From Winogradskya consettensis (GTDB lineage Bacteria > Actinomycetota > Actinomycetes > Mycobacteriales > Micromonosporaceae): a DNA stretch of 64,000 nt. Position 1 is the first letter of the stretch. Each line of letters starts with the position of its first letter. Below are positions 1 to 64,000 of the stretch, one piece after another. Both the position numbers and the translations under genes were made by a program. Below the pieces are notes generated by a model that was given only the letters and a program-made list of their open reading frames with translations, was not told the origin of the DNA and ran no database searches. Where the stretch lies: the NCBI RefSeq assembly GCF_018332715.1, contig NZ_BOQP01000052.1, positions 124,001 to 188,000 of the forward strand, written 5' to 3'.

Positions 1-149
1 ACCATCGCGAGGATGTGCACACCCGCGCCGGTCAGGTCGAAGAGCCCGACGCTCGCCCAGCCGAGGAGACCGAAGGCCACGGCTTCCCAGCCGATGACCA
101 GCCAGCGGCCGGGGCCGGGTGAGTATGGCCGGACCCAATCGTCGTCCAT
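1..149 (-). CDS. Small membrane protein, partial
   Basis: The gene starts at an ATG at position 149 on the minus strand and runs off the left edge, so only about 49 codons are visible. The protein begins with a short polar stretch (MDDDWVRPYSPGPGRW) followed by a continuous hydrophobic segment rich in G, A, L, W and V, as expected for a membrane helix. It lies 57 bp downstream of the Fic-like gene on the same strand and could share its transcript. I do not recognise the family and the C-terminus is missing, so no function is proposed. Confidence 0.55.
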   Translation of the reverse strand, partial: MDDDWVRPYSPGPGRWLVIGWEAVAFGLLGWASVGLFDLTGAGVHILAM

Positions 150-206
150 CAACCGAGTATGGCAACCGCCAACGGCCGCAAAACGGGTAATTCGAACTTC
201 GACGCA

Positions 207-956
207 TCACCCGCCCGAAGGTGCCAACACCTCATCGCCGATCCGGGGGATCTCGTCCGCACCCTCGATCACCGCGGCCGCGTAGTGCCGCAGCCACGAT
301 CGGACACCGTCCGGGGTGCCGGTCGCGTACGCCCCGGCCGATCCCACATATTCGGGCTCGCGGGTGAGATGGCCCGCCTCGACCCCGACCAGGCCGCGGG
401 CGTCGAAGCCGCGGGAGACCAGGGTGAGCCGCGCGGCCGCCCGTGCGACGACACCCGCGGGCCCGGCGAAGGGCCGCAGAGTGATCAATTCGGCGTGCAC
501 GATCGCGGCGAGCAGCAGCGGTGGCGTCCGTTCGTTGCCGGCGACCAGCCCGGCGAGGGCGTCGATGCGGTCAGCGCCGGAGATCAGCCGGCCCAGGTCG
601 GACTCCGCAACGGAGCCGCGGGCTGCCAGCATGTGGAGCCGGGCGAGCACCTGGCGGGGTGCGCGGGGCCAGAGATCGGTCATGCCGCCGAGCGACTCGG
701 AGACGCGCAGAGCGCCCTGCACGATCGGGTCGGTGACCGTGCCACCGCGAACGTCGGCGAGGTCGTAGCGATGGTCTTCCAGGGCCGCGCTGGCCACGGC
801 GGCGCGCAGGCCGACCTCGGCGGCGACCTGGCCCCCGTTGCGGCGCAGCGCCCGGTGCCGCAACGCGGCGTCGACGCGCTCCCGGGCCTCGGTGAAAGCG
901 TCCTCGACCCCGGTCAGGGCGAGCAGCGGAGCCAGCGGATCGTTCGTCACCGGCAT
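207..956 (-). CDS. Fic-domain-like protein with degenerate active site
   Basis: The protein is 249 residues if it starts at the ATG at 956, giving MPVTNDPLAP; an upstream in-frame ATG at 995 is possible but gives an unlikely N-terminus. Around residues 154-170 it reads HAELITLRPFAGPAGVVARA. This lines up with the Fic motif HPFxxGNGR of AMP-transferases, but the catalytic His is Arg and the GNGR anion-hole segment is gone. The helical surroundings look Fic-like and an upstream HAEL resembles the usual HxxF/L helix. It is divergent from acs. Similar proteins beside acs in actinobacteria have been labelled oxidoreductase or Fic family (from memory). Family membership is moderately supported; AMPylation activity is unlikely from the residues seen. 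Confidence 0.6.
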   Translation of the reverse strand: MPVTNDPLAPLLALTGVEDAFTEARERVDAALRHRALRRNGGQVAAEVGLRAAVASAALEDHRYDLADVRGGTVTDPIVQGALRVSESLGGMTDLWPRAPRQVLARLHMLAARGSVAESDLGRLISGADRIDALAGLVAGNERTPPLLLAAIVHAELITLRPFAGPAGVVARAAARLTLVSRGFDARGLVGVEAGHLTREPEYVGSAGAYATGTPDGVRSWLRHYAAAVIEGADEIPRIGDEVLAPSGG

Positions 957-1107
957 ACCGTAACCGGAAAACCCTACGAAACACTTGCTGCGCATTAGGG
1001 CTCAGAAGTGGCAAGATTCGCGCAGCACCGATCAGGATCTGCCCGGTCGGCGCGCACTCTCCGCCACTCAGCGCGCGGGACGAGCACGGGTCGCCCGAGC
1101 GCAACTA

Positions 1108-1117
1108 GTGTGCACAC
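1108..1117. promoter_or_regulatory. Palindrome upstream of acs
   Basis: A perfect 10-bp palindrome, GTGTGCACAC, lies 24 bp before the acs start codon, between it and the divergent Fic-like gene. It could be part of a regulator site. It does not match the CRP consensus TGTGA-N6-TCACA well, so the regulator is unknown. Confidence 0.25.
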
Positions 1118-1140
1118 AACAGAGCAGAGGAGCCGCCCTC

Positions 1141-3126
1141 ATGAGCGAGACGCTGGAGAACCTGTATTCGGAGACGCGGCAGTTCCCGCCGCCCGCCGAC
1201 CTCGCCGCCAATGCCAACGTCAAGGCCGAGGCCTACGACGAAGCCGATGAGAACCGCCAGTGGTTCTGGGAACAACAGGCGAAACGGCTCAGCTGGGCCA
1301 AGCCGTGGGAGCAGGTCCTCGACTGGTCCAACCCGCCCTTCGCCAAGTGGTTCGTCGGCGGCGAGCTGAACATCGCGTACAACTGCGTGGACCGTCATGT
1401 CGAGGCCGGGCATGGCGACAAGGTCGCGATCCACTGGGAGGGCGAGCCCGGGGACACCCGTTCGATCACCTACGCCGACCTGCTCAAGAGCGTCAGCCAG
1501 GCCGCCAACACGCTCACCGAGCTCGGCATCACGGCCGGCGACCGGGTTGCCATCTACCTGCCGATGATCCCCGAGGCCGCGGTGGCGATGCTGGCCTGCG
1601 CGCGGATCGGCGCGACCCACAGCGTCGTGTTCGGCGGGTTCTCGGTGGACGCCCTCTCCACCCGCATCCAGGACGCGGACGCGAAGCTCGTGATCACCGC
1701 GGACGGCGGATACCGGCGGGGCAAGCCGTCCGCGCTCAAGCCGACGGTCGACGACGCTGTCGCGCAGTGCCCGAGCATCGAGCACGTGCTCGTCGTACGC
1801 CGCACCGGTGAAGATGTCGCCTGGGGTGAGAAGGACCTCTGGTGGCACGAGACGGTCGAGCAGGCGAACGACAAGCACGAGCCGCAGGCCTTCGACTCCG
1901 AGCACCCGCTGTTCATCCTCTACACCTCGGGCACGACGGGTAAGCCGAAGGGCATCCTGCACACCACGGGCGGATATCTGACGCAGACGTCGTACACGCA
2001 CAACGCCGTCTTCGACCTGAAGCCCGAGAGTGACGTCTACTGGTGCACCGCCGACATCGGCTGGGTCACCGGGCACTCGTACATCGTCTACGGGCCGCTC
2101 TCCAACGGCGCCACCCAGGTCATGTACGAGGGGACGCCGGACACGCCGAACCGCGGCCGGTTCTGGGAGATCGTCGACAAGTACAAGGTCACCATCCTCT
2201 ACACCGCGCCCACCCTCATCCGCACCATGATGAAGTGGGGCGACGACATCCCGGCGAAGTATGACCTGTCGTCGCTGCGCGTGCTCGGCAGCGTCGGCGA
2301 GCCGATCAATCCCGAGGCCTGGATGTGGTACAGGGCAAATGTCGGCCACGACAACTGCCCCATTGTGGACACCTGGTGGCAGACCGAGACCGGCTCGATG
2401 ATGATCTCTCCGCTGCCCGGTGTCACCAGCACCAAGCCCGGCTCCGCGATGACCGCACTCCCCGGCATCTCGGCGGACGTTGTCGACGACGAGGCCCGCT
2501 CGGTGCCGAACGGCGGCGGCGGGTTCCTGGTGCTGCGCGAGCCGTGGCCGTCGATGCTGCGCACGATCTGGGGTGACGACCAGCGCTTCATCGACACCTA
2601 CTGGTCGCGCTTCGGCAAGGGCGCCGGTGTCGGTGAGGACTGGATCTACTTCGCCGGCGACGGAGCGAAGAAGGACGACGACGGTGCGCTCTGGCTGCTC
2701 GGCCGGGTCGACGACGTCATGCTGATCTCCGGGCACAACATCTCGACCACCGAGGTCGAGTCGGCCCTGGTGTCGCACCCGTCCGTGGCCGAGGCCGCGG
2801 TCGTCGGCGCCACCGACCCGACAACCGGGCAGGCCATCGTGGCGTTCACGATCCCCCGGGGCAACGTCGACACCAGCGGCGAGGCCGGCGAGAAGCTGAT
2901 CCAGGAGCTGCGCCTGCACGTCGCCAAGAAGCTGGGCCCGATCGCCAAGCCCCGGCAGATCATGCTCGTCGCCGAGCTGCCCAAGACCCGGTCCGGAAAA
3001 ATTATGCGACGACTGCTGAAGGACGTCGCGGAGAACAGGTCGCTGGGCGACGTCACGACGTTGCAGGACTCCACGGTCATGGACCTGATCTCGTCAGGCA
3101 TGACTTCGGCCAAGTCCGAGGACTGA
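1141..3126 (+). CDS. acs: Acetyl-CoA synthetase (acetate--CoA ligase, AMP-forming)
   Basis: This 661-residue protein activates acetate with ATP and CoA to acetyl-CoA in the cytoplasm. The start is the ATG at 1141, preceded by AGAGGAG; the longer open frame upstream has no family resemblance. The N-terminal domain ([11 protein letters not shown], then [17 protein letters not shown]) is typical of Acs. The adenylate-forming P-loop [11 protein letters not shown] is at residues 261-271. The C-terminal [11 protein letters not shown] carries Lys620, equivalent to the lysine acetylated to switch off Acs in other bacteria. Length and motifs are complete. The gene stands alone, divergent from the Fic-like gene and closed by a terminator hairpin. 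Confidence 0.97.
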
Positions 3127-3141
3127 CCGCACACGCATCGG

Positions 3142-3167
3142 CGGCAGTGGGTGACAATCCACTGCCG
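3142..3167 (+). terminator. acs: Terminator hairpin after acs
   Basis: CGGCAGTGG and CCACTGCCG form a perfect 9-bp stem with an 8-nt loop, starting 15 bp after the acs stop codon. There is no long T-run, as is common in actinobacteria. Confidence 0.7.
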
Positions 3168-3192
3168 TCGATGTTATGACCTAACTGGACCT

Positions 3193-3299
3193 TGCCAGGC
3201 ATCGCTATATCTGCATACGTTCTCTCCAGCCCCGGATCCGGGGCCTGCTAGGCCGCCCGCCGAACCACGGCGTGCGGTCCTGTCAACGGAGGTAACGTA
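3193..3299 (+). promoter_or_regulatory. Promoter/leader of first M6-like protease
   Basis: A possible -35 TTGCCA (3193-3198) sits 16 bp before CATACG. The decamer GCATACGTTC (3213-3222) is followed by a small hairpin (CCCCGG/CCGGGG, 3230-3243) and a strong ribosome site GGAGGTAAC just before the GTG start. The same decamer, hairpin position and GGAGGTA..TAGTG start context recur upstream of the second protease gene (5789-5877), although the hairpin stem sequence differs. That suggests shared regulation. Confidence 0.45.
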
Positions 3300-5681
3300 G
3301 TGCGCAAGGTAGTCGTGGGACTGCTGGGCGCCGCGATGGTGACCAGTGTCGGGATCTCGCTCCCGACCGTCGCCAACGCTGCTCCACCTGCCGATCCGGC
3401 ACCGGCCAGTCAGGCCGGCACCGCCACCGTCGACGACATCCCCAACCCGTTCAACGACAAGACCCGGGCGCTGCGCCAGCAGGCCATCACCGATGTGCTC
3501 ACCGGCCGCGCCAAGCCGATCGAGCGCAACGGCAGCACGGTGGTCAAGGTCGGCAAGACCCAGGGCGTGTCAGCGCTCAACAAGACGGCGACCACGAACG
3601 ACGACGGCGTCGACCAGTACGTCGAACTCGAGCGTGAGAACACCGACCGGATCTTCGTGATCCTCGCGGAGTTCGGCAACGACCGGCACCCCAGCTACCC
3701 CGACGTGGACAGCGACCCGGCGACCGCCGGCCCCGCGACGTTCGAGGGTCCGCTGCACAACTCGATCCCGGAGCCCGACCGCGGCGTGGACAACTCCACG
3801 ATCTGGCGGTCCGACTACAGCTCCGACTACTTCCGCAACCTCTACTTCGGCGACGGTGCGGGCACCGAGTCGCTGAAGACCTATATGCAGACGCAGTCGT
3901 CCGGCCGCTACAGCGTCGACGGCGAGGTCACCGACTGGGTCAAGGTCAAGTACAACGAGGCCCGGTACGGTCGCGACCTCTGCGGCAGCCACGTGTGCAG
4001 CAACGTCCAGCAGCTCGTCCGTGACGCCGCGAACCAGTGGGTCATCGACCAGCGGGCCGCCGGGCGTACCGAGGATCAGATCGTCGCGGACCTGCAGTCG
4101 TTCGACCAGCACGACCGGTACGACTACGACAACGACGGCGACTTCAACGAGCCGGACGGCTACATCGACCACTTCCAGATCGTGCACGCCGGTGGCGACC
4201 AGGCCGACGGTGACCCGCAGCAGGGTGAGGACGCCATCTGGAGCCACCGCTCCTATGTGAGCTCGGGCGACGCCGGCTCCACCGGCCCGTCGGGCAACCT
4301 GCGCGGCGGCACCCAGGTCGGCGACACCGGCCTCTGGATCGGTGACTACACGATGCAGCCGGAGAACGGTGGCCTCGCCGTCTTCGCCCACGAGTACACG
4401 CACGACCTCACGCTGCCGGACGACTACGACACCACCGGCGGCGGCGACAACGCCAACGAGTACTGGACGCTGATGGCGCAGAACCGCCTCAGTGCCACGG
4501 GCGACCAGGGCATCGGCACCCGCCCGGGCGACATGGGGGCGTGGAACAAGCTCCAGCTCGGCTGGCTCGACTACGAGGTCCTGGTCAAGGGTCAGCAGAA
4601 GACCCTCGAGCTCGGCCCGGAGGAGTACAACACCGCCAAGGCGCAGGCCGCGGTCGTGGTGCTCCCCGACAAGCAGGTCGTCACACCGCTGGGCGCACCG
4701 TACGCCGGAACCAAGCAGTACTTCTCCGGCAACGCGGACGACCTCGAGACCGCGCTGACCAAGGACGTCGACCTCACCGGTAAGGCCACCGGCTCGGTCA
4801 CGCTCAAGGGCCGCTACGCCATCGAGGTCGACTACGACTACCTCTACTTCGAGGCGTCGACCGACAACGGCAGCACCTGGACCCGGCTCAACGGCACGGT
4901 CAACGGCGCCGCCTTCCCGACCGACGGCAGTGGCAACCCGGCGCTGACCGGCAGCACCGGTGGCGCCTGGGCGGACATCGCTGTGCCGCTCAACGCGTAC
5001 GCGGGCCAGAAGGTCAAGTTCCGCCTGCACTACCTGACCGACGGCGGCGTCTCCGAGGGCGGGTTCTTCGGCGACAACCTGACGGTCACCACCGACGGCA
5101 CCGTGGTGTCGACGGACGGCGCTGAGACCACCCCGACCTGGACCCCCGCGGGCTTCAGCGTCGTCGGTTCCTCGACCAGCGCGGCGTACGACAACTTCTA
5201 CATCGTCGGCAACCGCTCGTACGTCGGCTACGACCAGTACCTCAAGACGGGCCCGTACTTCTTCGGCTACCCGGCGAAGCCCGACTTCGTGGATCACTTC
5301 TCGTACCAGCAGGGCGTGCTGATCTCGTACTGGGACACCTCGGTCTCGGACAACAACGTCAGCACCCACCCCGGCACCGGCCGCAACCTGTACGTCGACG
5401 CGCACCCGGAGCCGGTCTACAACCTGGAGGGTGTGCCGTGGCGCGCCCGGGTGCAGATCTACGACGCACCATTCGGGTTGAAGAAGGCCGATTCGTTCAC
5501 GCTGCACATCAACGGCAAGGCCAGCTACATCCGTGGCCAGGCCGCGCAACCGACGTTCGATGACACCCAGAAGTACTTCTACGACGAGACCCCGGCCGCA
5601 GGCGTCAAGCTGCCCGCCGCCGGCGTCAAGATCCAGGTCACCGCACAGTCCGGCACCTCGGCGACGGTGAAGTTCAGCTAA
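3300..5681 (+). CDS. Secreted immune inhibitor A-like metalloprotease (M6 family), copy 1
   Basis: The protein has 793 residues and starts at the GTG at 3300 behind a strong GGAGGTAAC. A Sec signal peptide (MRKVVVGLLGAAM...) has a likely cleavage after AxA at residues 25-27, followed by a propeptide-like region. The zinc motif HEYTHDL starts at residue 364 and continues LPDDYD, matching the M6 pattern HExxHxLxLPDxYD of bacillary InhA. The glycine usual after HEY is Thr here, and a second Gly of the motif is also Thr. An acidic patch (DYDNDGDFNEPDGY) before it may bind calcium. The C-terminal half resembles the InhA beta-rich domains. It should be exported and degrade extracellular proteins. 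A second copy follows directly, pointing to tandem duplication. Confidence 0.9.
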   Translation: MRKVVVGLLGAAMVTSVGISLPTVANAAPPADPAPASQAGTATVDDIPNPFNDKTRALRQQAITDVLTGRAKPIERNGSTVVKVGKTQGVSALNKTATTNDDGVDQYVELERENTDRIFVILAEFGNDRHPSYPDVDSDPATAGPATFEGPLHNSIPEPDRGVDNSTIWRSDYSSDYFRNLYFGDGAGTESLKTYMQTQSSGRYSVDGEVTDWVKVKYNEARYGRDLCGSHVCSNVQQLVRDAANQWVIDQRAAGRTEDQIVADLQSFDQHDRYDYDNDGDFNEPDGYIDHFQIVHAGGDQADGDPQQGEDAIWSHRSYVSSGDAGSTGPSGNLRGGTQVGDTGLWIGDYTMQPENGGLAVFAHEYTHDLTLPDDYDTTGGGDNANEYWTLMAQNRLSATGDQGIGTRPGDMGAWNKLQLGWLDYEVLVKGQQKTLELGPEEYNTAKAQAAVVVLPDKQVVTPLGAPYAGTKQYFSGNADDLETALTKDVDLTGKATGSVTLKGRYAIEVDYDYLYFEASTDNGSTWTRLNGTVNGAAFPTDGSGNPALTGSTGGAWADIAVPLNAYAGQKVKFRLHYLTDGGVSEGGFFGDNLTVTTDGTVVSTDGAETTPTWTPAGFSVVGSSTSAAYDNFYIVGNRSYVGYDQYLKTGPYFFGYPAKPDFVDHFSYQQGVLISYWDTSVSDNNVSTHPGTGRNLYVDAHPEPVYNLEGVPWRARVQIYDAPFGLKKADSFTLHINGKASYIRGQAAQPTFDDTQKYFYDETPAAGVKLPAAGVKIQVTAQSGTSATVKFS

Positions 5682-5695
5682 AGCACCATCATGGA

Positions 5696-5730
5696 GGCGG
5701 CGCTGGGAAAACTCTCCCGGCGCCGCCTTT
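5696..5730 (+). terminator. Terminator between the two M6-like genes
   Basis: GGCGGCGCTGGGA (5696-5708) pairs with TCCCGGCGCCGCC (5715-5727) over 13 bp with one G-U pair, followed by TTT. It starts 15 bp after the first protease stop codon, so the two copies are probably transcribed separately. Confidence 0.8.
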
Positions 5731-5788
5731 CACGTGTGTAAAGATCTTGATTAATTTCACTACATCACTTCCACGTATCTAATTTTTT

Positions 5789-5877
5789 GCATACGTTCAC
5801 CTGGGTCCCGAACACGGGACCTCTGCATGCCGAGCCGCTGCACCCCAGCGATTCGGGCACGTCGACGGAGGTACGTA
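5789..5877 (+). promoter_or_regulatory. Promoter/leader of second M6-like protease
   Basis: The decamer GCATACGTTC (5789-5798) is followed by a hairpin (GGTCCCG/CGGGACC, 5804-5821) and a GGAGGTACGTA ribosome site right before the GTG start. The arrangement mirrors the leader at 3213-3299 with a different stem sequence, while the decamer is identical. Confidence 0.45.
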
Positions 5878-8256
5878 GTGCGCAAAGTAGTCGTGGGACT
5901 ACTCAGCGCCGCCATGGTCACCAGTGTCGGGATCGCTCTCCCGACCGTGGCTCAGGCGGCGCCTCCGGTGGAGCCCGTCCCGGCGGCCGCGAAGGCCCCC
6001 AAGAAGGACGATCTCCCCAACCCCCTTGAGGACAAGCGCCGCGAACTGCGCCAGACCGCCATTCAGGGAGTCCTGAAGGGCAAGATCAAGACGCAGAAGC
6101 GGAACGGCAGCACCGTTGCGAAGGTCGGCAAGACCCAGGGCGGCGGCCTCGCCGACCGTACGGTCGCGGCCACCGGCCAGGACCAGTACGTCGAGCTCGA
6201 CAACGAGCGCACCGACAAGATCTTCGTGATCCTGGCGGAGTTCGGCAACCAGCGGCACCCGAACTACCCGGACGTCGACAGCGACCCGGCCACGCCGGGT
6301 CCGACCACGTTCGAGGGTCCGCTGCACAACTCGATCCCGGCGCCCGACCGGGCCCAGGACAACACCACGGTCTGGCAGGCGGACTACAACAAGGAGCACT
6401 ACGAGTCGCTGTACTTCGGCGACGGCTCCGACGCCGAGTCGCTCAAGACCTACTACCAGACCCAGTCCTCGGGTCGCTACAGCGTCGAGGGCGAGGTGTC
6501 CGACTGGGTGAAGGTGCCCTACAACGAGGCCCGCTACGGCCGCGACTGCGACATCAACGGTCTCTGCACCGACACCAACGCCTGGGCGCTCATCAAGGAC
6601 GCCGTGGCGCAGTGGGTCGCGACCCGCAAGGCCGCCGGCAAGACCGACGCCGAGATCGCCACTGAGATCAAGCAGTTCGACCAGTGGGACCGTAACGACT
6701 ACGACGGCGACGGCAACTTCAACGAGCCCGACGGTTACATCGACCACTTCCAGATCGTCCACGCCGGCGGCGACCAGTCCGACGGTGACCCGCAGCAGGG
6801 TGAGGACGCCATCTGGGCGCACCGCTGGAACGCCTACCTGAACACCGTCGGCATCGACGGCCCCTCGTACAACAAGTACGGCGGCACGCAGGTCGGCAAC
6901 ACCGGTGTCTGGATCTCCGACTACACCATGCAGCCGGAGAACGGCGGCCTCTCGGTCTTCGCCCACGAGTACGGGCACGACCTCGGCCTGCCGGACGACT
7001 ACGACACCAGCGGCGGCACGAACAACAACAGCGAGTTCTGGACCCTGATGGCGCAGAGCCGTCTCTCCGGGGCCGGCGAGCCGCTCGGCACGCGCCCGGG
7101 TGACATCGGCGCCTGGAACAAGCTGCAGCTCGGCTGGCTGGACTACGAGGTCGTGGTCAAGGGCCAGCAGAAGACCCTCGAGCTCGGTCCGCAGGAGTAC
7201 AACACCAGCAAGGCCCAGGGTGCTGTGGTCGTGCTGCCGGACAAGCAGGTCACCACGCCGCTCGGTGCGCCCTACGCCGGCACGAAGCAGTACTTCTCCG
7301 GCAACGACGACGGCCTCAACACCACGCTGACCAAGGCGGTCGACCTGACCGGCAAGACCAGCGCGTCGCTCGACCTCAAGGGCCGCTACAACATCGAAGA
7401 GGGGTACGACTACCTCTACTTCGAGGCCTCGGAGGACGGCGCCACCTGGACCGCCCTTGACGGCACTGTGGACGGTCAGCCGCTCGGTACCGACGGCGGA
7501 GAGCCGGGTCGTCCCGCGGTTTCCGGCACGAGCAACGGCGCGTGGCAGAGCTTCCACATCCCGCTCGACGCGTACGCCGGCAAGAAGATCTCGCTCCGCC
7601 TGCACTACCTGACCGACGGTGGCGTCTCCGAGGGTGGTTTCTTCGGCGACGACCTGGCGATCACGGCGAACGGTGCCGTTGTCTCCACCGACGGTGCCGA
7701 GACCACCCCGACCTGGACCGCCAAGGGCTTCAGCGTCGTCGGTGCCTCGACCAGCGCGGCGTTCGACAACTTCTACATCGTGGGCAACCGCAGCTACGTC
7801 GCCTACGACAAGTACCTCAAGACGGGCCCGTACAACTTCGGCTACCCGACCCGGCCGGACTACGCGGAGCACTTCGCGTACCAGCAGGGCGTGCTCATCT
7901 CGTACTGGGACACCTCGGTGGCGGACAACAACGTCAACGTCCACCCGGGCTCCGGCCGTAACCTGATCATCGACGCGCACCCCGAGCCGATCTACAACCT
8001 CGAGGGCGTGCCGTGGCGGTCGCGGATCCAGCTGTACGACGCTCCGTTCAGCACCACCAAGGCGGACTCGTTCACGCTGCACGTCAACGGCAAGGCCAGC
8101 TACATCCGTGGCCAGGCCGCGTCGACCACGTTCGACGACACCCAGAAGTACTTCTACGACGAGACCCCGTGGGCGGGCGTCAAGCTTCCCGCCGCCGGTG
8201 TCAAGATCCAGGTCACCGCGCAGTCCGGAACCTCGGCCACGGTCAAGTTCTCCTGA
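5878..8256 (+). CDS. Secreted immune inhibitor A-like metalloprotease (M6 family), copy 2
   Basis: This 792-residue paralogue of the preceding gene starts at the GTG at 5878, and its first 19 residues differ from copy 1 by a single change (Gly10 to Ser). An open frame upstream to 5827 is not needed. The signal peptide ends at AQA (25-27). The zinc motif HEYGHDL begins at residue 363 and is followed by GLPDDYD, the canonical M6 form, unlike copy 1 where both glycines are Thr. Two cysteines bracket a short insertion near residue 222 (CDINGLC), matching CGSHVC in copy 1. The C-terminal regions of the two copies are nearly collinear. It should be an exported zinc protease. A 16-bp stem terminator follows. 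Confidence 0.92.
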   Translation: MRKVVVGLLSAAMVTSVGIALPTVAQAAPPVEPVPAAAKAPKKDDLPNPLEDKRRELRQTAIQGVLKGKIKTQKRNGSTVAKVGKTQGGGLADRTVAATGQDQYVELDNERTDKIFVILAEFGNQRHPNYPDVDSDPATPGPTTFEGPLHNSIPAPDRAQDNTTVWQADYNKEHYESLYFGDGSDAESLKTYYQTQSSGRYSVEGEVSDWVKVPYNEARYGRDCDINGLCTDTNAWALIKDAVAQWVATRKAAGKTDAEIATEIKQFDQWDRNDYDGDGNFNEPDGYIDHFQIVHAGGDQSDGDPQQGEDAIWAHRWNAYLNTVGIDGPSYNKYGGTQVGNTGVWISDYTMQPENGGLSVFAHEYGHDLGLPDDYDTSGGTNNNSEFWTLMAQSRLSGAGEPLGTRPGDIGAWNKLQLGWLDYEVVVKGQQKTLELGPQEYNTSKAQGAVVVLPDKQVTTPLGAPYAGTKQYFSGNDDGLNTTLTKAVDLTGKTSASLDLKGRYNIEEGYDYLYFEASEDGATWTALDGTVDGQPLGTDGGEPGRPAVSGTSNGAWQSFHIPLDAYAGKKISLRLHYLTDGGVSEGGFFGDDLAITANGAVVSTDGAETTPTWTAKGFSVVGASTSAAFDNFYIVGNRSYVAYDKYLKTGPYNFGYPTRPDYAEHFAYQQGVLISYWDTSVADNNVNVHPGSGRNLIIDAHPEPIYNLEGVPWRSRIQLYDAPFSTTKADSFTLHVNGKASYIRGQAASTTFDDTQKYFYDETPWAGVKLPAAGVKIQVTAQSGTSATVKFS

Positions 8257-8271
8257 TCTCTCGCGTCGGCT

Positions 8272-8313
8272 GAGCTGCCCGGGGACCTTCTGGTCCCCGG
8301 GCAGCTCTGTTTT
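8272..8313 (+). terminator. Strong terminator after second M6-like gene
   Basis: Positions 8272-8287 and 8292-8307 form a perfect 16-bp GC-rich stem with loop TTCT, followed by TGTTTT. It is one of the clearest intrinsic terminators in the window. Confidence 0.9.
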
Positions 8314-8365
8314 CAGGACCAGATTTCCAGGACCAGGTTTCCAAGGCCAGGTTTCCAAGGCTGGG
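8310..8365. repeat. 14-bp tandem repeat, 4 copies
   Basis: Four consecutive 14-bp units of the type TTTCCAGGACCAGG (8310-8323, 8324-8337, 8338-8351, 8352-8365) begin in the T-run of the preceding terminator. They are non-coding and vary at two to four positions. Confidence 0.9.
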
Positions 8366-8402
8366 CGGGAACCTGCCAGGCCGATCAGTGGTCCCACTCC
8401 CC

Positions 8403-8858
8403 ATGACCTCTATGGGTACGCGCACAGCGGCCGCACTGACAGCGATAACCCTTTCGGGCTGCGCCGCAGCCACTCCTCCTTCGGCAGCGCTTCCCTCGAC
8501 GACCCCCGCGCGTCCCTCGACCACTCCCGCGCTCCCCTCGACGACCCCCGCGCTTCCTTTCAACTCGGTCCCCACCGGTCCTCCCCCCGGCCTCACCAAG
8601 CCCGTCAAGCCCCCGAAAACTCCCACGGACGTCATCCAGAGCCCCGGCTGGACCGAGGGCTACGTCCTGCGCGGCGGGAGCGGTCCGTGCTACGGCCTGC
8701 TCGACATGGACGGTTTTCCCTATGCGATGTACTCCGACACGGGCACGGCGCTGAAGAAGGGCGATCACGTACGGGTCCGGGTCGTTCCCGCCACGCTGCG
8801 TATCTATTGCGGCGAAGGCACACCGGTACGCATGGAGGCCGTCGAACACGTCTCGTAA
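8403..8858 (+). CDS. Small secreted lipoprotein, unknown function
   Basis: The protein is about 151 residues from the ATG at 8403; ATG 8412 or GTG 8388 are alternatives, and none has a clear ribosome site. The N-terminus ends in a lipobox-like LSGC, so the Cys at about residue 20 would be lipidated and the protein anchored outside the membrane. A Pro/Thr-rich spacer contains three 7-residue repeats (PSTTPAR/L) encoded by a 21-bp DNA repeat. The C-terminal part (GYVLRGGSGPCYGLLDMDG, then KKGDHVRVRV) looks like a small beta domain, perhaps OB-like. I do not recognise a family. It is monocistronic and lies upstream of the hydrolase gene on the same strand. Confidence 0.6.
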   Translation: MTSMGTRTAAALTAITLSGCAAATPPSAALPSTTPARPSTTPALPSTTPALPFNSVPTGPPPGLTKPVKPPKTPTDVIQSPGWTEGYVLRGGSGPCYGLLDMDGFPYAMYSDTGTALKKGDHVRVRVVPATLRIYCGEGTPVRMEAVEHVS

Positions 8859-8901
8859 CCGCAACGTCCGAACCCTGTGTGTTGCCCGTACGCTGGACTT
8901 C

Positions 8902-9822
8902 ATGAGTTCGCAGGTGGACGAGGCAGCCGTGCTGACCGAGGGACCCTGGACCCACCGTTTCGTCGGGGCCAACGGCAGCCGGTTCCACGTCGTCGAGGCG
9001 GGCACCGGGCCGCTCGTGTTGCTGCTGCACGGTTTCCCCGAGTTCTGGTGGGCCTGGCACGAAATGCTGCCCCGGATCGCCGACGCGGGATTCCGGGCCG
9101 TCGCAATCGACCTGCGCGGCTACGGCGCCAGCGACAAGCCCCCGCGCGGCTACGACGGCTACACCATGGCCGCCGACGTCACCGGTCTGATCCGCGCGCT
9201 CGGCGAGCGCTCCGCGATGATCGTGGGCGCCGGCGCGGGCGGCATGATCGGCTGGGCCGCCGCCGCGTTCCATCCCAAGATGGTCAGCCGGCTGGTGGTG
9301 CTCGGCGCCGCCCACCCGCTGCGCTTGCGTGCGGCTCTGTTCGCCGACCCCCGCGGCCAGCTCGCCGCGACGTCCTCGATCCTCAAGTTCCAGGTCCCCC
9401 GCTACGAGCATGTCCTGACCAAGGGCGACGCCGCGATGGTCGGCGAGCTGATCGAGCACTGGAGCGGTCCGGAGTGGACCCGGACCCCCGAGTTCGCCGC
9501 GTACGCCGCCCGGTGCCGGGAAGCCATCCAGATCCCGCAGGCGGCGTTCTGCGCGCTCGAGGCGTACCGATGGGTGTTCCGTTCGGCACTGCGGCTGCAG
9601 GGCTACCGCTTCGTCAAACTGATGCAGGCGCCCCTGGTCACCCCGACCCTGCAGATGCACGGCGCCCTGGACACCGCGGTCCTGCCCCGCACCGCCCAGG
9701 GCTCAGGCCGCTACGTCATCGCGCCCTACGAGTGGCGACTGATCGAAAACGCGGGCCATTTCCTGCACCAGGAAGCCCCCGACCTCGTCACCGGCGAGAT
9801 CCTGCGCTGGATCAAGAGTTAG
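8902..9822 (+). CDS. Alpha/beta hydrolase, epoxide-hydrolase-like, nucleophile missing
   Basis: The protein has 306 residues. The oxyanion motif HGFPEFWWAW (43-52) and DLRGYGASDKP (70-80) are typical of the epoxide hydrolase/haloalkane dehalogenase group. In that group the nucleophile elbow reads GHDWGG; here it is GAGAGG (109-114), so the catalytic Asp is Gly111. The acid-loop region (HGALDTAVLP) and the C-terminal His286 (NAGHFLH) are still present. The fold is therefore intact but the usual covalent mechanism cannot operate. It may have a different activity or be a non-catalytic binding protein. Its stop codon overlaps that of the convergent gene at 9819. Confidence 0.85.
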   Translation: MSSQVDEAAVLTEGPWTHRFVGANGSRFHVVEAGTGPLVLLLHGFPEFWWAWHEMLPRIADAGFRAVAIDLRGYGASDKPPRGYDGYTMAADVTGLIRALGERSAMIVGAGAGGMIGWAAAAFHPKMVSRLVVLGAAHPLRLRAALFADPRGQLAATSSILKFQVPRYEHVLTKGDAAMVGELIEHWSGPEWTRTPEFAAYAARCREAIQIPQAAFCALEAYRWVFRSALRLQGYRFVKLMQAPLVTPTLQMHGALDTAVLPRTAQGSGRYVIAPYEWRLIENAGHFLHQEAPDLVTGEILRWIKS

Positions 9823-10181
9823 ATGCGGTGCTCGTAGAGCTCGGTGACCTCGCCGGCCGGCGCCCAGCCCTGGTAGACACCGAAGTCGAATTCCTCGAGC
9901 CCCAGCGCCTGCGCGACCGGTGAGCGACCACCGGTGTATTCCACCCGCAGCCACGCGTCAGCCTCAGCCAGCACGATGAACGGCTGCCCACGCCACGTGC
10001 AGGTGGTCCGCACGTAGGTGAGGTCGGAGAATTCCCCCTGTCGCAGCACGCGCACGAAACGCCCCGGACGGGACTCCTCGAAACCGGCGCCGGGCTCGGG
10101 CGCGTAGATACGCACGTTCTCACCGTCGGGCGAGGCGTCGTATTCCCGCCCCTGCCACGTCACGACGTATCCGTCACGCAT
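9819..10181 (-). CDS. Small protein coupled to the SseB-domain gene, unknown function
   Basis: The protein has 120 residues from the ATG at 10181 (MRDGYVVTWQGREYDAS); a GTG nine bases upstream is an alternative. It overlaps the end of the large SseB-domain gene by 8 bp and is therefore translationally coupled to it. The sequence is all-beta looking, with many Tyr/Trp/Val residues, no signal peptide and no membrane segment. The middle contains WRGQPFIVLAEADAWLRVEY and the end FDFGVYQGWAPAGEVTELYE. I do not recognise a family. Its position after a large multi-domain protein in a type VII secretion locus resembles an immunity or chaperone gene, but that is inference from arrangement only. Confidence 0.65.
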   Translation of the reverse strand: MRDGYVVTWQGREYDASPDGENVRIYAPEPGAGFEESRPGRFVRVLRQGEFSDLTYVRTTCTWRGQPFIVLAEADAWLRVEYTGGRSPVAQALGLEEFDFGVYQGWAPAGEVTELYEHRI

Positions 10182-13140
10182 CCTGCTCACCAACCCTGCG
10201 CCACGCCGGTGCGTCACTGTCGAACATCGCGATGATCCGCTCGTTGCCGTCCGCGTCGATGCGCCAGAGCTGCGCCCCGTGCGGCAGCCGGACGCTGTCC
10301 ACCTTGAACTCGGCGATCACCGCGCTGCCCTCACCCGGAGCGAACCCGTTGCCCCGGAACGGCGGGCGTTCGATGACCCAGCCGTCCATGGCTCGCAGCG
10401 CCTGCTCGTTCTGCCCGCCGTACGGAATCCGGTAGAGACTCGGGCGGTGTGCCGGCCACCGGAGCAGGAAGGCTTCCTTGGCGTCCGCCTGGAACGGCGA
10501 ACCCTCGTAGGCCAGCCCCAGCGCGGCGAAGAGCTCGACCGGGTTGTTCAGGTGCTCCACCTCGGCCACCCGATGCACGAACCCGGCGATCCGGTCGTAG
10601 CCCCGGTCCAGGTAGAAGTCCACCTGATCCTGCGGCACGGCCTTCTGCATCATCGTCGGCTGCGCGTCGGCCTCGGCGTCCTGCTGCTGTTCGCTGTCAT
10701 CGACCGGGGTCTCGTCGTAGTCCCCGCCCAGCCCGGCCTCCGCAGCCCAGCTCGCGAGCGCGATGACCTGCGGACCCGGATACTTCGCACCGATCACGGA
10801 ACCGGGGTTGACCGCGAACGCCCAGGCCGGGTCGGGCCAGTTGTGGATCAGCTCGACGAACCGCACACCGGCCGTACGGATCGGCTCGTCGAAGTGGTCA
10901 CCCAGCCGGTCCTCGCTGCTGAAGACGACCAGGAACCGCTCGCCCTCGACATCCTCGGTCCGGTAGGCGAACCCGGCCTCACCCGGTGCGCTGCCGGGGC
11001 GGGAGTCGTCCGCGACCGGCACCAGAACGGTGGCGAGCAGCAGTGTCGAGAGGAAGGAATCCGTGCTGTGCTCGAGCGAGGCCTGGTAGAGGTCGCGCTC
11101 GACCTCGTTGGCCGGCACGAACTCGGTCGCGTAAGGATGCGGGGCCATGGCAGCACTGCTGAGCGCGGCCGCACCCATGCCACCCTGGTCCATCTGGCTG
11201 CTCGCGGGCGGAATGCCCGGCCGGGACGCCGGCGCGGGAACGCCCGCCCCGGGGATCACCGGCGGCGCGACGCTGCCGGCGAGCCCGGCCTGCGCTCCGA
11301 AACCCGATTGGGCTCCTTGACCGGGCTGAGTTCCGAAACCCGGCTGGGCTCCGAAACCCGGCTGGGCTCCGAAACCCGGCTGGGCTCCGAGACCGGGCTG
11401 GGCTCCGAGACCGGGCTGGCCGCTGAACGCGGTCGGCTGTGCGGGGCGCGGAGCGGATGTCTGCATGGTCGGGCCCGGCAGGATGAGCTTGGACGTGACC
11501 GCGGGGTCGGCGGAGGTCGGCGGCACCTCGGTGGCGTTGCCCGGGGTGGCACCTGCCGCGCCCATGGCGGTGAGCGCCTGCGCGGCGGCCGCCATGGTGG
11601 AAGGCTGGTCCGCGGAGGCCGGAGCCTGCCTGCGGGGCAGCCCGTTCGCGGTCGTCTGCGGTGCCTCGGCACCCGCCTCACCCGGGACCGGCGTGGGGAG
11701 GTGGCCGGGAACCGGCGGCGTCTGCGCCATGGGCGTACGCGTCGGAAGTGGTCCGTCCAGAGGCTGGAGCGGCGGCAGATCGCGTGATCCACTGGCCGGG
11801 ACCACAGGGGTCTCCGCCGGCCGGTTGCCGCGGCTACCGAGAGCGTCGAGCGCGCTCGGGCCGCTCGCCGGGGCTGTGGTGCCGGACCTGCTGGCCAGCG
11901 CGTCCAGGGCACTGCCGCTGGGCAACGCGGAACTGGTGAAACCACTGGGACTCGTCGGGATCGCGCTCACGCTGCTCGCGGCGGGCTGCGCGAAGCTCGG
12001 CGGCATCGGCGGTGCCACGGGAGCCGGCTCGGGCGGGCTCACCGGGGCGCTCTGGCCGCCGCCACCCGTCTTGAACCCGCTGAACGACGTGGTCGGGCCG
12101 CCCCCACCCATGCCGGGCGGGGTTGACGGGACGCGCGAGGGCAGACCGCTGGGGAGGACAGCTCCGGGCGTACGTAAGGGGAGTCCGCCTGGACCCATCG
12201 AGGAGCCGGAACCGGCGCCCGAAGCCTCTGTCGCGGTCTTTTCCGCAGTTCCGAAGCTGGCCGGTGGGCTGAATCGGTCTGCTGCCGAGCCGCTGGTAGC
12301 CGGAGCAACCGTGGACGGGGCGCGGAGCGTGGAGAGGCTGGTGGTCGGGGCATTCGTTGCCGAGGCGCCGTAGCCACCCTCCGGCGCTGTGCCCGCGCCG
12401 AAGCTCGTAGGCGCGGCTGTGTCGGGGCCGTAGCCGGAGGGGCCCGCGTAGTTGGCCGGTGCGGCGCTCGTGGGCGCGTAGTCGTACCCGGCGGCCTGCG
12501 CTGCCTGCGCCCCCGCCTGTGCCGCACGATAACCGGAACCCAGGTCCTGGTGCGGCGTGCTCGCAGCCGTCGCACCCGCGCCCAGGTCAGCAGGCATGCC
12601 GCCGACGCTCGCGCCCGAAACGGGACCACCGGATGCCGGGTTTGCGTAGCCCTGCGCCGCGGCAGCACTGGCCGCCATGGCCGCTGCCTGCAGATCCGGG
12701 ATGCGGCTGGGCGCGTTACTGCCGTCGCGGCCGGGGCCACGGGTCGGCATGCGCAGATCGCCGCGGCTCAGCTGGGCGACGAACCACGCGGGGAGGTAAC
12801 CCTCGATCGGCAGACCGGGGTTGACCGCCATCCACCACTCGTAGTTCGGCCAGGTCTCGGCGAGCTCCTGATACGCGACCCGTCGCGCCGAGCCGGTGTA
12901 ATCGGCTAGGCAGGACTGGAGCGCGGACGGAGATGTGAATGCCAGCACGTGCGTACGCCCGCCGGTGCTCCATGTTCCCCAGCCCAGCGGCTCGAGGCCG
13001 GCCAGGGCATCCGCGGAAACAGGCAGCAGCAGGTCGACGCCGGCGAGAATGCGGAAGTACGACTCCTGGTCGTCGGCGCGCAGAGCATTGCGCATGGCGA
13101 CTTCGGCATCAGTACCCGGTTCCCACTCGGTCACGTCCAC
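10174..13140 (-). CDS. Large two-SseB-domain protein with repetitive linker, in T7SS locus
   Basis: The protein has 988 residues and starts at a GTG at 13140 behind GGGAGAG. Residues about 15-125 resemble the SseB N-terminal domain (LLLPVSADAL, then WWMAVNPGLPIEGYLP). A very long Pro/Ala/Gly/Ser-rich linker (about 140-670) follows. It includes hexapeptide repeats GAQPGF/L (574-615) encoded by 18-bp DNA repeats. A second SseB-like domain (about 675-790) has a matching AFAVNPGSVIG signature. The last 160 residues form another globular region (RIPYGGQNEQALRAMDGW...) of unknown family. No signal peptide or transmembrane helix is seen. Its place beside WXG100 genes and eccE suggests a role with type VII secretion, perhaps scaffold or substrate; this is inference. 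Confidence 0.8.
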   Translation of the reverse strand: MDVTEWEPGTDAEVAMRNALRADDQESYFRILAGVDLLLPVSADALAGLEPLGWGTWSTGGRTHVLAFTSPSALQSCLADYTGSARRVAYQELAETWPNYEWWMAVNPGLPIEGYLPAWFVAQLSRGDLRMPTRGPGRDGSNAPSRIPDLQAAAMAASAAAAQGYANPASGGPVSGASVGGMPADLGAGATAASTPHQDLGSGYRAAQAGAQAAQAAGYDYAPTSAAPANYAGPSGYGPDTAAPTSFGAGTAPEGGYGASATNAPTTSLSTLRAPSTVAPATSGSAADRFSPPASFGTAEKTATEASGAGSGSSMGPGGLPLRTPGAVLPSGLPSRVPSTPPGMGGGGPTTSFSGFKTGGGGQSAPVSPPEPAPVAPPMPPSFAQPAASSVSAIPTSPSGFTSSALPSGSALDALASRSGTTAPASGPSALDALGSRGNRPAETPVVPASGSRDLPPLQPLDGPLPTRTPMAQTPPVPGHLPTPVPGEAGAEAPQTTANGLPRRQAPASADQPSTMAAAAQALTAMGAAGATPGNATEVPPTSADPAVTSKLILPGPTMQTSAPRPAQPTAFSGQPGLGAQPGLGAQPGFGAQPGFGAQPGFGTQPGQGAQSGFGAQAGLAGSVAPPVIPGAGVPAPASRPGIPPASSQMDQGGMGAAALSSAAMAPHPYATEFVPANEVERDLYQASLEHSTDSFLSTLLLATVLVPVADDSRPGSAPGEAGFAYRTEDVEGERFLVVFSSEDRLGDHFDEPIRTAGVRFVELIHNWPDPAWAFAVNPGSVIGAKYPGPQVIALASWAAEAGLGGDYDETPVDDSEQQQDAEADAQPTMMQKAVPQDQVDFYLDRGYDRIAGFVHRVAEVEHLNNPVELFAALGLAYEGSPFQADAKEAFLLRWPAHRPSLYRIPYGGQNEQALRAMDGWVIERPPFRGNGFAPGEGSAVIAEFKVDSVRLPHGAQLWRIDADGNERIIAMFDSDAPAWRRVGEQDA
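11295..11420. repeat. 18-bp tandem repeat, 7 copies, coding
   Basis: Seven adjacent 18-bp units of the type CTCCGAAACCCGGCTGGG encode GAQPGF/L hexapeptides in the linker of the SseB-domain protein. Two central pairs are identical, indicating recent slippage or unequal exchange, and frame is always kept. Confidence 0.95.
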
Positions 13141-13253
13141 CTCTCCCTTCGCGGCGAACGGGCCACCTCAACGCGTACAACCTACAAGGTCAGGCCCCGA
13201 TCACAATGGGCGGCAGCACGCCTACACCAAACCGAACCCGTATCGGTCCGAAT

Positions 13254-13276
13254 AGTTGCTCAGTGACACTAAGCAA
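13254..13276 (-). promoter_or_regulatory. Candidate promoter and operator of the SseB-domain gene
   Basis: TTGCTCAGTG and CACTAAGCAA (13256-13265, 13267-13276) form a 21-bp palindrome with a single mismatched pair around one central A. Read on the minus strand, TTGCTT followed after 16 bp by TATTCG could be -35 and -10 boxes, so a repressor bound here would cover the promoter. The start codon is about 115 bp downstream. Confidence 0.4.
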
Positions 13277-13288
13277 TAACTTTTAGTA

Positions 13289-13408
13289 GCCACATTTCGG
13301 ATCAGCGCTGTCAAAGCCGACGGCGGGCTCGGAAACCGCACTGCGGGTGGTGGTCGACCATCGCGGGTCTCCCGAGCGCGACAATGCCTCAAATGCCACA
13401 TTTCGGAT
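13289..13408. repeat. Pair of 14-bp direct repeats
   Basis: GCCACATTTCGGAT occurs exactly at 13289-13302 and again at 13395-13408, 106 bp apart, upstream of the SseB-domain gene. The identical copies in otherwise unrelated sequence suggest binding sites for one regulator. Confidence 0.6.
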
Positions 13409-13545
13409 ATCACCCGCTCTCACCTCAGCCGCCACCTGCGAATTCAGACGCTCGTCGCGCGCCACACCAACAGACTGCCCGCTTTACCCACGCCGGCTGC
13501 CCTGTTACCCCCCGACTCACTCCTTCGGCTCCCTGAAAAACAGTT

Positions 13546-13577
13546 CGGCCGGGACACCCTCAGGGGTGACCCGGCCG
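13546..13577 (-). terminator. Terminator of the WXG100 gene pair
   Basis: CGGCCGGG and CCCGGCCG enclose an inner CACCC/GGGTG stem, giving about 14 bp of pairing with a bulge. On the minus strand it is followed by AACTGTTTTT, so it terminates transcription from the WXG100 genes. Confidence 0.85.
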
Positions 13578-13598
13578 CACCGTGCTGGTCCCGACAGG

Positions 13599-13892
13599 TC
13601 AGGAGAAGCGCTTCGTCGCGTTGTTCTCAGTCGTGGTGTAGTCCTGTGCGGACTGGTCCACCGCGACCTTGATGTTGTGCAGGATGTTCTTCAGGTCGGT
13701 GGACGCGGACGACCACTTCTTCTGACGCTCGGAATACGCCTGCTGGGCGGCGCCGTCCCAGGTCGCCACGAGCGGGCGGGCAGAGGCCTCGAGGTCAGCG
13801 AGCTTCTGCTCCATCTCGCTGACGGCCTTCTGGATGTCGGCGCCGGCCTGGGCCAGCGTGCCGAAATTAACCTTGAGCAGACCATCGGTCAT
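13599..13892 (-). CDS. WXG100 family protein (type VII secretion substrate/partner), second of pair
   Basis: The protein has 97 residues and a helix-turn-helix hairpin fold with TWDGAAQQAY at the turn, which is the WxG motif. The C-terminal YTTTENNATKRF contains the YxxxD/E export signal. There is no Sec signal peptide. WXG100 proteins form dimers, often heterodimers encoded side by side, and leave the cell through the ESX/type VII apparatus. The partner gene lies 17 bp upstream on the same strand, and divergent eccE supports the assignment. A clear terminator follows. Confidence 0.93.
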   Translation of the reverse strand: MTDGLLKVNFGTLAQAGADIQKAVSEMEQKLADLEASARPLVATWDGAAQQAYSERQKKWSSASTDLKNILHNIKVAVDQSAQDYTTTENNATKRFS

Positions 13893-13909
13893 CGCGTGAT
13901 CCCCCGCCT

Positions 13910-14233
13910 TCAGTTCTCGAGCGGCAGGTAACCGCCGCCGCCGGCCTTGGTCATCGAGTCAGCGGCCGACTCGTCCGTGGTGTCGTAGTTGACACCCGAC
14001 TCCTTGATGGCCACCGCGGTCTCGGCCAGAGCCTTGTTGAGCTGGCTCAGGTCCTGCTGGTACTGAGCCCGGACGTTCTCGAACGCCCTGGCACCCCGGC
14101 CCGCCCATGCCGTCTGGAGCACCGAGAGCTCCGACATGAGCCGGTTGAGCATGCTCGTCAGATCCTGGTTGACCTGGTCGAACTTCGCGGCGGTCTGCGC
14201 CATCACCGCGGATTCAGCCTGCGTTGACGCCAC
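13910..14233 (-). CDS. WXG100 family protein, first of pair
   Basis: The protein has 107 residues from a GTG at 14233; an ATG at 14203 (MAQTAAKFDQ) is an alternative start. The turn reads AWAGRGARAFENV, a WxG motif, between two amphipathic helices. Near the C-terminus VNYDTTDESA holds the YxxxD/E export signal, followed by a glycine-rich tail GGGGYLPLEN. It is probably a heterodimer partner of the WXG100 protein encoded 17 bp downstream. Transcription is divergent from eccE, so the pair and the secretion component may share a control region at 14234-14564. Confidence 0.92.
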   Translation of the reverse strand: MASTQAESAVMAQTAAKFDQVNQDLTSMLNRLMSELSVLQTAWAGRGARAFENVRAQYQQDLSQLNKALAETAVAIKESGVNYDTTDESAADSMTKAGGGGYLPLEN

Positions 14234-14564
14234 CCGGACGTCACCCCGCTTTCTCTTCTAGTCTGTCGCCCCGTGTCCTGAATGGACGAGCCGTGCTGCG
14301 TTTTTCCGGCTATCGGTGCATTGACGTTCCATCAGGTTAACCCGAGTCACGCAACCGTGGGGGGCGCCCCTGACCTGGCCTTTGTCCGGCAACATCGCCG
14401 ACAGTAGCGCCCTACACACGTACGCGGTAACTCAGCGGTTCAACCTGTGGATATCTATGTCCGGTCCGGGCGGTTATCCACAGGCCCGCCCCCCGCTGGA
14501 CGCCGCGACCTCCTACGATGAGCGTCGCAGGAAAAAATCCCGGACATTTGAAGGGCGGCGCAGG
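14234..14564. other. Divergent control region between WXG100 pair and eccE
   Basis: About 330 bp separate the WXG100 start from the chosen eccE start. The open frame in the eccE frame continues back to 14382, so an earlier eccE start (for example ATG 14459) cannot be excluded. The region carries a perfect 10-bp inverted repeat at 14444-14484. I see no other gene here. Confidence 0.55.
14444..14484. promoter_or_regulatory. Inverted repeat with DnaA-box-like arms
   Basis: CCTGTGGATA (14444-14453) and TATCCACAGG (14475-14484) are perfect inverted repeats 21 bp apart. The right arm contains TTATCCACA, identical to the classical DnaA box consensus, and the left arm contains the near match ATATCCACA on the other strand. 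They lie upstream of, or at the very start of, eccE. Confidence 0.5.
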
Positions 14565-16427
14565 GTGACGGCTCAGATGGCGAGTGGCCGCAGCTTCCCG
14601 GAGCTCAGCGGCGCCGGCCGGCAACTGCCGAAACTACGCACCAAGCGCGTCCGACATGGACGAATTTTCGGCATTCGCATCGGTCAGCTCGTCAGCACCC
14701 AGGTGGCCGCAGCGGTCCTGCTCATCGGCGCGATCAACGGGCCTATCGCCCTGGCAGCCGCGTCATTTGTGGCAATCATCATGCTTTCTGTCACCTGGCT
14801 ACGTCTGCGTCGCCGGTGGGCATTCGAGTGGATCGGCACGGCCATGCGCTTCTCGGGCCGCCGTCACGCCGCGGCGGTCAACACCTCGCCCACCGCGCTG
14901 CTCGAGTTCGTGTCACCCGGATCACGGATCGAGCAGACCGAGCTGGCCGGTGACCCCGCCGCCATCATCGTCGACGCGCTCGGTCTCACCGCGGTCCTGG
15001 AGCTGGGCGACCCGACCGGCATGCTCGCCGAGGAAGTCAGCGCGGTCCCGTCCCCGGTGAGCCTGCTCCCGCCGGCCGGCACCGAGCACCCGCCGTGCCG
15101 CATCCAGCTACTCCTGACCGGCGCGCCGGCGCCATCACTGCGCGCCGGCGGCGGCACCCCCGCAAACTCCTACCGCCAACTCACCGAGGGACGGCTGCTG
15201 GGTTACAGCCGGGCCTTCCTCGCGGTCCGGGTGTTGCAGGCCGAGGGCTGGTCCGAGGAAGACCTGCGCCGCGCCCTGTCCGGCCTGGTCCGCAAACTGC
15301 TGCGCCGCCTCTCACCGACACCGGCCCGCCCGCTCGGCGAGACGGCCGCGCTCAGGGTCATCGCCGAGCTCGCCCACGACGACGGTGTCGGCCAGGCCCA
15401 GGAGACCTGGCCGGGTCTGCGGGTCGGCACCATGACCCAGGCGACGTTCCGGTTGTCACGCTGGCCCGACATGCGCATCGAGACCTCCCGCCGGCTCGTG
15501 GCCCGGATGCTCGGCCTACCCGCCGCGGCGACCACGGTCTCGCTGGGCGCCGGCCCCCGCTCCTTCAACGGCGCCGACACCGCGATCGACCTGACGATCC
15601 GTCTGGCAGCCCCCGACTCGGCCAGCCTCTCGGTGGCGTCCCAGGCGCTTCGCAAGCTCCTCGCCAACGAGCGGGCCACCGCCCGCCGCCTCGACGGTGA
15701 ACACCTCGACGGCCTGACGACGACACTCCCCCTGGGCATGCCCACCACAGCGGCCATGCCCGGTCGCGCCGCCTCGGTGACCATCGAGGAAAGCCAGCTC
15801 GAAGGCCTGGACCTCCCCGTCGGCAACGCCGGCCTGATGCTCGGCCAGAACAGGCACAAGGACCCGGTCATCGCCCGCCTGTTCCGCCCGGAGCAGACCC
15901 GCGCCCTGCTGGTCGGCGGCGTCCGCTGCGCCCAGCTCATGGCCCTGCGAGCCATGGCCGTCGGCGCCCGCGTGGTGGTCCAGACCGCCCGCCCCCAAGC
16001 CTGGGAGCCCTTCGTCCGAGGCGCCGCGGTCCCCGGCGAGGCCATCGCCGTGATCCCCCCGGGCCGAGCCCTCGACATCCCACCCGGCTCCGCCCTGAAC
16101 CCCCTCCTCGTCCTGGTCGACATCGGCCCCGTCGGCGCCGACAACCGCCCCGGCGCAGGCTGGCAGGCAACAATGGTCATCCGCGACGACTTCAGCCCCG
16201 CCGACGCCGACGTCGCCTCCCGAGCCGACCTCCTCCTGGTCCAACCCCTGCGCCCCCAAGAAGCCCAACTGGTCGGCGCCGCCCTCGGCCTCGGCGAAAC
16301 CGCAGACTGGCTAACCAAAATCCGCCCCGACATGCTCGGCGTCATCAACCGCCGCGCCGTCCGCTGGGCCGTCCTCTCCCAAACCCCCATCGAATCCCAG
16401 CTAATCGGCCCCCCAGTCCGAGGCTGA
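14565..16427 (+). CDS. eccE: Type VII secretion protein EccE
   Basis: The protein is 620 residues from the GTG at 14565 (AAGGGCGGCGCAGG upstream); ATG 14459 would add 35 residues. Two adjacent transmembrane helices (about 40-60 and 61-80) near the N-terminus are followed by basic residues LRLRRRWAFEW and a long cytoplasmic domain, the layout of EccE in ESX secretion membrane complexes. EccE sits at the periphery of the EccBCDE core. No eccB, eccC, eccD or mycP is visible in this window, so this component is separated from the rest or the core lies elsewhere. The 3' third becomes strikingly C/A-rich on the coding strand. Confidence 0.85.
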   Translation: MTAQMASGRSFPELSGAGRQLPKLRTKRVRHGRIFGIRIGQLVSTQVAAAVLLIGAINGPIALAAASFVAIIMLSVTWLRLRRRWAFEWIGTAMRFSGRRHAAAVNTSPTALLEFVSPGSRIEQTELAGDPAAIIVDALGLTAVLELGDPTGMLAEEVSAVPSPVSLLPPAGTEHPPCRIQLLLTGAPAPSLRAGGGTPANSYRQLTEGRLLGYSRAFLAVRVLQAEGWSEEDLRRALSGLVRKLLRRLSPTPARPLGETAALRVIAELAHDDGVGQAQETWPGLRVGTMTQATFRLSRWPDMRIETSRRLVARMLGLPAAATTVSLGAGPRSFNGADTAIDLTIRLAAPDSASLSVASQALRKLLANERATARRLDGEHLDGLTTTLPLGMPTTAAMPGRAASVTIEESQLEGLDLPVGNAGLMLGQNRHKDPVIARLFRPEQTRALLVGGVRCAQLMALRAMAVGARVVVQTARPQAWEPFVRGAAVPGEAIAVIPPGRALDIPPGSALNPLLVLVDIGPVGADNRPGAGWQATMVIRDDFSPADADVASRADLLLVQPLRPQEAQLVGAALGLGETADWLTKIRPDMLGVINRRAVRWAVLSQTPIESQLIGPPVRG

Positions 16428-16559
16428 CCCCAGCCGTCGCAGGTGGGAACCCTCCGGGGCCGCAGCCTCCTCCCGCAGCTGGCCGCTGTGCTTGCGACCA
16501 CGGGCTGAGACTGCGGTTGCCGGCTGCTGCTGGGGCTGGCTGCCGCGGTTGCAGGCGGC

Positions 16560-16637
16560 GGCTTCGGCTGCGGGCTGCGGCTTCGGCTGCGGGCTGCGGC
16601 TTCGGGCTGCGGGCTGCGGCTTCGGGCTGCGGGCTGC
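16560..16637. repeat. 19-20-bp tandem repeat, 4 copies
   Basis: Units of GGCTTCGGCTGCGGGCTGC (19 bp, twice) and a 20-bp variant with one extra G (twice) lie head to tail. They are non-coding, with very high GC and a strong G bias on the top strand. Confidence 0.9.
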
Positions 16638-16886
16638 GGCTACCTGTCGCTGCAGCATGCGGCTGTGCGCTGCGGCAGGTGTCGGGCCGTGGGCCCCCAA
16701 ACACTGCCGATGCCGTTGCGGGCTCTAGCAGCTGCTCTGGGCTGCAGAACGGCTGGCGAGCCGTCCGCCACATGCTCCCTACAGACTGCAAGTCGCGGCC
16801 GCGGTTGCGCCTGCCGCTAGTGGCCCTGGCAGCTGCGACTGGCGACTGCGGCTGGAGCTGGCGACTACAGGCTGCGGACGCCCCCT

Positions 16887-17006
16887 GCGGGCCGCGTTGA
16901 TCGCGGGTCGCGTTGATCGCGGGCCGCGTTGATCGCGGGTCGCGTCGATCGCGGGTCGCGTCGATCGCGGGTCGCGTCGATCGCGGGTCGCGTTGATCGC
17001 GGGTCG
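16887..17006. repeat. 16-bp tandem repeat, 7.5 copies
   Basis: Seven full units of GCGGGTCGCGTYGATC plus a half unit run head to tail. Each holds a GATC, and units differ only at two C/T positions (GGTC/GGCC and GTCG/GTTG). There are no spacers, so it is not a CRISPR. The 16-bp period keeps all three forward frames open and makes a false 16-residue-period protein on the reverse strand. Confidence 0.95.
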
Positions 17007-17382
17007 GCCTCATCCCTGCCGAAGTTCTCGTAGTTCAACCACAGACCGGCCGAGGCCGCGCCGTTCGATGACAGCCAGGCCAGGGCCCGCACCGTTCAAA
17101 CGCAGCGCCACGGGGGCATCGTCGCTCAGCGACAGCCCTACCGAGACCTTCAACGTTCAGCGCCAGCGTTCGCCTCCGCTGCGCCCTTTTCCCTGCTCTG
17201 GATGCGCGCTGAGGTGAGCAGCGCTGCAGGCTGGAGTTGTGACAGTGGGTGGGATGGGCGTTCGATTTCTGTTACACGGGGGCGCCGGGAAGGGGCTGGA
17301 AGTGCGGGGATGTCGATTCGTGTGGGGGTGATCGTGGAGTGTCGCCGTGTGTGGTGGCTTGGGCGTGGCACCATCGCGTGGC

Positions 17383-17766
17383 ATGGGCATCATCATTCGG
17401 CTGGTTGTCACTGCTGTTTCGTTGTGGATAGCTACCCTGGTCGTTGACGGGATCCGGCTTGATACCGACTCAGTGTCCGGGAAGGCTGGGACGCTGCTGG
17501 CCGTTGCGGTGATCTTCGGGATCATCAATGCGGTGCTGCGACCGATCATCAAGACGGTGGGATGCGGGCTCTACGTTCTGACCCTTGGTCTGATCTCGCT
17601 GGTGGTGAACGGGCTGCTGTTCATGCTCACCAGCTGGATCGCGGGTCAGCTCGATCTGCCGTTCCACGTCGACGACTTCTGGCCCAGCGCCGTACTGGGT
17701 GCGCTCATTGTCGGCATTGTCAGCTGGGTGCTCAACATGCTCGTCCCCGACGGCGGCGACGACTGA
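17383..17766 (+). CDS. Phage-holin-family membrane protein (YvlD/PF04020 type)
   Basis: The protein has 127 residues from the ATG at 17383 (MGIIIRLVVTAVSLW). Four hydrophobic segments are evident: 5-20, 35-55 (LLAVAVIFGIINAVLRPIIK), 60-85 (LYVLTLGLISLVVNGLLFML) and 100-122. The motif INAVLRPI and the LTLGL..VNG stretch are hallmarks of the YvlD/phage-holin-4-2 family, small chromosomal membrane proteins that are not normally part of a prophage. The gene is isolated between two repeat-filled non-coding regions and no phage genes are nearby. The real function of this family is not settled. Confidence 0.85.
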   Translation: MGIIIRLVVTAVSLWIATLVVDGIRLDTDSVSGKAGTLLAVAVIFGIINAVLRPIIKTVGCGLYVLTLGLISLVVNGLLFMLTSWIAGQLDLPFHVDDFWPSAVLGALIVGIVSWVLNMLVPDGGDD

Positions 17767-17896
17767 GCGGTCGGCATGCTGTCCGACTGCCCAACCGGAG
17801 GGTCGGTTCGGGAAAGGGCCGCGGTTGGTCCCGGGGGCAGGCTTTACCGTCGGCCAGAGACAGACTCGACGACGCCCCGTGGGAGCACGACGGCGA

Positions 17897-17998
17897 GGTG
17901 AGCCACAAGGCTGGGTGAGACACCGGACTGGGTGAGCCGCAGGGCTCGGTGAGACACCGGGCTGGGTGAGCCGCAGGGCTCGGTGAGACACCGGGCCG
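17897..17998. repeat. 17-bp half-unit tandem repeat, 6 copies
   Basis: Two alternating 17-bp half-units, GGTGAGCCGCAGGGCTC and GGTGAGACACCGGGCTG, make three 34-bp units. All half-units start with GGTGAG. The higher-order alternation shows that a 34-bp dimer was itself amplified. Confidence 0.93.
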
Positions 17999-18213
17999 GC
18001 GCCCGTCGAGCTCCGTGACTGCGCTCAGGGACGCTTGGGCTTCGGGCCGGTCAAGATACTGAGCTCGAGGTCAAGTGCAGTCGGGATCGAGGCCGCGTGC
18101 GGGACCGGATCCAGGCACGTTCGGGATGCAGACCTGGCTCAGCGGCAACCCGGACGAACTCAGGGCCGCTCAGACAGGCAGGCGCAGGCCAGGCAGACGG
18201 GCCCGGGGCCAAG

Positions 18214-18390
18214 CTGACGGGCTCGGGCTCGGGGTAAGACTCAAAGGCTTGGGCTTGGGCCCCGTGTAAGGCTGAGAGGCTCGGGGTCGGGCGTCGGGGG
18301 TCGGGCTGACAGGGTCGGAGGTCGGGGTCGCCGACAGGCTCGGGTCGGGGATCGGGCTGACAGGCTCGGGGTCGGGTGCCGTCGGGCTCA
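18214..18390. repeat. Irregular G-rich repeats
   Basis: Variants of GGCTGACAGGCTCGGGGTCG recur several times with insertions and deletions. The zone is degenerate, so unit length cannot be fixed by eye (roughly 30 bp). Confidence 0.6.
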
Positions 18391-18605
18391 GGGTGGCCGG
18401 AGCTATAGCGCGCCGACGGATTTCGGGCATGATTGTCTTGGAACTGTGATCGGCGGGCGGGTATGCGGCGCCCCAGGACGGGCTTGCCGGCAGCGGGCGA
18501 ATGAGGGACGCGCACGGCGGAAGCGGGTTGGCCCGGTCTGCAGCGGACCGCGCAAACACAGAATTCTCGCCGGCGGCGAGTGCATGCGCGCCGAACAGCC
18601 AGCTG

Positions 18606-18684
18606 ACGCAGGCCGCAGCAGACGCAGGCCGCAGCAGACGCAGGCCGCAGCAGACGCAAGCGCCACCGACGCAGGCCGCAGCAG
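18606..18684. repeat. 16-bp tandem repeat, 4 full copies plus one divergent
   Basis: ACGCAGGCCGCAGCAG occurs three times head to tail, then a divergent 15-bp unit, then a fourth exact copy. The unit length equals that of the array at 16887 although the sequence is unrelated. Confidence 0.9.
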
Positions 18685-18782
18685 ACAGCCTCGGTGTGTG
18701 CTGCGCGGGGGCCGGATGCTGGCTGCGTGAGGTTTGACATAGGCAAGGACCGGTGGGGGTTTCGGCCCTTACGGTGTGGGCT

Positions 18783-19721
18783 ATGGGTGAAGAGCGGCGT
18801 GGATATCTTTACGGGCTCACGGCGTATGTGCTCTGGGGATTTTTCCCGATTTATTTCAAGTTGCTGCAGCCTTCGCCGCCGCTGGAGATCCTGGCGCACC
18901 GGATCGTGTGGTCGGTGGTGTTCATCAGCCTGATTCTGGCGGCCCTGCGGAACTGGCGTTTCCTACCGAAGCTGGTGCGGGACAGGAAGCTTCTGGGTGG
19001 GGTGAGCCTGGCGGCGCTGCTGATCGCGATCAACTGGGCGACCTACATTTACGGCGTCAATTCTGATCGGGTCGTGGAGACCGCGCTGGGCTACTTCATT
19101 ACGCCGTTGCTGCTTGTTGTGCTCGGGGTGACGGTGCAGCGGGAACGGTTGACGATGTGGCAGTGGACGGCTGTGGGGATCGGGGTCGTGGCGGTCGGGG
19201 TGCTGACCGTCGACTACGGGCACCTGCCCTATATCGCGCTGACTCTGGCGGTTAGCTTCGGGTCGTACAGTTTGGTGAAGAAGCGGTTGAAGTTGCCTCC
19301 GGCGGAGGGGTTGTTCGTCGAGTCGGCGGTGCTTGCGGTGCCCGCGCTGGGTTATCTCGTGTGGTTGAACGTTGCCGGCAAGGCGGAGTTCGGGCATGTG
19401 AGCGCCGGGCACACCGTGTTGATGGTGCTTTCCGGGATCGCGACCGCCGTGCCGCTGCTGTTGTTCGCCGCGGCGGCCAATCGGGTGCCGTTGGTCGGGA
19501 TCGGGATTCTGCAGTACGTTGCGCCGATTCTGCAGTTGGCGTGTGGCGTGCTGCTCTTCCATGAACCGTTGCCGGGTCCGCGGCTGGCCGGGTTCGCGCT
19601 GGTGTGGGTCGCCTTGATCATCTTTACGGTCGACGGGTTGAACAGTGCCCGGAGAAGAAGGACAGTGGCCGGCCCCGCGGCCGCCACCGCAGAGCCGGCC
19701 ACCACCCTTCCGCCGCGCTGA
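18783..19721 (+). CDS. rarD: RarD-type EamA permease
   Basis: The protein has 312 residues from the ATG at 18783 (MGEERRGYLYGLTAYVLWG). About ten hydrophobic segments arranged as two EamA repeats are visible. The start matches RarD closely: GLTAYVLWGFFPIYFKLL, then EILAHRIVWS and INWATYIYGVNSDRVVETALGYF in pieces. RarD proteins belong to the drug/metabolite transporter superfamily; the substrate of RarD itself is unknown. The tail is Ala/Thr/Pro-rich and cytoplasmic. The coding strand is G/T-rich in third positions, unlike most genes of the window. It is convergent with the anti-sigma gene. Confidence 0.93.
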   Translation: MGEERRGYLYGLTAYVLWGFFPIYFKLLQPSPPLEILAHRIVWSVVFISLILAALRNWRFLPKLVRDRKLLGGVSLAALLIAINWATYIYGVNSDRVVETALGYFITPLLLVVLGVTVQRERLTMWQWTAVGIGVVAVGVLTVDYGHLPYIALTLAVSFGSYSLVKKRLKLPPAEGLFVESAVLAVPALGYLVWLNVAGKAEFGHVSAGHTVLMVLSGIATAVPLLLFAAAANRVPLVGIGILQYVAPILQLACGVLLFHEPLPGPRLAGFALVWVALIIFTVDGLNSARRRRTVAGPAAATAEPATTLPPR

Positions 19722-19742
19722 CCCGCCTCACTGAGAAGCAGG

Positions 19743-20444
19743 TCAGGGGACGTCGTACGCCAGCAGTTCCCGTCCGTCGTTACGCACCAGCGCCAAGCGG
19801 GAGAGAACCCCGTCGGTGAAGTGCGTGAAGCCGGACATGCTGACTTCTTTACCGGGCGCTGCGGTCCACGAGCCGAGCTGTTCGCTCTCCTCGTCCGGGC
19901 CGTAGGCCATCAGGCGAATTGTGTACGGCTCGGAGTCCGCGTCACCCCGGTTGTACGCGCAGATGAGGTTGACCCGCGTCCCGCCTTGCGCCCCGGCGAG
20001 GTTGAGCTGGGCGGAAACCTGCACCCGCTCGTTGTCGGGGGTCATGGCGATGGTCGGCCCCGCCGTGTCGCCGTCCGGTGTGCTGCTGCGACCCATGACG
20101 AACACCGCGCCGATGCCGACGACCAGGGCGAGACAGGCAGCGGCGAGTGCGGTGCCCATGACCCGCCAGCGGATTCGTTTGCGTTCCTGGCGGCGGGTGG
20201 TCTGCACGGCGGAGACCAGGTCCGGCGAGGTCGTGCGGCGCCGGGGGATCGGCGGCGGCGCGGTCAGCCGTTCGAAGTCGGCCGGGTCGAGACGGCCGAG
20301 CAGGCCGGGCAGGACCGCGATCTCGGCGACCGCCTCGCGGCAGAAGGAGCAGGTCGCGAGGTGCCGCTCGTATGCCATGCGCTCGGCCGGGGCGAGGGCG
20401 CCCAGGACGTACGCTCCGTCGTCATGTTCGTGGTCGCATCTCAT
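19743..20444 (-). CDS. Anti-sigma factor with ZAS zinc motif (RskA-like)
   Basis: The protein has 233 residues. The N-terminal anti-sigma domain contains H28-x3-C32-x2-C35 (ERHLATCSFCREA), the zinc-binding ZAS motif. A single transmembrane helix lies around residues 95-115 (ALAAACLALVVGIGAVFVMG), followed by an outer C-terminal beta domain similar to RskA. It should hold the sigma factor encoded just upstream at the membrane and release it on regulated proteolysis. Its ATG overlaps the sigma stop codon (ATGA), so the two are translationally coupled. Confidence 0.93.
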   Translation of the reverse strand: MRCDHEHDDGAYVLGALAPAERMAYERHLATCSFCREAVAEIAVLPGLLGRLDPADFERLTAPPPIPRRRTTSPDLVSAVQTTRRQERKRIRWRVMGTALAAACLALVVGIGAVFVMGRSSTPDGDTAGPTIAMTPDNERVQVSAQLNLAGAQGGTRVNLICAYNRGDADSEPYTIRLMAYGPDEESEQLGSWTAAPGKEVSMSGFTHFTDGVLSRLALVRNDGRELLAYDVP

Positions 20445-20956
20445 CCCGTCACCCCCATCTCGTCCAGAACCATGCGCAGCGAGCGCAGGGCATAGTGCGT
20501 GCGTGATTTGACCGTGCCCGCCGGCACGCCCAGCAGCGCGGCTGTCTCAGCGACCGAGCGCCCCTGGTAGAAGCACTCGACGAGGACCTCGCGATGGGTT
20601 TCCGAGAGCCGTCCCAGCGCTTCGGCGACCGTCCAGGCCTCCACCGCCCGGTCCGCCTCGTCCGCACTGGGCGGAGGCTCGGGAATCATGTCCGTGACCA
20701 CCTCGCCGACCCGTACCGACCGGCGTCGCCAGGCGTCGATAGCCAGGTTCCGCGCGGTGGTGAACAGCCATGACCGCACCGTGCCCCGCTCGAGGTCCAG
20801 CGATTCCGGATTTCGCCAGGCTCTCAGCAGGGTTTCCTGGACGAGGTCCTCGGCGCGTTGCCGGTCGCCGCCGGAAAGGCGTACGGCATGGGCGTAGAGG
20901 GCATCCCCGTGCTCGTCCTGAAGCGCGCGCAGCAGCTCGGCGTCCTGATCTTCCAA
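20441..20956 (-). CDS. ECF RNA polymerase sigma factor (SigK/SigL-like)
   Basis: The protein has 171 residues and starts at a TTG at 20956 (EDQDAELLRALQDEHGDALY). Region 2 is clear (AEDLVQETLLRAWRNPESLD, then FTTARNLAIDAWRRR) and region 4 has the helix-turn-helix RSVAETAALLGVPAGTVKSR. No extra domain is present, so this is a minimal ECF factor with a cognate anti-sigma factor encoded downstream in an ATGA overlap. A candidate ECF promoter lies at 20990-21017, suggesting autoregulation. Confidence 0.95.
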   Translation of the reverse strand: MEDQDAELLRALQDEHGDALYAHAVRLSGGDRQRAEDLVQETLLRAWRNPESLDLERGTVRSWLFTTARNLAIDAWRRRSVRVGEVVTDMIPEPPPSADEADRAVEAWTVAEALGRLSETHREVLVECFYQGRSVAETAALLGVPAGTVKSRTHYALRSLRMVLDEMGVTG

Positions 20957-20989
20957 GCCTGCCGACCTCCCTCGCGTCTCCCATCCAGT

Positions 20990-21017
20990 CTTACGGCCGG
21001 GGGACGCGGGTGGTTCA
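20990..21017 (-). promoter_or_regulatory. Candidate ECF-type promoter of the sigma/anti-sigma operon
   Basis: On the minus strand TGAACC (-35) is followed by 16 bp and CGTAAG (-10), the AAC...CGT arrangement typical of ECF promoters. The predicted transcript would start about 25-30 nt before the TTG codon and includes a GGGAGG ribosome site. Autoregulation is inferred from this match. Confidence 0.5.
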
Positions 21018-21021
21018 ACGC

Positions 21022-21816
21022 TCAGGCTGTCGCAGCGTCACCAGTTGACAACGCCTCAGCCACATTCCGGGCAGCGGCCGTCAGTTTGGCACGTACCACT
21101 CGCGCGGAAGTGAGCATTTCCGCTGCTGGGAGCGAGCAGGAGAGCACGAGCCTGCGTTCCATGTCACGGTCGGAGATGACGTTCACGGCGGCGCCGGCGA
21201 GGCCTTGGCGCCACTGGCCCATCTCGAGCTGCATGCCGCGCCGCTCACCGGCGGCCAGGTCGGCCTCAAGCGCTTCGGGCGTGATCAGCGTTGCCGGGGT
21301 GAAGGCCCGCATGCCCCAGTCGCGCAGGTATCGGGCGCGCTGGTCGGCGGTGAGGGTGGCGAGCAGTGCCTTGCCCAGCGCGGTGGCGTGGCCGCCCTCG
21401 TCGAAGCCGGGAACCATGTCGTCCATGAACGGCGAGCGCGGGCCCTCGGCGGAGGCGGTCACGGCGATGCGCCCGCCGACGAACCGGCCGAGGAAGTGGC
21501 TGTAGCCGGTGTCGACCGCCGCGCGGCGCAGCGCTTCGCCGACGGTGGGCGGGCCGCGGAACGCGGAGACCAGCTCGCGATAACGGTCTGCGATCTCCAG
21601 GCCGACTATGTACGTGCCGTCCTCACGGCGGATCACGTAGCCCTCATAGGCGAGAGTGCGGACAAGGTGATACGTCGTCGCCACGGTCAATTCGCACCGT
21701 CGAGCGATCTGTTTCACAGTTAGTCCGCGCGGAGCCCGCCCCACCGATTCGAGTACGCGCAAAGCGCGTGACACGCTCCGGATGAGATCTGACGGCTCCG
21801 CCAGGGGGTCGCGCAC
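21022..21816 (-). CDS. IclR-family transcriptional regulator
   Basis: The protein has 264 residues. The winged helix at residues 12-80 (SVSRALRVLESVGRAPRGL, then QIARRCELTVATTYHLVRTL) is typical of IclR. The C-terminal effector domain contains GHATALGKALLATL, a well-conserved IclR segment. IclR proteins control catabolic or transport genes from divergent promoters. The divergent neighbour is a decayed MFS transporter gene, so the regulator may have lost its local target. A near-palindrome, CTTCC-CC-GGAAG (21857-21868), lies in the shared promoter region. Confidence 0.93.
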   Translation of the reverse strand: MRDPLAEPSDLIRSVSRALRVLESVGRAPRGLTVKQIARRCELTVATTYHLVRTLAYEGYVIRREDGTYIVGLEIADRYRELVSAFRGPPTVGEALRRAAVDTGYSHFLGRFVGGRIAVTASAEGPRSPFMDDMVPGFDEGGHATALGKALLATLTADQRARYLRDWGMRAFTPATLITPEALEADLAAGERRGMQLEMGQWRQGLAGAAVNVISDRDMERRLVLSCSLPAAEMLTSARVVRAKLTAAARNVAEALSTGDAATA

Positions 21817-21856
21817 AGCTACCTCCGACGCCGGGGACTTACACCATATGAATAAT

Positions 21857-21868
21857 CTTCCCCGGAAG
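21857..21868. promoter_or_regulatory. Possible IclR operator
   Basis: CTTCC and GGAAG arms around CC lie 41 bp upstream of the IclR start, between it and the divergent MFS remnant. Position suits an IclR operator; the short arms make this weak. Confidence 0.25.
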
Positions 21869-21966
21869 GAATGCCTGACGCCTGTCGATCATGCTCGATC
21901 TCTACGGCACGTGTGGTTGTTAGCACTCACCGTCCAGGAAGACCGGGCGCGGGCCTGCCCTCGCCA

Positions 21967-22440
21967 GTGCTGATCGACTCTGCCATCTCGCCCTCTGACA
22001 AGGCCGCGACCAGCAGTAACAGGATCCGGCCCAGGCGGGCTGCCGACAGCGCCCTTACCACGACCATCGCCTGCTCCGTCCCGGTGTTTCTCATCGGGGG
22101 ACTCGCAGTACAGACCGACGACGAATTGAAATTCTCGCCGGCGGGGCTCGGACTCGCCGTTCCCGCGTACTTCGGAGCCGGCGCGCTCGCCTCCGTACCT
22201 ATCACGATCGCGGCCGCGACCCGGTCACTGTGGACACTCATCGCAATCCTGGCCCGTCATGGCATTGACCGTCGGATGGCGGTGGGCTTTCGTGGCGGCT
22301 GCAGCGGCCCGCTGAGCCTCGGAGCGGTCGCATCCGGCGCGGGCCACCCCACTATGTGGACGGTTGCGGCAGAGGCGATGCTAGGGGCCGCAGCGCTGAT
22401 GGTGGTCGGCAGCCGGATGCTGCGAAACCGCAGGGGCTAG
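21967..22440 (+). pseudogene. MFS transporter remnant with internal deletion and frameshift
   Basis: The open frame keeps the first MFS helices (ALTTTIACSVPVFLIGGLAV, then GLGLAVPAYFGAGALASVPI) and the last one (MWTVAAEAMLGAAALMVVG), but the several hundred residues between are missing. Around 22255-22310 the MFS-like peptide VMALTVGWRWAFVAAAAA is readable only in another frame, which ends at a TGA, so a frameshift accompanies the deletion. A full MFS protein has about 400 residues; only about 157 codons remain. It is divergent from the IclR regulator. Its stop overlaps the stop of the convergent polyprenyl synthase. Confidence 0.8.
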
Positions 22441-23453
22441 CTCGTGCGGTCGGCGATGAAGTTGCAGAGGGCTTCCATCGCGCGGCGGGGCGGGCTGTCC
22501 GGCAGCGGCGCGAGGCAGGCGCGGGCCTCTTCGGCGTAACTGCGGACCGTCTCGCGGGCCCGCTTCATCGCCGCGGACTCCCGCAGCAGGGCGAGGGCCT
22601 CGGCGTGCAGCGCGTCGTCGACCAGCGGCCCGGAGCCGAGGAGCTCGCGCAGGCGCACCGCGGAGGCGTCGGCGTCCTCGTCGGCCAGGGCGTAGAGCAC
22701 CGGCAGGGTCGGCACGCCCTCGCGCAGGTCGGTGCCGGGGGTCTTGCCCGACTGCACCGATTCCGACGCGATGTCGAGCAGGTCGTCGGAGAGCTGGAAC
22801 GCGACGCCGATCGTCTCGCCGTAACCCGCGAGGGCCTCGACGTGCTCGGTGGACGCCCCGGAGAACATGCCGCCGTAGCGCGCGGACGTCGACATCAGCG
22901 AGGCGGTCTTCTCCGCGATGACGAACAGGTAGTGCTCGATGGGGTCGGTGCCCCGCGGCCCCACCGTCTCGGCGATCTGACCGTGCACGAGCCGCGAGAA
23001 CGTCTGTGCCTGCAGCCGGACCGCTTCCAGACCCAGCGTGGCGGCGATGTCCGCGGCGCGGGCGAACAGGAAGTCGCCGACCAGGATCGCCACGGAATTG
23101 TCCCAGCGGGCGTTCGCGCTGGGCGCCCCGCGCCGCACGTCGGCCTCGTCCATGACGTCGTCGTGGTAGAGCGTGGCGAGATGGGTGAGCTCCACGACGA
23201 GCGCGGCCGGCACGATCTCGGCCCGCTGCGGGTCACCGAACTGCGCCGACAGCGCCAGGATCAGCGGCCGGAACCGCTTCCCGCCGGCGTCCATCAGGTG
23301 CCGCGACGCCTCGGCGATCAGCGGATCGGCGGAGGTCACGTTCTTACGCAGCGCTTCCTCCACCACGGCCAGCGTCGCGGTGACCGACGCGTCGACCTGC
23401 GGGTCGATGTCGATGCCGAACGACGTCAGCGCTGTGTCAGGGGTGCTCACCAC
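22437..23453 (-). CDS. Polyprenyl diphosphate synthase (menaquinone side chain)
   Basis: The protein is 338 residues from GTG 23453 (a second GTG follows directly). Both aspartate-rich motifs are intact: DDVMD at residues 98-102 and DDLLD at 223-227, which bind the Mg-diphosphates. The residue five before the first motif is Ala93, a small residue as in long-chain enzymes. It should elongate farnesyl or geranylgeranyl diphosphate to the long prenyl tail of menaquinone. The family includes GrcC, HepT and IspB; which chain length is made cannot be read from sequence. Its nearness to complex I and menaquinone genes supports this role. Confidence 0.93.
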   Translation of the reverse strand: MVSTPDTALTSFGIDIDPQVDASVTATLAVVEEALRKNVTSADPLIAEASRHLMDAGGKRFRPLILALSAQFGDPQRAEIVPAALVVELTHLATLYHDDVMDEADVRRGAPSANARWDNSVAILVGDFLFARAADIAATLGLEAVRLQAQTFSRLVHGQIAETVGPRGTDPIEHYLFVIAEKTASLMSTSARYGGMFSGASTEHVEALAGYGETIGVAFQLSDDLLDIASESVQSGKTPGTDLREGVPTLPVLYALADEDADASAVRLRELLGSGPLVDDALHAEALALLRESAAMKRARETVRSYAEEARACLAPLPDSPPRRAMEALCNFIADRTS

Positions 23454-23791
23454 AGTTTCACGATGCCATACCGGTCCGGCATCAGCAGGGCCAGGGGGGT
23501 GAAGATCAAAATCAGTCTTGAAGTACGCCCGACCCCAAGCTGGCCGCCCTCCCCCGCGAGGTCCTGCCGGGTTGCGCCTTTGCCGCGTCCGCCGGGCTCA
23601 GCTGCCGTCCCGGCTGCCCGTGATGGAAAACGGACAGGCCCCGGCACGATGCCGAGGCCTGTCCAAACAAAGCGCTATATGACAGTTATCTGACGAACTG
23701 GGCCGGCGCACCGCACGAACGCGGCCTGCCCAACTTGACGCCGGGCCTGCCCTACCGCACGCCGACCTGCCCTACCTGACGCCGACCTGCC
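23454..23791. other. Intergenic region between nuoN and the prenyl synthase, 338 bp
   Basis: No gene is supported. From right to left on the minus strand it holds a 20-bp repeat array abutting the nuoN stop, the nuo terminator hairpin (23632-23664), and the upstream region of the polyprenyl synthase gene. Confidence 0.75.
23632..23664 (-). terminator. Terminator of the nuo operon
   Basis: GGACAGGCC and GGCCTGTCC enclose a further CGGCA/TGCCG stem, giving about 14 paired bases. On the minus strand it is followed by CGTTTTCC. It lies about 130 bp after the nuoN stop, beyond the 20-bp repeats. Confidence 0.8.
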
Positions 23792-23806
23792 CTACCGCAC
23801 GAACTG
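23726..23806. repeat. 20-bp tandem repeat, 4 copies, covering the nuoN stop codon
   Basis: Units CTGCCCAACTTGACGCCGGG, CTGCCCTACCGCACGCCGAC, CTGCCCTACCTGACGCCGAC and CTGCCCTACCGCACGAACTG lie head to tail, with one extra base after the first. The last copy contains the nuoN stop codon and last codons; the two middle copies repeat the stop-codon context (CTA on the top strand). Confidence 0.93.
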
Positions 23807-25324
23807 CGCGGCGTCGTTGGTGAGATCCAGCAGCGGCGCCGGCACCACACCCAGGGCGAAGGTCGCGATCACGCCGATGGCCAGGGCCGCCGCCGTGAGG
23901 AAGCCCGGGATCGACACCGCCGGAGTGGTCTCGCTCGGCTCGGAGAGCCACATCAGCACGACCACCCGCAGGTACGGGAAGGCCAGCAGCATGCTGGTGA
24001 TCACACCGAAGATGACCAGCCACGTCTGCCCGCCCTCGACAGCCGCGCCGAAGACCGCGAACTTGCTGGTGAAGCCGCTCGTCAACGGGATGCCGGCAAA
24101 CGCCAGCAGGATGAACGAGAAGACCGCGGCGAAGACCGGGCTCTTGCGGCCCAGCCCCGCCCAGCGCGACAGGTGGGTGGCCTCGCCGTCCGCGTCCCGG
24201 ACCAGCGAGACGATGCCGAACGCGGCCAGCACCGAGAAGCCATACGCCACCAGGTAGAACATCGTGCTGGACAGCCCGCTCTTGTTGAGCGCGAGCACGC
24301 CCACCAGCAGGTAACCCGCGTTCGCGATGGACGAGTACGCCAGCAGCCGCTTCATGTCGGTCTGGGTGACCGCCAGCACCGCGCCGGTGAGCATCGTCAG
24401 CACCGCGATGACGCCCAGCACCGGCTGGAAGTCCCACTGAACCCCGTCGAACGCCACGTAGAGCACGCGCAGCAGCCCACCGAACGCCGCGACCTTCGTG
24501 CAGGCCGCCATCAGCGCCGTGATCGGCGTCGGGGCACCCTGGTAGACGTCCGGCGTCCACACGTGGAACGGGACCGCCGCGCTCTTGAAGAGCAGGCCGA
24601 TCGAGACCAGCGCCAGGCCGCCGAAGAGCAGCACCTCGCTGCGCGCCGGGTCGGCGACCGCGGCGTGGATCGAGGCGAAGTCGACGGCGCCGCTGAAGCC
24701 GTAGATCAGCGCGACCCCGAAGAGGAAGAACGCGGAGGCGTACGAGCCCAGCAGGAAGTACTTCATCGCGGCCTCCTGGCTCAGCAGACGCCGGCGGCGG
24801 GCCAGCGCGCAGAGCAGGTAGAGCGGCAGCGAGAAGACCTCGAGCGCGACGAACATGGTCAGCAGGTCGTTCGCGGCGACGAAGAGCAACATGCCCCCGA
24901 GCGCGAACAGCGTCAGCGGGTAGACCTCGGTCGCGCCGGGCTGACCGCCGGCCTGCTTGATGTCCTTCTGCGAGCCGACGGTGATCGCCGCCTGGGAGAC
25001 GAACGCGCCGCCCGGCTCGAGCGTGCGCTCGCCGATGAGCAGCAGCGACACGACGCCCAGCAGCAGGATCGAGCCCCACAGGAACACCGCCGGGCCGTCG
25101 ACGGCGACCGCGCCGCCGATGGTGACGACCCGGGTGTTGCGCTCCACGATCACCGTGACCAGCGCGGCGACCAGGGCGAGCAGCCCGAGGCCGAGCTGGA
25201 TGCCGTGGCGCCGGTTACGGGGCAGCAGTGCCTCGAACAGGACGCCGATGCAGGCCGCCCCGAACAGGATCAACATCGGCGCGAGCGCGCCGTAGTCGAT
25301 GTCGGGCAGTTTGAGGTCGTCCAT
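23792..25324 (-). CDS. nuoN: NADH-quinone oxidoreductase subunit N
   Basis: This 510-residue antiporter-like membrane subunit of complex I is the last gene of the operon. The key glutamate in transmembrane helix 5 is Glu162 (FVALEVFSLPLYLL), and downstream lie the proton-channel stretches KSAAVPFHVWTPDVYQGAPT and MKRLLAYSSIANAGYLL. It starts 2 bp after the nuoM stop codon. The C-terminal end (AAQFVR) is duplicated as DNA just beyond the stop, in a 20-bp repeat. Its role is proton translocation coupled to quinone reduction. Confidence 0.97.
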   Translation of the reverse strand: MDDLKLPDIDYGALAPMLILFGAACIGVLFEALLPRNRRHGIQLGLGLLALVAALVTVIVERNTRVVTIGGAVAVDGPAVFLWGSILLLGVVSLLLIGERTLEPGGAFVSQAAITVGSQKDIKQAGGQPGATEVYPLTLFALGGMLLFVAANDLLTMFVALEVFSLPLYLLCALARRRRLLSQEAAMKYFLLGSYASAFFLFGVALIYGFSGAVDFASIHAAVADPARSEVLLFGGLALVSIGLLFKSAAVPFHVWTPDVYQGAPTPITALMAACTKVAAFGGLLRVLYVAFDGVQWDFQPVLGVIAVLTMLTGAVLAVTQTDMKRLLAYSSIANAGYLLVGVLALNKSGLSSTMFYLVAYGFSVLAAFGIVSLVRDADGEATHLSRWAGLGRKSPVFAAVFSFILLAFAGIPLTSGFTSKFAVFGAAVEGGQTWLVIFGVITSMLLAFPYLRVVVLMWLSEPSETTPAVSIPGFLTAAALAIGVIATFALGVVPAPLLDLTNDAAQFVR

Positions 25325-25326
25325 GG

Positions 25327-26868
25327 CTACCGCGCCACCCTTCCATTCGCGACCGCCGTGGGACCGGGATCGGTGGTACCGACGTCCTGCATGGTCTGCT
25401 CGACCGCCGGGTTGATCACATCGGTGACCGGCTTCGGGTAGAAGCCGAGGAGCAGCAGCAGGAGCACCAGCGGCGCGACGACGATCTTCTCGCGCAGGGT
25501 GATGTCCTTCCGCATCGCCGGGACCTCGGTCAGCACCGGGTTGAGCGTGCCCTGCGTGGTGCGCTGCACCATCCAGAGCACGTACGCCGCCGCGAGGATG
25601 ATGCCGAACGTGGCGATGACCGCGTAGACCTTGTGCGTGGTGAACGTGCCGATCAGCACCAGGAACTCGCTGATGAACGGCGCGGTGCCGGGCAGCGCCA
25701 GGGAGGCGAGACCGGCGAAGAAGAGCACCCCGGCGAGGACCGGGATCAGCTTGCCCGCGCCACCGAAGTCACTGACCAGCGACGACCCGCGACGGGACAC
25801 GAACATGCCGACGACCAGGAAGAGCAGGCCGGTGGCGAGGCCGTGGTTGACCATGTAGAGCACCGAGCCGGTGCCCGCCTGGGTGGTGAAGGCGAAGATG
25901 CCGATGCCGATGAAACCGAAGTGCGCGATCGACGTGTACGACACCAGCCGCTTGAGATCGTTCTGCCCCACCGCCAGCAGCGCGGCGTAGAGGATCCCGA
26001 TGACGCCGAGGACCAGCGCCGCGGGGGCGAACCATCGCGACGCCTCAGGGAACAGCGGCAGGCAGTAACGCAGGATGCCGAACGTGCCCACCTTGTCGAG
26101 CACGCCGACGAGCAGCGCGGCAGCGGGTGCCGGAGCCGCGACACCTGCGTCGGGCAGCCACGTGTGGAACGGGAAGAACGGCGCCTTGACCGCGAACGCG
26201 ATGAAGAAGCCGAGGAACAGCCAGCGCGCGGTGTTCGTGTCGAACGCCGCCGAGGCGCCCTTGAGCGTCTCCCAGTCGAACGTGTGGTGCCCGCCGACCA
26301 CCCAGAGCCCGATCACGGCGGCCAGCATGAACAGACCGCCGACCAGCGAGTACAGGAAGAACTTCACCGCGGCGTACTGACGGCGCTGGCCGCCGTACGA
26401 GCCGATGATGAAGTACATCGGCACGAGCATGACCTCGAACAGCACGTAGAACAGGAAGACGTCGGCGGCCGCGAAGACGCCGATCATCGTGCATTCCAGC
26501 GTCAGCAGCAGTGCGAAGTACGTCGGCACCGACCGCTGGGTCTCGTCGACGTCGTTCCACGAGGCCAGGATCACCAGCGGCACGAGCAGCGCGATCAGCA
26601 CCAGCATGACCAGCGCGATGCCGTCCGTGGCGAAGGTGAACCGGGCGCCCCAGGTGGGGATCCACTGGTAGGACTCGCGGAACTGGAAGCGCTCGCCGCC
26701 GGCCTGGAACGCGATCCACATGACCACGCTCAGCGCGAGCACCACGAGCGACCAGGCCAGCGCGATCGTTTTGGCCAGGTTGCCCCGGGCCCGCGGGATG
26801 AAGGCCACCACTGCCGCGCCCACCAGGGGGAGCAACGTCAGGATGGACAGGAACGGGAAGTCCTTCAT
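25327..26868 (-). CDS. nuoM: NADH-quinone oxidoreductase subunit M
   Basis: The protein is 513 residues from the ATG at 26868, which shares one base with the nuoL stop codon (TAATG). An upstream in-frame start would run into nuoL and is less likely. Glu145 in VLFEVMLVPMYFI is the conserved helix-5 glutamate. FHTWLPDAGVAAPAPAAALL and LKRLVSYTSIAHFGFIGIG are the antiporter channel motifs; the usual EAP/S segment of NuoM (DAHVEAPT) is here DAGVAAPAPA, slightly unusual. It is a proton-pumping membrane subunit of complex I. Confidence 0.97.
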   Translation of the reverse strand: MKDFPFLSILTLLPLVGAAVVAFIPRARGNLAKTIALAWSLVVLALSVVMWIAFQAGGERFQFRESYQWIPTWGARFTFATDGIALVMLVLIALLVPLVILASWNDVDETQRSVPTYFALLLTLECTMIGVFAAADVFLFYVLFEVMLVPMYFIIGSYGGQRRQYAAVKFFLYSLVGGLFMLAAVIGLWVVGGHHTFDWETLKGASAAFDTNTARWLFLGFFIAFAVKAPFFPFHTWLPDAGVAAPAPAAALLVGVLDKVGTFGILRYCLPLFPEASRWFAPAALVLGVIGILYAALLAVGQNDLKRLVSYTSIAHFGFIGIGIFAFTTQAGTGSVLYMVNHGLATGLLFLVVGMFVSRRGSSLVSDFGGAGKLIPVLAGVLFFAGLASLALPGTAPFISEFLVLIGTFTTHKVYAVIATFGIILAAAYVLWMVQRTTQGTLNPVLTEVPAMRKDITLREKIVVAPLVLLLLLLGFYPKPVTDVINPAVEQTMQDVGTTDPGPTAVANGRVAR

Positions 26869-28790
26869 TACGCCAACCACCCCAGCTGGATCGCGAGGAA
26901 CGCGCCGACGACCAGCACGGCGCCGGTGAGCATGGACAACGCGTACGAGCGGACGAAGCCGGTCTGGAGCCGGCGCAGGCGACCGGAGCCGCCCCCGACC
27001 GCGGCGGCGAGGCCGTTGACCGCGCCGTCGATGCCCCGGTTGTCGAGGTAGACGAGCGCGCGGGTCAGGTAGATGCCGGGCCGCTCGAACACCGCCTCGT
27101 TGAACGCGTCGGTGTAGAGGTTGCGGCGGGCCGCGGTGACGACCACACCGGCGGGTTCGGGCGCGAGCGCCGTGCCCCTGCGGAACATCGCCCAGGCCAG
27201 ACCCGCGCCGAGCACCGTGACGACCAGCGACAGAACCGTGATCAGCCAGTGCGCCAGGACCGGTTCGTGCTCGACACCCTCGGCGCCGAGGACCGGCTCG
27301 AGCCAGTGCGCCAGGTCGCCCCAGACGAGCAGGCCACCCGCGACGATCGAGCCGAGGGCCAGCAGCATCAGCGGCACCGTCATGATCAGCGGCGACTCGT
27401 GCGGATGCTTGTTCTCCTCGGTGTAGCGCTCCGGGCCGTGGAACGTCAGCACGAAGAGCCGGGTCATGTAGAAGGCCGTGAGGCCCGCGCCCAGCAGCGC
27501 CGCCATGCCGTAGAGCCAGGACGTCCAGTCACCGCGCTCGAAGGCCGCCGCGATGATCGGCTCCTTGGAGAAGTAACCGGACAGCGGCGGGATGCCGATG
27601 ATCGCGAGCCAGCCCATCATGAACGTGAGCCAGGTCCAGGTCATGTATTTGCGCAGCCCACCGAAGCGGCGGATGTCGACCTGGTCGTGCATGCCGTGCA
27701 TGACCGAGCCGGCGCCGAGGAACATGTTGGCCTTGAAGAAGCCGTGCGCGAGCAGATGGATGATCGCCAGCGCGTACGCCCCGCCGCCGAGCCCGACGCC
27801 GAGGAACATGTAGCCGATCTGGCTCACCGTCGACCAGGCCAGGACGCGCTTGATGTCGTCCTTGGCCGCGCCGATGATGCAGCCGATGAGCAGCGTGAGC
27901 GCGCCGACGCTGACCACGATGGTCTGCAGCGTGTGGTTCGCCGAGAAGATCGGGTTGGAGCGGGCGATCAGGTAGACGCCGGCGGTGACCATCGTCGCCG
28001 CGTGGATCAGGGCCGAGACCGGGGTCGGGCCCTCCATCGCGTCCGGGAGCCAGGCCTGCAGCGGGAACTGGCCGGACTTACCGGCCGCACCGAGCAGCAG
28101 CAGGATGCCCAGGATCAGCACTGTGCCGCCGGACAGCGCGGAGACCTGGCTGAACACCTCGTCGTACTGGGTGGTGCCCAGCTGAGCGAACAGCAGGAAG
28201 ATCCCGATGGCCAGGCCGGTGTCGCCGACCCGGTTCATCAGGAACGCCTTCTTGCCGGCCGTGGCCGCCGAGGGACGCGTGTACCAGAAGGAGATCAGCA
28301 GGTACGACGCCAGACCGACGCCCTCCCAGCCGAAGTAGAGCATCACGTAGTTGTTGCCGAGAACCAGCAGCAGCATCGCCGCGACGAAGAGGTTGAAGTA
28401 GGCGAAGAACCTGCGGCGCCCCGGGTCGTGCTCCATGTAGCCCACGGCGTACAGGTGGATCAGCGAACCGACACCCGTGATCAGCAGGACGAAGACGCCG
28501 GAGAGCGGGTCGAACAGCAGCCCGAAGTCGACGTGCAGGTTGCCGACGACGATGAAGTCCCACAGGCTCTGCTGGGCCGACCGGGCGTCGTCGTCCAGCC
28601 CGCGGAGGCTGAGGAACATCGACAGGCCGAGCACGAAGGTCGCCGCTACCGAGAGGACGCCGAGCCAGTGTCCCCACTTGTCGGCCCGCTTGCCGAGCAG
28701 CAGCAGGACCGCCGCACTGGCCAGCGGAATGGCGACAAGTAACCAGATACCACTCAAAAGGCCCGTGGCGTGGGCATACGTCTGTTCCAC
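26868..28790 (-). CDS. nuoL: NADH-quinone oxidoreductase subunit L
   Basis: The protein has 640 residues and starts at a GTG at 28790, 12 bp after nuoK. Glu156 in YFGWEGVGLASYLLISFW and the channel sequence FPLQAWLPDAMEGPTPVSAL are strictly typical. The long C-terminal lateral helix region that clamps NuoM and NuoN is present, followed by the final membrane anchor (MLTGAVLVVGAFLAIQLGW). It is the distal proton-pumping subunit of complex I. Confidence 0.97.
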   Translation of the reverse strand: MEQTYAHATGLLSGIWLLVAIPLASAAVLLLLGKRADKWGHWLGVLSVAATFVLGLSMFLSLRGLDDDARSAQQSLWDFIVVGNLHVDFGLLFDPLSGVFVLLITGVGSLIHLYAVGYMEHDPGRRRFFAYFNLFVAAMLLLVLGNNYVMLYFGWEGVGLASYLLISFWYTRPSAATAGKKAFLMNRVGDTGLAIGIFLLFAQLGTTQYDEVFSQVSALSGGTVLILGILLLLGAAGKSGQFPLQAWLPDAMEGPTPVSALIHAATMVTAGVYLIARSNPIFSANHTLQTIVVSVGALTLLIGCIIGAAKDDIKRVLAWSTVSQIGYMFLGVGLGGGAYALAIIHLLAHGFFKANMFLGAGSVMHGMHDQVDIRRFGGLRKYMTWTWLTFMMGWLAIIGIPPLSGYFSKEPIIAAAFERGDWTSWLYGMAALLGAGLTAFYMTRLFVLTFHGPERYTEENKHPHESPLIMTVPLMLLALGSIVAGGLLVWGDLAHWLEPVLGAEGVEHEPVLAHWLITVLSLVVTVLGAGLAWAMFRRGTALAPEPAGVVVTAARRNLYTDAFNEAVFERPGIYLTRALVYLDNRGIDGAVNGLAAAVGGGSGRLRRLQTGFVRSYALSMLTGAVLVVGAFLAIQLGWLA

Positions 28791-28802
28791 GTGACGGCCC
28801 CT

Positions 28803-29102
28803 TTAGTACTTGAGGAGGTTGGCGTCGTCGACACTCGCGGACCGCCGGGTCCGGAAGATCGACATGATGATCGCCAGCCCGACCACAACCTCGGCAGCCG
28901 CGACGACCATCACGAAGAACGAGATGATCTGGCCGTCGAGGGTGCCGTTGATCCGGCTGAAGGTGACCAGCGCGAGGTTCGCCGCGTTCAGCATCAGCTC
29001 GATGCACATGAACAGGACGATCGCGTTGCGGCGCACGAGCACACCGGCAGCGCCGATGGTGAAAAGTATCGCCGCCAGTACGAGGTAGTAGTCAGGAGTC
29101 AC
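28803..29102 (-). CDS. nuoK: NADH-quinone oxidoreductase subunit K
   Basis: The protein has 99 residues with three transmembrane helices. The two membrane-embedded glutamates needed for proton transfer are Glu35 ([14 protein letters not shown]) and Glu70 ([11 protein letters not shown]). It overlaps nuoJ by an ATGA-type junction. Length and sequence are standard for the family. Confidence 0.97.
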
Positions 29103-29869
29103 TTCTCTGTCCTCTTCGGTGCAGCCTCGTCAGCGGTCAGCTCACGGACCGGAAGGATCGGCGAGAGGGTGCGCTCGGAGCCGTTGCCGTCCGGCAGGCG
29201 ACCCGGCGCGGCGACCGACATGGTGTTGGCGTAGACGCCCGGGCCCGCCTTGGGACCGGGGTAGTTACCGGGCCGGAAGCGCGCCTTCATGCGCGTGACC
29301 TGGTCCGCGACATCCGCCTTGGCCCGCTCCACGTGGGCGAGCACCATCGCGCCGACCGCCGCCGTGATGAGCAGCGCGGACGTGACCTCGAAGGCGAAGA
29401 CGTACTTGGTGAACAGCAGCTTGGCGATGCCCTGCACGTTGCCGGCCGAGTTGGCGTCGGCGAGCCCGGCCACGGCGGTGTCGCCCAGCGAGCGGGCGAG
29501 GCCGGTCGCGATCAGGATGCCGAAACCGGCGCCGAGCAGGACCGCCGCGACCCGCTGGCCCCGAAGGGTCTCGATCAGGGAGTCGGAGGCGTCCCGGCCG
29601 ACGAGCATGAGCACGAAGAGGAACAGCATCATGATCGCGCCGGTGTAGACGATGATCTGCACCGCGCCGAGGAACGGCGCGCCGTTGATCACGTAGATGA
29701 AGCCCAGGTTGAGCATCGTCACGACGAGCCAGAGCGCCGAGTGCACCGCGTTGCGCGACAGCACCGTGCCGAGGCCGCCGATGACCGCGAGCGTGCCGAG
29801 GATCCAGAACGCCCAGGCCTCACCCGTGGAGACCTGCGCGCCTGCCGCGGCGGCGACGACCTCGTTCAT
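29099..29869 (-). CDS. nuoJ: NADH-quinone oxidoreductase subunit J
   Basis: The protein has 256 residues; five transmembrane helices occupy roughly the first 170. Helix 3 contains the conserved [19 protein letters not shown], with the pi-bulge region important for coupling. The hydrophilic C-terminal tail of about 80 residues ([20 protein letters not shown]...) is typical of actinobacterial NuoJ and longer than in E. coli. It overlaps both neighbours by 4 bp. Confidence 0.95.
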
Positions 29870-30471
29870 CGGGCCGTCTCCTTCGCGACCTCACCCGCGG
29901 AGTCGGCGGCGTCGTGCGTACCCGTGTCGGACCAGGGGGCCCGCTCGGCGCCGGCCGAAGTGCCGGGGTTGGTCAGCGCACCGAGGTAGTAGTCCTTGTC
30001 GGTGTCACCGAGGCGCATCGGGTGCGGCGGCTGCTCCATGCCCTCGAGCAGCGGCGCCAGCAGCTCCTTCTTGGTGAAGATGAGGTCCTGGCGGTTGTCG
30101 CGGGCCAGCTCGTACTCGTTGCTCATGGTCAGCGAACGGGTCGGGCAGGCCTCGATGCAGAGCCCGCAGAAGATGCAGCGGGCGTAGTTGATCTGGTAGA
30201 TGCTCGCGTAGCGCTCACCGGGCGAGAAGCGCTCCTCGTCGGTGTTGTTGCCACCCTCGACGTAGATCGCGTCGGCCGGGCAGGCCCAGGCGCACAGCTC
30301 ACAGCCGATGCACTTCTCCAGGCCGTCCGGGTGCCGGTTGAGGATGTGCCGGCCGTGGAAGCGCGGGGCCGGCGTCGGCGGTGTGAACGGGTAGTCGGTG
30401 GTGATGACCTTGCGGAACATGTGCGCGAAGGTCACCCCGAAGCCCTTGAACGAGCCGGTGAACGTACCCAC
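29866..30471 (-). CDS. nuoI: NADH-quinone oxidoreductase subunit I (iron-sulfur)
   Basis: The protein has 201 residues and carries two 4Fe-4S clusters: [12 protein letters not shown] (Cys54/57/60/64) and [12 protein letters not shown]. These are clusters N6a and N6b, which pass electrons to N2 in NuoB. The extended C-terminus (about 40 residues rich in Ala, Asp and Thr) is an actinobacterial feature. Adjacent to nuoH with 1 bp between. Confidence 0.97.
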
Positions 30472-30472
30472 G

Positions 30473-31858
30473 TCACACCTCCTTCTCTACATCGGGGGCG
30501 CCGTCGTCGTCGCCCGCTGCGCCGACCGTTGCCGGCTGGCGTTCGGCGACCGCGCGGCGGGCGCGCGGGCTGGGTGGGACCTGCAGATCCATCGGGGGCA
30601 CCGGGAAGCTGCCCGGTGGGCGCGCCGCGAGCTGCTCCTCGATGGAGTAGACCCGTTCCTTCTTGCTCGCCGGCCAGAGCAGCGCGATGCCGAGCACGAT
30701 GACCGCGGCCACGACGTAGACCAGGTAGCGCTGGCCACCGTCGATCTTGTCCTGGGTGACCCGCACCCCGGCCAGGAAGAGGATCCAGACCAGGCTGGCG
30801 GGGATGAGCCCCTTCCAGCCGAACCGCATGAACTGGTCGTAGCGCATCCGGGGCAGCGTCGCCCGCAGCCAGATGAAGCCGAAGAGCAGGATGAGGATCT
30901 TGCCGAACCACCACAGCAGCGGCCACCAGCCGGAGTTGGCGCCCTCCCAGAACGTGGTGATCGGGGCCGGGGCACGCCATCCGCCGAGGAACAGCGTGGT
31001 CGCGAACGCCGAGACGGTGATCATGTTGATGTACTCGGCGAGGAAGAACAGCGCGAACTTGAACGACGAGTACTCCGTGTGGAAACCGCCGACCAGCTCC
31101 GACTCCGCCTCGGGCAGGTCGAACGGGGCGCGGTTGGTCTCGCCGACCGCCGCGATGCAGTAGATGACGAAGCTGGGGAGCAGCAGGACGGCGTACCAGC
31201 TGGGTGCCGTCGGGTTCCAGCCCAGGATGTCGAAGCTGGTCGAGCCGTTGCCGGCCTGCGCCTTGACGATCTGCGACGTCGACATCGTCCCGGCCGTCAT
31301 GAAGACCGCCACGATCGACAGCCCCATCGCGACCTCGTACGAGATCATCTGCGCACTCGACCGCAGCCCACCGAGCAGCGGGTATGTCGACCCGGACGCC
31401 CATCCGGCGAGCACCACGCCGTACACGCTCATCGAGGAGCAGGCGAGCAGCACGAGCACCGAGACCGGCACGTCGGTGAGCTGCAGCGCCGTGTGATGGC
31501 CGAAGATCGACACGACCGGGCCGAACGGGATGACCGCGAAAGCTGTGAAGGCGCAGGTCGCGGAGATCACCGGGGCGATGAAGTAGACCACCTTGTCGGC
31601 GGTCTTCGGGATGATCTCCTCCTTGAACGGCAGCTTGACGCCGTCCGTGAGGCTCTGCAACCAGCCCTTGGGCCCGACCTGGTTGGGGCCCGGCCGGACC
31701 GCCATCCGGGCCACGACCTTGCGCTCGTAGACGATGGTGAACAGCGTCAGCAGCAGCAGGACCACGAAGACGGCGAACAGCTTGATCAGCGTGATCCACC
31801 AGACGTCGTTCTCGAACGTCTGCAGCGTCGGATCCTGCGCCGCGGCGAGGATGTTCAT
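30473..31858 (-). CDS. nuoH: NADH-quinone oxidoreductase subunit H
   Basis: The protein is 461 residues from the ATG at 31858, which overlaps the nuoG stop by 4 bp; a longer frame upstream lies inside nuoG. Typical NuoH motifs are [20 protein letters not shown] and the quinone-chamber loop ([19 protein letters not shown]). Eight helices are followed by a roughly 60-residue charged tail (VEKEV at the end). It forms the membrane part of the quinone site. Confidence 0.96.
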
Positions 31859-34328
31859 CGGTTGGCCCCCTGCGCCAGGATCGGACCGGGCTTGACGACC
31901 GAGAGCCGCACGACGGCTCCGGACGTGACCCCGAGGCTGCGCCGCAGCGTGGAGCCCGGCGAGTTCGTCGGCAGCCACACGACCTGCGGCGGCAGTTCGG
32001 TGATCGCCACCGGCAGGGTGATCGCGCCGCGGTCGGTGCCGACCGTGACGGCGTCGCCGTCGGCGACCCCGAGCGACTCGGCCAGGTCCTTGCCGATCCG
32101 CACCACCGGCGGGCGGGCCGTCCCGGCGAGCACCTCGTCGCCGTCGAGCAGCGACCCGTTGTCGATCAAGTGGTGCCAGGAGGCGAGCACGGCCTCGTCC
32201 TTGCCGGGCTTGGGCAGGCTGCCCGCATCGAGTGCGGGCTGTGCCGGGCGGGCCGACCCGCTGGCCGGCATCGCGCCGAGCTCGCGGCGAATCGCCCCGA
32301 CGTCGCCGGTGCCGAGCGTGACGTCCATCAGGGCACCGATCGCCTCGAGCACCCGGCCGTCGGTCATCGCGCCGGTCGGGAGCACGGTCTCGAAGGTGCG
32401 CAGGCGCCCCTCCCAGTCCATGAAGGTGCCGGACTTCTCGGCGGCCGGTGCGATCGGCAGCACGACGTCGGCGCGCCGGGTCACGGCGCTGTGCCGCAGC
32501 TCGACGCTGACCAGGAACGGCACCGCGTCGAGGGCCTGCTCGGCCAGCCGCGGGTCGGCGAGGTCGGCGGGGTCGACACCCGCCAGCAGCAGTCCGCCGA
32601 GCGTGCCGTCCGCGGCGGCCGCGACGATCGCGTCCGTGTCGCGGCCGACCGTCGCCGGCAGCGAGCCGGTCTCGAGATCCCAGGCCGTCGCGAGCTCCGC
32701 GCGGGCGCTCGCGTCGGTGACCGGTCGGCCACCGGGCAGCAGGTTCGGCAGGCAGCCCGCGTCGACAGCGCCGCGGTCACCCGCGCGCCGCGGCACCCAG
32801 GCGAGCCGGGCACCGGTCTTCGCGGCGAGCGACGCGGCGGCGGAGAGCCCACCGGGCACGCTCGCGAGCCGCTCCCCCACGATCAGGAGCGATCCCGGCT
32901 CGGAAAGCGCGGCGGCTACCGTCGCGTCGGTGCCGAGCAGTCGTGCCTCGTCACCGGGCACGGCGGCGACCAGGGTCGCACCGAGCTTCTCGAAGCCCCG
33001 GCTCAGGAACGGCGCCACCGCCGTCACCTTGAGCGACTTCTTCCCGTGCCCCTTGCGCAGGCGCAGGAAGAGGATCGGGCACTCCTCCTCGGGCTCGAGC
33101 CCGACGATGACCGCCGAGGGCGCGTCCTCGACGTCCTCGTACGTGACGTCGGTGACCCCGGCGACCGAGGCTGCCAGGAAGTCGGCCTCCTCGGCGGAGA
33201 GCGGGCGGGCCCGGAAATCGATGTCATTGGTGCCGAGCGCGACGCGGGCGAATTTCGCGTACGCGTACGCGTCCTCCACCGTGAGCCGCCCGCCCGTGAG
33301 CACCCCGACGCCCCGGCCCTTCGCAGCGGTCAGCCCCTCGGCCGCGGCGAGCAACGCCTCGGACCAGGAAGCGTCGCGCAGCTCACCGGTGGCGGCATCG
33401 CGGATCAGCGGCGTGGTGATGCGGTCGTTGGCGGTGGTGTAGCGGAAACCCCAACGGCCCTTGTCGCAGTTCCACTCCTCGTTGACCGCCGCGTCGTCAC
33501 CGGCCAGCCGGCGCAGCACCTTGCCACGGCGGTGGTCAGCGCGGATCGCGCAGCCCGCGGAGCAGTGCTCGCACGCAGTCGGCGAGGAGACCAGGTCGAA
33601 CGGGCGGGCCCGGAATCTGTACTGCTCGCCGGTCAGCGCGCCGACCGGGCAGATCTGGATCGTGTTGCCGGAGAAGTACGAGTTGAAGGCGACGTCACCC
33701 GGACCGTCACCGACCTGCCCGTCCCCGGTGCCGTCGCCGCCGAAGAAGTCATCGCGGTAGACGTTGATCTGCTCGCCGGACGAGCGGTCCATCAGGTCGA
33801 TGAACTTGTCGCCGGCGATCTCCTCGGAGAAGCGGGTGCAGCGCTGGCAGAGGATGCACCGTTCCCGGTCCAGCAGCACCTGGCTGGAGATGTGGATCGG
33901 CTTCTCGTACTCACGCTTGTGCTCGTGAAACCGCGACTCCGTGCGCCCGCTGCTCATCGCCTGGTTCTGCAGCGGGCACTCGCCGCCCTTGTCGCAGGTC
34001 GGGCAGTCGAGCGGGTGGTTGGCCAGCAGCAGCTCCATCACGCCGCCCTGCGCCTTCGCGGCGACCGGCGAGCTGAGCTGGGTCTTGACCACCATGCCCT
34101 CGGCGACCGTCTGCGTGCAGGAGGCGACCGGCTTGCGCTGGCCCTCCACCTCCACCAGGCACTGCCGGCAGGCACCGGCCGGGGCCAGCAGCGGGTGGTC
34201 GCAGAACCGCGGGATCGCGATGCCCATCCGCTCGGCGACGCGGATGACGAGCTCGCCCTTGGCGGCCGTCACCTCCACGCCGTCGATGGAGAGCGTGACT
34301 TCATCGGTCTTCTTGGCGACGTCGGTCA

Positions 34329-34329
<1 letters not shown>
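31855..34329 (-). CDS. nuoG: NADH-quinone oxidoreductase subunit G
   Basis: The protein has 824 residues. The N-terminal 2Fe-2S ligands are Cys43, Cys54, Cys57 and Cys71. They are followed by the His/Cys cluster N5 ([17 protein letters not shown]) and cluster N4 (CILCQRC). A further CEHCSAGC with a distant NCDKGRWG matches the off-pathway N7 cluster site, which occurs only in some bacteria. The rest is a molybdopterin-oxidoreductase-like fold without cofactor. It conducts electrons in the peripheral arm. Neighbouring starts overlap nuoF and nuoH. Confidence 0.97.
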
Positions 34330-35641
<1,312 letters not shown>

Positions 35642-35645
<4 letters not shown>

Positions 35646-36754
35646 TTTGTCTCCTCGTCCGAGCCTTTTCGGCTTGGGTTTTCCGCCGCGGGTGAGGCAC
35701 TGCTGTCACCGGCTGGCTTGCCATCGCCGGCGGGCTGGTTGGCCGCCACCCCCGCCGATTCGGCCGGGTTCTGCGGCGCGGCGCCGGATTCGGGGAGCCC
35801 CGTCTTCGCGGCTCCCGTCGCGGGCGTCGATGCGGTGGTGTTGCGGTGCTCGGCCGTGCGTACCTCGGGGTCCTTGACGTCCCCCGCCTTACGGTGCTCG
35901 ACCCGCTCCTCGACCTTGCCCACCACGGCCTTGACCGCGTGAGCCGCCTTCGCGACGAAGCCCTCCTTGGCCGGAGCCGCGGGCGCATTCGGCCCCGGGT
36001 CCTTGACGGCCTTGGCGGACTCGTCGCGAGCCGGCTTCGTCGTCGGGATCGCGGTGTCGATGTTGAAGTCGGCGACCGCGACGCCGTGCTCCTGCGCAAG
36101 GCTCACCCCCCGCAGCGACGGCGCACCGGCCCGGCCGTCGGCGACCGCGCCCTCCCGCTCGTCGGCGAAACCGGCGAGCTGGATCTGCATCTCCTTGAGC
36201 GTGCAGATCCGGGAACCGCGGGCCGGCGTCGGGCGCTCACCGCGACGCAGCTGCTCGGCCAGCTCCACCGCCGCGGCGGGTGTGGCCTGGTCGATCGCGT
36301 AGTCGTAGTTGACCGTCACGACCGGCGCGTAGTCACAGGCCGCGAGGCACTCGGCGTGCTCCAGCGTGATCGAGCCGTCCGCCGTGGTCTCGTCATGACC
36401 GACGCCGAGGTGCTCGACGAGGCCGTCGTAGACCTCCTGCCCGCCCAGCACGTTGCACAGGGTGTTCGTGCAGACGCTGATCAGGTAGTCGCCGGTCGGC
36501 CGGCGCTTGTACATCGTGTAGAAGGTCGCCACCGCGCCGACCTGCGCCTTGTTGATGCGCAGGATCTCGGCGCAGAACGCCACGCCGCCGGGGGTGACGT
36601 AGCCGTCCTCGGTCTGCACGAGGTGCAGCAGGGGCAGCAGCGCGGAGCGCTCCCGGCCCGTGGGGTAGCGGGCGAGGATCTCCAGCGCGGGGGCGAGGAG
36701 CTTGTCGGCGAGCGGCGCCGCAGCCGGGGAGAATTCCAGCGTTGTGTCGGACAT
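35642..36754 (-). CDS. nuoE: NADH-quinone oxidoreductase subunit E with long C-terminal extension
   Basis: The protein has 370 residues. The first 200 form the normal thioredoxin-like NuoE with 2Fe-2S ligands Cys95, Cys100, Cys136 and Cys140. After GVSLAQEHGVAVADF comes an added, probably disordered tail of about 150 residues. It is rich in Ala, Pro, Lys and Glu, with a Lys/Val/His stretch (AKAAHAVKAVVGKVEERVEH) that could be helical. Usual NuoE proteins are 160-250 residues. The start abuts the nuoD stop with no gap. The core function (electron transfer with NuoF) is safe; the role of the tail is unknown. Confidence 0.95.
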
Positions 36755-38080
36755 CTATCGGTCACACCCACCCATCACGGGATCCAGGGAGGCGCCACCG
36801 GCGATGACGTCGGCCAGCAGCGCACCTTCGGCCATCGCGGGGATGGCTTGCAGGTTCACGAAGCTCGGATCGCGCATGTGCACGCGGTACGGATGCGTGC
36901 CCCCGTCGGAGACGGCGTGGACGCCGAGCTCTCCGCGCGGGGACTCGATGCCGACGTACACCTGGCCCGGGGGAACCCGGAAACCCTCGGTCACGAGCTT
37001 GAAGTGGTGGATCAGCGACTCCATCGACTGACCCATGATCTTGGCGACGTGCTCCAGCGAGTTACCCATGCCGTCGACGCCGATGGCCAGCTGGGCCGGC
37101 CACGCGATCTTCTTGTCGGCGATCATGACCGGGCCGGGGGTCAGCTTGTCCAGGGCCTGCTCGACGAGCTTGAGCGACTCGCGGATCTCCGCCATCCGGA
37201 CCAGGTAGCGGCCCCAGACGTCGGCGGTCTGCGCGGTCGGCACGTCGAACTCGTAGTTCTCGTAGCCGCTGTAGGGCATCGTCTTGCGCAGGTCCCAGGC
37301 GAGGCCCGAGGCGCGCAGCACCGGGCCGGTGACGCCCAGCGACAGGCAGCCGGTCACATCGAGCACGCCGACGTTCTGCGTACGTTCCTGCCAGATGATC
37401 TGGCCGGACAGCATCGCCTCGTATTCCTTGAGCTTCTTCGGCATGTAGACGAGGAAGTCGCGGATCTTCTTGATCGCCGAGGCGGGCACGTCCTGCGCGA
37501 CGCCGCCGGGACGGAAGTACGCGTGGTTCATCCGCAGCCCGGTGGTCTCCTCGAAGATGTCGAGGATGTATTCGCGTTCGCGGAAGCCGTACAGCATCAT
37601 CGAGATCGCGCCGAGCTCCATGCCCGTGGTGGCGATCCAGACCAGGTGCGACGAGATCCGGTTGAGCTCCATGAAGAGCAGCCGGATCGTCCGCGCCCGG
37701 TCGGTGATCTGCTCCTCGATGCCGAGCAGCTTCTCGACCGCGAAGACGTACGCCGCCTCGTTGAACAGCGGCGCGAGATAGTCGGCGCGGGTGACGAACG
37801 TCGTGCCCTGGGTCCAGTTGCGGTATTCGAGGTTCTTCTCGATGCCGGTGTGCAGATAACCGATGACCGGGCGGGCCTCCGTGACGGTCTCGCCCTCGAG
37901 CTCGAGGACGAGCCGGAGCACGCCGTGCGTCGACGGGTGCTGCGGACCCATGTTGACAACGATCTTCTCGTTGCTGAGCGGGTCGATGCTGCCCGTGACC
38001 GTGTCCCAGTCGCCACCCGTGACGGTGAAGACGCGGCCCTCGGTGGTTTCGCGTTCGGTTGCGTATCCGGAAGTTGTCAC
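36755..38080 (-). CDS. nuoD: NADH-quinone oxidoreductase subunit D
   Basis: The protein is 441 residues from a GTG at 38080 that overlaps the nuoC stop (GTGA); a longer frame through nuoC is spurious. The quinone-site sequence [15 protein letters not shown] and the C-terminal [15 protein letters not shown] are present. NuoD carries the quinone-binding His and Tyr beside cluster N2. It forms the peripheral/membrane junction with NuoB, NuoC and NuoH. Confidence 0.97.
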
Positions 38081-38775
38081 TGGTAGACCCTCCGCTGGTC
38101 GGGAGGCGGAATCACGGCGCCCTTGTACTCGACGGGCACGCCGCCGAGCGGGTAGTCCTTGCGCTGCGGGTGGCCTTCCCAGTCGTCCGGCATGAGGATC
38201 CGGGTGAGGTTGGGGTGGCCCTCGAAGACGATGCCGAACATGTCGTACGTCTCCCGCTCCTGCCAGTCGGCGGTCGGGTAGACGGCGGTGACGCTGGGGA
38301 CCGGGGTCCCGGGCGCCACGGCGACCTCCAGGCGGACCCGGCGGCGGTACGTCAGCGACGTCAGGTGGTAAGCGACGTGCAACCGGCGGTTGTCGGAGCC
38401 GAGATAGTCCACACCGGACACCGACGAGCAGAGCTCGAAGCGCAGGGACTCGTCGTCCCGCATGATCTGGCAGACCTCGGCGATCTTCTCCGGCGCGATG
38501 TGCAGGGTGAGCTCGCCACGGTCGACGATCACCTTCTCCACCGCGTCGGCGAAGGCCGGGTAGGCCTCCTCCAGCGCGTCGTGCACCTCGTCGAAGTAAC
38601 CGCCGAAGGGCCGGGGGCTGTCGGCATTGGCCGGCCGGCGCCGGACCAGGCCACCGAAACCGGAGACGTCGCCGGTGCCGTGGATGCCGAACATGCCCTT
38701 GTCGGGACTCGCCGGGGTCTGTGCCGGGGCGCCCAGGTTCGCGCCTGCCGGTTCGGCGTTGGGTTCGACGCTCAC
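38077..38775 (-). CDS. nuoC: NADH-quinone oxidoreductase subunit C
   Basis: The protein is 232 residues from the GTG at 38775, which overlaps the nuoB stop (GTGA). The first 70 residues are Ala/Pro/Gly-rich, then comes the 30-kDa domain with [20 protein letters not shown] and [19 protein letters not shown], both family signatures. It is a structural subunit of the peripheral arm. Confidence 0.97.
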
Positions 38776-39443
38776 TTTCCACCCTCCCGCAGGTGCGGCT
38801 GGAGCTTCATCCAGTTCTCGATGCGAAGCTGCTCCTCGCGGCCTTCCTTGACGGCCTGCGTCCACTCCGCACGACGCACCTTGTCGGCGCGGTAGGAAGA
38901 GGGCATCGCGCCGGGGGCCACGATCGGGACGTCGCCGCGCTCGCGCCGGGCCTCGAGCATCTTGCGGCCGTTGGGGCCGAGCGGCGTGGCCATGACCTTC
39001 TCGCGCATCTTGAGGATGGCGTCGATCAGCATCTCCGGCCGCGGCGGGCAACCCGGCAGGTAGATGTCGACCGGCACGATGTGGTCGACGCCCTGCACGA
39101 TCGCGTAGTTGTTGAACATGCCGCCCGAGGAGGCGCAGACGCCCATCGAGATGACCGAGCGGGGCTCCGGCATCTGGTCGTAGATCTGGCGCACGACGGG
39201 GGCCATCTTCTGGCTGACCCGGCCCGCGACGATCATCAGGTCGGCCTGGCGGGGCGAGGCCCGGAAGACCTCCATGCCCCAGCGACCCAGGTCGTAGTGG
39301 GGGCCACCGGCCGCCATCATCTCGATGGCGCAGCAGGCCAGTCCGAAGGTCGCGCCCCAGAACGACGACTTGCGCGCCCAGTTGGACAGTTTCTCGACCG
39401 ACGTAAGCAGGATGCCGCTGGGGAGTTTCTCTTCGATTCCCAT
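38772..39443 (-). CDS. nuoB: NADH-quinone oxidoreductase subunit B (cluster N2)
   Basis: The protein is 223 residues from the ATG at 39443 ([10 protein letters not shown]). The N2 ligands are all present: adjacent Cys37-Cys38 ([10 protein letters not shown]), Cys103 (MGVCASSGG) and Cys132 (LPGCPPRPE). N2 is the final cluster that reduces quinone. The gene lies 10 bp after nuoA. Confidence 0.98.
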
Positions 39444-39453
39444 AGCGCGCCTC

Positions 39454-39819
39454 TCAGTCCCAGTTGAGGCCGCCGCGTCGCCACACATACGTGTAGGCGA
39501 TGAAGACGGTGACGATGAAGAGGACCATCTCGACAAACCCGAAGAGGCCCAGCGCCTCGAAGTTGACGGCCCACGGGTAAAGGAAAATCGTCTCGATGTC
39601 GAAGACGATGAACAGCATCGCGGTCAGATAGAACTTCACCGGGAACCGACCGCCGCCGATGGGCTGCGGCGCCGGCTCGATGCCGCACTCGTACGCCTCG
39701 AGTTTGGCTCTGTTGTAACGCTTGGGACCGACGATCGGGGCGATCGACACCGAGAAGAGGGCGAAGAGCGCGCCGAGGATCAGCAGCCCGACGATCGGTA
39801 CGTAGGGATTGAGCGTCAT
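39454..39819 (-). CDS. nuoA: NADH-quinone oxidoreductase subunit A
   Basis: The protein has 121 residues and three transmembrane helices, with the conserved loop [11 protein letters not shown] and helix [13 protein letters not shown]-type sequence ([20 protein letters not shown]). It is the first gene of the complete nuoA-N series. It lies 78 bp after the reductase gene on the same strand, so it may be read from that promoter, its own, or both. An inverted repeat CACAC-TATTT-GTGTG (39849-39863) lies 30 bp before the start. Confidence 0.97.
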
Positions 39820-39848
39820 ACCGTCTCCTGCTCGACTGTTAGCCGCTT

Positions 39849-39863
39849 CACACTATTTGTGTG
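39849..39863. promoter_or_regulatory. Inverted repeat before nuoA
   Basis: CACAC and GTGTG arms flank TATTT, 30 bp upstream of nuoA on the minus strand. It could be an operator for the nuo genes or a weak hairpin. It does not fit the Rex consensus. Confidence 0.3.
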
Positions 39864-39897
39864 CTTTTGCCTGTTGTCGACCGGGGTGCCCCGATTT

Positions 39898-41178
39898 CTA
39901 CACCGCCGGTGCCACCTTCGTGAGGGCATTGATGACCCGGTCCATGGCGTCGCCGTCCCGGGGGTCAGTGAGGTTCGCGAGCAGCTTCAGGACGAAGCGC
40001 ATCAGCGTGGGGTGGGGCATGCCGTGCTTGGTGGCGAGCCGCATGATCTGCGGGTTGCCGATCAGCTTCACGAAGATGCCGCCGACGCGGTAGTAGCCAC
40101 CGAACCGGTCCTTGAGCTCGGCCGGATAGGCGTGCAGTGCCCGCTCGCGGTCAGCACCGGCGGCGCGTGCGAGCGCCTGCACGGCGACCTCAGCGGCCAG
40201 TTCGCCGGACTCCATCGCATAGGCGATGCCCTCGCCGTTCATCGGGTTGACCATGCCGCCCGAGTCGCCGACCAGCAGCATCCCGCGGGTGTAGTGCGGC
40301 ACGCGGTTGAAGCCCATCGGCAGCGCCGCGCCCAGGATCGGGCCATCGGCGTTGGCCTCGTCGCGCATCCCCCAGTCCTCGGGGGTGGTGGCGAGCCAGT
40401 CGGTGAGCAGCGACTTGTAGTTGGTCTTGCCGAACGCCGTGGACGAGTTGAGGATGCCGAGGCCGACGTTGACCCGGCCGTCGCCGAGCCCGAAGATCCA
40501 GCCGTAGCCGGGCAGCAGCCGGTCCGGGTTCTGGGCGCTGCGCAGCTCCAGCCAGGACTCGAGGTAGTTGTCGCCGTCCCAGCCGGGCGCGTTGTAGTAG
40601 CGCCGGACCGCGACGCCGAGCGGGCGGTCGTCGCGCTTGGCGAGCCCCATCGCGAGCGGGAGCTTGCCGGACACACCGTCCGCCGCGACGACCAGCGGTG
40701 CCCGATACTGAACGGGCTCCTTACCGGGACCGACCTTGGCCTCGACCCCGATGGCCCTGCCGTCGGCGTCCAGCACCGGGCCCGTGACGTTCACCCCGGT
40801 GCGGAGCAGCGCCCCGGCCTCGACCGCGCGCTTGGCCAGCATGTCGTCGAAATCAAGGCGGGTACGAACGAGACCGTAGTTGGGGAAGCTGGCGAGATCG
40901 GGCCAGTCGAGCTCGAGGCGAACCCCGCCACCGATCACCCGCAGCCCGCGGTTGTGCAGCCAGCCGGCTTTCTCGGAGGTGTCGATGCCCATGCGGACGA
41001 GCTGGCGGACGGCCCGCGGAGTGAGTCCGTCGCCACATACTTTCTCCCTGGGGAACTCCGTCTTTTCCAGGAGAAGTACTCTCAGCCCGTGCCTGGCCAT
41101 GTGGTAGGCCGCAGCGGATCCGCCCGGCCCTGCTCCGACCACGATGACGTCAGCCTCGTCAGCGACGATCTCGTTCAC
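39898..41178 (-). CDS. Geranylgeranyl reductase family flavoprotein (MenJ-like menaquinone reductase)
   Basis: The protein is 426 residues from the GTG at 41178, six bases after GGAGGTG; the longer frame upstream has no family similarity. The FAD-binding motif VIVVGAGPGGSAAAYHMARH (GxGxxG at 15-20) is followed by FPREKVCGDGLTPRAVRQL, the signature of geranylgeranyl-reductase-like enzymes. In actinobacteria this gene beside nuo or menG is thought to saturate one isoprene unit of menaquinone, as MenJ of mycobacteria. That role is inferred from family and location. A Rex-like operator and another palindrome lie in its promoter region. Confidence 0.9.
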   Translation of the reverse strand: MNEIVADEADVIVVGAGPGGSAAAYHMARHGLRVLLLEKTEFPREKVCGDGLTPRAVRQLVRMGIDTSEKAGWLHNRGLRVIGGGVRLELDWPDLASFPNYGLVRTRLDFDDMLAKRAVEAGALLRTGVNVTGPVLDADGRAIGVEAKVGPGKEPVQYRAPLVVAADGVSGKLPLAMGLAKRDDRPLGVAVRRYYNAPGWDGDNYLESWLELRSAQNPDRLLPGYGWIFGLGDGRVNVGLGILNSSTAFGKTNYKSLLTDWLATTPEDWGMRDEANADGPILGAALPMGFNRVPHYTRGMLLVGDSGGMVNPMNGEGIAYAMESGELAAEVAVQALARAAGADRERALHAYPAELKDRFGGYYRVGGIFVKLIGNPQIMRLATKHGMPHPTLMRFVLKLLANLTDPRDGDAMDRVINALTKVAPAV

Positions 41179-41192
41179 GGCACACCTCCGCT

Positions 41193-41207
41193 TCACTGGA
41201 CCAGTGA
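41193..41207. promoter_or_regulatory. Palindrome between Rex-like site and reductase start
   Basis: TCACTGG-A-CCAGTGA is a perfect 15-bp palindrome 15 bp upstream of the GTG start, just before the ribosome site. It could be a second operator or a short mRNA hairpin. Confidence 0.45.
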
Positions 41208-41217
41208 GACTTTCGCT

Positions 41218-41233
41218 AGTGAAACAGTTCACA
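41218..41233 (-). promoter_or_regulatory. Rex-like operator upstream of the reductase/nuo block
   Basis: Read on the minus strand the site is TGTGAACTGTTTCACT, matching the Streptomyces Rex operator TGTGAAC-N3-TTCACA at 12 of 13 fixed positions. It lies 40 bp before the reductase start codon. Rex represses respiratory operons, including nuo in Streptomyces, when NADH is low. The match is seen; binding is inferred. Confidence 0.6.
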
Positions 41234-41279
41234 AGCTGGTCCGGTTCGGAGTCTAAGACCGGCATCGAGACGGATCAGG

Positions 41280-41295
41280 GTTAGGGAACCCTAAC
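41280..41295 (-). terminator. Hairpin overlapping the stop codon of the 98-aa gene
   Basis: GTTAGGG and CCCTAAC form a perfect 7-bp stem with an AA loop and include the TAG stop of the acidic small protein (41291-41293). It may end that transcript before the reductase promoter. Confidence 0.5.
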
Positions 41296-41584
41296 TGTTT
41301 CGTGCTGATGAAATGCCCGCAATGCGAGGATCACTCTCCGTAGATAACGGGACGTCCTTGCACTCGCGGCGGACCGCCTCGACGTAGTCGCGGAATCGGC
41401 CCTCCAGGACCTCATCCAGCGACTCCACGAGCTCGTCCAGGAGCATTTGCGCATACGCGGGATTACTCACCGCAACGGTACGCAGGGCATCCGCCAGCTT
41501 CAGAGCTTTGCGCTCACCCTCGTCACGATCGTCGATCGGGACGTCGATATCCGCATCGTCGACGGTCAGGTCGATAGTCGTCAT
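41291..41584 (-). CDS. Small acidic protein, unknown function
   Basis: The protein is 97 residues from the ATG at 41584 (MTTIDLTVDD); a TTG or upstream ATG would add five residues. The start is strongly acidic (DDADIDVPIDDRDEGE), followed by a helical region (LKLADALRTVAVSNPAYAQM, then LLDELVESLDEVLEGRF). No membrane segment or signal peptide is seen. It lies between menG and the reductase gene on the same strand. I do not recognise it; codon structure and conserved spacing make a real gene likely. Confidence 0.6.
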   Translation of the reverse strand: MTTIDLTVDDADIDVPIDDRDEGERKALKLADALRTVAVSNPAYAQMLLDELVESLDEVLEGRFRDYVEAVRRECKDVPLSTESDPRIAGISSARNS

Positions 41585-41620
41585 ACACCGAGCTAACACC
41601 CGACAGGCCCACGAAACGGG

Positions 41621-41637
41621 CTAAAAGCCGTTTTTAG
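41621..41637 (-). terminator. Short hairpin at the menG 3' end
   Basis: CTAAAA and TTTTAG arms around GCCGT overlap the menG stop codon (41634-41636). The stem is AT-rich and weak. Confidence 0.3.
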
Positions 41638-42329
41638 TTCCTTGTGGCGCGGTGCAGGGCGACAACACCACCGGTCAGATTGCGCCAGGCGACCCGACCC
41701 CATGCCCCGGACTCCTGAATGCGGGCGGCCAGCGCTTCCTGGTCGGGCCAGGCGCGAATGGATTCCGCGAGATAAACGTACGCATCGGGGTTGCTCGACA
41801 CCGCGCGCGCGACCGACGGCAGATTCCGCATCAGATACGACAGGTAGACCGTGCGGAACGCCGCATTGGTGGGACTGCTGAACTCGCACACCACCAGGCG
41901 CCCGCCCGATCGGGTCACCCGGGCCAGCTCACGCAGAGCAGCCCCGGTGTCGACGACGTTGCGCAGGGCGAAGGAGATCGTGACAGCGTCGAACGTGTCG
42001 TCGGCGAAGGGCAGCTTGAGCGCGTCCCCGGCGACCAGCGGCACCTTGCGCCCGCTGCCCCGCCCGGCCCGCAACATTCCCGTGGAGAGATCCGCGCCGA
42101 CCGCATACGCCCCGGAGCGTTCCAGCTCCTCGGTCGACACCCCGGTGCCGGCGCCGACGTCGAGCACCCGCTCGCCGGGCCGCAGGGCCAGCGCCGCCCG
42201 GGTGGCCCGCCGCCAGCCACGGTCCTGTCCGAAGGAGAGCACCGTGTTGGTCAGGTCGTACCGCTGGGCCACGCCGTCGAACATCTCGGCGACCTCATGC
42301 GGCTGCTTGTCCAGGTCTGCGCGCGTCAC
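41634..42329 (-). CDS. menG: Demethylmenaquinone methyltransferase
   Basis: The protein is 231 residues from the GTG at 42329 ([20 protein letters not shown]), which matches the N-terminus of actinobacterial MenG; a GTG six codons upstream is possible. The SAM-binding motif is [14 protein letters not shown], and [20 protein letters not shown] is the UbiE/MenG signature. It adds the final ring methyl group in menaquinone synthesis. Together with mqnA, mqnC and the prenyl synthase it covers much of that pathway in this window. Confidence 0.93.
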
Positions 42330-42356
42330 ACCACGAGTTTGCCCCACGCGGACACA

Positions 42357-42390
42357 GAACGGGCGGGATGGTGACCCATCCCGCCCGTTC
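42357..42390. terminator. 15-bp stem hairpin between mqnC and menG
   Basis: Positions 42357-42371 and 42376-42390 form a perfect 15-bp stem (GAACGGGCGGGATGG and its complement) with loop TGAC. It probably ends the mqnC transcript, though no T-run follows on either strand. Confidence 0.75.
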
Positions 42391-42638
42391 CTTACGCGTT
42401 ATATATACGACCGCCATCGGTCGGGTCCGCACCCACCCCGCCGGCGGTCAGATGCCTCGGCGACGCTTCAATCTTGCTTGTTACCAGGGCAACGTAACCA
42501 GCGAGAACGCGCTGTACCAGAGCCAAACACCCCTCGTTACCGAGGAGCAATCCACCCCTGTTCGGCAGGCCCACGGGCACCTGGCCGATCGGCCGAGCCG
42601 GACGGTCGTACGGTCGAGTCAACCCCCCGAACAGGTGG

Positions 42639-43874
42639 CTACGAGGCCTCGACGAGCGGGAGGTTCTTGCGGCCGCCACCGGGCATCGCCGTCGAGGAGA
42701 AGTGCGAGGCCACACGCTCGTCCGTCGGGTCGTCCGCGGGGTTCTCGTGCACCGTGAGGTGGCGGTAGAGGGTGTCGCGCTGCGCCGGGGTGCGGCCCGC
42801 CGTGCGGATCATCGAGATCAGCTCCATCAGGTTGGAGCGGTGCCGGGCGCCGGCGGAGGAGATGACGTTCTCCTCCAGCATGATCGAACCGAGGTCGTCC
42901 ACGCCCATGTGCAGCGAGAGCTGGCCGACGTCCTTGCCCGTGGTCAGCCACGAGGACTGCAGGTGGGCGACGTTGTCGAAGAAGAGCCGCGAGACCGCGA
43001 CGAAGCGCAGGTATTCGATCCGGGTCGCCTGGGTGCGGCCCTTGAGGTGGTTGTTCTCCGGCTGGTAGGTCCAGGGGATGAACGACCGGAAGCCGCCGGG
43101 GCCGTCCGCGGCCTCGACAGCGGAGTCGGCGTAGCCGTTGGCCACGGCCAGATCCTGCACGTCACGGATCATGCGGATGTGCTCGATGCGCTCGGCGTTG
43201 GTCTCGCCGGTGCCCATCATCATGGTGGCCGTGCTGCTCAGGCCGTTGCGGTGGGCGGTGGCCATGACCTCGAGCCAGCGCGCCCCGGACTCCTTGAGCG
43301 GGGCGATCGCCTTGCGCGGGCGATCGGGGAGCATCTCCGCGCCGGCGCCCGCGATCGAGTCGAGGCCCGCCGCCTTGATCCGGAGGATCGCGTCCTCGAT
43401 CGAGACGCCGGAGACCTTGGCCATGTGCAGGATCTCGCTGGGCCCGATCGAGTGGATGACCAGCTGCGGGTAGGCCTGCTTGACCGACGAGAACAGGGTC
43501 TCGTAGTACTCGACGCCGTAGTCGGGGTGGTGGCCGCCCTGGAGCATGACCTGGGTGGCACCGAGGTCGAGGGCCTCGCCGCAGCGGTGGAGGATCTCCT
43601 CCATCGGGTGCGACCAGCCCTCCTGGTGCTTGGGCGCCCGGTAGAACGCACAGAACTTGCACGCCGTGACGCACACGTTCGTGTAGTTGATGTTGCGATC
43701 GATCAGGTAGGTGACGATGCCGTCGGGATAACGCCGGCGGCGCACCGCGTCCGCTGCCTCACCGAGGCCGTGGAAGGGCGCGTCGGTGTAGAGCAGCAGT
43801 GCCTCCTCGGGCGTGATCCGCCCGCCGTCCGCCGCACGCTGCAGAATGCTGTCGATCTCCGCGTTCACCGTCAC
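42639..43874 (-). CDS. mqnC: Cyclic dehypoxanthine futalosine synthase (radical SAM)
   Basis: The protein is 411 residues from a GTG at 43874. The radical SAM cluster ligands are Cys68, Cys72 and Cys75 (NVCVTACKFCAF). Strings such as FYRAPKHQEGWSHP, QVMLQGGHHPDYG and MMMGTGETNAERIEHI are characteristic of MqnC. It cyclises dehypoxanthine futalosine in the futalosine pathway to menaquinone, so this organism uses that route rather than MenFDHCEB. It is divergent from the SNF2 helicase gene with 110 bp between. Confidence 0.96.
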   Translation of the reverse strand: MTVNAEIDSILQRAADGGRITPEEALLLYTDAPFHGLGEAADAVRRRRYPDGIVTYLIDRNINYTNVCVTACKFCAFYRAPKHQEGWSHPMEEILHRCGEALDLGATQVMLQGGHHPDYGVEYYETLFSSVKQAYPQLVIHSIGPSEILHMAKVSGVSIEDAILRIKAAGLDSIAGAGAEMLPDRPRKAIAPLKESGARWLEVMATAHRNGLSSTATMMMGTGETNAERIEHIRMIRDVQDLAVANGYADSAVEAADGPGGFRSFIPWTYQPENNHLKGRTQATRIEYLRFVAVSRLFFDNVAHLQSSWLTTGKDVGQLSLHMGVDDLGSIMLEENVISSAGARHRSNLMELISMIRTAGRTPAQRDTLYRHLTVHENPADDPTDERVASHFSSTAMPGGGRKNLPLVEAS

Positions 43875-43984
43875 GTCCTGAAGACTACGTCCGATCCGCT
43901 CCCCGAGTCAGCGGCGAGGGTCACTGACCGCCGTAGCCGCACCGGGTCGTTAATCTCGACGGGGCGGACGGGATCGGAGTCGCA

Positions 43985-46900
43985 GTGCTGGTCGTGCAGG
44001 GTGGGTGGACGGCGGGGCAGCTTGTCCTCTGGGCGGAGGACCCTGATCTCCCCCGGGGCACGTCCGCGCGGGCGAGGCGGCGCCCGCATCCCTTCGCGGT
44101 GTCGGCGGACGGGCTGGCAGCGGCACTCACCGACGCCGTTCCGCATGACGCCGGTCACGATCTGCTGACGCTCCAGCTTCCAGGCACCGGTTCCGGGCCG
44201 CTCCCGTCTCCCGAAACCGGCCTCGAGCCCGCGAAGCGGGGCGTGAAGCTCGGCTCCTGGGACACGCCGGTCCTGCTGATCCCGGGCGACCGGGCCCTGT
44301 CCGCTCTGGCGGCCCTCGCCGAGCCGGCGGACCCCGACGGCCCCTGGACGCCGGCCGCGTCCCTGCGATACCTCTCGCTGCTCGCCGGGTGGGGCTTCGA
44401 CCTGGCCCGTCGCGGCCGGATGCTGCCCCAGCTCGTCACCGAGGCCGGGGTGGCGACCGGGCGCTGGCGACCCGTGCTGACCGGGCCGGACGGCGCCGCG
44501 TTCCGGGACTTCGCGGTCGCAATGCCCCCGGTGTGCCGGGCGGCCGGCGGGACGGCGGCGGTGACCCTGCGCGGGGCGCTCGACGCCGTGACCGACTCCG
44601 CGGCACGGCAACTTCTTCCCGAACGGCTACTTCTCGGCGTACGCCCCGGGCCGAAAGCGGATCTCGGCGACCGCTGGGTCTCGTCGCTGACCGCCGCCGA
44701 CCCCACCCTGCCCGGCGCACGGCCGGCCGACATCGCCCAGCTGGCCAAGCCGCTCGAAGCCTGGCTGCGGGCCGCGCACGAGGCGAACGCGCCGATCCGG
44801 GTCAGCTTCCGCCTGGTCGAGCCGGAGGAGGGCGAGGACGAGTGGGGGCTCGATTTCGCCCTGCAGTCCGCCGAGGATCCCAGCCTCTACCTGCCCGCCG
44901 ACGACCTGTGGACCGGCGAGCGCATGCCCGGGCTCACCGCTCGCGCCGACGAGACGCTGCTGGCCGGGCTCGGCCGCGCCGTGCGCCTCTTCCCCGCGAT
45001 GCACGCCGCCCTGCTCGAGGCCCAGCCTAGCGCCATGGAGCTGAGCACCGCCGAGGCGCACGAATTCCTGCGTCAGGCGGCGCCGTTGCTGCAGGCCGCG
45101 GGCTTCGGGGTCCAGCTGCCGACCTGGGCCGGGCGCAAGGCCGTCGGATTGAAGCTGACCACCCGGACCAAGAGCACCACGCCGTCCGGCAAGGCCGCCG
45201 CGAGCTCCGGGTTCGGCCTCGACGAGCTGGTCTCGTTCCGCATCGACCTGGTGATCGGCGAGAGCACGGTCACCCCCGAGGAGCTGGCCGAGCTGGCGCG
45301 GCTCAAGGTGCCGCTGGTCCGGGTGCGGGGGCAGTGGGTCGAGCTGGATGACCGGCAGCTCGCGGCGGCGCTCAAGGCGGTGTCCCGGCGGCGCGAGGGC
45401 GAGCTGACCGCCGGTGAAGTGCTGCAGCAGGTGGTTGACGGGGGCGAGGAGGACCTGCCGCTCGTCGAGGTGGACGCGGAGGGGCTGCTCGGTGACCTGC
45501 TCTCCGGTGACGCTGAGCAACGGCTGGCGCCCCTGGCCACGCCCAGCGGCTTTCGGGGGGTGCTCCGGCCGTACCAGGAAAGGGGTCTGTCCTGGCTGCA
45601 CTTCCTCACCCAGCTGGGGCTCGGCGGGGTGCTGGCCGACGACATGGGCCTCGGCAAAACCGCGCAGACCCTGTCACTGCTGCTCACCGAGCGCGACAAC
45701 GGTGGTAAGCCGGGCCCCACGCTGCTCATCTGCCCGATGTCGCTGGTCAGCAACTGGCAGAAGGAAGCCGCACGCTTCGCACCCTCGCTGCGGGTCGAGG
45801 TGCATCACGGCGGCACCCGCAAGCGGGACGCGGAATTCCGGGAGCTGCTGGAACAGTCCGATGTGGTCGTCACCACCTACGGCACCGCGCTGCGCGATCT
45901 GGGCACTCTCCGCGAGGTCCAATGGGGACGCATCGTCTGTGACGAGGCACAGGCGATCAAGAACAGCGGGACCCGCCAGGCCCAGGCGGTCCGGTCCATC
46001 CCGGCGCGGACCAGGCTCGCTCTGACGGGTACGCCCGTGGAGAACCACCTAGCCGAACTGTGGTCCATCATGGAGTTCGCCAACCCCGGCCTGCTCGGCT
46101 CCGCGAAACGGTTCCGGAAAAGATTCCAGGAGCCCATCGAGGTACGCGGTGACGCCGACGCGACCGCAGCGCTCAAGCGAGCCACGGGCCCGTTCGTGCT
46201 ACGCCGCCTCAAAACCGACAAGTCGATCATCTCGGACCTGCCGGAGAAGAACGAGATGAAGGCGTGGTGCCGGCTGACCGCGGAGCAGGCCACGCTTTAC
46301 CAGGCAGTCGTCGAGGACATGCTCTCGGTGATCGAGGGCAGCGAGGGGATCCAGCGGCGCGGCAACGTGATCGCCGCGATGACCAAGCTCAAACAGGTCT
46401 GCAACCACCCCGCACACCTGCTCAAGGACGGATCCCGGCTGCCGGGGCGCTCGGGCAAGCTCGATCGGCTCGAGGAGCTGGCACAGGAGATCATCGAGGA
46501 CGGCGACAAGGCGCTGATCTTCACCCAGTATTCGGAGTTCGGGACGATGCTCCAGCCGTACCTCGCCGCGCAGCTCGACCGGCCGGTGCTGTGGCTGCAC
46601 GGCGGGCTCTCCAAGGCCAAGCGCGACGAGCTGGTGGACCGGTTCCAGAACGATCCCGAGCCGATGCTGTTCCTGCTGTCGCTGAAAGCCGCGGGCACGG
46701 GCCTCAACCTCACCGCCGCCAACCACGTCATCCACTACGACCGCTGGTGGAACCCCGCCGTCGAGGATCAGGCCACCGACCGTGCGTTCCGGATCGGGCA
46801 GTCGCGCAACGTCCAGGTCCGCAAGTTCATCTGCACCGGCACCCTGGAGGAGAAGATCGACGCCATGATCGAACGGAAGAAGGCGCTCGCCTCCTCCGTC

Positions 46901-46987
46901 GTCGGCACGGGCGAGGACTGGGTCTCCGAGCTGAACACCGACCAGCTGCGCGAACTGTTCTCCCTCGACACGGCGGCGGTGCGCTGA
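43985..46987 (+). CDS. SNF2-family helicase-like ATPase
   Basis: The protein has 1000 residues and starts at a GTG at 43985. The N-terminal 500 residues are actinobacterial-specific, with a region before the motor that resembles the SNF2-associated bacterial domain (DUF3670 type). The motor has Walker A DDMGLGKTAQT at about 550, DEAQAIKN at about 650 in place of DEAH, LTGTPVENHLAELWSIMEF, and the C-terminal FTQYSEFGTM, AGGT-like KAAGTGLNLTAAN and DRAFRIGQ motifs. It is a double-strand DNA translocase of the HepA/RapA-like group. It is translationally coupled through a minigene to a SWIM protein, a pairing common in actinobacteria whose role is not established. Confidence 0.93.
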   Translation: MLVVQGGWTAGQLVLWAEDPDLPRGTSARARRRPHPFAVSADGLAAALTDAVPHDAGHDLLTLQLPGTGSGPLPSPETGLEPAKRGVKLGSWDTPVLLIPGDRALSALAALAEPADPDGPWTPAASLRYLSLLAGWGFDLARRGRMLPQLVTEAGVATGRWRPVLTGPDGAAFRDFAVAMPPVCRAAGGTAAVTLRGALDAVTDSAARQLLPERLLLGVRPGPKADLGDRWVSSLTAADPTLPGARPADIAQLAKPLEAWLRAAHEANAPIRVSFRLVEPEEGEDEWGLDFALQSAEDPSLYLPADDLWTGERMPGLTARADETLLAGLGRAVRLFPAMHAALLEAQPSAMELSTAEAHEFLRQAAPLLQAAGFGVQLPTWAGRKAVGLKLTTRTKSTTPSGKAAASSGFGLDELVSFRIDLVIGESTVTPEELAELARLKVPLVRVRGQWVELDDRQLAAALKAVSRRREGELTAGEVLQQVVDGGEEDLPLVEVDAEGLLGDLLSGDAEQRLAPLATPSGFRGVLRPYQERGLSWLHFLTQLGLGGVLADDMGLGKTAQTLSLLLTERDNGGKPGPTLLICPMSLVSNWQKEAARFAPSLRVEVHHGGTRKRDAEFRELLEQSDVVVTTYGTALRDLGTLREVQWGRIVCDEAQAIKNSGTRQAQAVRSIPARTRLALTGTPVENHLAELWSIMEFANPGLLGSAKRFRKRFQEPIEVRGDADATAALKRATGPFVLRRLKTDKSIISDLPEKNEMKAWCRLTAEQATLYQAVVEDMLSVIEGSEGIQRRGNVIAAMTKLKQVCNHPAHLLKDGSRLPGRSGKLDRLEELAQEIIEDGDKALIFTQYSEFGTMLQPYLAAQLDRPVLWLHGGLSKAKRDELVDRFQNDPEPMLFLLSLKAAGTGLNLTAANHVIHYDRWWNPAVEDQATDRAFRIGQSRNVQVRKFICTGTLEEKIDAMIERKKALASSVVGTGEDWVSELNTDQLRELFSLDTAAVR

Positions 46988-47080
46988 TGCCGGCCTCCCT
47001 CCACCGCTACGGTGCGCTGATGCCGGCCTCCCTCCACCGCTACGGTCCGCTGATGCCGGCCTCCCTCCACACCGCGGCGG
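46978..47080. repeat. 33-bp tandem repeat, 3 copies, over the SNF2 stop codon
   Basis: Copies at 46978-47010 and 47011-47043 are identical and a third from 47044 is diverging. The first copy contains the helicase stop codon TGA; the unit also contains an ATG with context TGATGCCGG that resembles the start of the SWIM gene (TGACATGCCGG). Confidence 0.95.
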
Positions 47081-47088
47081 TGTGCTGA
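46987..47088 (+). CDS. 33-residue minigene with 11-residue repeats
   Basis: This short frame begins in a TGATG overlap with the helicase stop and ends in TGA one base before the ATG of the SWIM gene. It encodes MPASLHRYGAL, MPASLHRYGPL and MPASLHTAAVC, three 11-residue repeats from the 33-bp DNA repeat. The start/stop arrangement would carry ribosomes from the helicase to the SWIM gene without a gap. Whether the peptide itself has a function is unknown; it may simply be a by-product of repeat expansion that kept coupling. Confidence 0.45.
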   Translation: MPASLHRYGALMPASLHRYGPLMPASLHTAAVC

Positions 47089-47089
47089 C

Positions 47090-47983
47090 ATGCCGGTCGA
47101 CCCGGGCGGACGCTGGTTCGAGGGCGGTAGCGGCCCGATCCGCATCGACGGTGGCATCGCCGTGCGGGCCCAGCGCGGCAAGATCGGCTCCCAGTGGTGG
47201 TCGCGGCGCTTCGTCGACCTGCTCGAGAGCATCTGCCAGCCGGGACGACTCGGGCGCGGCCGGGCGTACGCGCGCAAGGGACAGGTCATCGACTTCGAGC
47301 TGACCCCGGGCCGGGTGTTCGGGCGGGTTCAGGGCTCGCGGCCGGACCCGTACGAGGTCACCATCACGATCCCCGCCTTCGACGACGAGCAGTGGGCCCA
47401 GCTCCTCGAAGCCCTCGGCGCCCAGGCGTTGTACCGCGCGGCGTTGCTGGCCGGCGACATGCCCCACGAGATCGTCGACGTGTTCGACGCCCACGGCATG
47501 CCGCTGTTCCCGCCCGACCTCGGCATGCACTGCAACTGCCCGGACTGGGGCGTGCCGTGCAAGCATGCGTCGGCGGTGCTCTACGTGCTGGCCGAGGCGT
47601 TCGACGACGATCCGTTCCTGGTCCTGGCCTGGCGGGGCCGCGACCGCGACGGCGTCCTGACCGCACTGCGCGGCCTGCCCGAACCGGAGGACGAGGTCGA
47701 CCCGCTCGCGGTCGACGACGAGCCCCTCGAATCGCGCCTCGGCGACTTCTACTCTCCGGCGTTGTCACTGGGCCGCCTGCGTGAACGCCCATCCCGGACC
47801 ACCACGCCCCCGGAGCTGTTGCTGCGGGTTCTCGACGCACCGCCGATCCGGGTACGCGCGATTCCCCTGGTCGATGTCCTGCGCCCCGCATACCGCGACC
47901 TGGCCGCCGCCGATTCCACCGCACCCGACCCCACTGCACCGACCCCGCCTGACCCCGGTCTCGCCTCGCCCGACCCCGGCTGA
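47090..47983 (+). CDS. SWIM zinc finger protein
   Basis: The protein has 297 residues. The SWIM motif CxCx(n)CxH is MHCNCPDWGVPCKHASAVLY at about residues 146-165. The N-terminus contains GSQWWSRRFVDLLES, frequent in SWIM proteins next to SNF2 helicases. SWIM domains bind DNA or proteins. The C-terminus ends in Pro/Asp-rich repeats (ADSTAPDPTAPTPPDPGLAS), which reflect DNA repeats continuing past the stop codon. It is coupled to the helicase gene through the minigene and probably acts with it on DNA. Confidence 0.92.
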   Translation: MPVDPGGRWFEGGSGPIRIDGGIAVRAQRGKIGSQWWSRRFVDLLESICQPGRLGRGRAYARKGQVIDFELTPGRVFGRVQGSRPDPYEVTITIPAFDDEQWAQLLEALGAQALYRAALLAGDMPHEIVDVFDAHGMPLFPPDLGMHCNCPDWGVPCKHASAVLYVLAEAFDDDPFLVLAWRGRDRDGVLTALRGLPEPEDEVDPLAVDDEPLESRLGDFYSPALSLGRLRERPSRTTTPPELLLRVLDAPPIRVRAIPLVDVLRPAYRDLAAADSTAPDPTAPTPPDPGLASPDPG

Positions 47984-48009
47984 CTCGGGTCTCGCCTCGC
48001 CCGACCCCG
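47957..48009. repeat. 22-bp direct repeat flanking the SWIM gene stop
   Basis: GGTCTCGCCTCGCCCGACCCCG occurs at 47957-47978 and 47988-48009, either side of the TGA stop at 47981-47983. A shorter partial copy follows. The same theme of tandem duplication at a gene end is seen at nuoN and the SNF2 gene. Confidence 0.9.
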
Positions 48010-48103
48010 CCTCGCCCGGTCTCTCGGACCCGGTCGCGCTTCGCCAACTGCCTAGACATCAGTTCTTGTCTATTGACACGGAGTCTTAACAGTTCGATCC
48101 TGT

Positions 48104-48115
48104 GAGAGCGCTCTC
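48104..48115. promoter_or_regulatory. LacI-type operator upstream of the GH64 gene
   Basis: GAGAGCGCTCTC is a perfect 12-bp palindrome 35 bp before the start codon. It resembles sugar-responsive LacI-family operators of actinomycetes such as the CebR box TGGGAGCGCTCCCA. A TTGACA (48073-48078) upstream could be the -35 box; the -10 box is not clear. Repression lifted by a glucan breakdown product is a reasonable inference. Confidence 0.55.
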
Positions 48116-48150
48116 CCCCTTGCGCGCACCCTCATCCCCGAGGAGTCTCC

Positions 48151-49755
48151 GTGCGTACAAAAAGAAGGCTCTTGCAGGCCGTCGCCGCCCTCGCGATGAC
48201 CGTCCCAGCGGCCGTCACCGCCCTCTCATCCCCCGCCCAGGCAATCGGCCCCGCCCTCCTGCCGGTTACCGTCACCAACAACACCGGCCGCGGCGAAGCG
48301 ACCTACCTCTACGTCATCGGCACCAACCTCAGCACCGGCCGCCTCGGATACGTCAACCAGGGCGGCACGTTCACGGCATGGCCCGCCGGGCAGATCCCAC
48401 CCTCCCCGGCACCGGACGTGGCAATCGGCGGCCCCGGAAACGGCGGATCGACCACGGTGCAGTTCCCGCGCGGATTCTCCGGCCGGCTCTACTTCTCCTT
48501 CGGCACCAAACTGAAGCTGTTCCTCACCCCGGACGGATTCGTGCAACCGGCACCCTGGTCATCGGGAGACGCCAACCACGACATCCTGTTCGACTGGAGC
48601 GAGTTCACCTACAACGACGGCGGCCTCTGGCTCAACAGCACCCAGGTCGACATGCTCTCCGTCCCCCACGCCGTCTCCGTGACCGGCGCAAACGGCGCCA
48701 CCTCCCGCGAGGGCGAACTGGTCAGCGACGGCCGCAACAAGGTCTTCAACGCGATCAAGGCCCAATCCGGCTGGGCGAACACCGTCTACACCCGCGCCGA
48801 CGGCACCGTCCTGCGCGCCCTCGCACCCGGAAAAGCAGCCGGTGCGGGCCAGTTCAGCACCACTTATTACGACTCGTACATCACTTCGGCATGGAACGCC
48901 TACACCAGTAAAACTCTCACGGTGGTGCCGTTCGGCGACCAGCCCAACACCAAATACTTCGGGCGTACGTCCGGCAACGTCATGACCTTCACCAACACCT
49001 CCGGCCAGACGGTCACCTCGTTCAACAAGCCGTCCTCATCCTCGGTATGGGGCTGCGACGGCGACCTGTTCGCCCCGAACGACCTCGTCGTCGGCCCGAT
49101 CGCCCGAACCCTCTGCGCCGCCCTCAACCGCGGCACCCTCGGCACGATCGACACCCAGCCGTCCACCAACGCGGCGCAGTTCTACCAGAACAACCCCGCG
49201 AACCAGTACGGCAAAATCATCCACCAGAACATGGTCGACGGTAAGGCCTACGCTTTCGCCTTCGACGACGTCGGCAACTTCGAATCCCTCGTCCACGACG
49301 GCGACCCCCGCTCCGCCGCCATCACCCTCACCCCCTTCGGCGCCGGCGGCGGCACCACCCCGCCCCCCAGCAGCGGCGGCGTCCCGGTCATCAACGACTG
49401 GAACGGCAAATGCGTCGACGTCCCCAACGGCAGCTTCGTCGACAGCGCACCCCTGCAGATGTGGACCTGCAACGGGTCTGCCGCCCAGGGCTGGAACTTC
49501 ACCGGCGGGACTGTTCAGGCCGGGGGCAAGTGCATGGATGTTGCTGCGGGGTCGGTTGCCAATGGGGCGGCTATTCAGCTCTACAGCTGCAATGGCACCG
49601 GGGCTCAGCAGTTCGTTCTGTCCTCGGCGGGGGATCTGGTCAATGTCGCTGCTAACAAGTGCATCGATGTCAAGGACTGGAATGCTGCTGATGGGGCTCG
49701 GTTGCAGTTGTGGGACTGTGCTGGGACTGCTAATCAGAAGTGGCATAAAGGCTGA
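48151..49755 (+). CDS. Secreted GH64 beta-1,3-glucanase with ricin-type carbohydrate-binding domain
   Basis: The protein has 534 residues. A signal peptide ends at PAQA (28-31). The catalytic part (about 35-400) matches family GH64 laminaripentaose-producing glucanases, for example LPVTVTNNTGRGEATYLYVI and the FDWSEFTYND region. A Gly/Thr/Pro linker leads to a C-terminal ricin B/CBM13 trefoil (about 412-534) with three QxW-like repeats (QGWNF, QQFVL, QKWHKG). It should degrade fungal or algal beta-1,3-glucan outside the cell. Codon use changes abruptly near 49480 from C-ending to G/T-ending. Confidence 0.92.
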   Translation: MRTKRRLLQAVAALAMTVPAAVTALSSPAQAIGPALLPVTVTNNTGRGEATYLYVIGTNLSTGRLGYVNQGGTFTAWPAGQIPPSPAPDVAIGGPGNGGSTTVQFPRGFSGRLYFSFGTKLKLFLTPDGFVQPAPWSSGDANHDILFDWSEFTYNDGGLWLNSTQVDMLSVPHAVSVTGANGATSREGELVSDGRNKVFNAIKAQSGWANTVYTRADGTVLRALAPGKAAGAGQFSTTYYDSYITSAWNAYTSKTLTVVPFGDQPNTKYFGRTSGNVMTFTNTSGQTVTSFNKPSSSSVWGCDGDLFAPNDLVVGPIARTLCAALNRGTLGTIDTQPSTNAAQFYQNNPANQYGKIIHQNMVDGKAYAFAFDDVGNFESLVHDGDPRSAAITLTPFGAGGGTTPPPSSGGVPVINDWNGKCVDVPNGSFVDSAPLQMWTCNGSAAQGWNFTGGTVQAGGKCMDVAAGSVANGAAIQLYSCNGTGAQQFVLSSAGDLVNVAANKCIDVKDWNAADGARLQLWDCAGTANQKWHKG

Positions 49756-49774
49756 TTGTTTCTCGCTGGTGGAC

Positions 49775-49849
49775 GGGTGAGGGCCGGGGTCCCCAAGACA
49801 GGCTTCAAGGGCGTTTTTATGCCTGTCTTGGGAACCCCGGCCCTCACCC
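49775..49849. terminator. Left hairpin of the inverted element; GH64 terminator
   Basis: Two 29-bp arms (49775-49803, 49821-49849) with one mismatch enclose a 17-nt loop TTCAAGGGCGTTTTTAT. It lies 20 bp after the GH64 stop codon and can act as its terminator. The same structure, inverted, is at 50631-50705. Confidence 0.85.
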
Positions 49850-50344
49850 TTGCATGCGAGCCATTTCTGCTTTGACGTTGGTTACTGGGCGCTGGGTGCA
49901 CGGCTGGGCTCTGCGTTCACCTTCTGCTTCTTGGTCTGGCTGCCGCGCTGGGGTTGGCGTCACTGCAGGCCTGGCAGCAGGCCCGGCTGAGTGGTGGGTC
50001 TTGCGACGCACCTCGCCGCTTCAGGTAAAGCATTCGGCGCACCCGCCACTGCCCCGCACGCGCCATTGACCAAACCCCGGGACAACTCACTGTGGGTTGC
50101 TCGTGCCCATGCCTTCGAAATCACGCGACCAACTCGCCGTGGACCACCCCACGCCCTCCACGGCAATGACGCGCCCACCCCAAAGCCTCACCGCCCAGTA
50201 CCCCCGGCCCTCCCCCACACCCAAACACAAGCCCCACCTCAAAATTGACCGCCAACCCAAACCCCATACCTGATCGACAAAGAACCCCAAACCCACAACG
50301 AGCCCACACAAAGCCGCCACCAAAGAACCCAGAACCACGGCGTC

Positions 50345-50428
50345 CACGCGCGAGGCTGTCAACGGAGAGCACAGGACCACGGTGGGCACGCGCGAGGCTG
50401 TCAACGGAGAGCGCAGAACCATGATGGG
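50345..50428. repeat. 42-bp tandem repeat, 2 copies
   Basis: Units at 50345-50386 and 50387-50428 begin CACGCGCGAGGCTGTCAACG and differ at four positions. A decayed partial copy precedes them. They lie at the inner edge of the right arm of the inverted element. Confidence 0.9.
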
Positions 50429-50630
50429 CGGCGGCGGAGCGGTTTGCGGACTGCGCGACCGGCGAGGTACGTCGCGAGACCCACCACCCAGCTCGGCCCG
50501 CTGGCAGCCACCAAGGCTAGGCCGACCAAAGCGCGGCAGCCAGACCACAAAGCACGAGGTGGACGCGGAGGCCAAGCCATGCATCCAGAGCTCGGTGACC
50601 AATATCTGCGAGCGAGAGGCGTAGCGGCAA

Positions 50631-50705
50631 GGGTGGGGGCCTGGGTGGCCAAGACAGGCATAAAAACGCCCTTAAAGCCTGTCTTGGCCACCCAGGCCCC
50701 CACCC
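50631..50705. terminator. Right hairpin of the inverted element
   Basis: Perfect 29-bp arms (50631-50659, 50677-50705) enclose the loop ATAAAAACGCCCTTAAA, which is the reverse complement of the left loop at 16 of 17 positions. Arm differences from the left copy are compensated on the opposite arm. Confidence 0.9.
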
Positions 50706-50755
50706 GTCCACCGCAACAATCCCACCCTCCAGCACCACGTCATAGGCTCGAAGAC

Positions 50756-51712
50756 ATGAGCGAAATGACCCACCGCCGCCTAGGCGCATCCGGCCTGGTA
50801 GTCAGCACAATCGGCCTAGGCTGCAACAACTTCGGCCGCAAGCTGGACCTGGACGGCACCCAGGAAGTAGTAGACGCGGCACTGGACGCGGGAATCACGC
50901 TGTTCGACACAGCTGACATCTACGGCACCCCGCACGGCGCTTCGGAAGAGCTGTTGGGGCAGGCGTTGAAGGGGCGCCGGGACCAGGTGGTGCTGGCGAC
51001 GAAGTTCGGGATGGACATGGGGGGTATGAACGGCGCGGACCGGGGGGCTCGGGGGGCTCGGAGTTACATCGTACGGGCGGTGGAGGCTTCGTTGCGGCGG
51101 TTGGAGACGGATTACATCGATTTGTACCAGATGCATCAGCCGGATGAGGCGACTCCGATCGATGAGACGCTGGCGGCGCTCGATGATCTGGTGCGGGCCG
51201 GGAAGGTTCGGTATCTGGGGAATTCGAATTTTGCCGGGTGGCAGATCGCTGATGCTGACTGGACGGCGCGGGCTGATGGGCGGACTCCGTTTGTGAGTGC
51301 GCAGAATCAGTACAGCTTGTTGAACCGGCAGGTGGAGGATGAGGTCGCGCCTGCTTGCGAGCGGTTCGGGTTGGGGCTTCTGCCGTTCTTCCCGCTCGAT
51401 AGTGGACTGTTGAGCGGTAAGTACCGGCGGGGGCAGAAGCCGGCTGCGGGGACGCGGCTGGCGACCGAGCGGCATCAGCGTTGGTGGGATGGTGCTGACT
51501 GGGACAGGATTGAGGCGCTCACCGAGTTCGGGCGGGAGCGGGGCCATTCCCTGCTGGATGTGGCCATTGCGGGGCTTGCCGCTCAGCCTGCCGTCAGCAG
51601 TGTCATCGCGGGGGCGACTTCGGCTTCGCAGGTGCAGCAGAATGCCGCCGCGGGTGCCTGGCAGTTGACCGCGGATGATCTCGCGGAGCTGTCCCGGGTT
51701 CTGGACGCATAG
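50756..51712 (+). CDS. Aldo/keto reductase
   Basis: The protein is 318 residues from the ATG at 50756 (MSEMTHRRLGASGLVVSTIG). The catalytic tetrad is Asp51, Tyr56, Lys83 and His127 (FDTADIYG, ATKFG, QMHQPD). The C-terminal NADPH-binding segment SSVIAGATSASQVQQNAAA is present. It belongs to the AKR group related to YghZ/L-glyceraldehyde-3-phosphate reductases; substrate unknown. The ribosome site is weak. Composition shifts from C-rich to G/T-rich on the coding strand about 200 bp into the gene. The IMPase-like gene follows after 2 bp, so the two form an operon. Confidence 0.93.
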   Translation: MSEMTHRRLGASGLVVSTIGLGCNNFGRKLDLDGTQEVVDAALDAGITLFDTADIYGTPHGASEELLGQALKGRRDQVVLATKFGMDMGGMNGADRGARGARSYIVRAVEASLRRLETDYIDLYQMHQPDEATPIDETLAALDDLVRAGKVRYLGNSNFAGWQIADADWTARADGRTPFVSAQNQYSLLNRQVEDEVAPACERFGLGLLPFFPLDSGLLSGKYRRGQKPAAGTRLATERHQRWWDGADWDRIEALTEFGRERGHSLLDVAIAGLAAQPAVSSVIAGATSASQVQQNAAAGAWQLTADDLAELSRVLDA

Positions 51713-51714
51713 CG

Positions 51715-52509
51715 TTGGGCTCGGATCAGGAGCTTGTTGTTGCGGCGGCGGCTGCGGGGGCAGCGGTTGTGCGGGCTCGGTACGGCACGGAGATGGGCCG
51801 GGTCTCGAAGGCTGCGGGGGATTTTGCGACTGCCGCTGACCTGGAGGCCGAGCGGGTCATCGTCGACATGATTCGGGCTGCGCGGCCGTCCGATGGTGTT
51901 GTCGGTGAGGAGGGCGGACGGCAGGGCGGCGATCACGGGAATGGCCGAGAATGGCTTGTCGATCCGTTGTGCGGAACGCTGAATTACGCCGCGCGGACGA
52001 TGCTGGTCGGGGTCAATGTCGCGCTGCGGGTGGGTGGGCGGACCACGGTGGCGGCCTGCGCCGATCCGTTCAGCTCCGAGATCTTCTGGTCCGATCAGAC
52101 CCATGCCTGGGTACGCCGTGACGACCGCGACGAGCCCCTCACGCCGTCCCCGGCCTCGAATCTCGTGGACGTCAATCTGGACCCGCCGTTCCCGAACGAT
52201 CCCGCGTTCCGCGCCGTTTCGTTGCTCGCCGATCGCCGTTTCGTGGACCGGTTCCGGCCCCGGGTGGTCTCGTCGACGCTGGCGGTGGCGTGGGTCGCGG
52301 CGGGCCGGCGAGCCGCTTACGTGACCGACGGCCATCTACGCGACAGCGTGCATTTCGCCGCGGGCATCGCGCTGTGCGAAGCGGCCGGCTGCGTCGTCAC
52401 CGACATTCTCGGCGAACCGTTCCACGCCAGCTCTCGCGGTGGCTTGTTGGTGGCTGCCGATGCTGACACGCATGCGGCGCTTTTGATTCTCACCACTCCC
52501 GCAGAATGA
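51715..52509 (+). CDS. Inositol monophosphatase-like protein with altered metal ligands
   Basis: The protein is 264 residues from a TTG at 51715, 2 bp after the aldo/keto reductase stop. The family skeleton is clear: GDFATAADLEAE (36-46), GEEGG (64-68), WLVDPLCGTLNY (80-91) and HFAAGIALCEAAG (213-225). In active enzymes these read DPxDGTxNF and WDxAAG. Here the second Asp is Cys86 and the C-terminal Asp is His213, so two of the Mg-binding residues are lost. Catalysis of phosphate removal is doubtful; a regulatory or binding role is possible. Confidence 0.82.
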   Translation: MGSDQELVVAAAAAGAAVVRARYGTEMGRVSKAAGDFATAADLEAERVIVDMIRAARPSDGVVGEEGGRQGGDHGNGREWLVDPLCGTLNYAARTMLVGVNVALRVGGRTTVAACADPFSSEIFWSDQTHAWVRRDDRDEPLTPSPASNLVDVNLDPPFPNDPAFRAVSLLADRRFVDRFRPRVVSSTLAVAWVAAGRRAAYVTDGHLRDSVHFAAGIALCEAAGCVVTDILGEPFHASSRGGLLVAADADTHAALLILTTPAE

Positions 52510-52510
52510 A

Positions 52511-52559
52511 GGGCCCGGGGATCCGTTCTGGAGCGCTGGCTCCTTGGATCTCCGGGCCC
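52511..52559. terminator. Bidirectional terminator between convergent genes
   Basis: GGGCCCGGGGATCC pairs with GGATCTCCGGGCCC nearly throughout, and an inner GGAGC/GCTCC stem fills the loop. It starts 2 bp after the IMPase-like stop and lies 65 bp from the convergent surface-protein stop. Confidence 0.85.
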
Positions 52560-52623
52560 GGCCTCGGCGGGAGCGACGATCTGCACCCCCCACCGAGCTA
52601 CGACATCTGCATTTTGATTTTGC

Positions 52624-54108
52624 TCAGGCCACCGTCACGATTCGCCGGCGGCGGGCGACGTAGAACAGCACCCCACCTGCGAGGAGCAGTGCCGCACCGC
52701 CGCCTACGACGAAGCCGGTCGGGGCGCCGGTGACGGGAAGGCCGCCGCCCTCGCCGCCGGTGGAGAGCTCGACCTCGATGGCCGCGGTGTTGTTGGAGGC
52801 CTTGGTGTCCTGCGGGCCGGGTTCGATGGTGATGGAGCCCGGCTTGCTGGTGCCTTCGACCGTGCCGGAGAAGCTGAAGAACTGCTGCTCGCCCTTGTGG
52901 AGGCTTTCGAAGACGAGGCAGAGGTAGACGTGGTCGGCCGTCTTCTCGCAGCTGGGGTCGGTCTCGGTCGGGTCGATGCCGGCGGGGAGTTTGATCTCGG
53001 CGGTGGACAGCCAGCCCTGCATGATGCTCGCGGTCGCGGCCGGGCCGTCGTTGCGGATGCCGACCTTGATCGTGCGCTCGTCGCCGATGCCGCCGGTGAA
53101 GGTTGCGCCGAGGGCGACGCTGTCCGCCGGGTTCTTGCCGACGGTGATGAGGAACGAGGTGGCGTTGTCCCACTCGTTCAGCTCGTTCTCGTCGATGTCG
53201 TCGTTGTCGGCCAGGGCGCGGGCCTGGGCGAGCGGCTCGAGCTCGAGCTTGGTGCCGGCCGAGGTGGCTTCCGCTGCCTTGGCCGCCGAGTCGAGACCCA
53301 GCTCGTCGAGGTCGTTCAGGGCGAGGGCGAAGGCTCCCACGGCGTAGAGGCCCGGGCCGGGGGCGTCGGCGGCGACCTTGACCTTCATCGGTGTCCTGTC
53401 GGACAGCGTGAAGATCTGGTCACCCTCGATGGGCTGGTCGAAGAGGCAGACCGTGCCTTCGAGCTCGTCGACCTGCTCGCAGTTGGTGTACTTCGCCGGG
53501 AACGAGATGAAGTCGGCGCCGACCAGGACCACGCCGACGCCTTCCGCGGTCTTGTTGCCGGTGTTGCGGATCACGATCGGGATATCGGCGCTCTTGCCGG
53601 GCGCCAGCTTCATGTCCTTGATCGGGCTCAGCTCGAGGTCGATGCCGGTGCGGGTCGAGATGATCTGCACCTTGGCGGCCGCAGCCAGCGTGCCGGTCGA
53701 GTCCTTCGCCACGATTGTCAGCGTCTCGCCGAGTTTCGGCAGGGCGGCGGTCGGGCTGACGGTGAAGCTGAACTTCACCGCGGTGCCGTTCGCGTCGAGG
53801 TCACCGACCGGGCAGACGTTGTCGGTGCAGTCCTTCGGGGTGCTGAGGCCGATGCTCGCCGGGACCGGGTCGGCGAAGGACACGGTGACGCCCTTCGCCT
53901 TCTCCTCACCGATGTAGACGAGGTCGGCCTCGATCGTCTTCGACTTGCCGTCGACCGCGACGACCCGCTCGGGGACGTTGAGGAACATGCCGCCCGGGTC
54001 CGCCGGGATCGGGTCGTCGGCATAGGCGGGCAGGCCGGCCCCGGCGGTCGCCAGGGTGACGAGGACGAGGGGCAGCGCGAACCGACCCAACAAGCTGTGC
54101 AGACGCAT
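52624..54108 (-). CDS. LPXTG-type surface protein with CARDB/DUF11-like repeats
   Basis: The protein is 494 residues from the ATG at 54108 (GTG 54114 would add two). A signal peptide ends near AYA-DDP (about residue 30). Three or so beta-sandwich modules rich in N, T, D and G follow (for example VIRNTGNKTAEGVGVVLVG), as in CARDB or DUF11 adhesin-type domains. The C-terminus has LPVTG, a hydrophobic helix and RRRR, a complete sortase sorting signal. It should be anchored to peptidoglycan by a sortase, which is not encoded in this window. Function may be structural or adhesive. Confidence 0.85.
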   Translation of the reverse strand: MRLHSLLGRFALPLVLVTLATAGAGLPAYADDPIPADPGGMFLNVPERVVAVDGKSKTIEADLVYIGEEKAKGVTVSFADPVPASIGLSTPKDCTDNVCPVGDLDANGTAVKFSFTVSPTAALPKLGETLTIVAKDSTGTLAAAAKVQIISTRTGIDLELSPIKDMKLAPGKSADIPIVIRNTGNKTAEGVGVVLVGADFISFPAKYTNCEQVDELEGTVCLFDQPIEGDQIFTLSDRTPMKVKVAADAPGPGLYAVGAFALALNDLDELGLDSAAKAAEATSAGTKLELEPLAQARALADNDDIDENELNEWDNATSFLITVGKNPADSVALGATFTGGIGDERTIKVGIRNDGPAATASIMQGWLSTAEIKLPAGIDPTETDPSCEKTADHVYLCLVFESLHKGEQQFFSFSGTVEGTSKPGSITIEPGPQDTKASNNTAAIEVELSTGGEGGGLPVTGAPTGFVVGGGAALLLAGGVLFYVARRRRIVTVA

Positions 54109-54185
54109 GATCACCGGTTTCGATCAGGTGAGAGGTCCGCAGAGAGTAGGGGACGGGTCCGTATCGGCGCTACCCCGTTCCGGTC

Positions 54186-55037
54186 CTATACCTGGGCGAA
54201 AAGCGGGCCGTCGTCGGGGAGAGCAGGCGCTTCGCCCCGTTCCGCGGCGCGGCGGGCGAATTCTCGCAGGCCGGCGATCTGCCGCTCGCCCAGCGAGAAG
54301 TCGAGGGCGCGGAAGTAGGTGGCGAGGGTCTCGGCGTCGAAGGGCTCCCAGCGGGCGGCCGCCTCGGCGACGTTGTCCAGCTCGTCGAGGCAGAGGTCGC
54401 GGGAACGCTGGAAGGCCTCGTGCACGTCCTTGACCACGCCGGGGTTGGCCGCGGCGAAGTCCTTGCGCACGGCCCAGACCGCGAAGACCATCGGCAGGCC
54501 GGTCCACTCACGCCAAGCCTCGGCGAGGTCGGTGACCTCCAGCCCCATTCCCGGCGCTTCGTAGAGGGCGCGCAGGGCCACGTCGCCGATCAGCACGGCG
54601 GCGTCGGCCTCGAGCAGCATCTGGTTGAGGTCCGGCGGGCAGCGGAAATACTCCGGCTCGGCCTTGAACCGCTCGCTGAGCAGCATCTGGGCCAGCAGCA
54701 CGCCGGTGCGCGACGTGGCGCCCAGAGCGACCGGCCGGCCGTCGAGCTCGTTCAGCGGGCGGGTCGAGACGATGTTGACCGAGAGCACCTTGCCATCGCT
54801 GCCGACCGCGAGATCGGGCAGGAGCAGCAGCTCGTCGGCGTGCCGCAGGTATTCGACCAGGGAGATCGGCCCGATGTCGAGGTCACCGGCGACCAGCAGC
54901 GCGTTCAGCCGGTCCGGGGTGTCCTTGTAGAGATCGACGTCGAGCAGCGCACCCGAGCGCATGAGGCCCCAGTAGATCGGAAGACAGTTGAGGAACTGGA
55001 TGTGCCCGACCCGCGGTCGTTGTACTGCGTCGCTCAT
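54186..55037 (-). CDS. mqnA: Chorismate dehydratase MqnA
   Basis: The protein has 283 residues. GHIQFLNCLPIYWGL at the start and DIGPISLVEYLRHADELLLL are hallmark MqnA sequences, and the substrate-binding-protein-like fold is complete. It converts chorismate to 3-enolpyruvylbenzoate, the first step of the futalosine pathway. It overlaps the MFS gene upstream by an ATGA junction, an odd partner for a menaquinone enzyme. mqnC lies 11 kb away in this window; mqnB, mqnD and mqnE are not seen here. Confidence 0.95.
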   Translation of the reverse strand: MSDAVQRPRVGHIQFLNCLPIYWGLMRSGALLDVDLYKDTPDRLNALLVAGDLDIGPISLVEYLRHADELLLLPDLAVGSDGKVLSVNIVSTRPLNELDGRPVALGATSRTGVLLAQMLLSERFKAEPEYFRCPPDLNQMLLEADAAVLIGDVALRALYEAPGMGLEVTDLAEAWREWTGLPMVFAVWAVRKDFAAANPGVVKDVHEAFQRSRDLCLDELDNVAEAAARWEPFDAETLATYFRALDFSLGERQIAGLREFARRAAERGEAPALPDDGPLFAQV

Positions 55038-56311
55038 GACCCGACGCTATCCCCGGCCGGTTGCGAGACACCTTGCTCCATCGGTCGCAAGCGAGGTATC
55101 TCACGTTCGGCCCGGCCAACCGACGCCGCTCCGGCCCGGCGAGCCGACATAGCTTCGGCCCGGCGAACCGGCACTACGCAAGCAATGACGGCGGCCAATC
55201 CGGCTAAGCCCGCGGCGGCCACCAGCGGCCGCGGCGCGAACAGCTCCAACAGCGGCCCACCCACGACAAATCCAATCATTCCGCCCGTCTGGGTTGCCGA
55301 ACTGATCGTCGCCCACGCTCGCCCACGGACCGCTTCCGGGATCCGCTCGGCCACGACGACAGCCGTGCAGACATTGAGCCCGCCGTTGAAGGCGCCTCCC
55401 ACCAGCCACAACGGCACCATCAACCAAGCGTTGGGTACGCCGGCCGCGGCCACCACCGCAAGACAGCACCCACCCATGAGGACGAGCGCCATCCGCACGT
55501 CGCCGCGCTTGGTGAGCCGCCCGAACACCAGGCTCCCCACCACGACACCCGCCGCCCAGGAGCCACTGATCAGACCGAACGTCGTCGTGGAGGCGTGCAG
55601 GGTCTCCCGGATGAAGAAGACCTCGATCACGTTGATCGCACCGACCCCCGCAACGGTCGCGGCCACGGCGAGAGTCATGACCGCGACGAGCCGGTCGTCA
55701 CGCAAGCGCCATCGCGCGCCTGCGGTCCGTGGTGCCGCCTTCCCTCTCCGGGTACGCAGAAAGAGCCCGGCCGCCACCAACGACAGATAACTAGCCGCAT
55801 CGATGAGCAGCGGAACCCGCACCCCGAACCTGCCCACGAGCACCCCGGCAAGCGCCGGCGCGATCAGCACCCCGAGGCTGAACGCGGTCTGGTTGATACC
55901 CCCGGCCCGCCCGACATCCTCGCGCCGCACCATCGCGGGCAGCAACGCCGCGAGGGTCGGCTGCGTGACCGCGAGCCCGCAGGAGAGCAGCGCCACCAGC
56001 GCGATGATGAGGATCGGCGTCCCGACAAAGGCGAGCACGGTGCAGACCGCCGCCTGAGCCACCCCTGCGACGATCAGCACGGTACGGCTGTCAACCCGAT
56101 CGGCGATCCGCCCCGCGACCGGCGCGAGCAACGCAATCGGCGCGATCGCCGCCAGCATGAGCCCGGAGACGACGAGCCCGCCGGCACCGGCCTGCTGCAG
56201 CGCGAGCGCCAGAGCGGTCGCCGCGAGGAAGTCACCACAGACCGTGATCCCCCGCGCGGCAGCCGCGACGTAGACATCACCCCATCGCGAAGGCTCAGAT
56301 GTGAAGGACAT
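55034..56311 (-). CDS. MFS transporter (exporter type)
   Basis: The protein has 425 residues and about twelve transmembrane helices. The MFS loop motif is GRIADRVDSRTVLIV after helix 2. The C-terminus carries three 8-residue Arg/Ala-rich repeats (RRAEAMSA, RRAGAASV, GRAERE) from a 24-bp DNA repeat (55105-55176). It resembles DHA3-like drug exporters. A 42-bp palindrome overlaps its start codon, and an ArsR-type regulator gene lies 46 bp upstream on the same strand, so expression is probably controlled by that regulator. Its stop overlaps the mqnA start. Confidence 0.93.
   Translation of the reverse strand: MSFTSEPSRWGDVYVAAAARGITVCGDFLAATALALALQQAGAGGLVVSGLMLAAIAPIALLAPVAGRIADRVDSRTVLIVAGVAQAAVCTVLAFVGTPILIIALVALLSCGLAVTQPTLAALLPAMVRREDVGRAGGINQTAFSLGVLIAPALAGVLVGRFGVRVPLLIDAASYLSLVAAGLFLRTRRGKAAPRTAGARWRLRDDRLVAVMTLAVAATVAGVGAINVIEVFFIRETLHASTTTFGLISGSWAAGVVVGSLVFGRLTKRGDVRMALVLMGGCCLAVVAAAGVPNAWLMVPLWLVGGAFNGGLNVCTAVVVAERIPEAVRGRAWATISSATQTGGMIGFVVGGPLLELFAPRPLVAAAGLAGLAAVIACVVPVRRAEAMSARRAGAASVGRAEREIPRLRPMEQGVSQPAGDSVGS
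55105..55176. repeat. 24-bp tandem repeat, 3 copies, at the MFS 3' end
   Basis: Three units of the type CTTCGGCCCGGCGAACCG plus six variable bases encode eight-residue repeats near the C-terminus of the MFS protein. They keep the reading frame. Confidence 0.8.
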
Positions 56312-56337
56312 ACTTCGAAGTTATTCCTTCACATCTG
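56296..56337. promoter_or_regulatory. 42-bp palindrome over the MFS start codon
   Basis: CAGATGTGAAGGA (56296-56308) and TCCTTCACATCTG (56325-56337) are perfect 13-bp inverted arms, and the centre contains the palindrome ACTTCGAAGT. It covers the ATG (56309-56311), codons 2-5 and the ribosome site of the MFS gene. It may be the operator for the ArsR-type repressor, an mRNA hairpin hiding the start, or both. Confidence 0.7.
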
Positions 56338-56357
56338 CGTACGCAAGAGGCCCGCGG

Positions 56358-56945
56358 CTACTCCTTCGGCGCCTCATCCGTCGGGAACGCCGCATATTGC
56401 AGAGCCACCACCCGGGCTCCCGGCGGCGGGTCGGCATTGCGCTCCCGCCGCAGATAAGGCTCGATCAACGCCTTGACCTGCGCGTTGATAGCCGTCAACT
56501 CCTCTAGGGTCACCAACAGCGTGGGCAGGTTGAGCTGAGCAGCCTCCCGCCACTCCCGCGGCTCCTCACCCTGCCGCTCCCACCACTCCTGCAACTTCGC
56601 AGCACTGCGCGCCACCCACACGTCAACCAGCGCCCGCTCGGCGGCCACGCTCTCGGGCTCATCGAAATCGGCATCGATGGACACCCCGCGGGCATTGCTC
56701 CGCCAGACCCGCTCCCGCCCGTCCCCCCGGCTCGGCGCCTGCTCCACCAGCCCCACCTTCGCCAACTCCCGAAGGTGATAACTAGTCGCACTAGGTGACA
56801 ACCCCACCAGATCCGCACACTGCGTAGCGGTCACCACATCACCCGTACTCGTCAGATACTCCAAAATCGAGATCCGCGCCGGATGCGCCAGCGCCCGCAT
56901 AACCTTCGGATCGGTGATGCGCGAAGTCCGCTGCTGCTCAGCCAT
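56358..56945 (-). CDS. ArsR-type winged-helix regulator
   Basis: The protein has 195 residues. The N-terminal winged helix (KVMRALAHPARISILEYL, then CADLVGLSPSATSYHLRELA) is ArsR/HTH-20 type; no metal-binding Cys pair is seen, so it probably senses a small molecule through its C-terminal helical domain of about 100 residues. It lies immediately upstream of the MFS exporter on the same strand, with the 42-bp palindrome between them, suggesting a resistance-type regulator/exporter pair. Confidence 0.9.
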   Translation of the reverse strand: MAEQQRTSRITDPKVMRALAHPARISILEYLTSTGDVVTATQCADLVGLSPSATSYHLRELAKVGLVEQAPSRGDGRERVWRSNARGVSIDADFDEPESVAAERALVDVWVARSAAKLQEWWERQGEEPREWREAAQLNLPTLLVTLEELTAINAQVKALIEPYLRRERNADPPPGARVVALQYAAFPTDEAPKE

Positions 56946-56986
56946 CTCAGAATGATCCCCCGCTCCGCCCCGGCACCGACCCGGGG

Positions 56987-57307
56987 CTACGCCACTTTGA
57001 GCTGCTCATCGCCGAAATCGGCGATGAGCATCAGCGTCCCGCCGAGCGCGGAGATGTACCGACTGAGAACCTCCTGGGTCGAAACATCACCGGACTCGAT
57101 CTGAGAAACCCTGGCGACCGAGATCCCCATCCGCGAGGCCACCTGTTCCTGCGTCATCTCCCGCCGCTTACGCAACTCCCCGAGGCGCCACCCACGGGCC
57201 TCATCCAGCATTTTGCCCACACCGGCCTCGAACCCCGCCGGCCCGCCTGCCGTCTCCACGGCACGAGCAAGATGATCCGTATCCCGCCACCGCTTGACAC
57301 CACTCAT
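56987..57307 (-). CDS. XRE-family antitoxin (HigA-like)
   Basis: The protein has 106 residues. Helix-turn-helix residues 45-75 (MTQEQVASRMGISVARVSQI) are XRE type, and the terminal STQEVLSRYISALGGTLMLI region is common in HigA-like antitoxins paired with Gp49/RelE toxins. It overlaps the upstream toxin gene by 4 bp (ATGA). The antitoxin looks intact although the toxin is broken. A 16-bp palindrome at 57595-57610 could be its operator. Confidence 0.88.
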   Translation of the reverse strand: MSGVKRWRDTDHLARAVETAGGPAGFEAGVGKMLDEARGWRLGELRKRREMTQEQVASRMGISVARVSQIESGDVSTQEVLSRYISALGGTLMLIADFGDEQLKVA

Positions 57308-57583
57308 CGCTGACGTCCGTCCAGTGATTCGCGCTCTGCCAAGTATGTGCTGTAGAGCCGCTCCGCCTCAGGAACAGCCTCCCGGTACCACCGTTTCCAC
57401 TGGCCGGATTTATCCCCCGCCAACGGTGTCGACCAGCGGCCGACCTTCACCTGGGCCGTTCTGTTCCAGTACGAGAATCGCTTGATTGACCAACTGATGA
57501 CTCTTCCTGTCCGCCTCATAGAGCTCATCGAGAAAGCGCTCCACCTGCGACGTCAACACGATCTCCCACTCCCACGCGGGCAC
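57304..57583 (-). pseudogene. HigB/Gp49-like toxin with internal deletion and frameshift
   Basis: From a GTG at 57583 the frame reads VPAWEWEIVLTSQVERFLDE and continues to GRPLVDTVGGG, then stops. The C-terminal half of the toxin, AGDKSGQWKRWYREAVPEAE onward, is readable only in a second frame that begins within the same bases. About 30-40 codons that would normally join them (the NLKELRP / EVRILFAFDP part of the family) are missing. The family is about 110-120 residues. The gene is almost certainly inactive, unless rescued by a frameshift, which would still lack the core. Confidence 0.8.
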
Positions 57584-57594
57584 CCTCCCCTCAC

Positions 57595-57610
57595 TTAAGA
57601 ATATTCTTAA
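57595..57610. promoter_or_regulatory. 16-bp palindrome upstream of the toxin-antitoxin genes
   Basis: TTAAGAATATTCTTAA is a perfect AT-rich palindrome, 12 bp before the toxin GTG. HigA-type antitoxins bind such palindromes to repress their own operon; that role is inferred. Confidence 0.6.
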
Positions 57611-57804
57611 CACAGGGGGTTGTCGTGGAGCAAGTATGGTAAACGGGTCGCTGGGGTGGGTAGAGGCGGCGTACGCTGGTGGGCTCGCCCGCGGGGAACG
57701 CGCGCTTTCTCGTAACCGGGCACTGCCGACACCGCACCTTGACGGAGCGCCGGGCGGCCCAGGTCAGCTGAACCATCAGATACCGATGCCGAAAGGTTCC
57801 TCGG

Positions 57805-59823
57805 ATGACGCTGCCTGCCCATACCGATCTCGATGATGATTTAGCCGCCGAACGCCGTCATCTCGTCGACTCCCGTGCCGCGTTGGGGCGCATGCGCGGG
57901 CGTGCCGAGTCACTGTTCTCCTCCGCCTCCGATGTAGCCGGGGACCCGTTCGCCGCGGAGACGCTGGGGCGGGCTCTGATGCGGCGGGTGGCGGATCTGG
58001 CCGATGATCCGACGACGCCGTTGTTCTTCGGCAAGCTCGATGTTGCCGAGACGGTGTACCACATCGGGCGCCGGCATGTGACCGACGATGCCGGGGAGCC
58101 GATGGTTCTCGACTGGCGGGCGCCGCTGTCGCAGTCGTTCTACCAGGCCAGTGTGAAGGATCCGCAGGGTGTCGCGGTCCGGCGCCGGTTCGGCTTCGTG
58201 AAGGGCGAGCTGACCAGTTTCGAGGACGAGCATCTGGACCGCGGTGAGGAGCTCGGCACGAGCAGCCGCATTCTGACGGCGGAGATCGAGCGGCCCAGGG
58301 TCGGGCCGATGCGGGACATCGTGGCGACGATCCAGCCCGAGCAGGACGAGCTGGTCCGGGCCGATCTGGAGACGTCCATCTGTGTGCAGGGCGCGCCCGG
58401 GACCGGCAAGACCGCGGTGGGTCTGCACAGGGCCGCATTCCTTCTGTACGCCCACCGCGAACGACTCCGTCGCACAGGAGTCCTCATCATCGGGCCGAAC
58501 ACCGCGTTCCTCTCGTACATTTCGGCGGTTCTTCCTGCCCTTGGCGAGGTGGAAGTCAAGCAGTCCACGGTGGACGGGCTGATTTCGCGCGTACCCGTCA
58601 AGGGGTTGGACAGTGAGGCAGCCGTCCTGCTGAAGCACGATCCCCGGATGGCCGCGGTGTTGCATCGGGCCCTGTGGGGGCGGCTGGCCGAGCCGACCGT
58701 GCCGATCATGGTGTCGGACGGCTCCTACCGCTGGCGCATCGACACCGAGCCGCTGCGCCGGATCGTCGACGAGGCGCGCCGGGAGGACCTGCCGTATGCG
58801 GTGGGCCGGGATCGGGTGCGGGCGCGCGTGGTCGCCCTGCTGCAGCGGCAGTCGGAGTACCGCACCGGTAACTCGCCGAACGAGACGTGGCTGAAGAAAA
58901 TGGCGAAGATCGCGGCCGTACGCGAATTCCTCGACGCCGCCTGGCCCGCGGTGACCCCCGAGGCGCTGGTGGTCGACCTGCTCACCGACGCCGACCTGCT
59001 GGCTGCCTCCGCCGAGGGCATCCTGACCGCCGAGGAGCAGGCCACGCTGGTGTGGGCGAAGGTGCCGAAAACCGCGAAGTCGGCCCGGTTCAGCGCCGCC
59101 GACCTGTTGTTGCTGGATGAGGCGGCCGGGCTGCTGGAGCGGGAATCGAGCTTCGGGCACGTGGTCGTCGACGAGGCGCAGGACCTGTCCCCGATGCAGG
59201 CCAGAGCGATCGCCCGGCGCAGCGAGCACGGTTCGATCACGCTGCTCGGGGATCTCGCGCAGGGGACCGCGCCGTGGGCTGCCGCGCGATGGCAGGACAC
59301 GTTGGAGCACCTGGGCAAGGCGGGGGCTGCGGTGGTGCCGTTGACGGTCGGTTTCCGGGTGCCGGATGTCGTGGTGGCGTTGGCGAACAAGTTGTTGCCG
59401 GCGCTCGGGGTTGACGTACCCGAGGCTGTCTCCCTGCGTCGCGACGGTGACCTGGCGATGGTGGCCGTGCACGACGCAGCCGAGGTTGACGCCGCGATGC
59501 TGGTGGAGGTGACCGCGGCGCTGGAACACGAGGGATCCGTCGCCGTCATCGCCGCCGACGCCTCGGTGGAGCGGGTGCGTGCGCATCTGCGAGCCGCCGG
59601 GCTGGAGGCCGCGACCCCCGAGGACGTCGACTCCGAGGCGCGCGTCACCGTGGTGCCCGCCACGATCGTGAAGGGCCTCGAGTACGACCACGTCGTCGTC
59701 GTGGAACCGGCCGAGATCGTGGCGGCCGAGCCACGCGGGCTGCACCGGCTCTACGTGGTCCTGACCCGTGCGGTGTCGGGGCTCTCCGTGGTCCACGCCG
59801 AGCCCCTGCCGTCGCCCCTCTAA
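57805..59823 (+). CDS. HelD-family helicase-like ATPase (HelR type)
   Basis: The protein has 672 residues. The UvrD-like motor has Walker A GAPGTGKTAVG at about 196, VVDEAQDLSPMQ at about 455 and LLGDLAQGTAPW. The N-terminal region begins with a coiled-coil-like arm (DDDLAAERRHLVDSRAALGR) as in HelD. HelD proteins clear stalled RNA polymerase from DNA, and the HelR subgroup protects against rifampicin. Assignment to HelR is by overall resemblance. No rifamycin-associated element (GGGGCTTGC-type inverted repeat) is evident upstream, so it may not be rifamycin-inducible. Confidence 0.88.
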   Translation: MTLPAHTDLDDDLAAERRHLVDSRAALGRMRGRAESLFSSASDVAGDPFAAETLGRALMRRVADLADDPTTPLFFGKLDVAETVYHIGRRHVTDDAGEPMVLDWRAPLSQSFYQASVKDPQGVAVRRRFGFVKGELTSFEDEHLDRGEELGTSSRILTAEIERPRVGPMRDIVATIQPEQDELVRADLETSICVQGAPGTGKTAVGLHRAAFLLYAHRERLRRTGVLIIGPNTAFLSYISAVLPALGEVEVKQSTVDGLISRVPVKGLDSEAAVLLKHDPRMAAVLHRALWGRLAEPTVPIMVSDGSYRWRIDTEPLRRIVDEARREDLPYAVGRDRVRARVVALLQRQSEYRTGNSPNETWLKKMAKIAAVREFLDAAWPAVTPEALVVDLLTDADLLAASAEGILTAEEQATLVWAKVPKTAKSARFSAADLLLLDEAAGLLERESSFGHVVVDEAQDLSPMQARAIARRSEHGSITLLGDLAQGTAPWAAARWQDTLEHLGKAGAAVVPLTVGFRVPDVVVALANKLLPALGVDVPEAVSLRRDGDLAMVAVHDAAEVDAAMLVEVTAALEHEGSVAVIAADASVERVRAHLRAAGLEAATPEDVDSEARVTVVPATIVKGLEYDHVVVVEPAEIVAAEPRGLHRLYVVLTRAVSGLSVVHAEPLPSPL

Positions 59824-60246
59824 TTAGAGCTTCTTCACCCAGCGGGACCATTCCGGTTGCTGGTGGTAACCGTTGGCGGCCCAGATGCCGTGGGCGGCCG
59901 CGTTGTCGTCGAGGACCATGGCGTCGGCGCGGCTGCCACCCAGATCACGGAACCGCTGCTCGGCCGCGGCGATGAGCGCGCGGCCGATGCCCGCCCTGCG
60001 ACGCGACGGGTCCACGGCGAGCCGGTAGAGGTGACAGCGCCAGCCGTCCCAGCCCGCGATGACCGTCCCGACGATGGTGTGATCTTCGACGGCAAGGATC
60101 AACGCCTCCGGGTCACGCTGGTGGATTGCCGCAAGCGCCGCGGGGGTGTCGGGCGGGCGGCTGTCGTTCTCGGCAGCCTCCCGCCAGAACGTCAGGACGG
60201 CGGGCAACTCGCCCATTTCGGCTGGTCGTAGCTTCAGATCCCGCAC
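59824..60246 (-). CDS. GNAT-family N-acetyltransferase
   Basis: The protein is 140 residues from the GTG at 60246 (RDLKLRPAEMGELPAVLTFW); the longer frame upstream lacks family similarity. The acetyl-CoA-binding motif A is LAVDPSRRRAGIGRALIAAA, with conserved R-x-x-G-x-G/A. The C-terminus (VLDDNAAAHGIWAANGYHQ) is typical of small GNATs. The substrate is unknown. It is convergent with the HelD-type gene, stops adjoining. Confidence 0.92.
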   Translation of the reverse strand: MRDLKLRPAEMGELPAVLTFWREAAENDSRPPDTPAALAAIHQRDPEALILAVEDHTIVGTVIAGWDGWRCHLYRLAVDPSRRRAGIGRALIAAAEQRFRDLGGSRADAMVLDDNAAAHGIWAANGYHQQPEWSRWVKKL

Positions 60247-60395
60247 AGGGAATGATCTTAGGCTTGGGGTGTACAGATCGGCGGTTCGGTTTAACTTCCG
60301 ACTGAGCCGCCCTCGGGCTCGCATCGTGGTGCGACGATCTACCCGTTCACCCCCGCATGCCGGGAGGAGCCCCGTATGCCTGAAGGAGCGAGGTT

Positions 60396-61145
60396 ATGAC
60401 CCAACCGATGCCCGGGGTCCCGAACTGGGTTGATCTGGGCACCTCCGACCTCGGCGACGCGATCCGGTTCTACACGCAGCTCTTCGGCTGGGAGGCCGAG
60501 ATCTCCGGCGAGGAGTACGGCGGCTACACCACGTTCTACCTTGACGGACGGGCCACCGCGGGAGCCGGGCCGCTGTTCGGTGAGGGACAGCAGACGGCGT
60601 GGAGCACGTACATAGCCACGGACGACGCCGACTCGGTCGCGCTGCGGGTCGAGGCGGCCGGCGGCAAGGTCCTGGTGCCACCGTTCGACGTGATGTACCA
60701 GGGCAGGATGGCGGCGTTCCTCGACCAGTCCGGGGCACCGTTCAGCGTGTGGCAGTCCGGCACCATGAAGGGCGCCGACGTCTTCGACCTCCCGGGCGCG
60801 CTGACCTGGAACGAGCTGATCACCCGGGACGTGGAGGGCTCGGCCGCGTTCTACGGCGAGGTCTTCGGCTGGGTCGCCCGCGAGAGCAACGCCGGCGACT
60901 ACATCGTGTGGGAGCACCGCGGCCAGACGATCGCGGGCCTGCAGCCGATGGACCACGCGTGGCCGCACGACCTTCCGCCACACTGGATGATCTCGTTCGC
61001 GGTCATCGACTGCGACGACTCGGCGGGCTACGCCCAGTCGCTGGGCGGACGTCTCGTCACGCCACCCGTGGACCTGCCCATCGGGCGCTACTCGATGATT
61101 CAGGACCCGCAGGGCGGCATGTTCTCGATCCTCCAGGCGGGCTGA
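60396..61145 (+). CDS. Two-domain VOC (glyoxalase/dioxygenase-like) protein
   Basis: The protein has 249 residues with two vicinal-oxygen-chelate modules. The first (10-120) opens VPNWVDLGTSDLGDAIRFYT and ends APFSVWQ; the second (130-248) opens LTWNELITRDVEGSAAFYGE and ends GGMFSILQ. Paired modules of this type are common in actinomycetes (hydroxylase-like CFP32 relatives). Metal ligands are not the glyoxalase I set and the reaction is unknown. It precedes the convergent TetR gene by 5 bp, and the ribosome site GGAGCGAGGTT is upstream. Confidence 0.9.
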   Translation: MTQPMPGVPNWVDLGTSDLGDAIRFYTQLFGWEAEISGEEYGGYTTFYLDGRATAGAGPLFGEGQQTAWSTYIATDDADSVALRVEAAGGKVLVPPFDVMYQGRMAAFLDQSGAPFSVWQSGTMKGADVFDLPGALTWNELITRDVEGSAAFYGEVFGWVARESNAGDYIVWEHRGQTIAGLQPMDHAWPHDLPPHWMISFAVIDCDDSAGYAQSLGGRLVTPPVDLPIGRYSMIQDPQGGMFSILQAG

Positions 61146-61150
61146 CGCCC

Positions 61151-61717
61151 CTATCTCGGCAGGCTCGCCGTGACCATGTCGATCAGCTGGTCGTAGCTGA
61201 CGTCGATGTTCTCGGCCATCCCGAAGCCGCCGCCCGATTGCAGCGCAGCGAAGCCGTGCACCGCGGCCCTGAGCCGCCGCATCGCATGGACGGCCTGGGA
61301 CTCGTCGAGTCCGTAGCCGCGCAGTACGGAGATGAAGACCTGCAGGAATTCCATGGCCGCCTCGGCCACTTCCGACGATTCTGCGGGAGTGTGCAGCGGG
61401 TCCAGGGGCAGGAGCGCGTACCAGCCGGGGTGTGCCAGGACGAAGGCGCGGTATTCACGCATCAGGGCTGCGACGGCGTCGTCCCGGCTGAGACCGAGGG
61501 CTGCGGCGCTCGCGGTGTGCGTCATCTTGCGCATGATCCGCGTCGACATCAGGTCGCGCAGCACCGCGAGGCTGCCCACGTGCTTGTACAGCGACGGAGA
61601 GGCGACTCCCGCGCGCTCCGCGACCGCTGCCAGGCTCAGCGCGTCGAGCCCTTTCTCGTCGACCAGGGCGAGCGCCAGATCCACCACGGCGTCGCGGTTC
61701 AGGCCGGCCTTAGGCAC
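61151..61717 (-). CDS. TetR-family regulator
   Basis: The protein has 188 residues. The N-terminal helix-turn-helix (RDAVVDLALALVDEKGLDAL, then AVAERAGVASPSLYKHVGSL) is TetR type, and the C-terminal WHG-like/TetR_C_33 domain is recognisable (HGFAALQSGGGFGM). It is monocistronic, convergent with the VOC gene and has a palindrome in its own promoter (61726-61759), which suggests autorepression. The target and ligand are unknown. Confidence 0.93.
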   Translation of the reverse strand: MPKAGLNRDAVVDLALALVDEKGLDALSLAAVAERAGVASPSLYKHVGSLAVLRDLMSTRIMRKMTHTASAAALGLSRDDAVAALMREYRAFVLAHPGWYALLPLDPLHTPAESSEVAEAAMEFLQVFISVLRGYGLDESQAVHAMRRLRAAVHGFAALQSGGGFGMAENIDVSYDQLIDMVTASLPR

Positions 61718-61725
61718 GGAGGTGA

Positions 61726-61759
61726 CTACCTGTCATAGCCTTGAAGCTACGACAGGTAG
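61726..61759. promoter_or_regulatory. Palindromic operator upstream of the TetR gene
   Basis: CTACCTGTC-A-TAGC and GCTA-C-GACAGGTAG form 14-bp inverted arms with one mismatch around CTTGAA. The site lies 9-42 bp before the TetR start codon, as for autoregulated TetR genes. Confidence 0.7.
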
Positions 61760-61777
61760 CCATCCGCGTGCAACCTG

Positions 61778-63070
61778 TCAGCAGTACTGGGACTGCTTTC
61801 CGATCACCTTGTACGGGCAGTCGGCCGTCTCTGCCAACAGCAGCGCGGCTTCCTTGTTGCGGGTCGTCTCGCGGGTGATCACACTGCCCGGCGGGTAGAA
61901 GCCGCCGCCCGAGGAACTGGTCGGGTACATCTCGAAGGTGTAGGCGAAGATCTTGTGCGTACCCCAGAGATAGTCGAGCAGGTCACCGTCGGTGATGTAG
62001 AGAGCGCTGGACTGCTCCGGGGTGTAGTTGTTCGTCGCCGCCATCTGCCGGCCCAGCGTCGCGAACGTGTTGTTCTGATCGGCCGTCATGCCGGTCCCGG
62101 TGGGGGAATTGGTATACCCAAAAGGCCACAGGACCAGCTCTGAGTACGTGTGGAAGTCCATCGCCGCCTTGATCTGCTGGACACCGCCGACGACCCGACT
62201 GAGCACGAAGTCGCGCACCACCTTGGTCTCCGGGGCGGAGAACGCAGCCGTGCCGCGGTAGGTCTCCGACGAGGTGCTGCCCGAGGAACCACCGCAGCAG
62301 CCCCAGTTGTAGCCGTAGTTGCGGTTCAGGTCCGTCCCCACGTACGACGAACCGCTGTTGGGCTGCCGATTCTTCCGCCACGACCGGTAACTGCCCGTCG
62401 CGATGTCGTACTCCGCACCGTCCGGGTTGACCGACGGAATGATCCAGATCTCGCGACTGTCAACGACGCTCTTGACCCGGCTGTCGCTCGCATAGCTGCC
62501 CGTGTAGAGCTTCAGCAGGTAGAGGGCCATCTCCACCGTCAAATGCTCACGCGCATGATGATTCGCGTCGTAGAGGACCTCGGGCTCGCTCTCATCCGTC
62601 CCGACGTTGTCCGAGATCTTCACGGCCACGATGTCCCGGCCCTCGTACGTTTTACCCAGCACCCGCTTGCTGGCAATACTCGGATACTGCGCCACCACCG
62701 AGTTGACGTCGGCGATCATCTCCGCGTAGTTGTGGTAGGCCGCATCCCGGCTCGGGAAGTCCAGGATGGAAACGTCATCCACCTTCTGCACGGTGAAGCC
62801 GAGCGCCCGCAACGTCCGGACCTCACTGAGCGTGGCGGTCACTTCGACCACGGCGTGTTCGATACCGTCGATCGAAACACCGGTGCCGGCGATCAGGTTG
62901 CGCTGGTCGAGCGTCCGGACATCATAGATTTCGTACGCGGCCGAGCTGCCCGCCGTAGCGTTCGCGCCCGGGGTTGGCTGGGCCACCGCAGGCTCGGTGG
63001 TGGATGCTGCGATCAGGGCCAGACCGGCTGTAGCGGCGGCAACCAGACCGGTGACGCGTCGTCGTCTCAC
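61778..63070 (-). CDS. Secreted M14 zinc carboxypeptidase
   Basis: The protein has 430 residues. A signal peptide ends near PAVA-QP (about residue 30). After an activation-type prosegment comes the M14 domain. The zinc ligands are His172 and Glu175 in HHAREH, and His307 in [15 protein letters not shown]; the catalytic glutamate is Glu380 (FTFEMYP). [18 protein letters not shown] gives the substrate Arg/Asn residues and a Cys pair. It should trim C-terminal residues from peptides outside the cell, complementing the M6-like proteases at the other end of the window. It is longer than the pancreatic type only by its prosegment. Confidence 0.95.
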
Positions 63071-63186
63071 GAACGACCTCCGGGGGTGTCAGAGGAGTTC
63101 CATCCCCGTCACCACACCATCACGCATCGACGTCTGCCAATATGCCAATCTGCCCCGTACCCCGGCGTGATGCCCCCACAGCCCAG

Positions 63187-63343
63187 CTCAGCTTGTGCGG
63201 CTCAGCTTGTGCGACTCGGGTTGCGCGGCTCGGGTTGCGCGATTCGGCGTCGGCCGGTCAGCTTTTACTGCCGGGCGTGGCCGTCAGCCGCTCAAGCTGT
63301 GGGGCTCGGCGTCAGCTGCTCAGCTTTTGCTACCGGGCGTGGC
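63187..63343. repeat. 14-bp array and 24-bp duplication of a gene end
   Basis: Four 14-bp units of the type CTCAGCTTGTGCGG lie at 63187-63242. Next to them a 24-bp segment at 63258-63281 repeats the end of the DUF4229-like gene (63320-63343) in the same orientation. On the minus strand both encode ATPGSKS-stop, differing only at two synonymous positions, 62 bp apart. Confidence 0.9.
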
Positions 63344-63727
63344 TTCATTCTTGCTGGCCGGCGCGTCTTCGAGAACGTCGACTGGAGCGGCTTCGACTCT
63401 GTCGGCCGGCGTGGCTTTGAGTTTGTCGGTTTTGTCGGCCGTTGGTGCTGGCTCGGCAGCGCGGTCGCCTGCGGCTGCGGCGGCTTCATCACCGGCGAGC
63501 GCGGCTCGCAAACGGTCCTTCTCCGCCGTGCGCCGCTCCGCGACCGTGCCGAGCTGCTCGGCCATCTCGTTGCGCCACTTGGCGAGCAGGAAGTACGAGA
63601 AAGCCGCCGACGCGAGCAGCGCGATCATCGCCTTGACCAGGAAATTCAGCGGCACCGGCGTGAGCAACCCGAACACCACGACGAACAGTCCGAGACGGCC
63701 GAGCGTGTACTTGACGGCGGGACTCAT
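63320..63727 (-). CDS. DUF4229-like membrane protein
   Basis: The protein is 135 residues from the ATG at 63727 (MSPAVKYTLGRLGLFVVVF). Two transmembrane helices (about 5-25 and 32-52) are joined by a short loop. They are followed by a cytoplasmic charged helix (KWRNEMAEQLGTVAERRTAE) and an Ala/Pro/Lys-rich tail. This is the arrangement of the actinobacterial DUF4229 family, of unknown function. The DNA encoding its last seven codons is duplicated downstream. Confidence 0.8.
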   Translation of the reverse strand: MSPAVKYTLGRLGLFVVVFGLLTPVPLNFLVKAMIALLASAAFSYFLLAKWRNEMAEQLGTVAERRTAEKDRLRAALAGDEAAAAAGDRAAEPAPTADKTDKLKATPADRVEAAPVDVLEDAPASKNEATPGSKS

Positions 63728-63739
63728 CACCAACTCCTG

Positions 63740-64000
63740 TCAGCCCACGCGGTGGCTCAACCACCGCAGGCCGTAGAACCAGACCACGCAGTAGACAACC
63801 GTCAGCCCGAGCGCCCCGACGCCACCGCTGACAAGGTTGGGAAAAATCGGCGCCGTGAGCCCGGCCAGCGTCATCCCGACCGCAACCCCGAACCCGGCCG
63901 CGAGCACCGCGACAATGATCCGGTAAGCCCCGAACCCCGCCGCCCGGAACTCCTCGGTGAACAGCCAGACGGGCAGCACAATCGCGATCCACCCGCTGGC
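63740..64000 (-). CDS. Membrane protein, partial (N-terminus off window)
   Basis: The frame is open to the right edge, so the start is not in the window; the visible part begins ASGWIAIVLPVWLFTEEF. About 86 codons are visible, with three hydrophobic segments (including IIVAVLAAGFGVAVGMTLAG and LGLTVVYCVVWFYGLRWL). It lies 12 bp upstream of the DUF4229-like gene on the same strand, so the two are likely cotranscribed. No family is recognised. Confidence 0.7.
   Translation of the reverse strand, partial: ASGWIAIVLPVWLFTEEFRAAGFGAYRIIVAVLAAGFGVAVGMTLAGLTAPIFPNLVSGGVGALGLTVVYCVVWFYGLRWLSHRVG

Follow-up and report, generated by a model that had tools for sequence, protein, structure and literature searches.

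The two long hairpins between a glucanase gene and an aldo/keto reductase gene of Winogradskya consettensis (genome G000) are the outer ends of one inserted element, E1. This element is probably a copy of a genus-wide, dispersed, non-autonomous and apparently non-coding mobile family of REP/BIME-like character that supplies long terminator hairpins at gene 3′ ends. What we observed is a family whose units share one anatomy, have a covarying stem and lie mostly at gene 3′ ends; two loci exist both with and without an element, and in most of the genomes sampled the copies cluster by genome. Throughout, the window is the whole analysed stretch of 64,000 nucleotides, and positions are those of the window unless a locus is named.

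The two hairpins are the ends of one element

The initial annotation described inverted hairpin copies at 49775-49849 and 50631-50705 with 29-position arms and 17-nt loops, and we recovered them as described; the loops are alike at 16 of 17 positions after reverse complementing, and the whole hairpins are identical at 66 of 75 positions. Its statement that differences between the arms are compensated holds for positions 6, 12 and 18, whereas the fourth difference, at position 17, is uncompensated, reading C-A on the forward and G-U on the reverse strand of hairpin 1. The 96 nt around hairpin 1 gave a folding energy of -69.7 kcal/mol (z -8.4) and the hairpin 2 stretch one of -79.0 (z -13.0), with 0 of 200 shuffles as good in either case; neither fold is a product of chance. 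A loop-spaced pattern of 9-bp arms, with up to 3 mismatches allowed, occurred in the window at just these two sites against 0.02 expected. The stem scan found one other window stem of at least 16 bp, an ordinary terminator-like hairpin at 8270-8309 followed by TTTT.

Inverted similarity extends inward beyond the hairpins (54 nt at 81% and 48 nt at 85% complementarity), which had been overlooked earlier. Hairpins 1 and 2 are the outer ends of a single inserted element of about 980 bp, not independent structures. E1 consists of an inverted pair of units around a variable centre and lies between the GH64/ricin-B gene, whose stop codon is 19 nt from hairpin 1, and the aldo/keto reductase gene. The features are as follows (covariance model R1 is described below).

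48151..49755, forward: upstream gene, GH64 beta-1,3-glucanase with ricin-B lectin domain (open reading frame; Pfam PF16483, E 5.8e-107; PF00652, E 8.8e-25)
49756..50737, no strand: whole E1 insertion, about 980 bp, limits approximate (absent in G017, G006, G001 and G050, which have short intergenic DNA instead)
49759..50023, forward: unit E1a, left arm of E1, 265 nt, hairpin outermost (R1 match of 215.2 bits; arm alignments)
49775..49849, forward: hairpin 1, stem 49775-49803 with 49821-49849, loop 49804-49820, one C-A mismatch
49933..49950, forward: motif M2 in E1a (GGTCTGGCTGCCGCGCTG), the best conserved block of the unit (arm alignments; conservation over 75 arms)
49974..50018, forward: motif M3 in E1a (GCAGCAGGCC...GCGACGCACCTCGCCG) (arm alignments; conservation blocks 0.68 to 0.83)
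50024..50454, no strand: E1 centre, variable between loci, with a short imperfect tandem duplication (read from the sequence)
50455..50720, reverse: unit E1b, right arm of E1, 266 nt, inverted relative to E1a (R1 match of 203.5 bits)
50460..50505, reverse: motif M3 in E1b (sequence reading and arm alignment)
50529..50546, reverse: motif M2 in E1b (sequence reading and arm alignment)
50631..50705, reverse: hairpin 2, 29 perfect pairs, 17-nt loop
50756..51712, forward: downstream gene, aldo/keto reductase (Pfam PF00248, E 1.1e-71)

The imperfect tandem duplication of the centre covers 50328-50424 with the core GCGCGAGGCTGTCAACGGAGAGC, and a similar repeat is present in the copy of the near relative G042.

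A family of units dispersed through the genus

Arms aligned from G000 and G042 defined a unit of about 266 nt that runs from an outer flank through the hairpin to M2 and M3. The conserved outer flank approximates TTGCG.T.GGACGG, the stem has about 28-30 bp and the loop varies between clades. A unit may stand alone or be one of an inverted pair whose hairpins point outward, an orientation found in 17 of 17 two-arm loci counted (18 including locus L045); 40 single and 34 paired arms were present among the loci fetched, arm matches of fewer than 120 model positions being ignored in these arm counts and in the position counts below.

A blast search with one arm gave matches in 19 of the 67 genomes of the genus, its own included. 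Model R1 was built from the 27 arms of alignment A2; the distant arms were aligned from 23 loci of L053-L079 (L062, L065, L070 and L078 left out), and A2 then dropped rows L068, L059 and L079. R1 matched 42 of the 67 genomes at E ≤ 0.001, with at least five matches in 23 and one match in 10. These match numbers are not copy numbers, because the best 29 candidates per genome were scored and hairpins seen again on the opposite strand were counted as well; the 10 matches in G000, for instance, comprise 7 arms and 3 reversed hairpins. Nearly all of the matches listed span model positions 1-266, and the single weak matches may be hairpins only. The initial annotation had proposed such a search and had allowed for the pair being the only copies; instead, there are many copies in relatives, and their stem covaries across species.

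Among 101 genomes drawn from the order, own genome included, R1 matched three when the best 19 candidates per genome were scored under strict filters: the own genome plus, as weak matches, two genomes from a different genus of the same taxonomic family. The latter contain hairpin-only relatives (L180, L183 and L181), whose loop core GTCAGGCTTGAT is that of some units of G022, exactly in L180 and L183 and similarly in L181. L180 and L183 also carry GGTTGCGGTCAG ahead of the hairpin, as do several units at their inner end; unlike family units, the three have no profile arm match and a different downstream sequence.

Stems of at least 16 bp numbered 57 in 328,459 bases from 41 sources, 40 of which had been picked because they hold family arms, and 54 of these stems lay in family arms or within 60 nt of them. 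The iterated motif TTGCGGT gave 1.69 hits per arm versus 0.95 in shuffles (largest of 50 shuffles 1.23); this is not pressed here, since the motif is missing from E1a. Distant blastn of the E1a unit against plasmids and phages returned no match to indicate such an origin. Altogether, these are scattered, seemingly mobile repeats of Actinoplanes-type soil bacteria that apparently form an undescribed family: titles and abstract openings, within the literature and terms covered, contained no published description.

Four contig ends of the draft G000 genome (C56, C59, C64 and C70) fall inside family hairpins, and the family may therefore also disturb assemblies. Of these, C59 and C70 match the same stretch of contig C10 of G042 and appear to come from opposite sides of a single element. 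On C56, the centre of element E3 (L045, about 350-1890) holds extra DNA with broken transposase-like frames, presumably an IS630-type insertion, which the orthologous element of G042 does not have; the E3 centre of G042 contains a short tandem array of GAGCGCC-type repeats (L014, about 4733-4880).

Most units lie behind gene 3′ ends

The initial annotation had also suggested locating the copies relative to stop codons, and the units proved to lie mostly just behind gene 3′ ends, often between convergent genes. Outer ends faced a gene 3′ end in 62 of 74 cases (28 of 34 paired, 34 of 40 single), at a median distance of 21 nt for paired and 40.5 nt for single units and at most 586 nt. The 12 outer ends that did not face a 3′ end were judged, like all others, by a simple codon-based gene caller that misses some genes, the aldo/keto reductase gene of the window among them. 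The counted loci were chosen from the better matches, not at random, and the count omits L045, where the element is broken by an insert and the contig end. The inner ends of single units faced a 3′ end in 23 of 38 cases.

We suggest that units become inserted, or persist, immediately after stop codons, in many cases where two genes converge, and that the hairpin would end the transcripts of the adjacent gene, or of both genes in a convergent pair; copies elsewhere would be lost or never have formed. Termination of this sort would explain where copies are tolerated and why their pairing is kept. It would be of the U-less kind, because reading of the sequence revealed no T tract behind the hairpins; the T run sits in the loop. 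A terminator scan, which allows loops of 3-8 nt only, called neither hairpin 1 nor hairpin 2.

Covariation of the stem and conservation outside it

In the arms of the Winogradskya group (alignment A1), 93.4% of the stem cells pair and 10 of 29 pairs contain double changes, compared with 4.3 after shuffling. The covariation score of A1 was 0.170 versus 0.060 shuffled, with 0 of 500 shuffles as high and slid controls far lower; further pair types were not in excess (13 versus 11.4 shuffled, 98 of 500 as high). For the 27 arms of A2, double changes occurred in 13 of 17 counted pairs versus 9.5 shuffled (3 of 500) and the score reached 0.479 versus 0.158 (0 of 500 as high), figures that favour themselves since the structure was derived from the same alignment; related rows inflate the covariation scores in general.

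When 75 arms were compared, the commonest base had an average share of 0.90 in the M2 block (15 nt, 49939-49953), 0.72-0.84 in the blocks of the stem, 0.68-0.83 in those of M3 and 0.64 in the loop. The loop is the less conserved block of the hairpin, common within clades and not family-wide. Reading of the alignments showed that, in some clades, many copies retain a T-T mismatch or a bulge close to the loop; pairing is thus not just driven towards a perfect stem.

Covariation by itself is no proof of selection, since pairing can also be restored by quasi-palindrome correction or by gene conversion. Long stems with compensated differences are the expected product of quasi-palindrome correction, and a stem kept paired only by this mutational process during replication, free of selection, would agree with the homogenised arms of many elements and with a loop no better conserved than the stem. 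We nevertheless regard such an origin as rather unlikely: the mismatch or bulge near the loop, retained in many copies of some clades, means that correction is incomplete, and the location of the hairpin behind stop codons and the sequence conservation of M2 outside it speak against correction alone. Some constraint on the units is likely, since they persist genus-wide, carry conserved motifs outside the hairpin, M2 foremost, and lie behind stop codons. The earlier conclusion that the structure itself is selected therefore stands as far as real stem covariation and likely constraint are concerned, and goes too far in that covariation alone does not imply selection.

Filled and empty sites

At the E1 locus of G017, G006, G001 and G050, the same two genes follow each other in tandem with 13 to 64 nt between the matched blocks; a short, simple hairpin occupies the site in G017 and G006. 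Apart from those of G000 and G042, the loci fetched for the window locus, 28 in number, yielded no arm, and in many of them the two genes are arranged differently. The GH64 gene is oriented oppositely relative to the aldo/keto reductase gene in several relatives (L154, L155, L157, L158 and others), and hence the site has undergone rearrangement. At a second locus, L115 of G049, a unit lies between convergent genes whose stop codons in G102 are 3 nt apart. This unit was absent from the 29 relatives fetched (of 66), and a copy 96% identical to it is located elsewhere in G049. Judged from these sequences, gain of an element is the simpler reading of the filled and empty sites at the two loci, and loss in several lineages could still account for E1.

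Six aligned pairs of non-orthologous copies revealed where similarity starts and stops: it begins abruptly just before the stem, and in five of the six pairs it ends within a few tens of bases after M3. Between L135 and L137 similarity continues past M3 into the centre; therefore, whole pairs can be copied. No target-site duplication was evident in the flanks, which have diverged. TTGCGG-like sequence is present at both ends of many units and is not locus-specific. M2, M3 and the unit ends might serve as recognition sites of a mobilising enzyme encoded elsewhere.

Orthologous copies and homogenisation

Elements E1 to E4 occupy the same places in G000 and G042 (E4 was seen as a single unit), and their flanking blocks are 85-98% identical between the two genomes. 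Among 75 arms covering at least 240 model positions, mean identity was 74.5% within and 61.2% between genomes (205 and 2570 comparisons), values that include kinship and the arms of one element. A tree of the same arms, made by a quick method with 27 of 72 inner branches weak, required 25 changes of genome label compared with a shuffled mean of 56.9 and a least possible number of 20. G000 and G042 behaved in the opposite way to the rest, all four G000 arms adjoining the orthologous G042 arm on the tree, i.e. clustering by locus.

In 11 of the 16 elements with two full arms these are 85-92% alike, and in five only 59-74%; the latter comprise three elements in G042, one in G009 and the one in the window, at 73.8%. 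The E1 arms are nearer to their orthologous G042 arms (82.7 and 85.7%) than to each other. At loci common to G059, G004 and G003 and to G035 and G033, identity is 81-93% for the flanking genes, 85-91% between the two arms of an element and only 59-76% between arms of different species. By these sequence comparisons, there is concerted change in some lineages, via gene conversion or replacement at the same site, and gene conversion has probably homogenised the arms in many elements.

Such shared loci, together with E1-E4 at matching places within well conserved flanks and the arm identities just given, would also suit resident host terminators or 3′-end structures that are inherited vertically, homogenised locally by gene conversion and not mobile. 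We consider this unlikely. Two loci have empty sites, and one unit was present in a single genome out of 30 examined; boundaries between unrelated flanks are abrupt, and termination does not need M2 and M3. To our knowledge, ordinary terminators do not form dispersed families with a common M2 and M3.

Against the preferred reading, a mobile family supplying terminator hairpins, it also counts that gene conversion can make copies cluster by genome with no transposition involved, and that a simple terminator would have no need of M2 and M3. Tentatively, we also put forward as possible a mobile terminator, a genus-wide family of DNA elements each carrying a whole transcription stop signal with it. 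Such elements would enter gene 3′ ends in one fixed orientation by a route other than RAYT/Y1, possibly with the end of a transcript or a hairpin as target, and exchange between arms would keep the copies alike in many genomes.

Search for a mover and for coding or RNA roles

Movement of a REP/REPIN system by a RAYT-type Y1 transposase is strongly disfavoured and seems very improbable to us. In its favour, the units form hairpins and inverted dimers located behind genes and between convergent ones, as PMC3733652 describes for REPs. PF01797 (Y1_Tnp) was present in 7 of the 23 genomes with at least five model matches and in 13 of the 44 others, 30% in both; the copy-rich genomes G100, G002 and G104 carry it, whereas it is absent from the copy-rich G034, G027, G059, G004, G022 and G049. 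A unit was nearby in one of the 12 Y1 loci fetched, and the units are several times as long as REPs. With no association with copy-rich genomes, we rejected a RAYT/Y1 transposase as mover and treated the lone proximity, at L193, as chance. At that locus (contig C31 of G002) the Y1 gene lies about 180 nt from the inner end of the unit, in what by eye is an IS605-like arrangement.

A protein-coding unit likewise seems unlikely: over 180 nt after the hairpin, no frame was open in more than 44 of 73 arms, though the most-open forward frame had 0.52 stops, versus 0.97 when each arm was shuffled once.

A gene for a structured non-coding RNA, with a transcript from M3 to the hairpin or the reverse, could be proposed from the conserved blocks outside the stem and the strong covariation within it. 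Several results make such a gene quite improbable. In the family arm alignments, predicted pairs outside the hairpin scarcely vary or scarcely covary, and RNA structure past the hairpin was accordingly rejected; a scan limited to sigma-70-like promoters found none in 47500-52700. Copy number varies and empty sites exist. Rfam gave 0 matches at gathering score in the window; its 58 sub-threshold matches included 56 to microRNA hairpin models.

Comparison with known systems

According to PMC3733652, GTAG and CGTC REPs are palindromic, occur as singletons and inverted dimers (BIME, REPIN) and are found chiefly 3′ of coding regions and between genes that converge or run in one direction; they measure 20-40 bp, with stems of 8-9 bp in the CGTC type. 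The present family is like REPs and REPINs in its inverted dimers with outward hairpins and differs in its unit of about 266 nt, with a stem of 28-30 bp and some 180 nt of partly conserved flank. As to the REP tag, no GTAG was seen in the family; the GACGG next to the stem is the complement of CGTC but stands on the opposite side. The same source names REP-like repeats of M. tuberculosis, and a term search of its main text gave no mention of Actinoplanes, Micromonospora or Actinobacteria. In contrast to REP/RAYT systems, the family has no association with a Y1 (TnpA-REP) gene.

ERIC is a MITE with palindromic folding, and the units resemble such elements in being short, intergenic, hairpin-folding and apparently without a gene of their own. 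The likeness extends to YPAL and Nezha, which are named in PMC3733652 as MITEs with palindromic folding. Unlike MITEs, the family showed no target-site duplication in its diverged flanks and no partner transposase, its arms occur both single and paired, and every unit carries a hairpin; it shares with MITEs a feature of mobility, the presence of filled and empty sites, seen at two loci. Actinomycetes possess long-hairpin terminators that have no U tract, and these are matched by a GC-rich hairpin just behind the stop codon. Compared with an intrinsic terminator, a stable hairpin follows shortly after the stop codon and the T tract is missing.

Interspersed palindromes are best described in proteobacteria. 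The family is classed with interspersed palindromic repeats, as REP-dimer-like or hairpin-MITE-like, and departs from REPs in size, tag and Y1 gene. It constitutes a large structured palindrome family in actinomycetes for which no described mover was found. Natural experiments, with the same locus having and not having the element and shared loci with replaced or homogenised units, bear on the question of whether mobile hairpins rewire gene ends.
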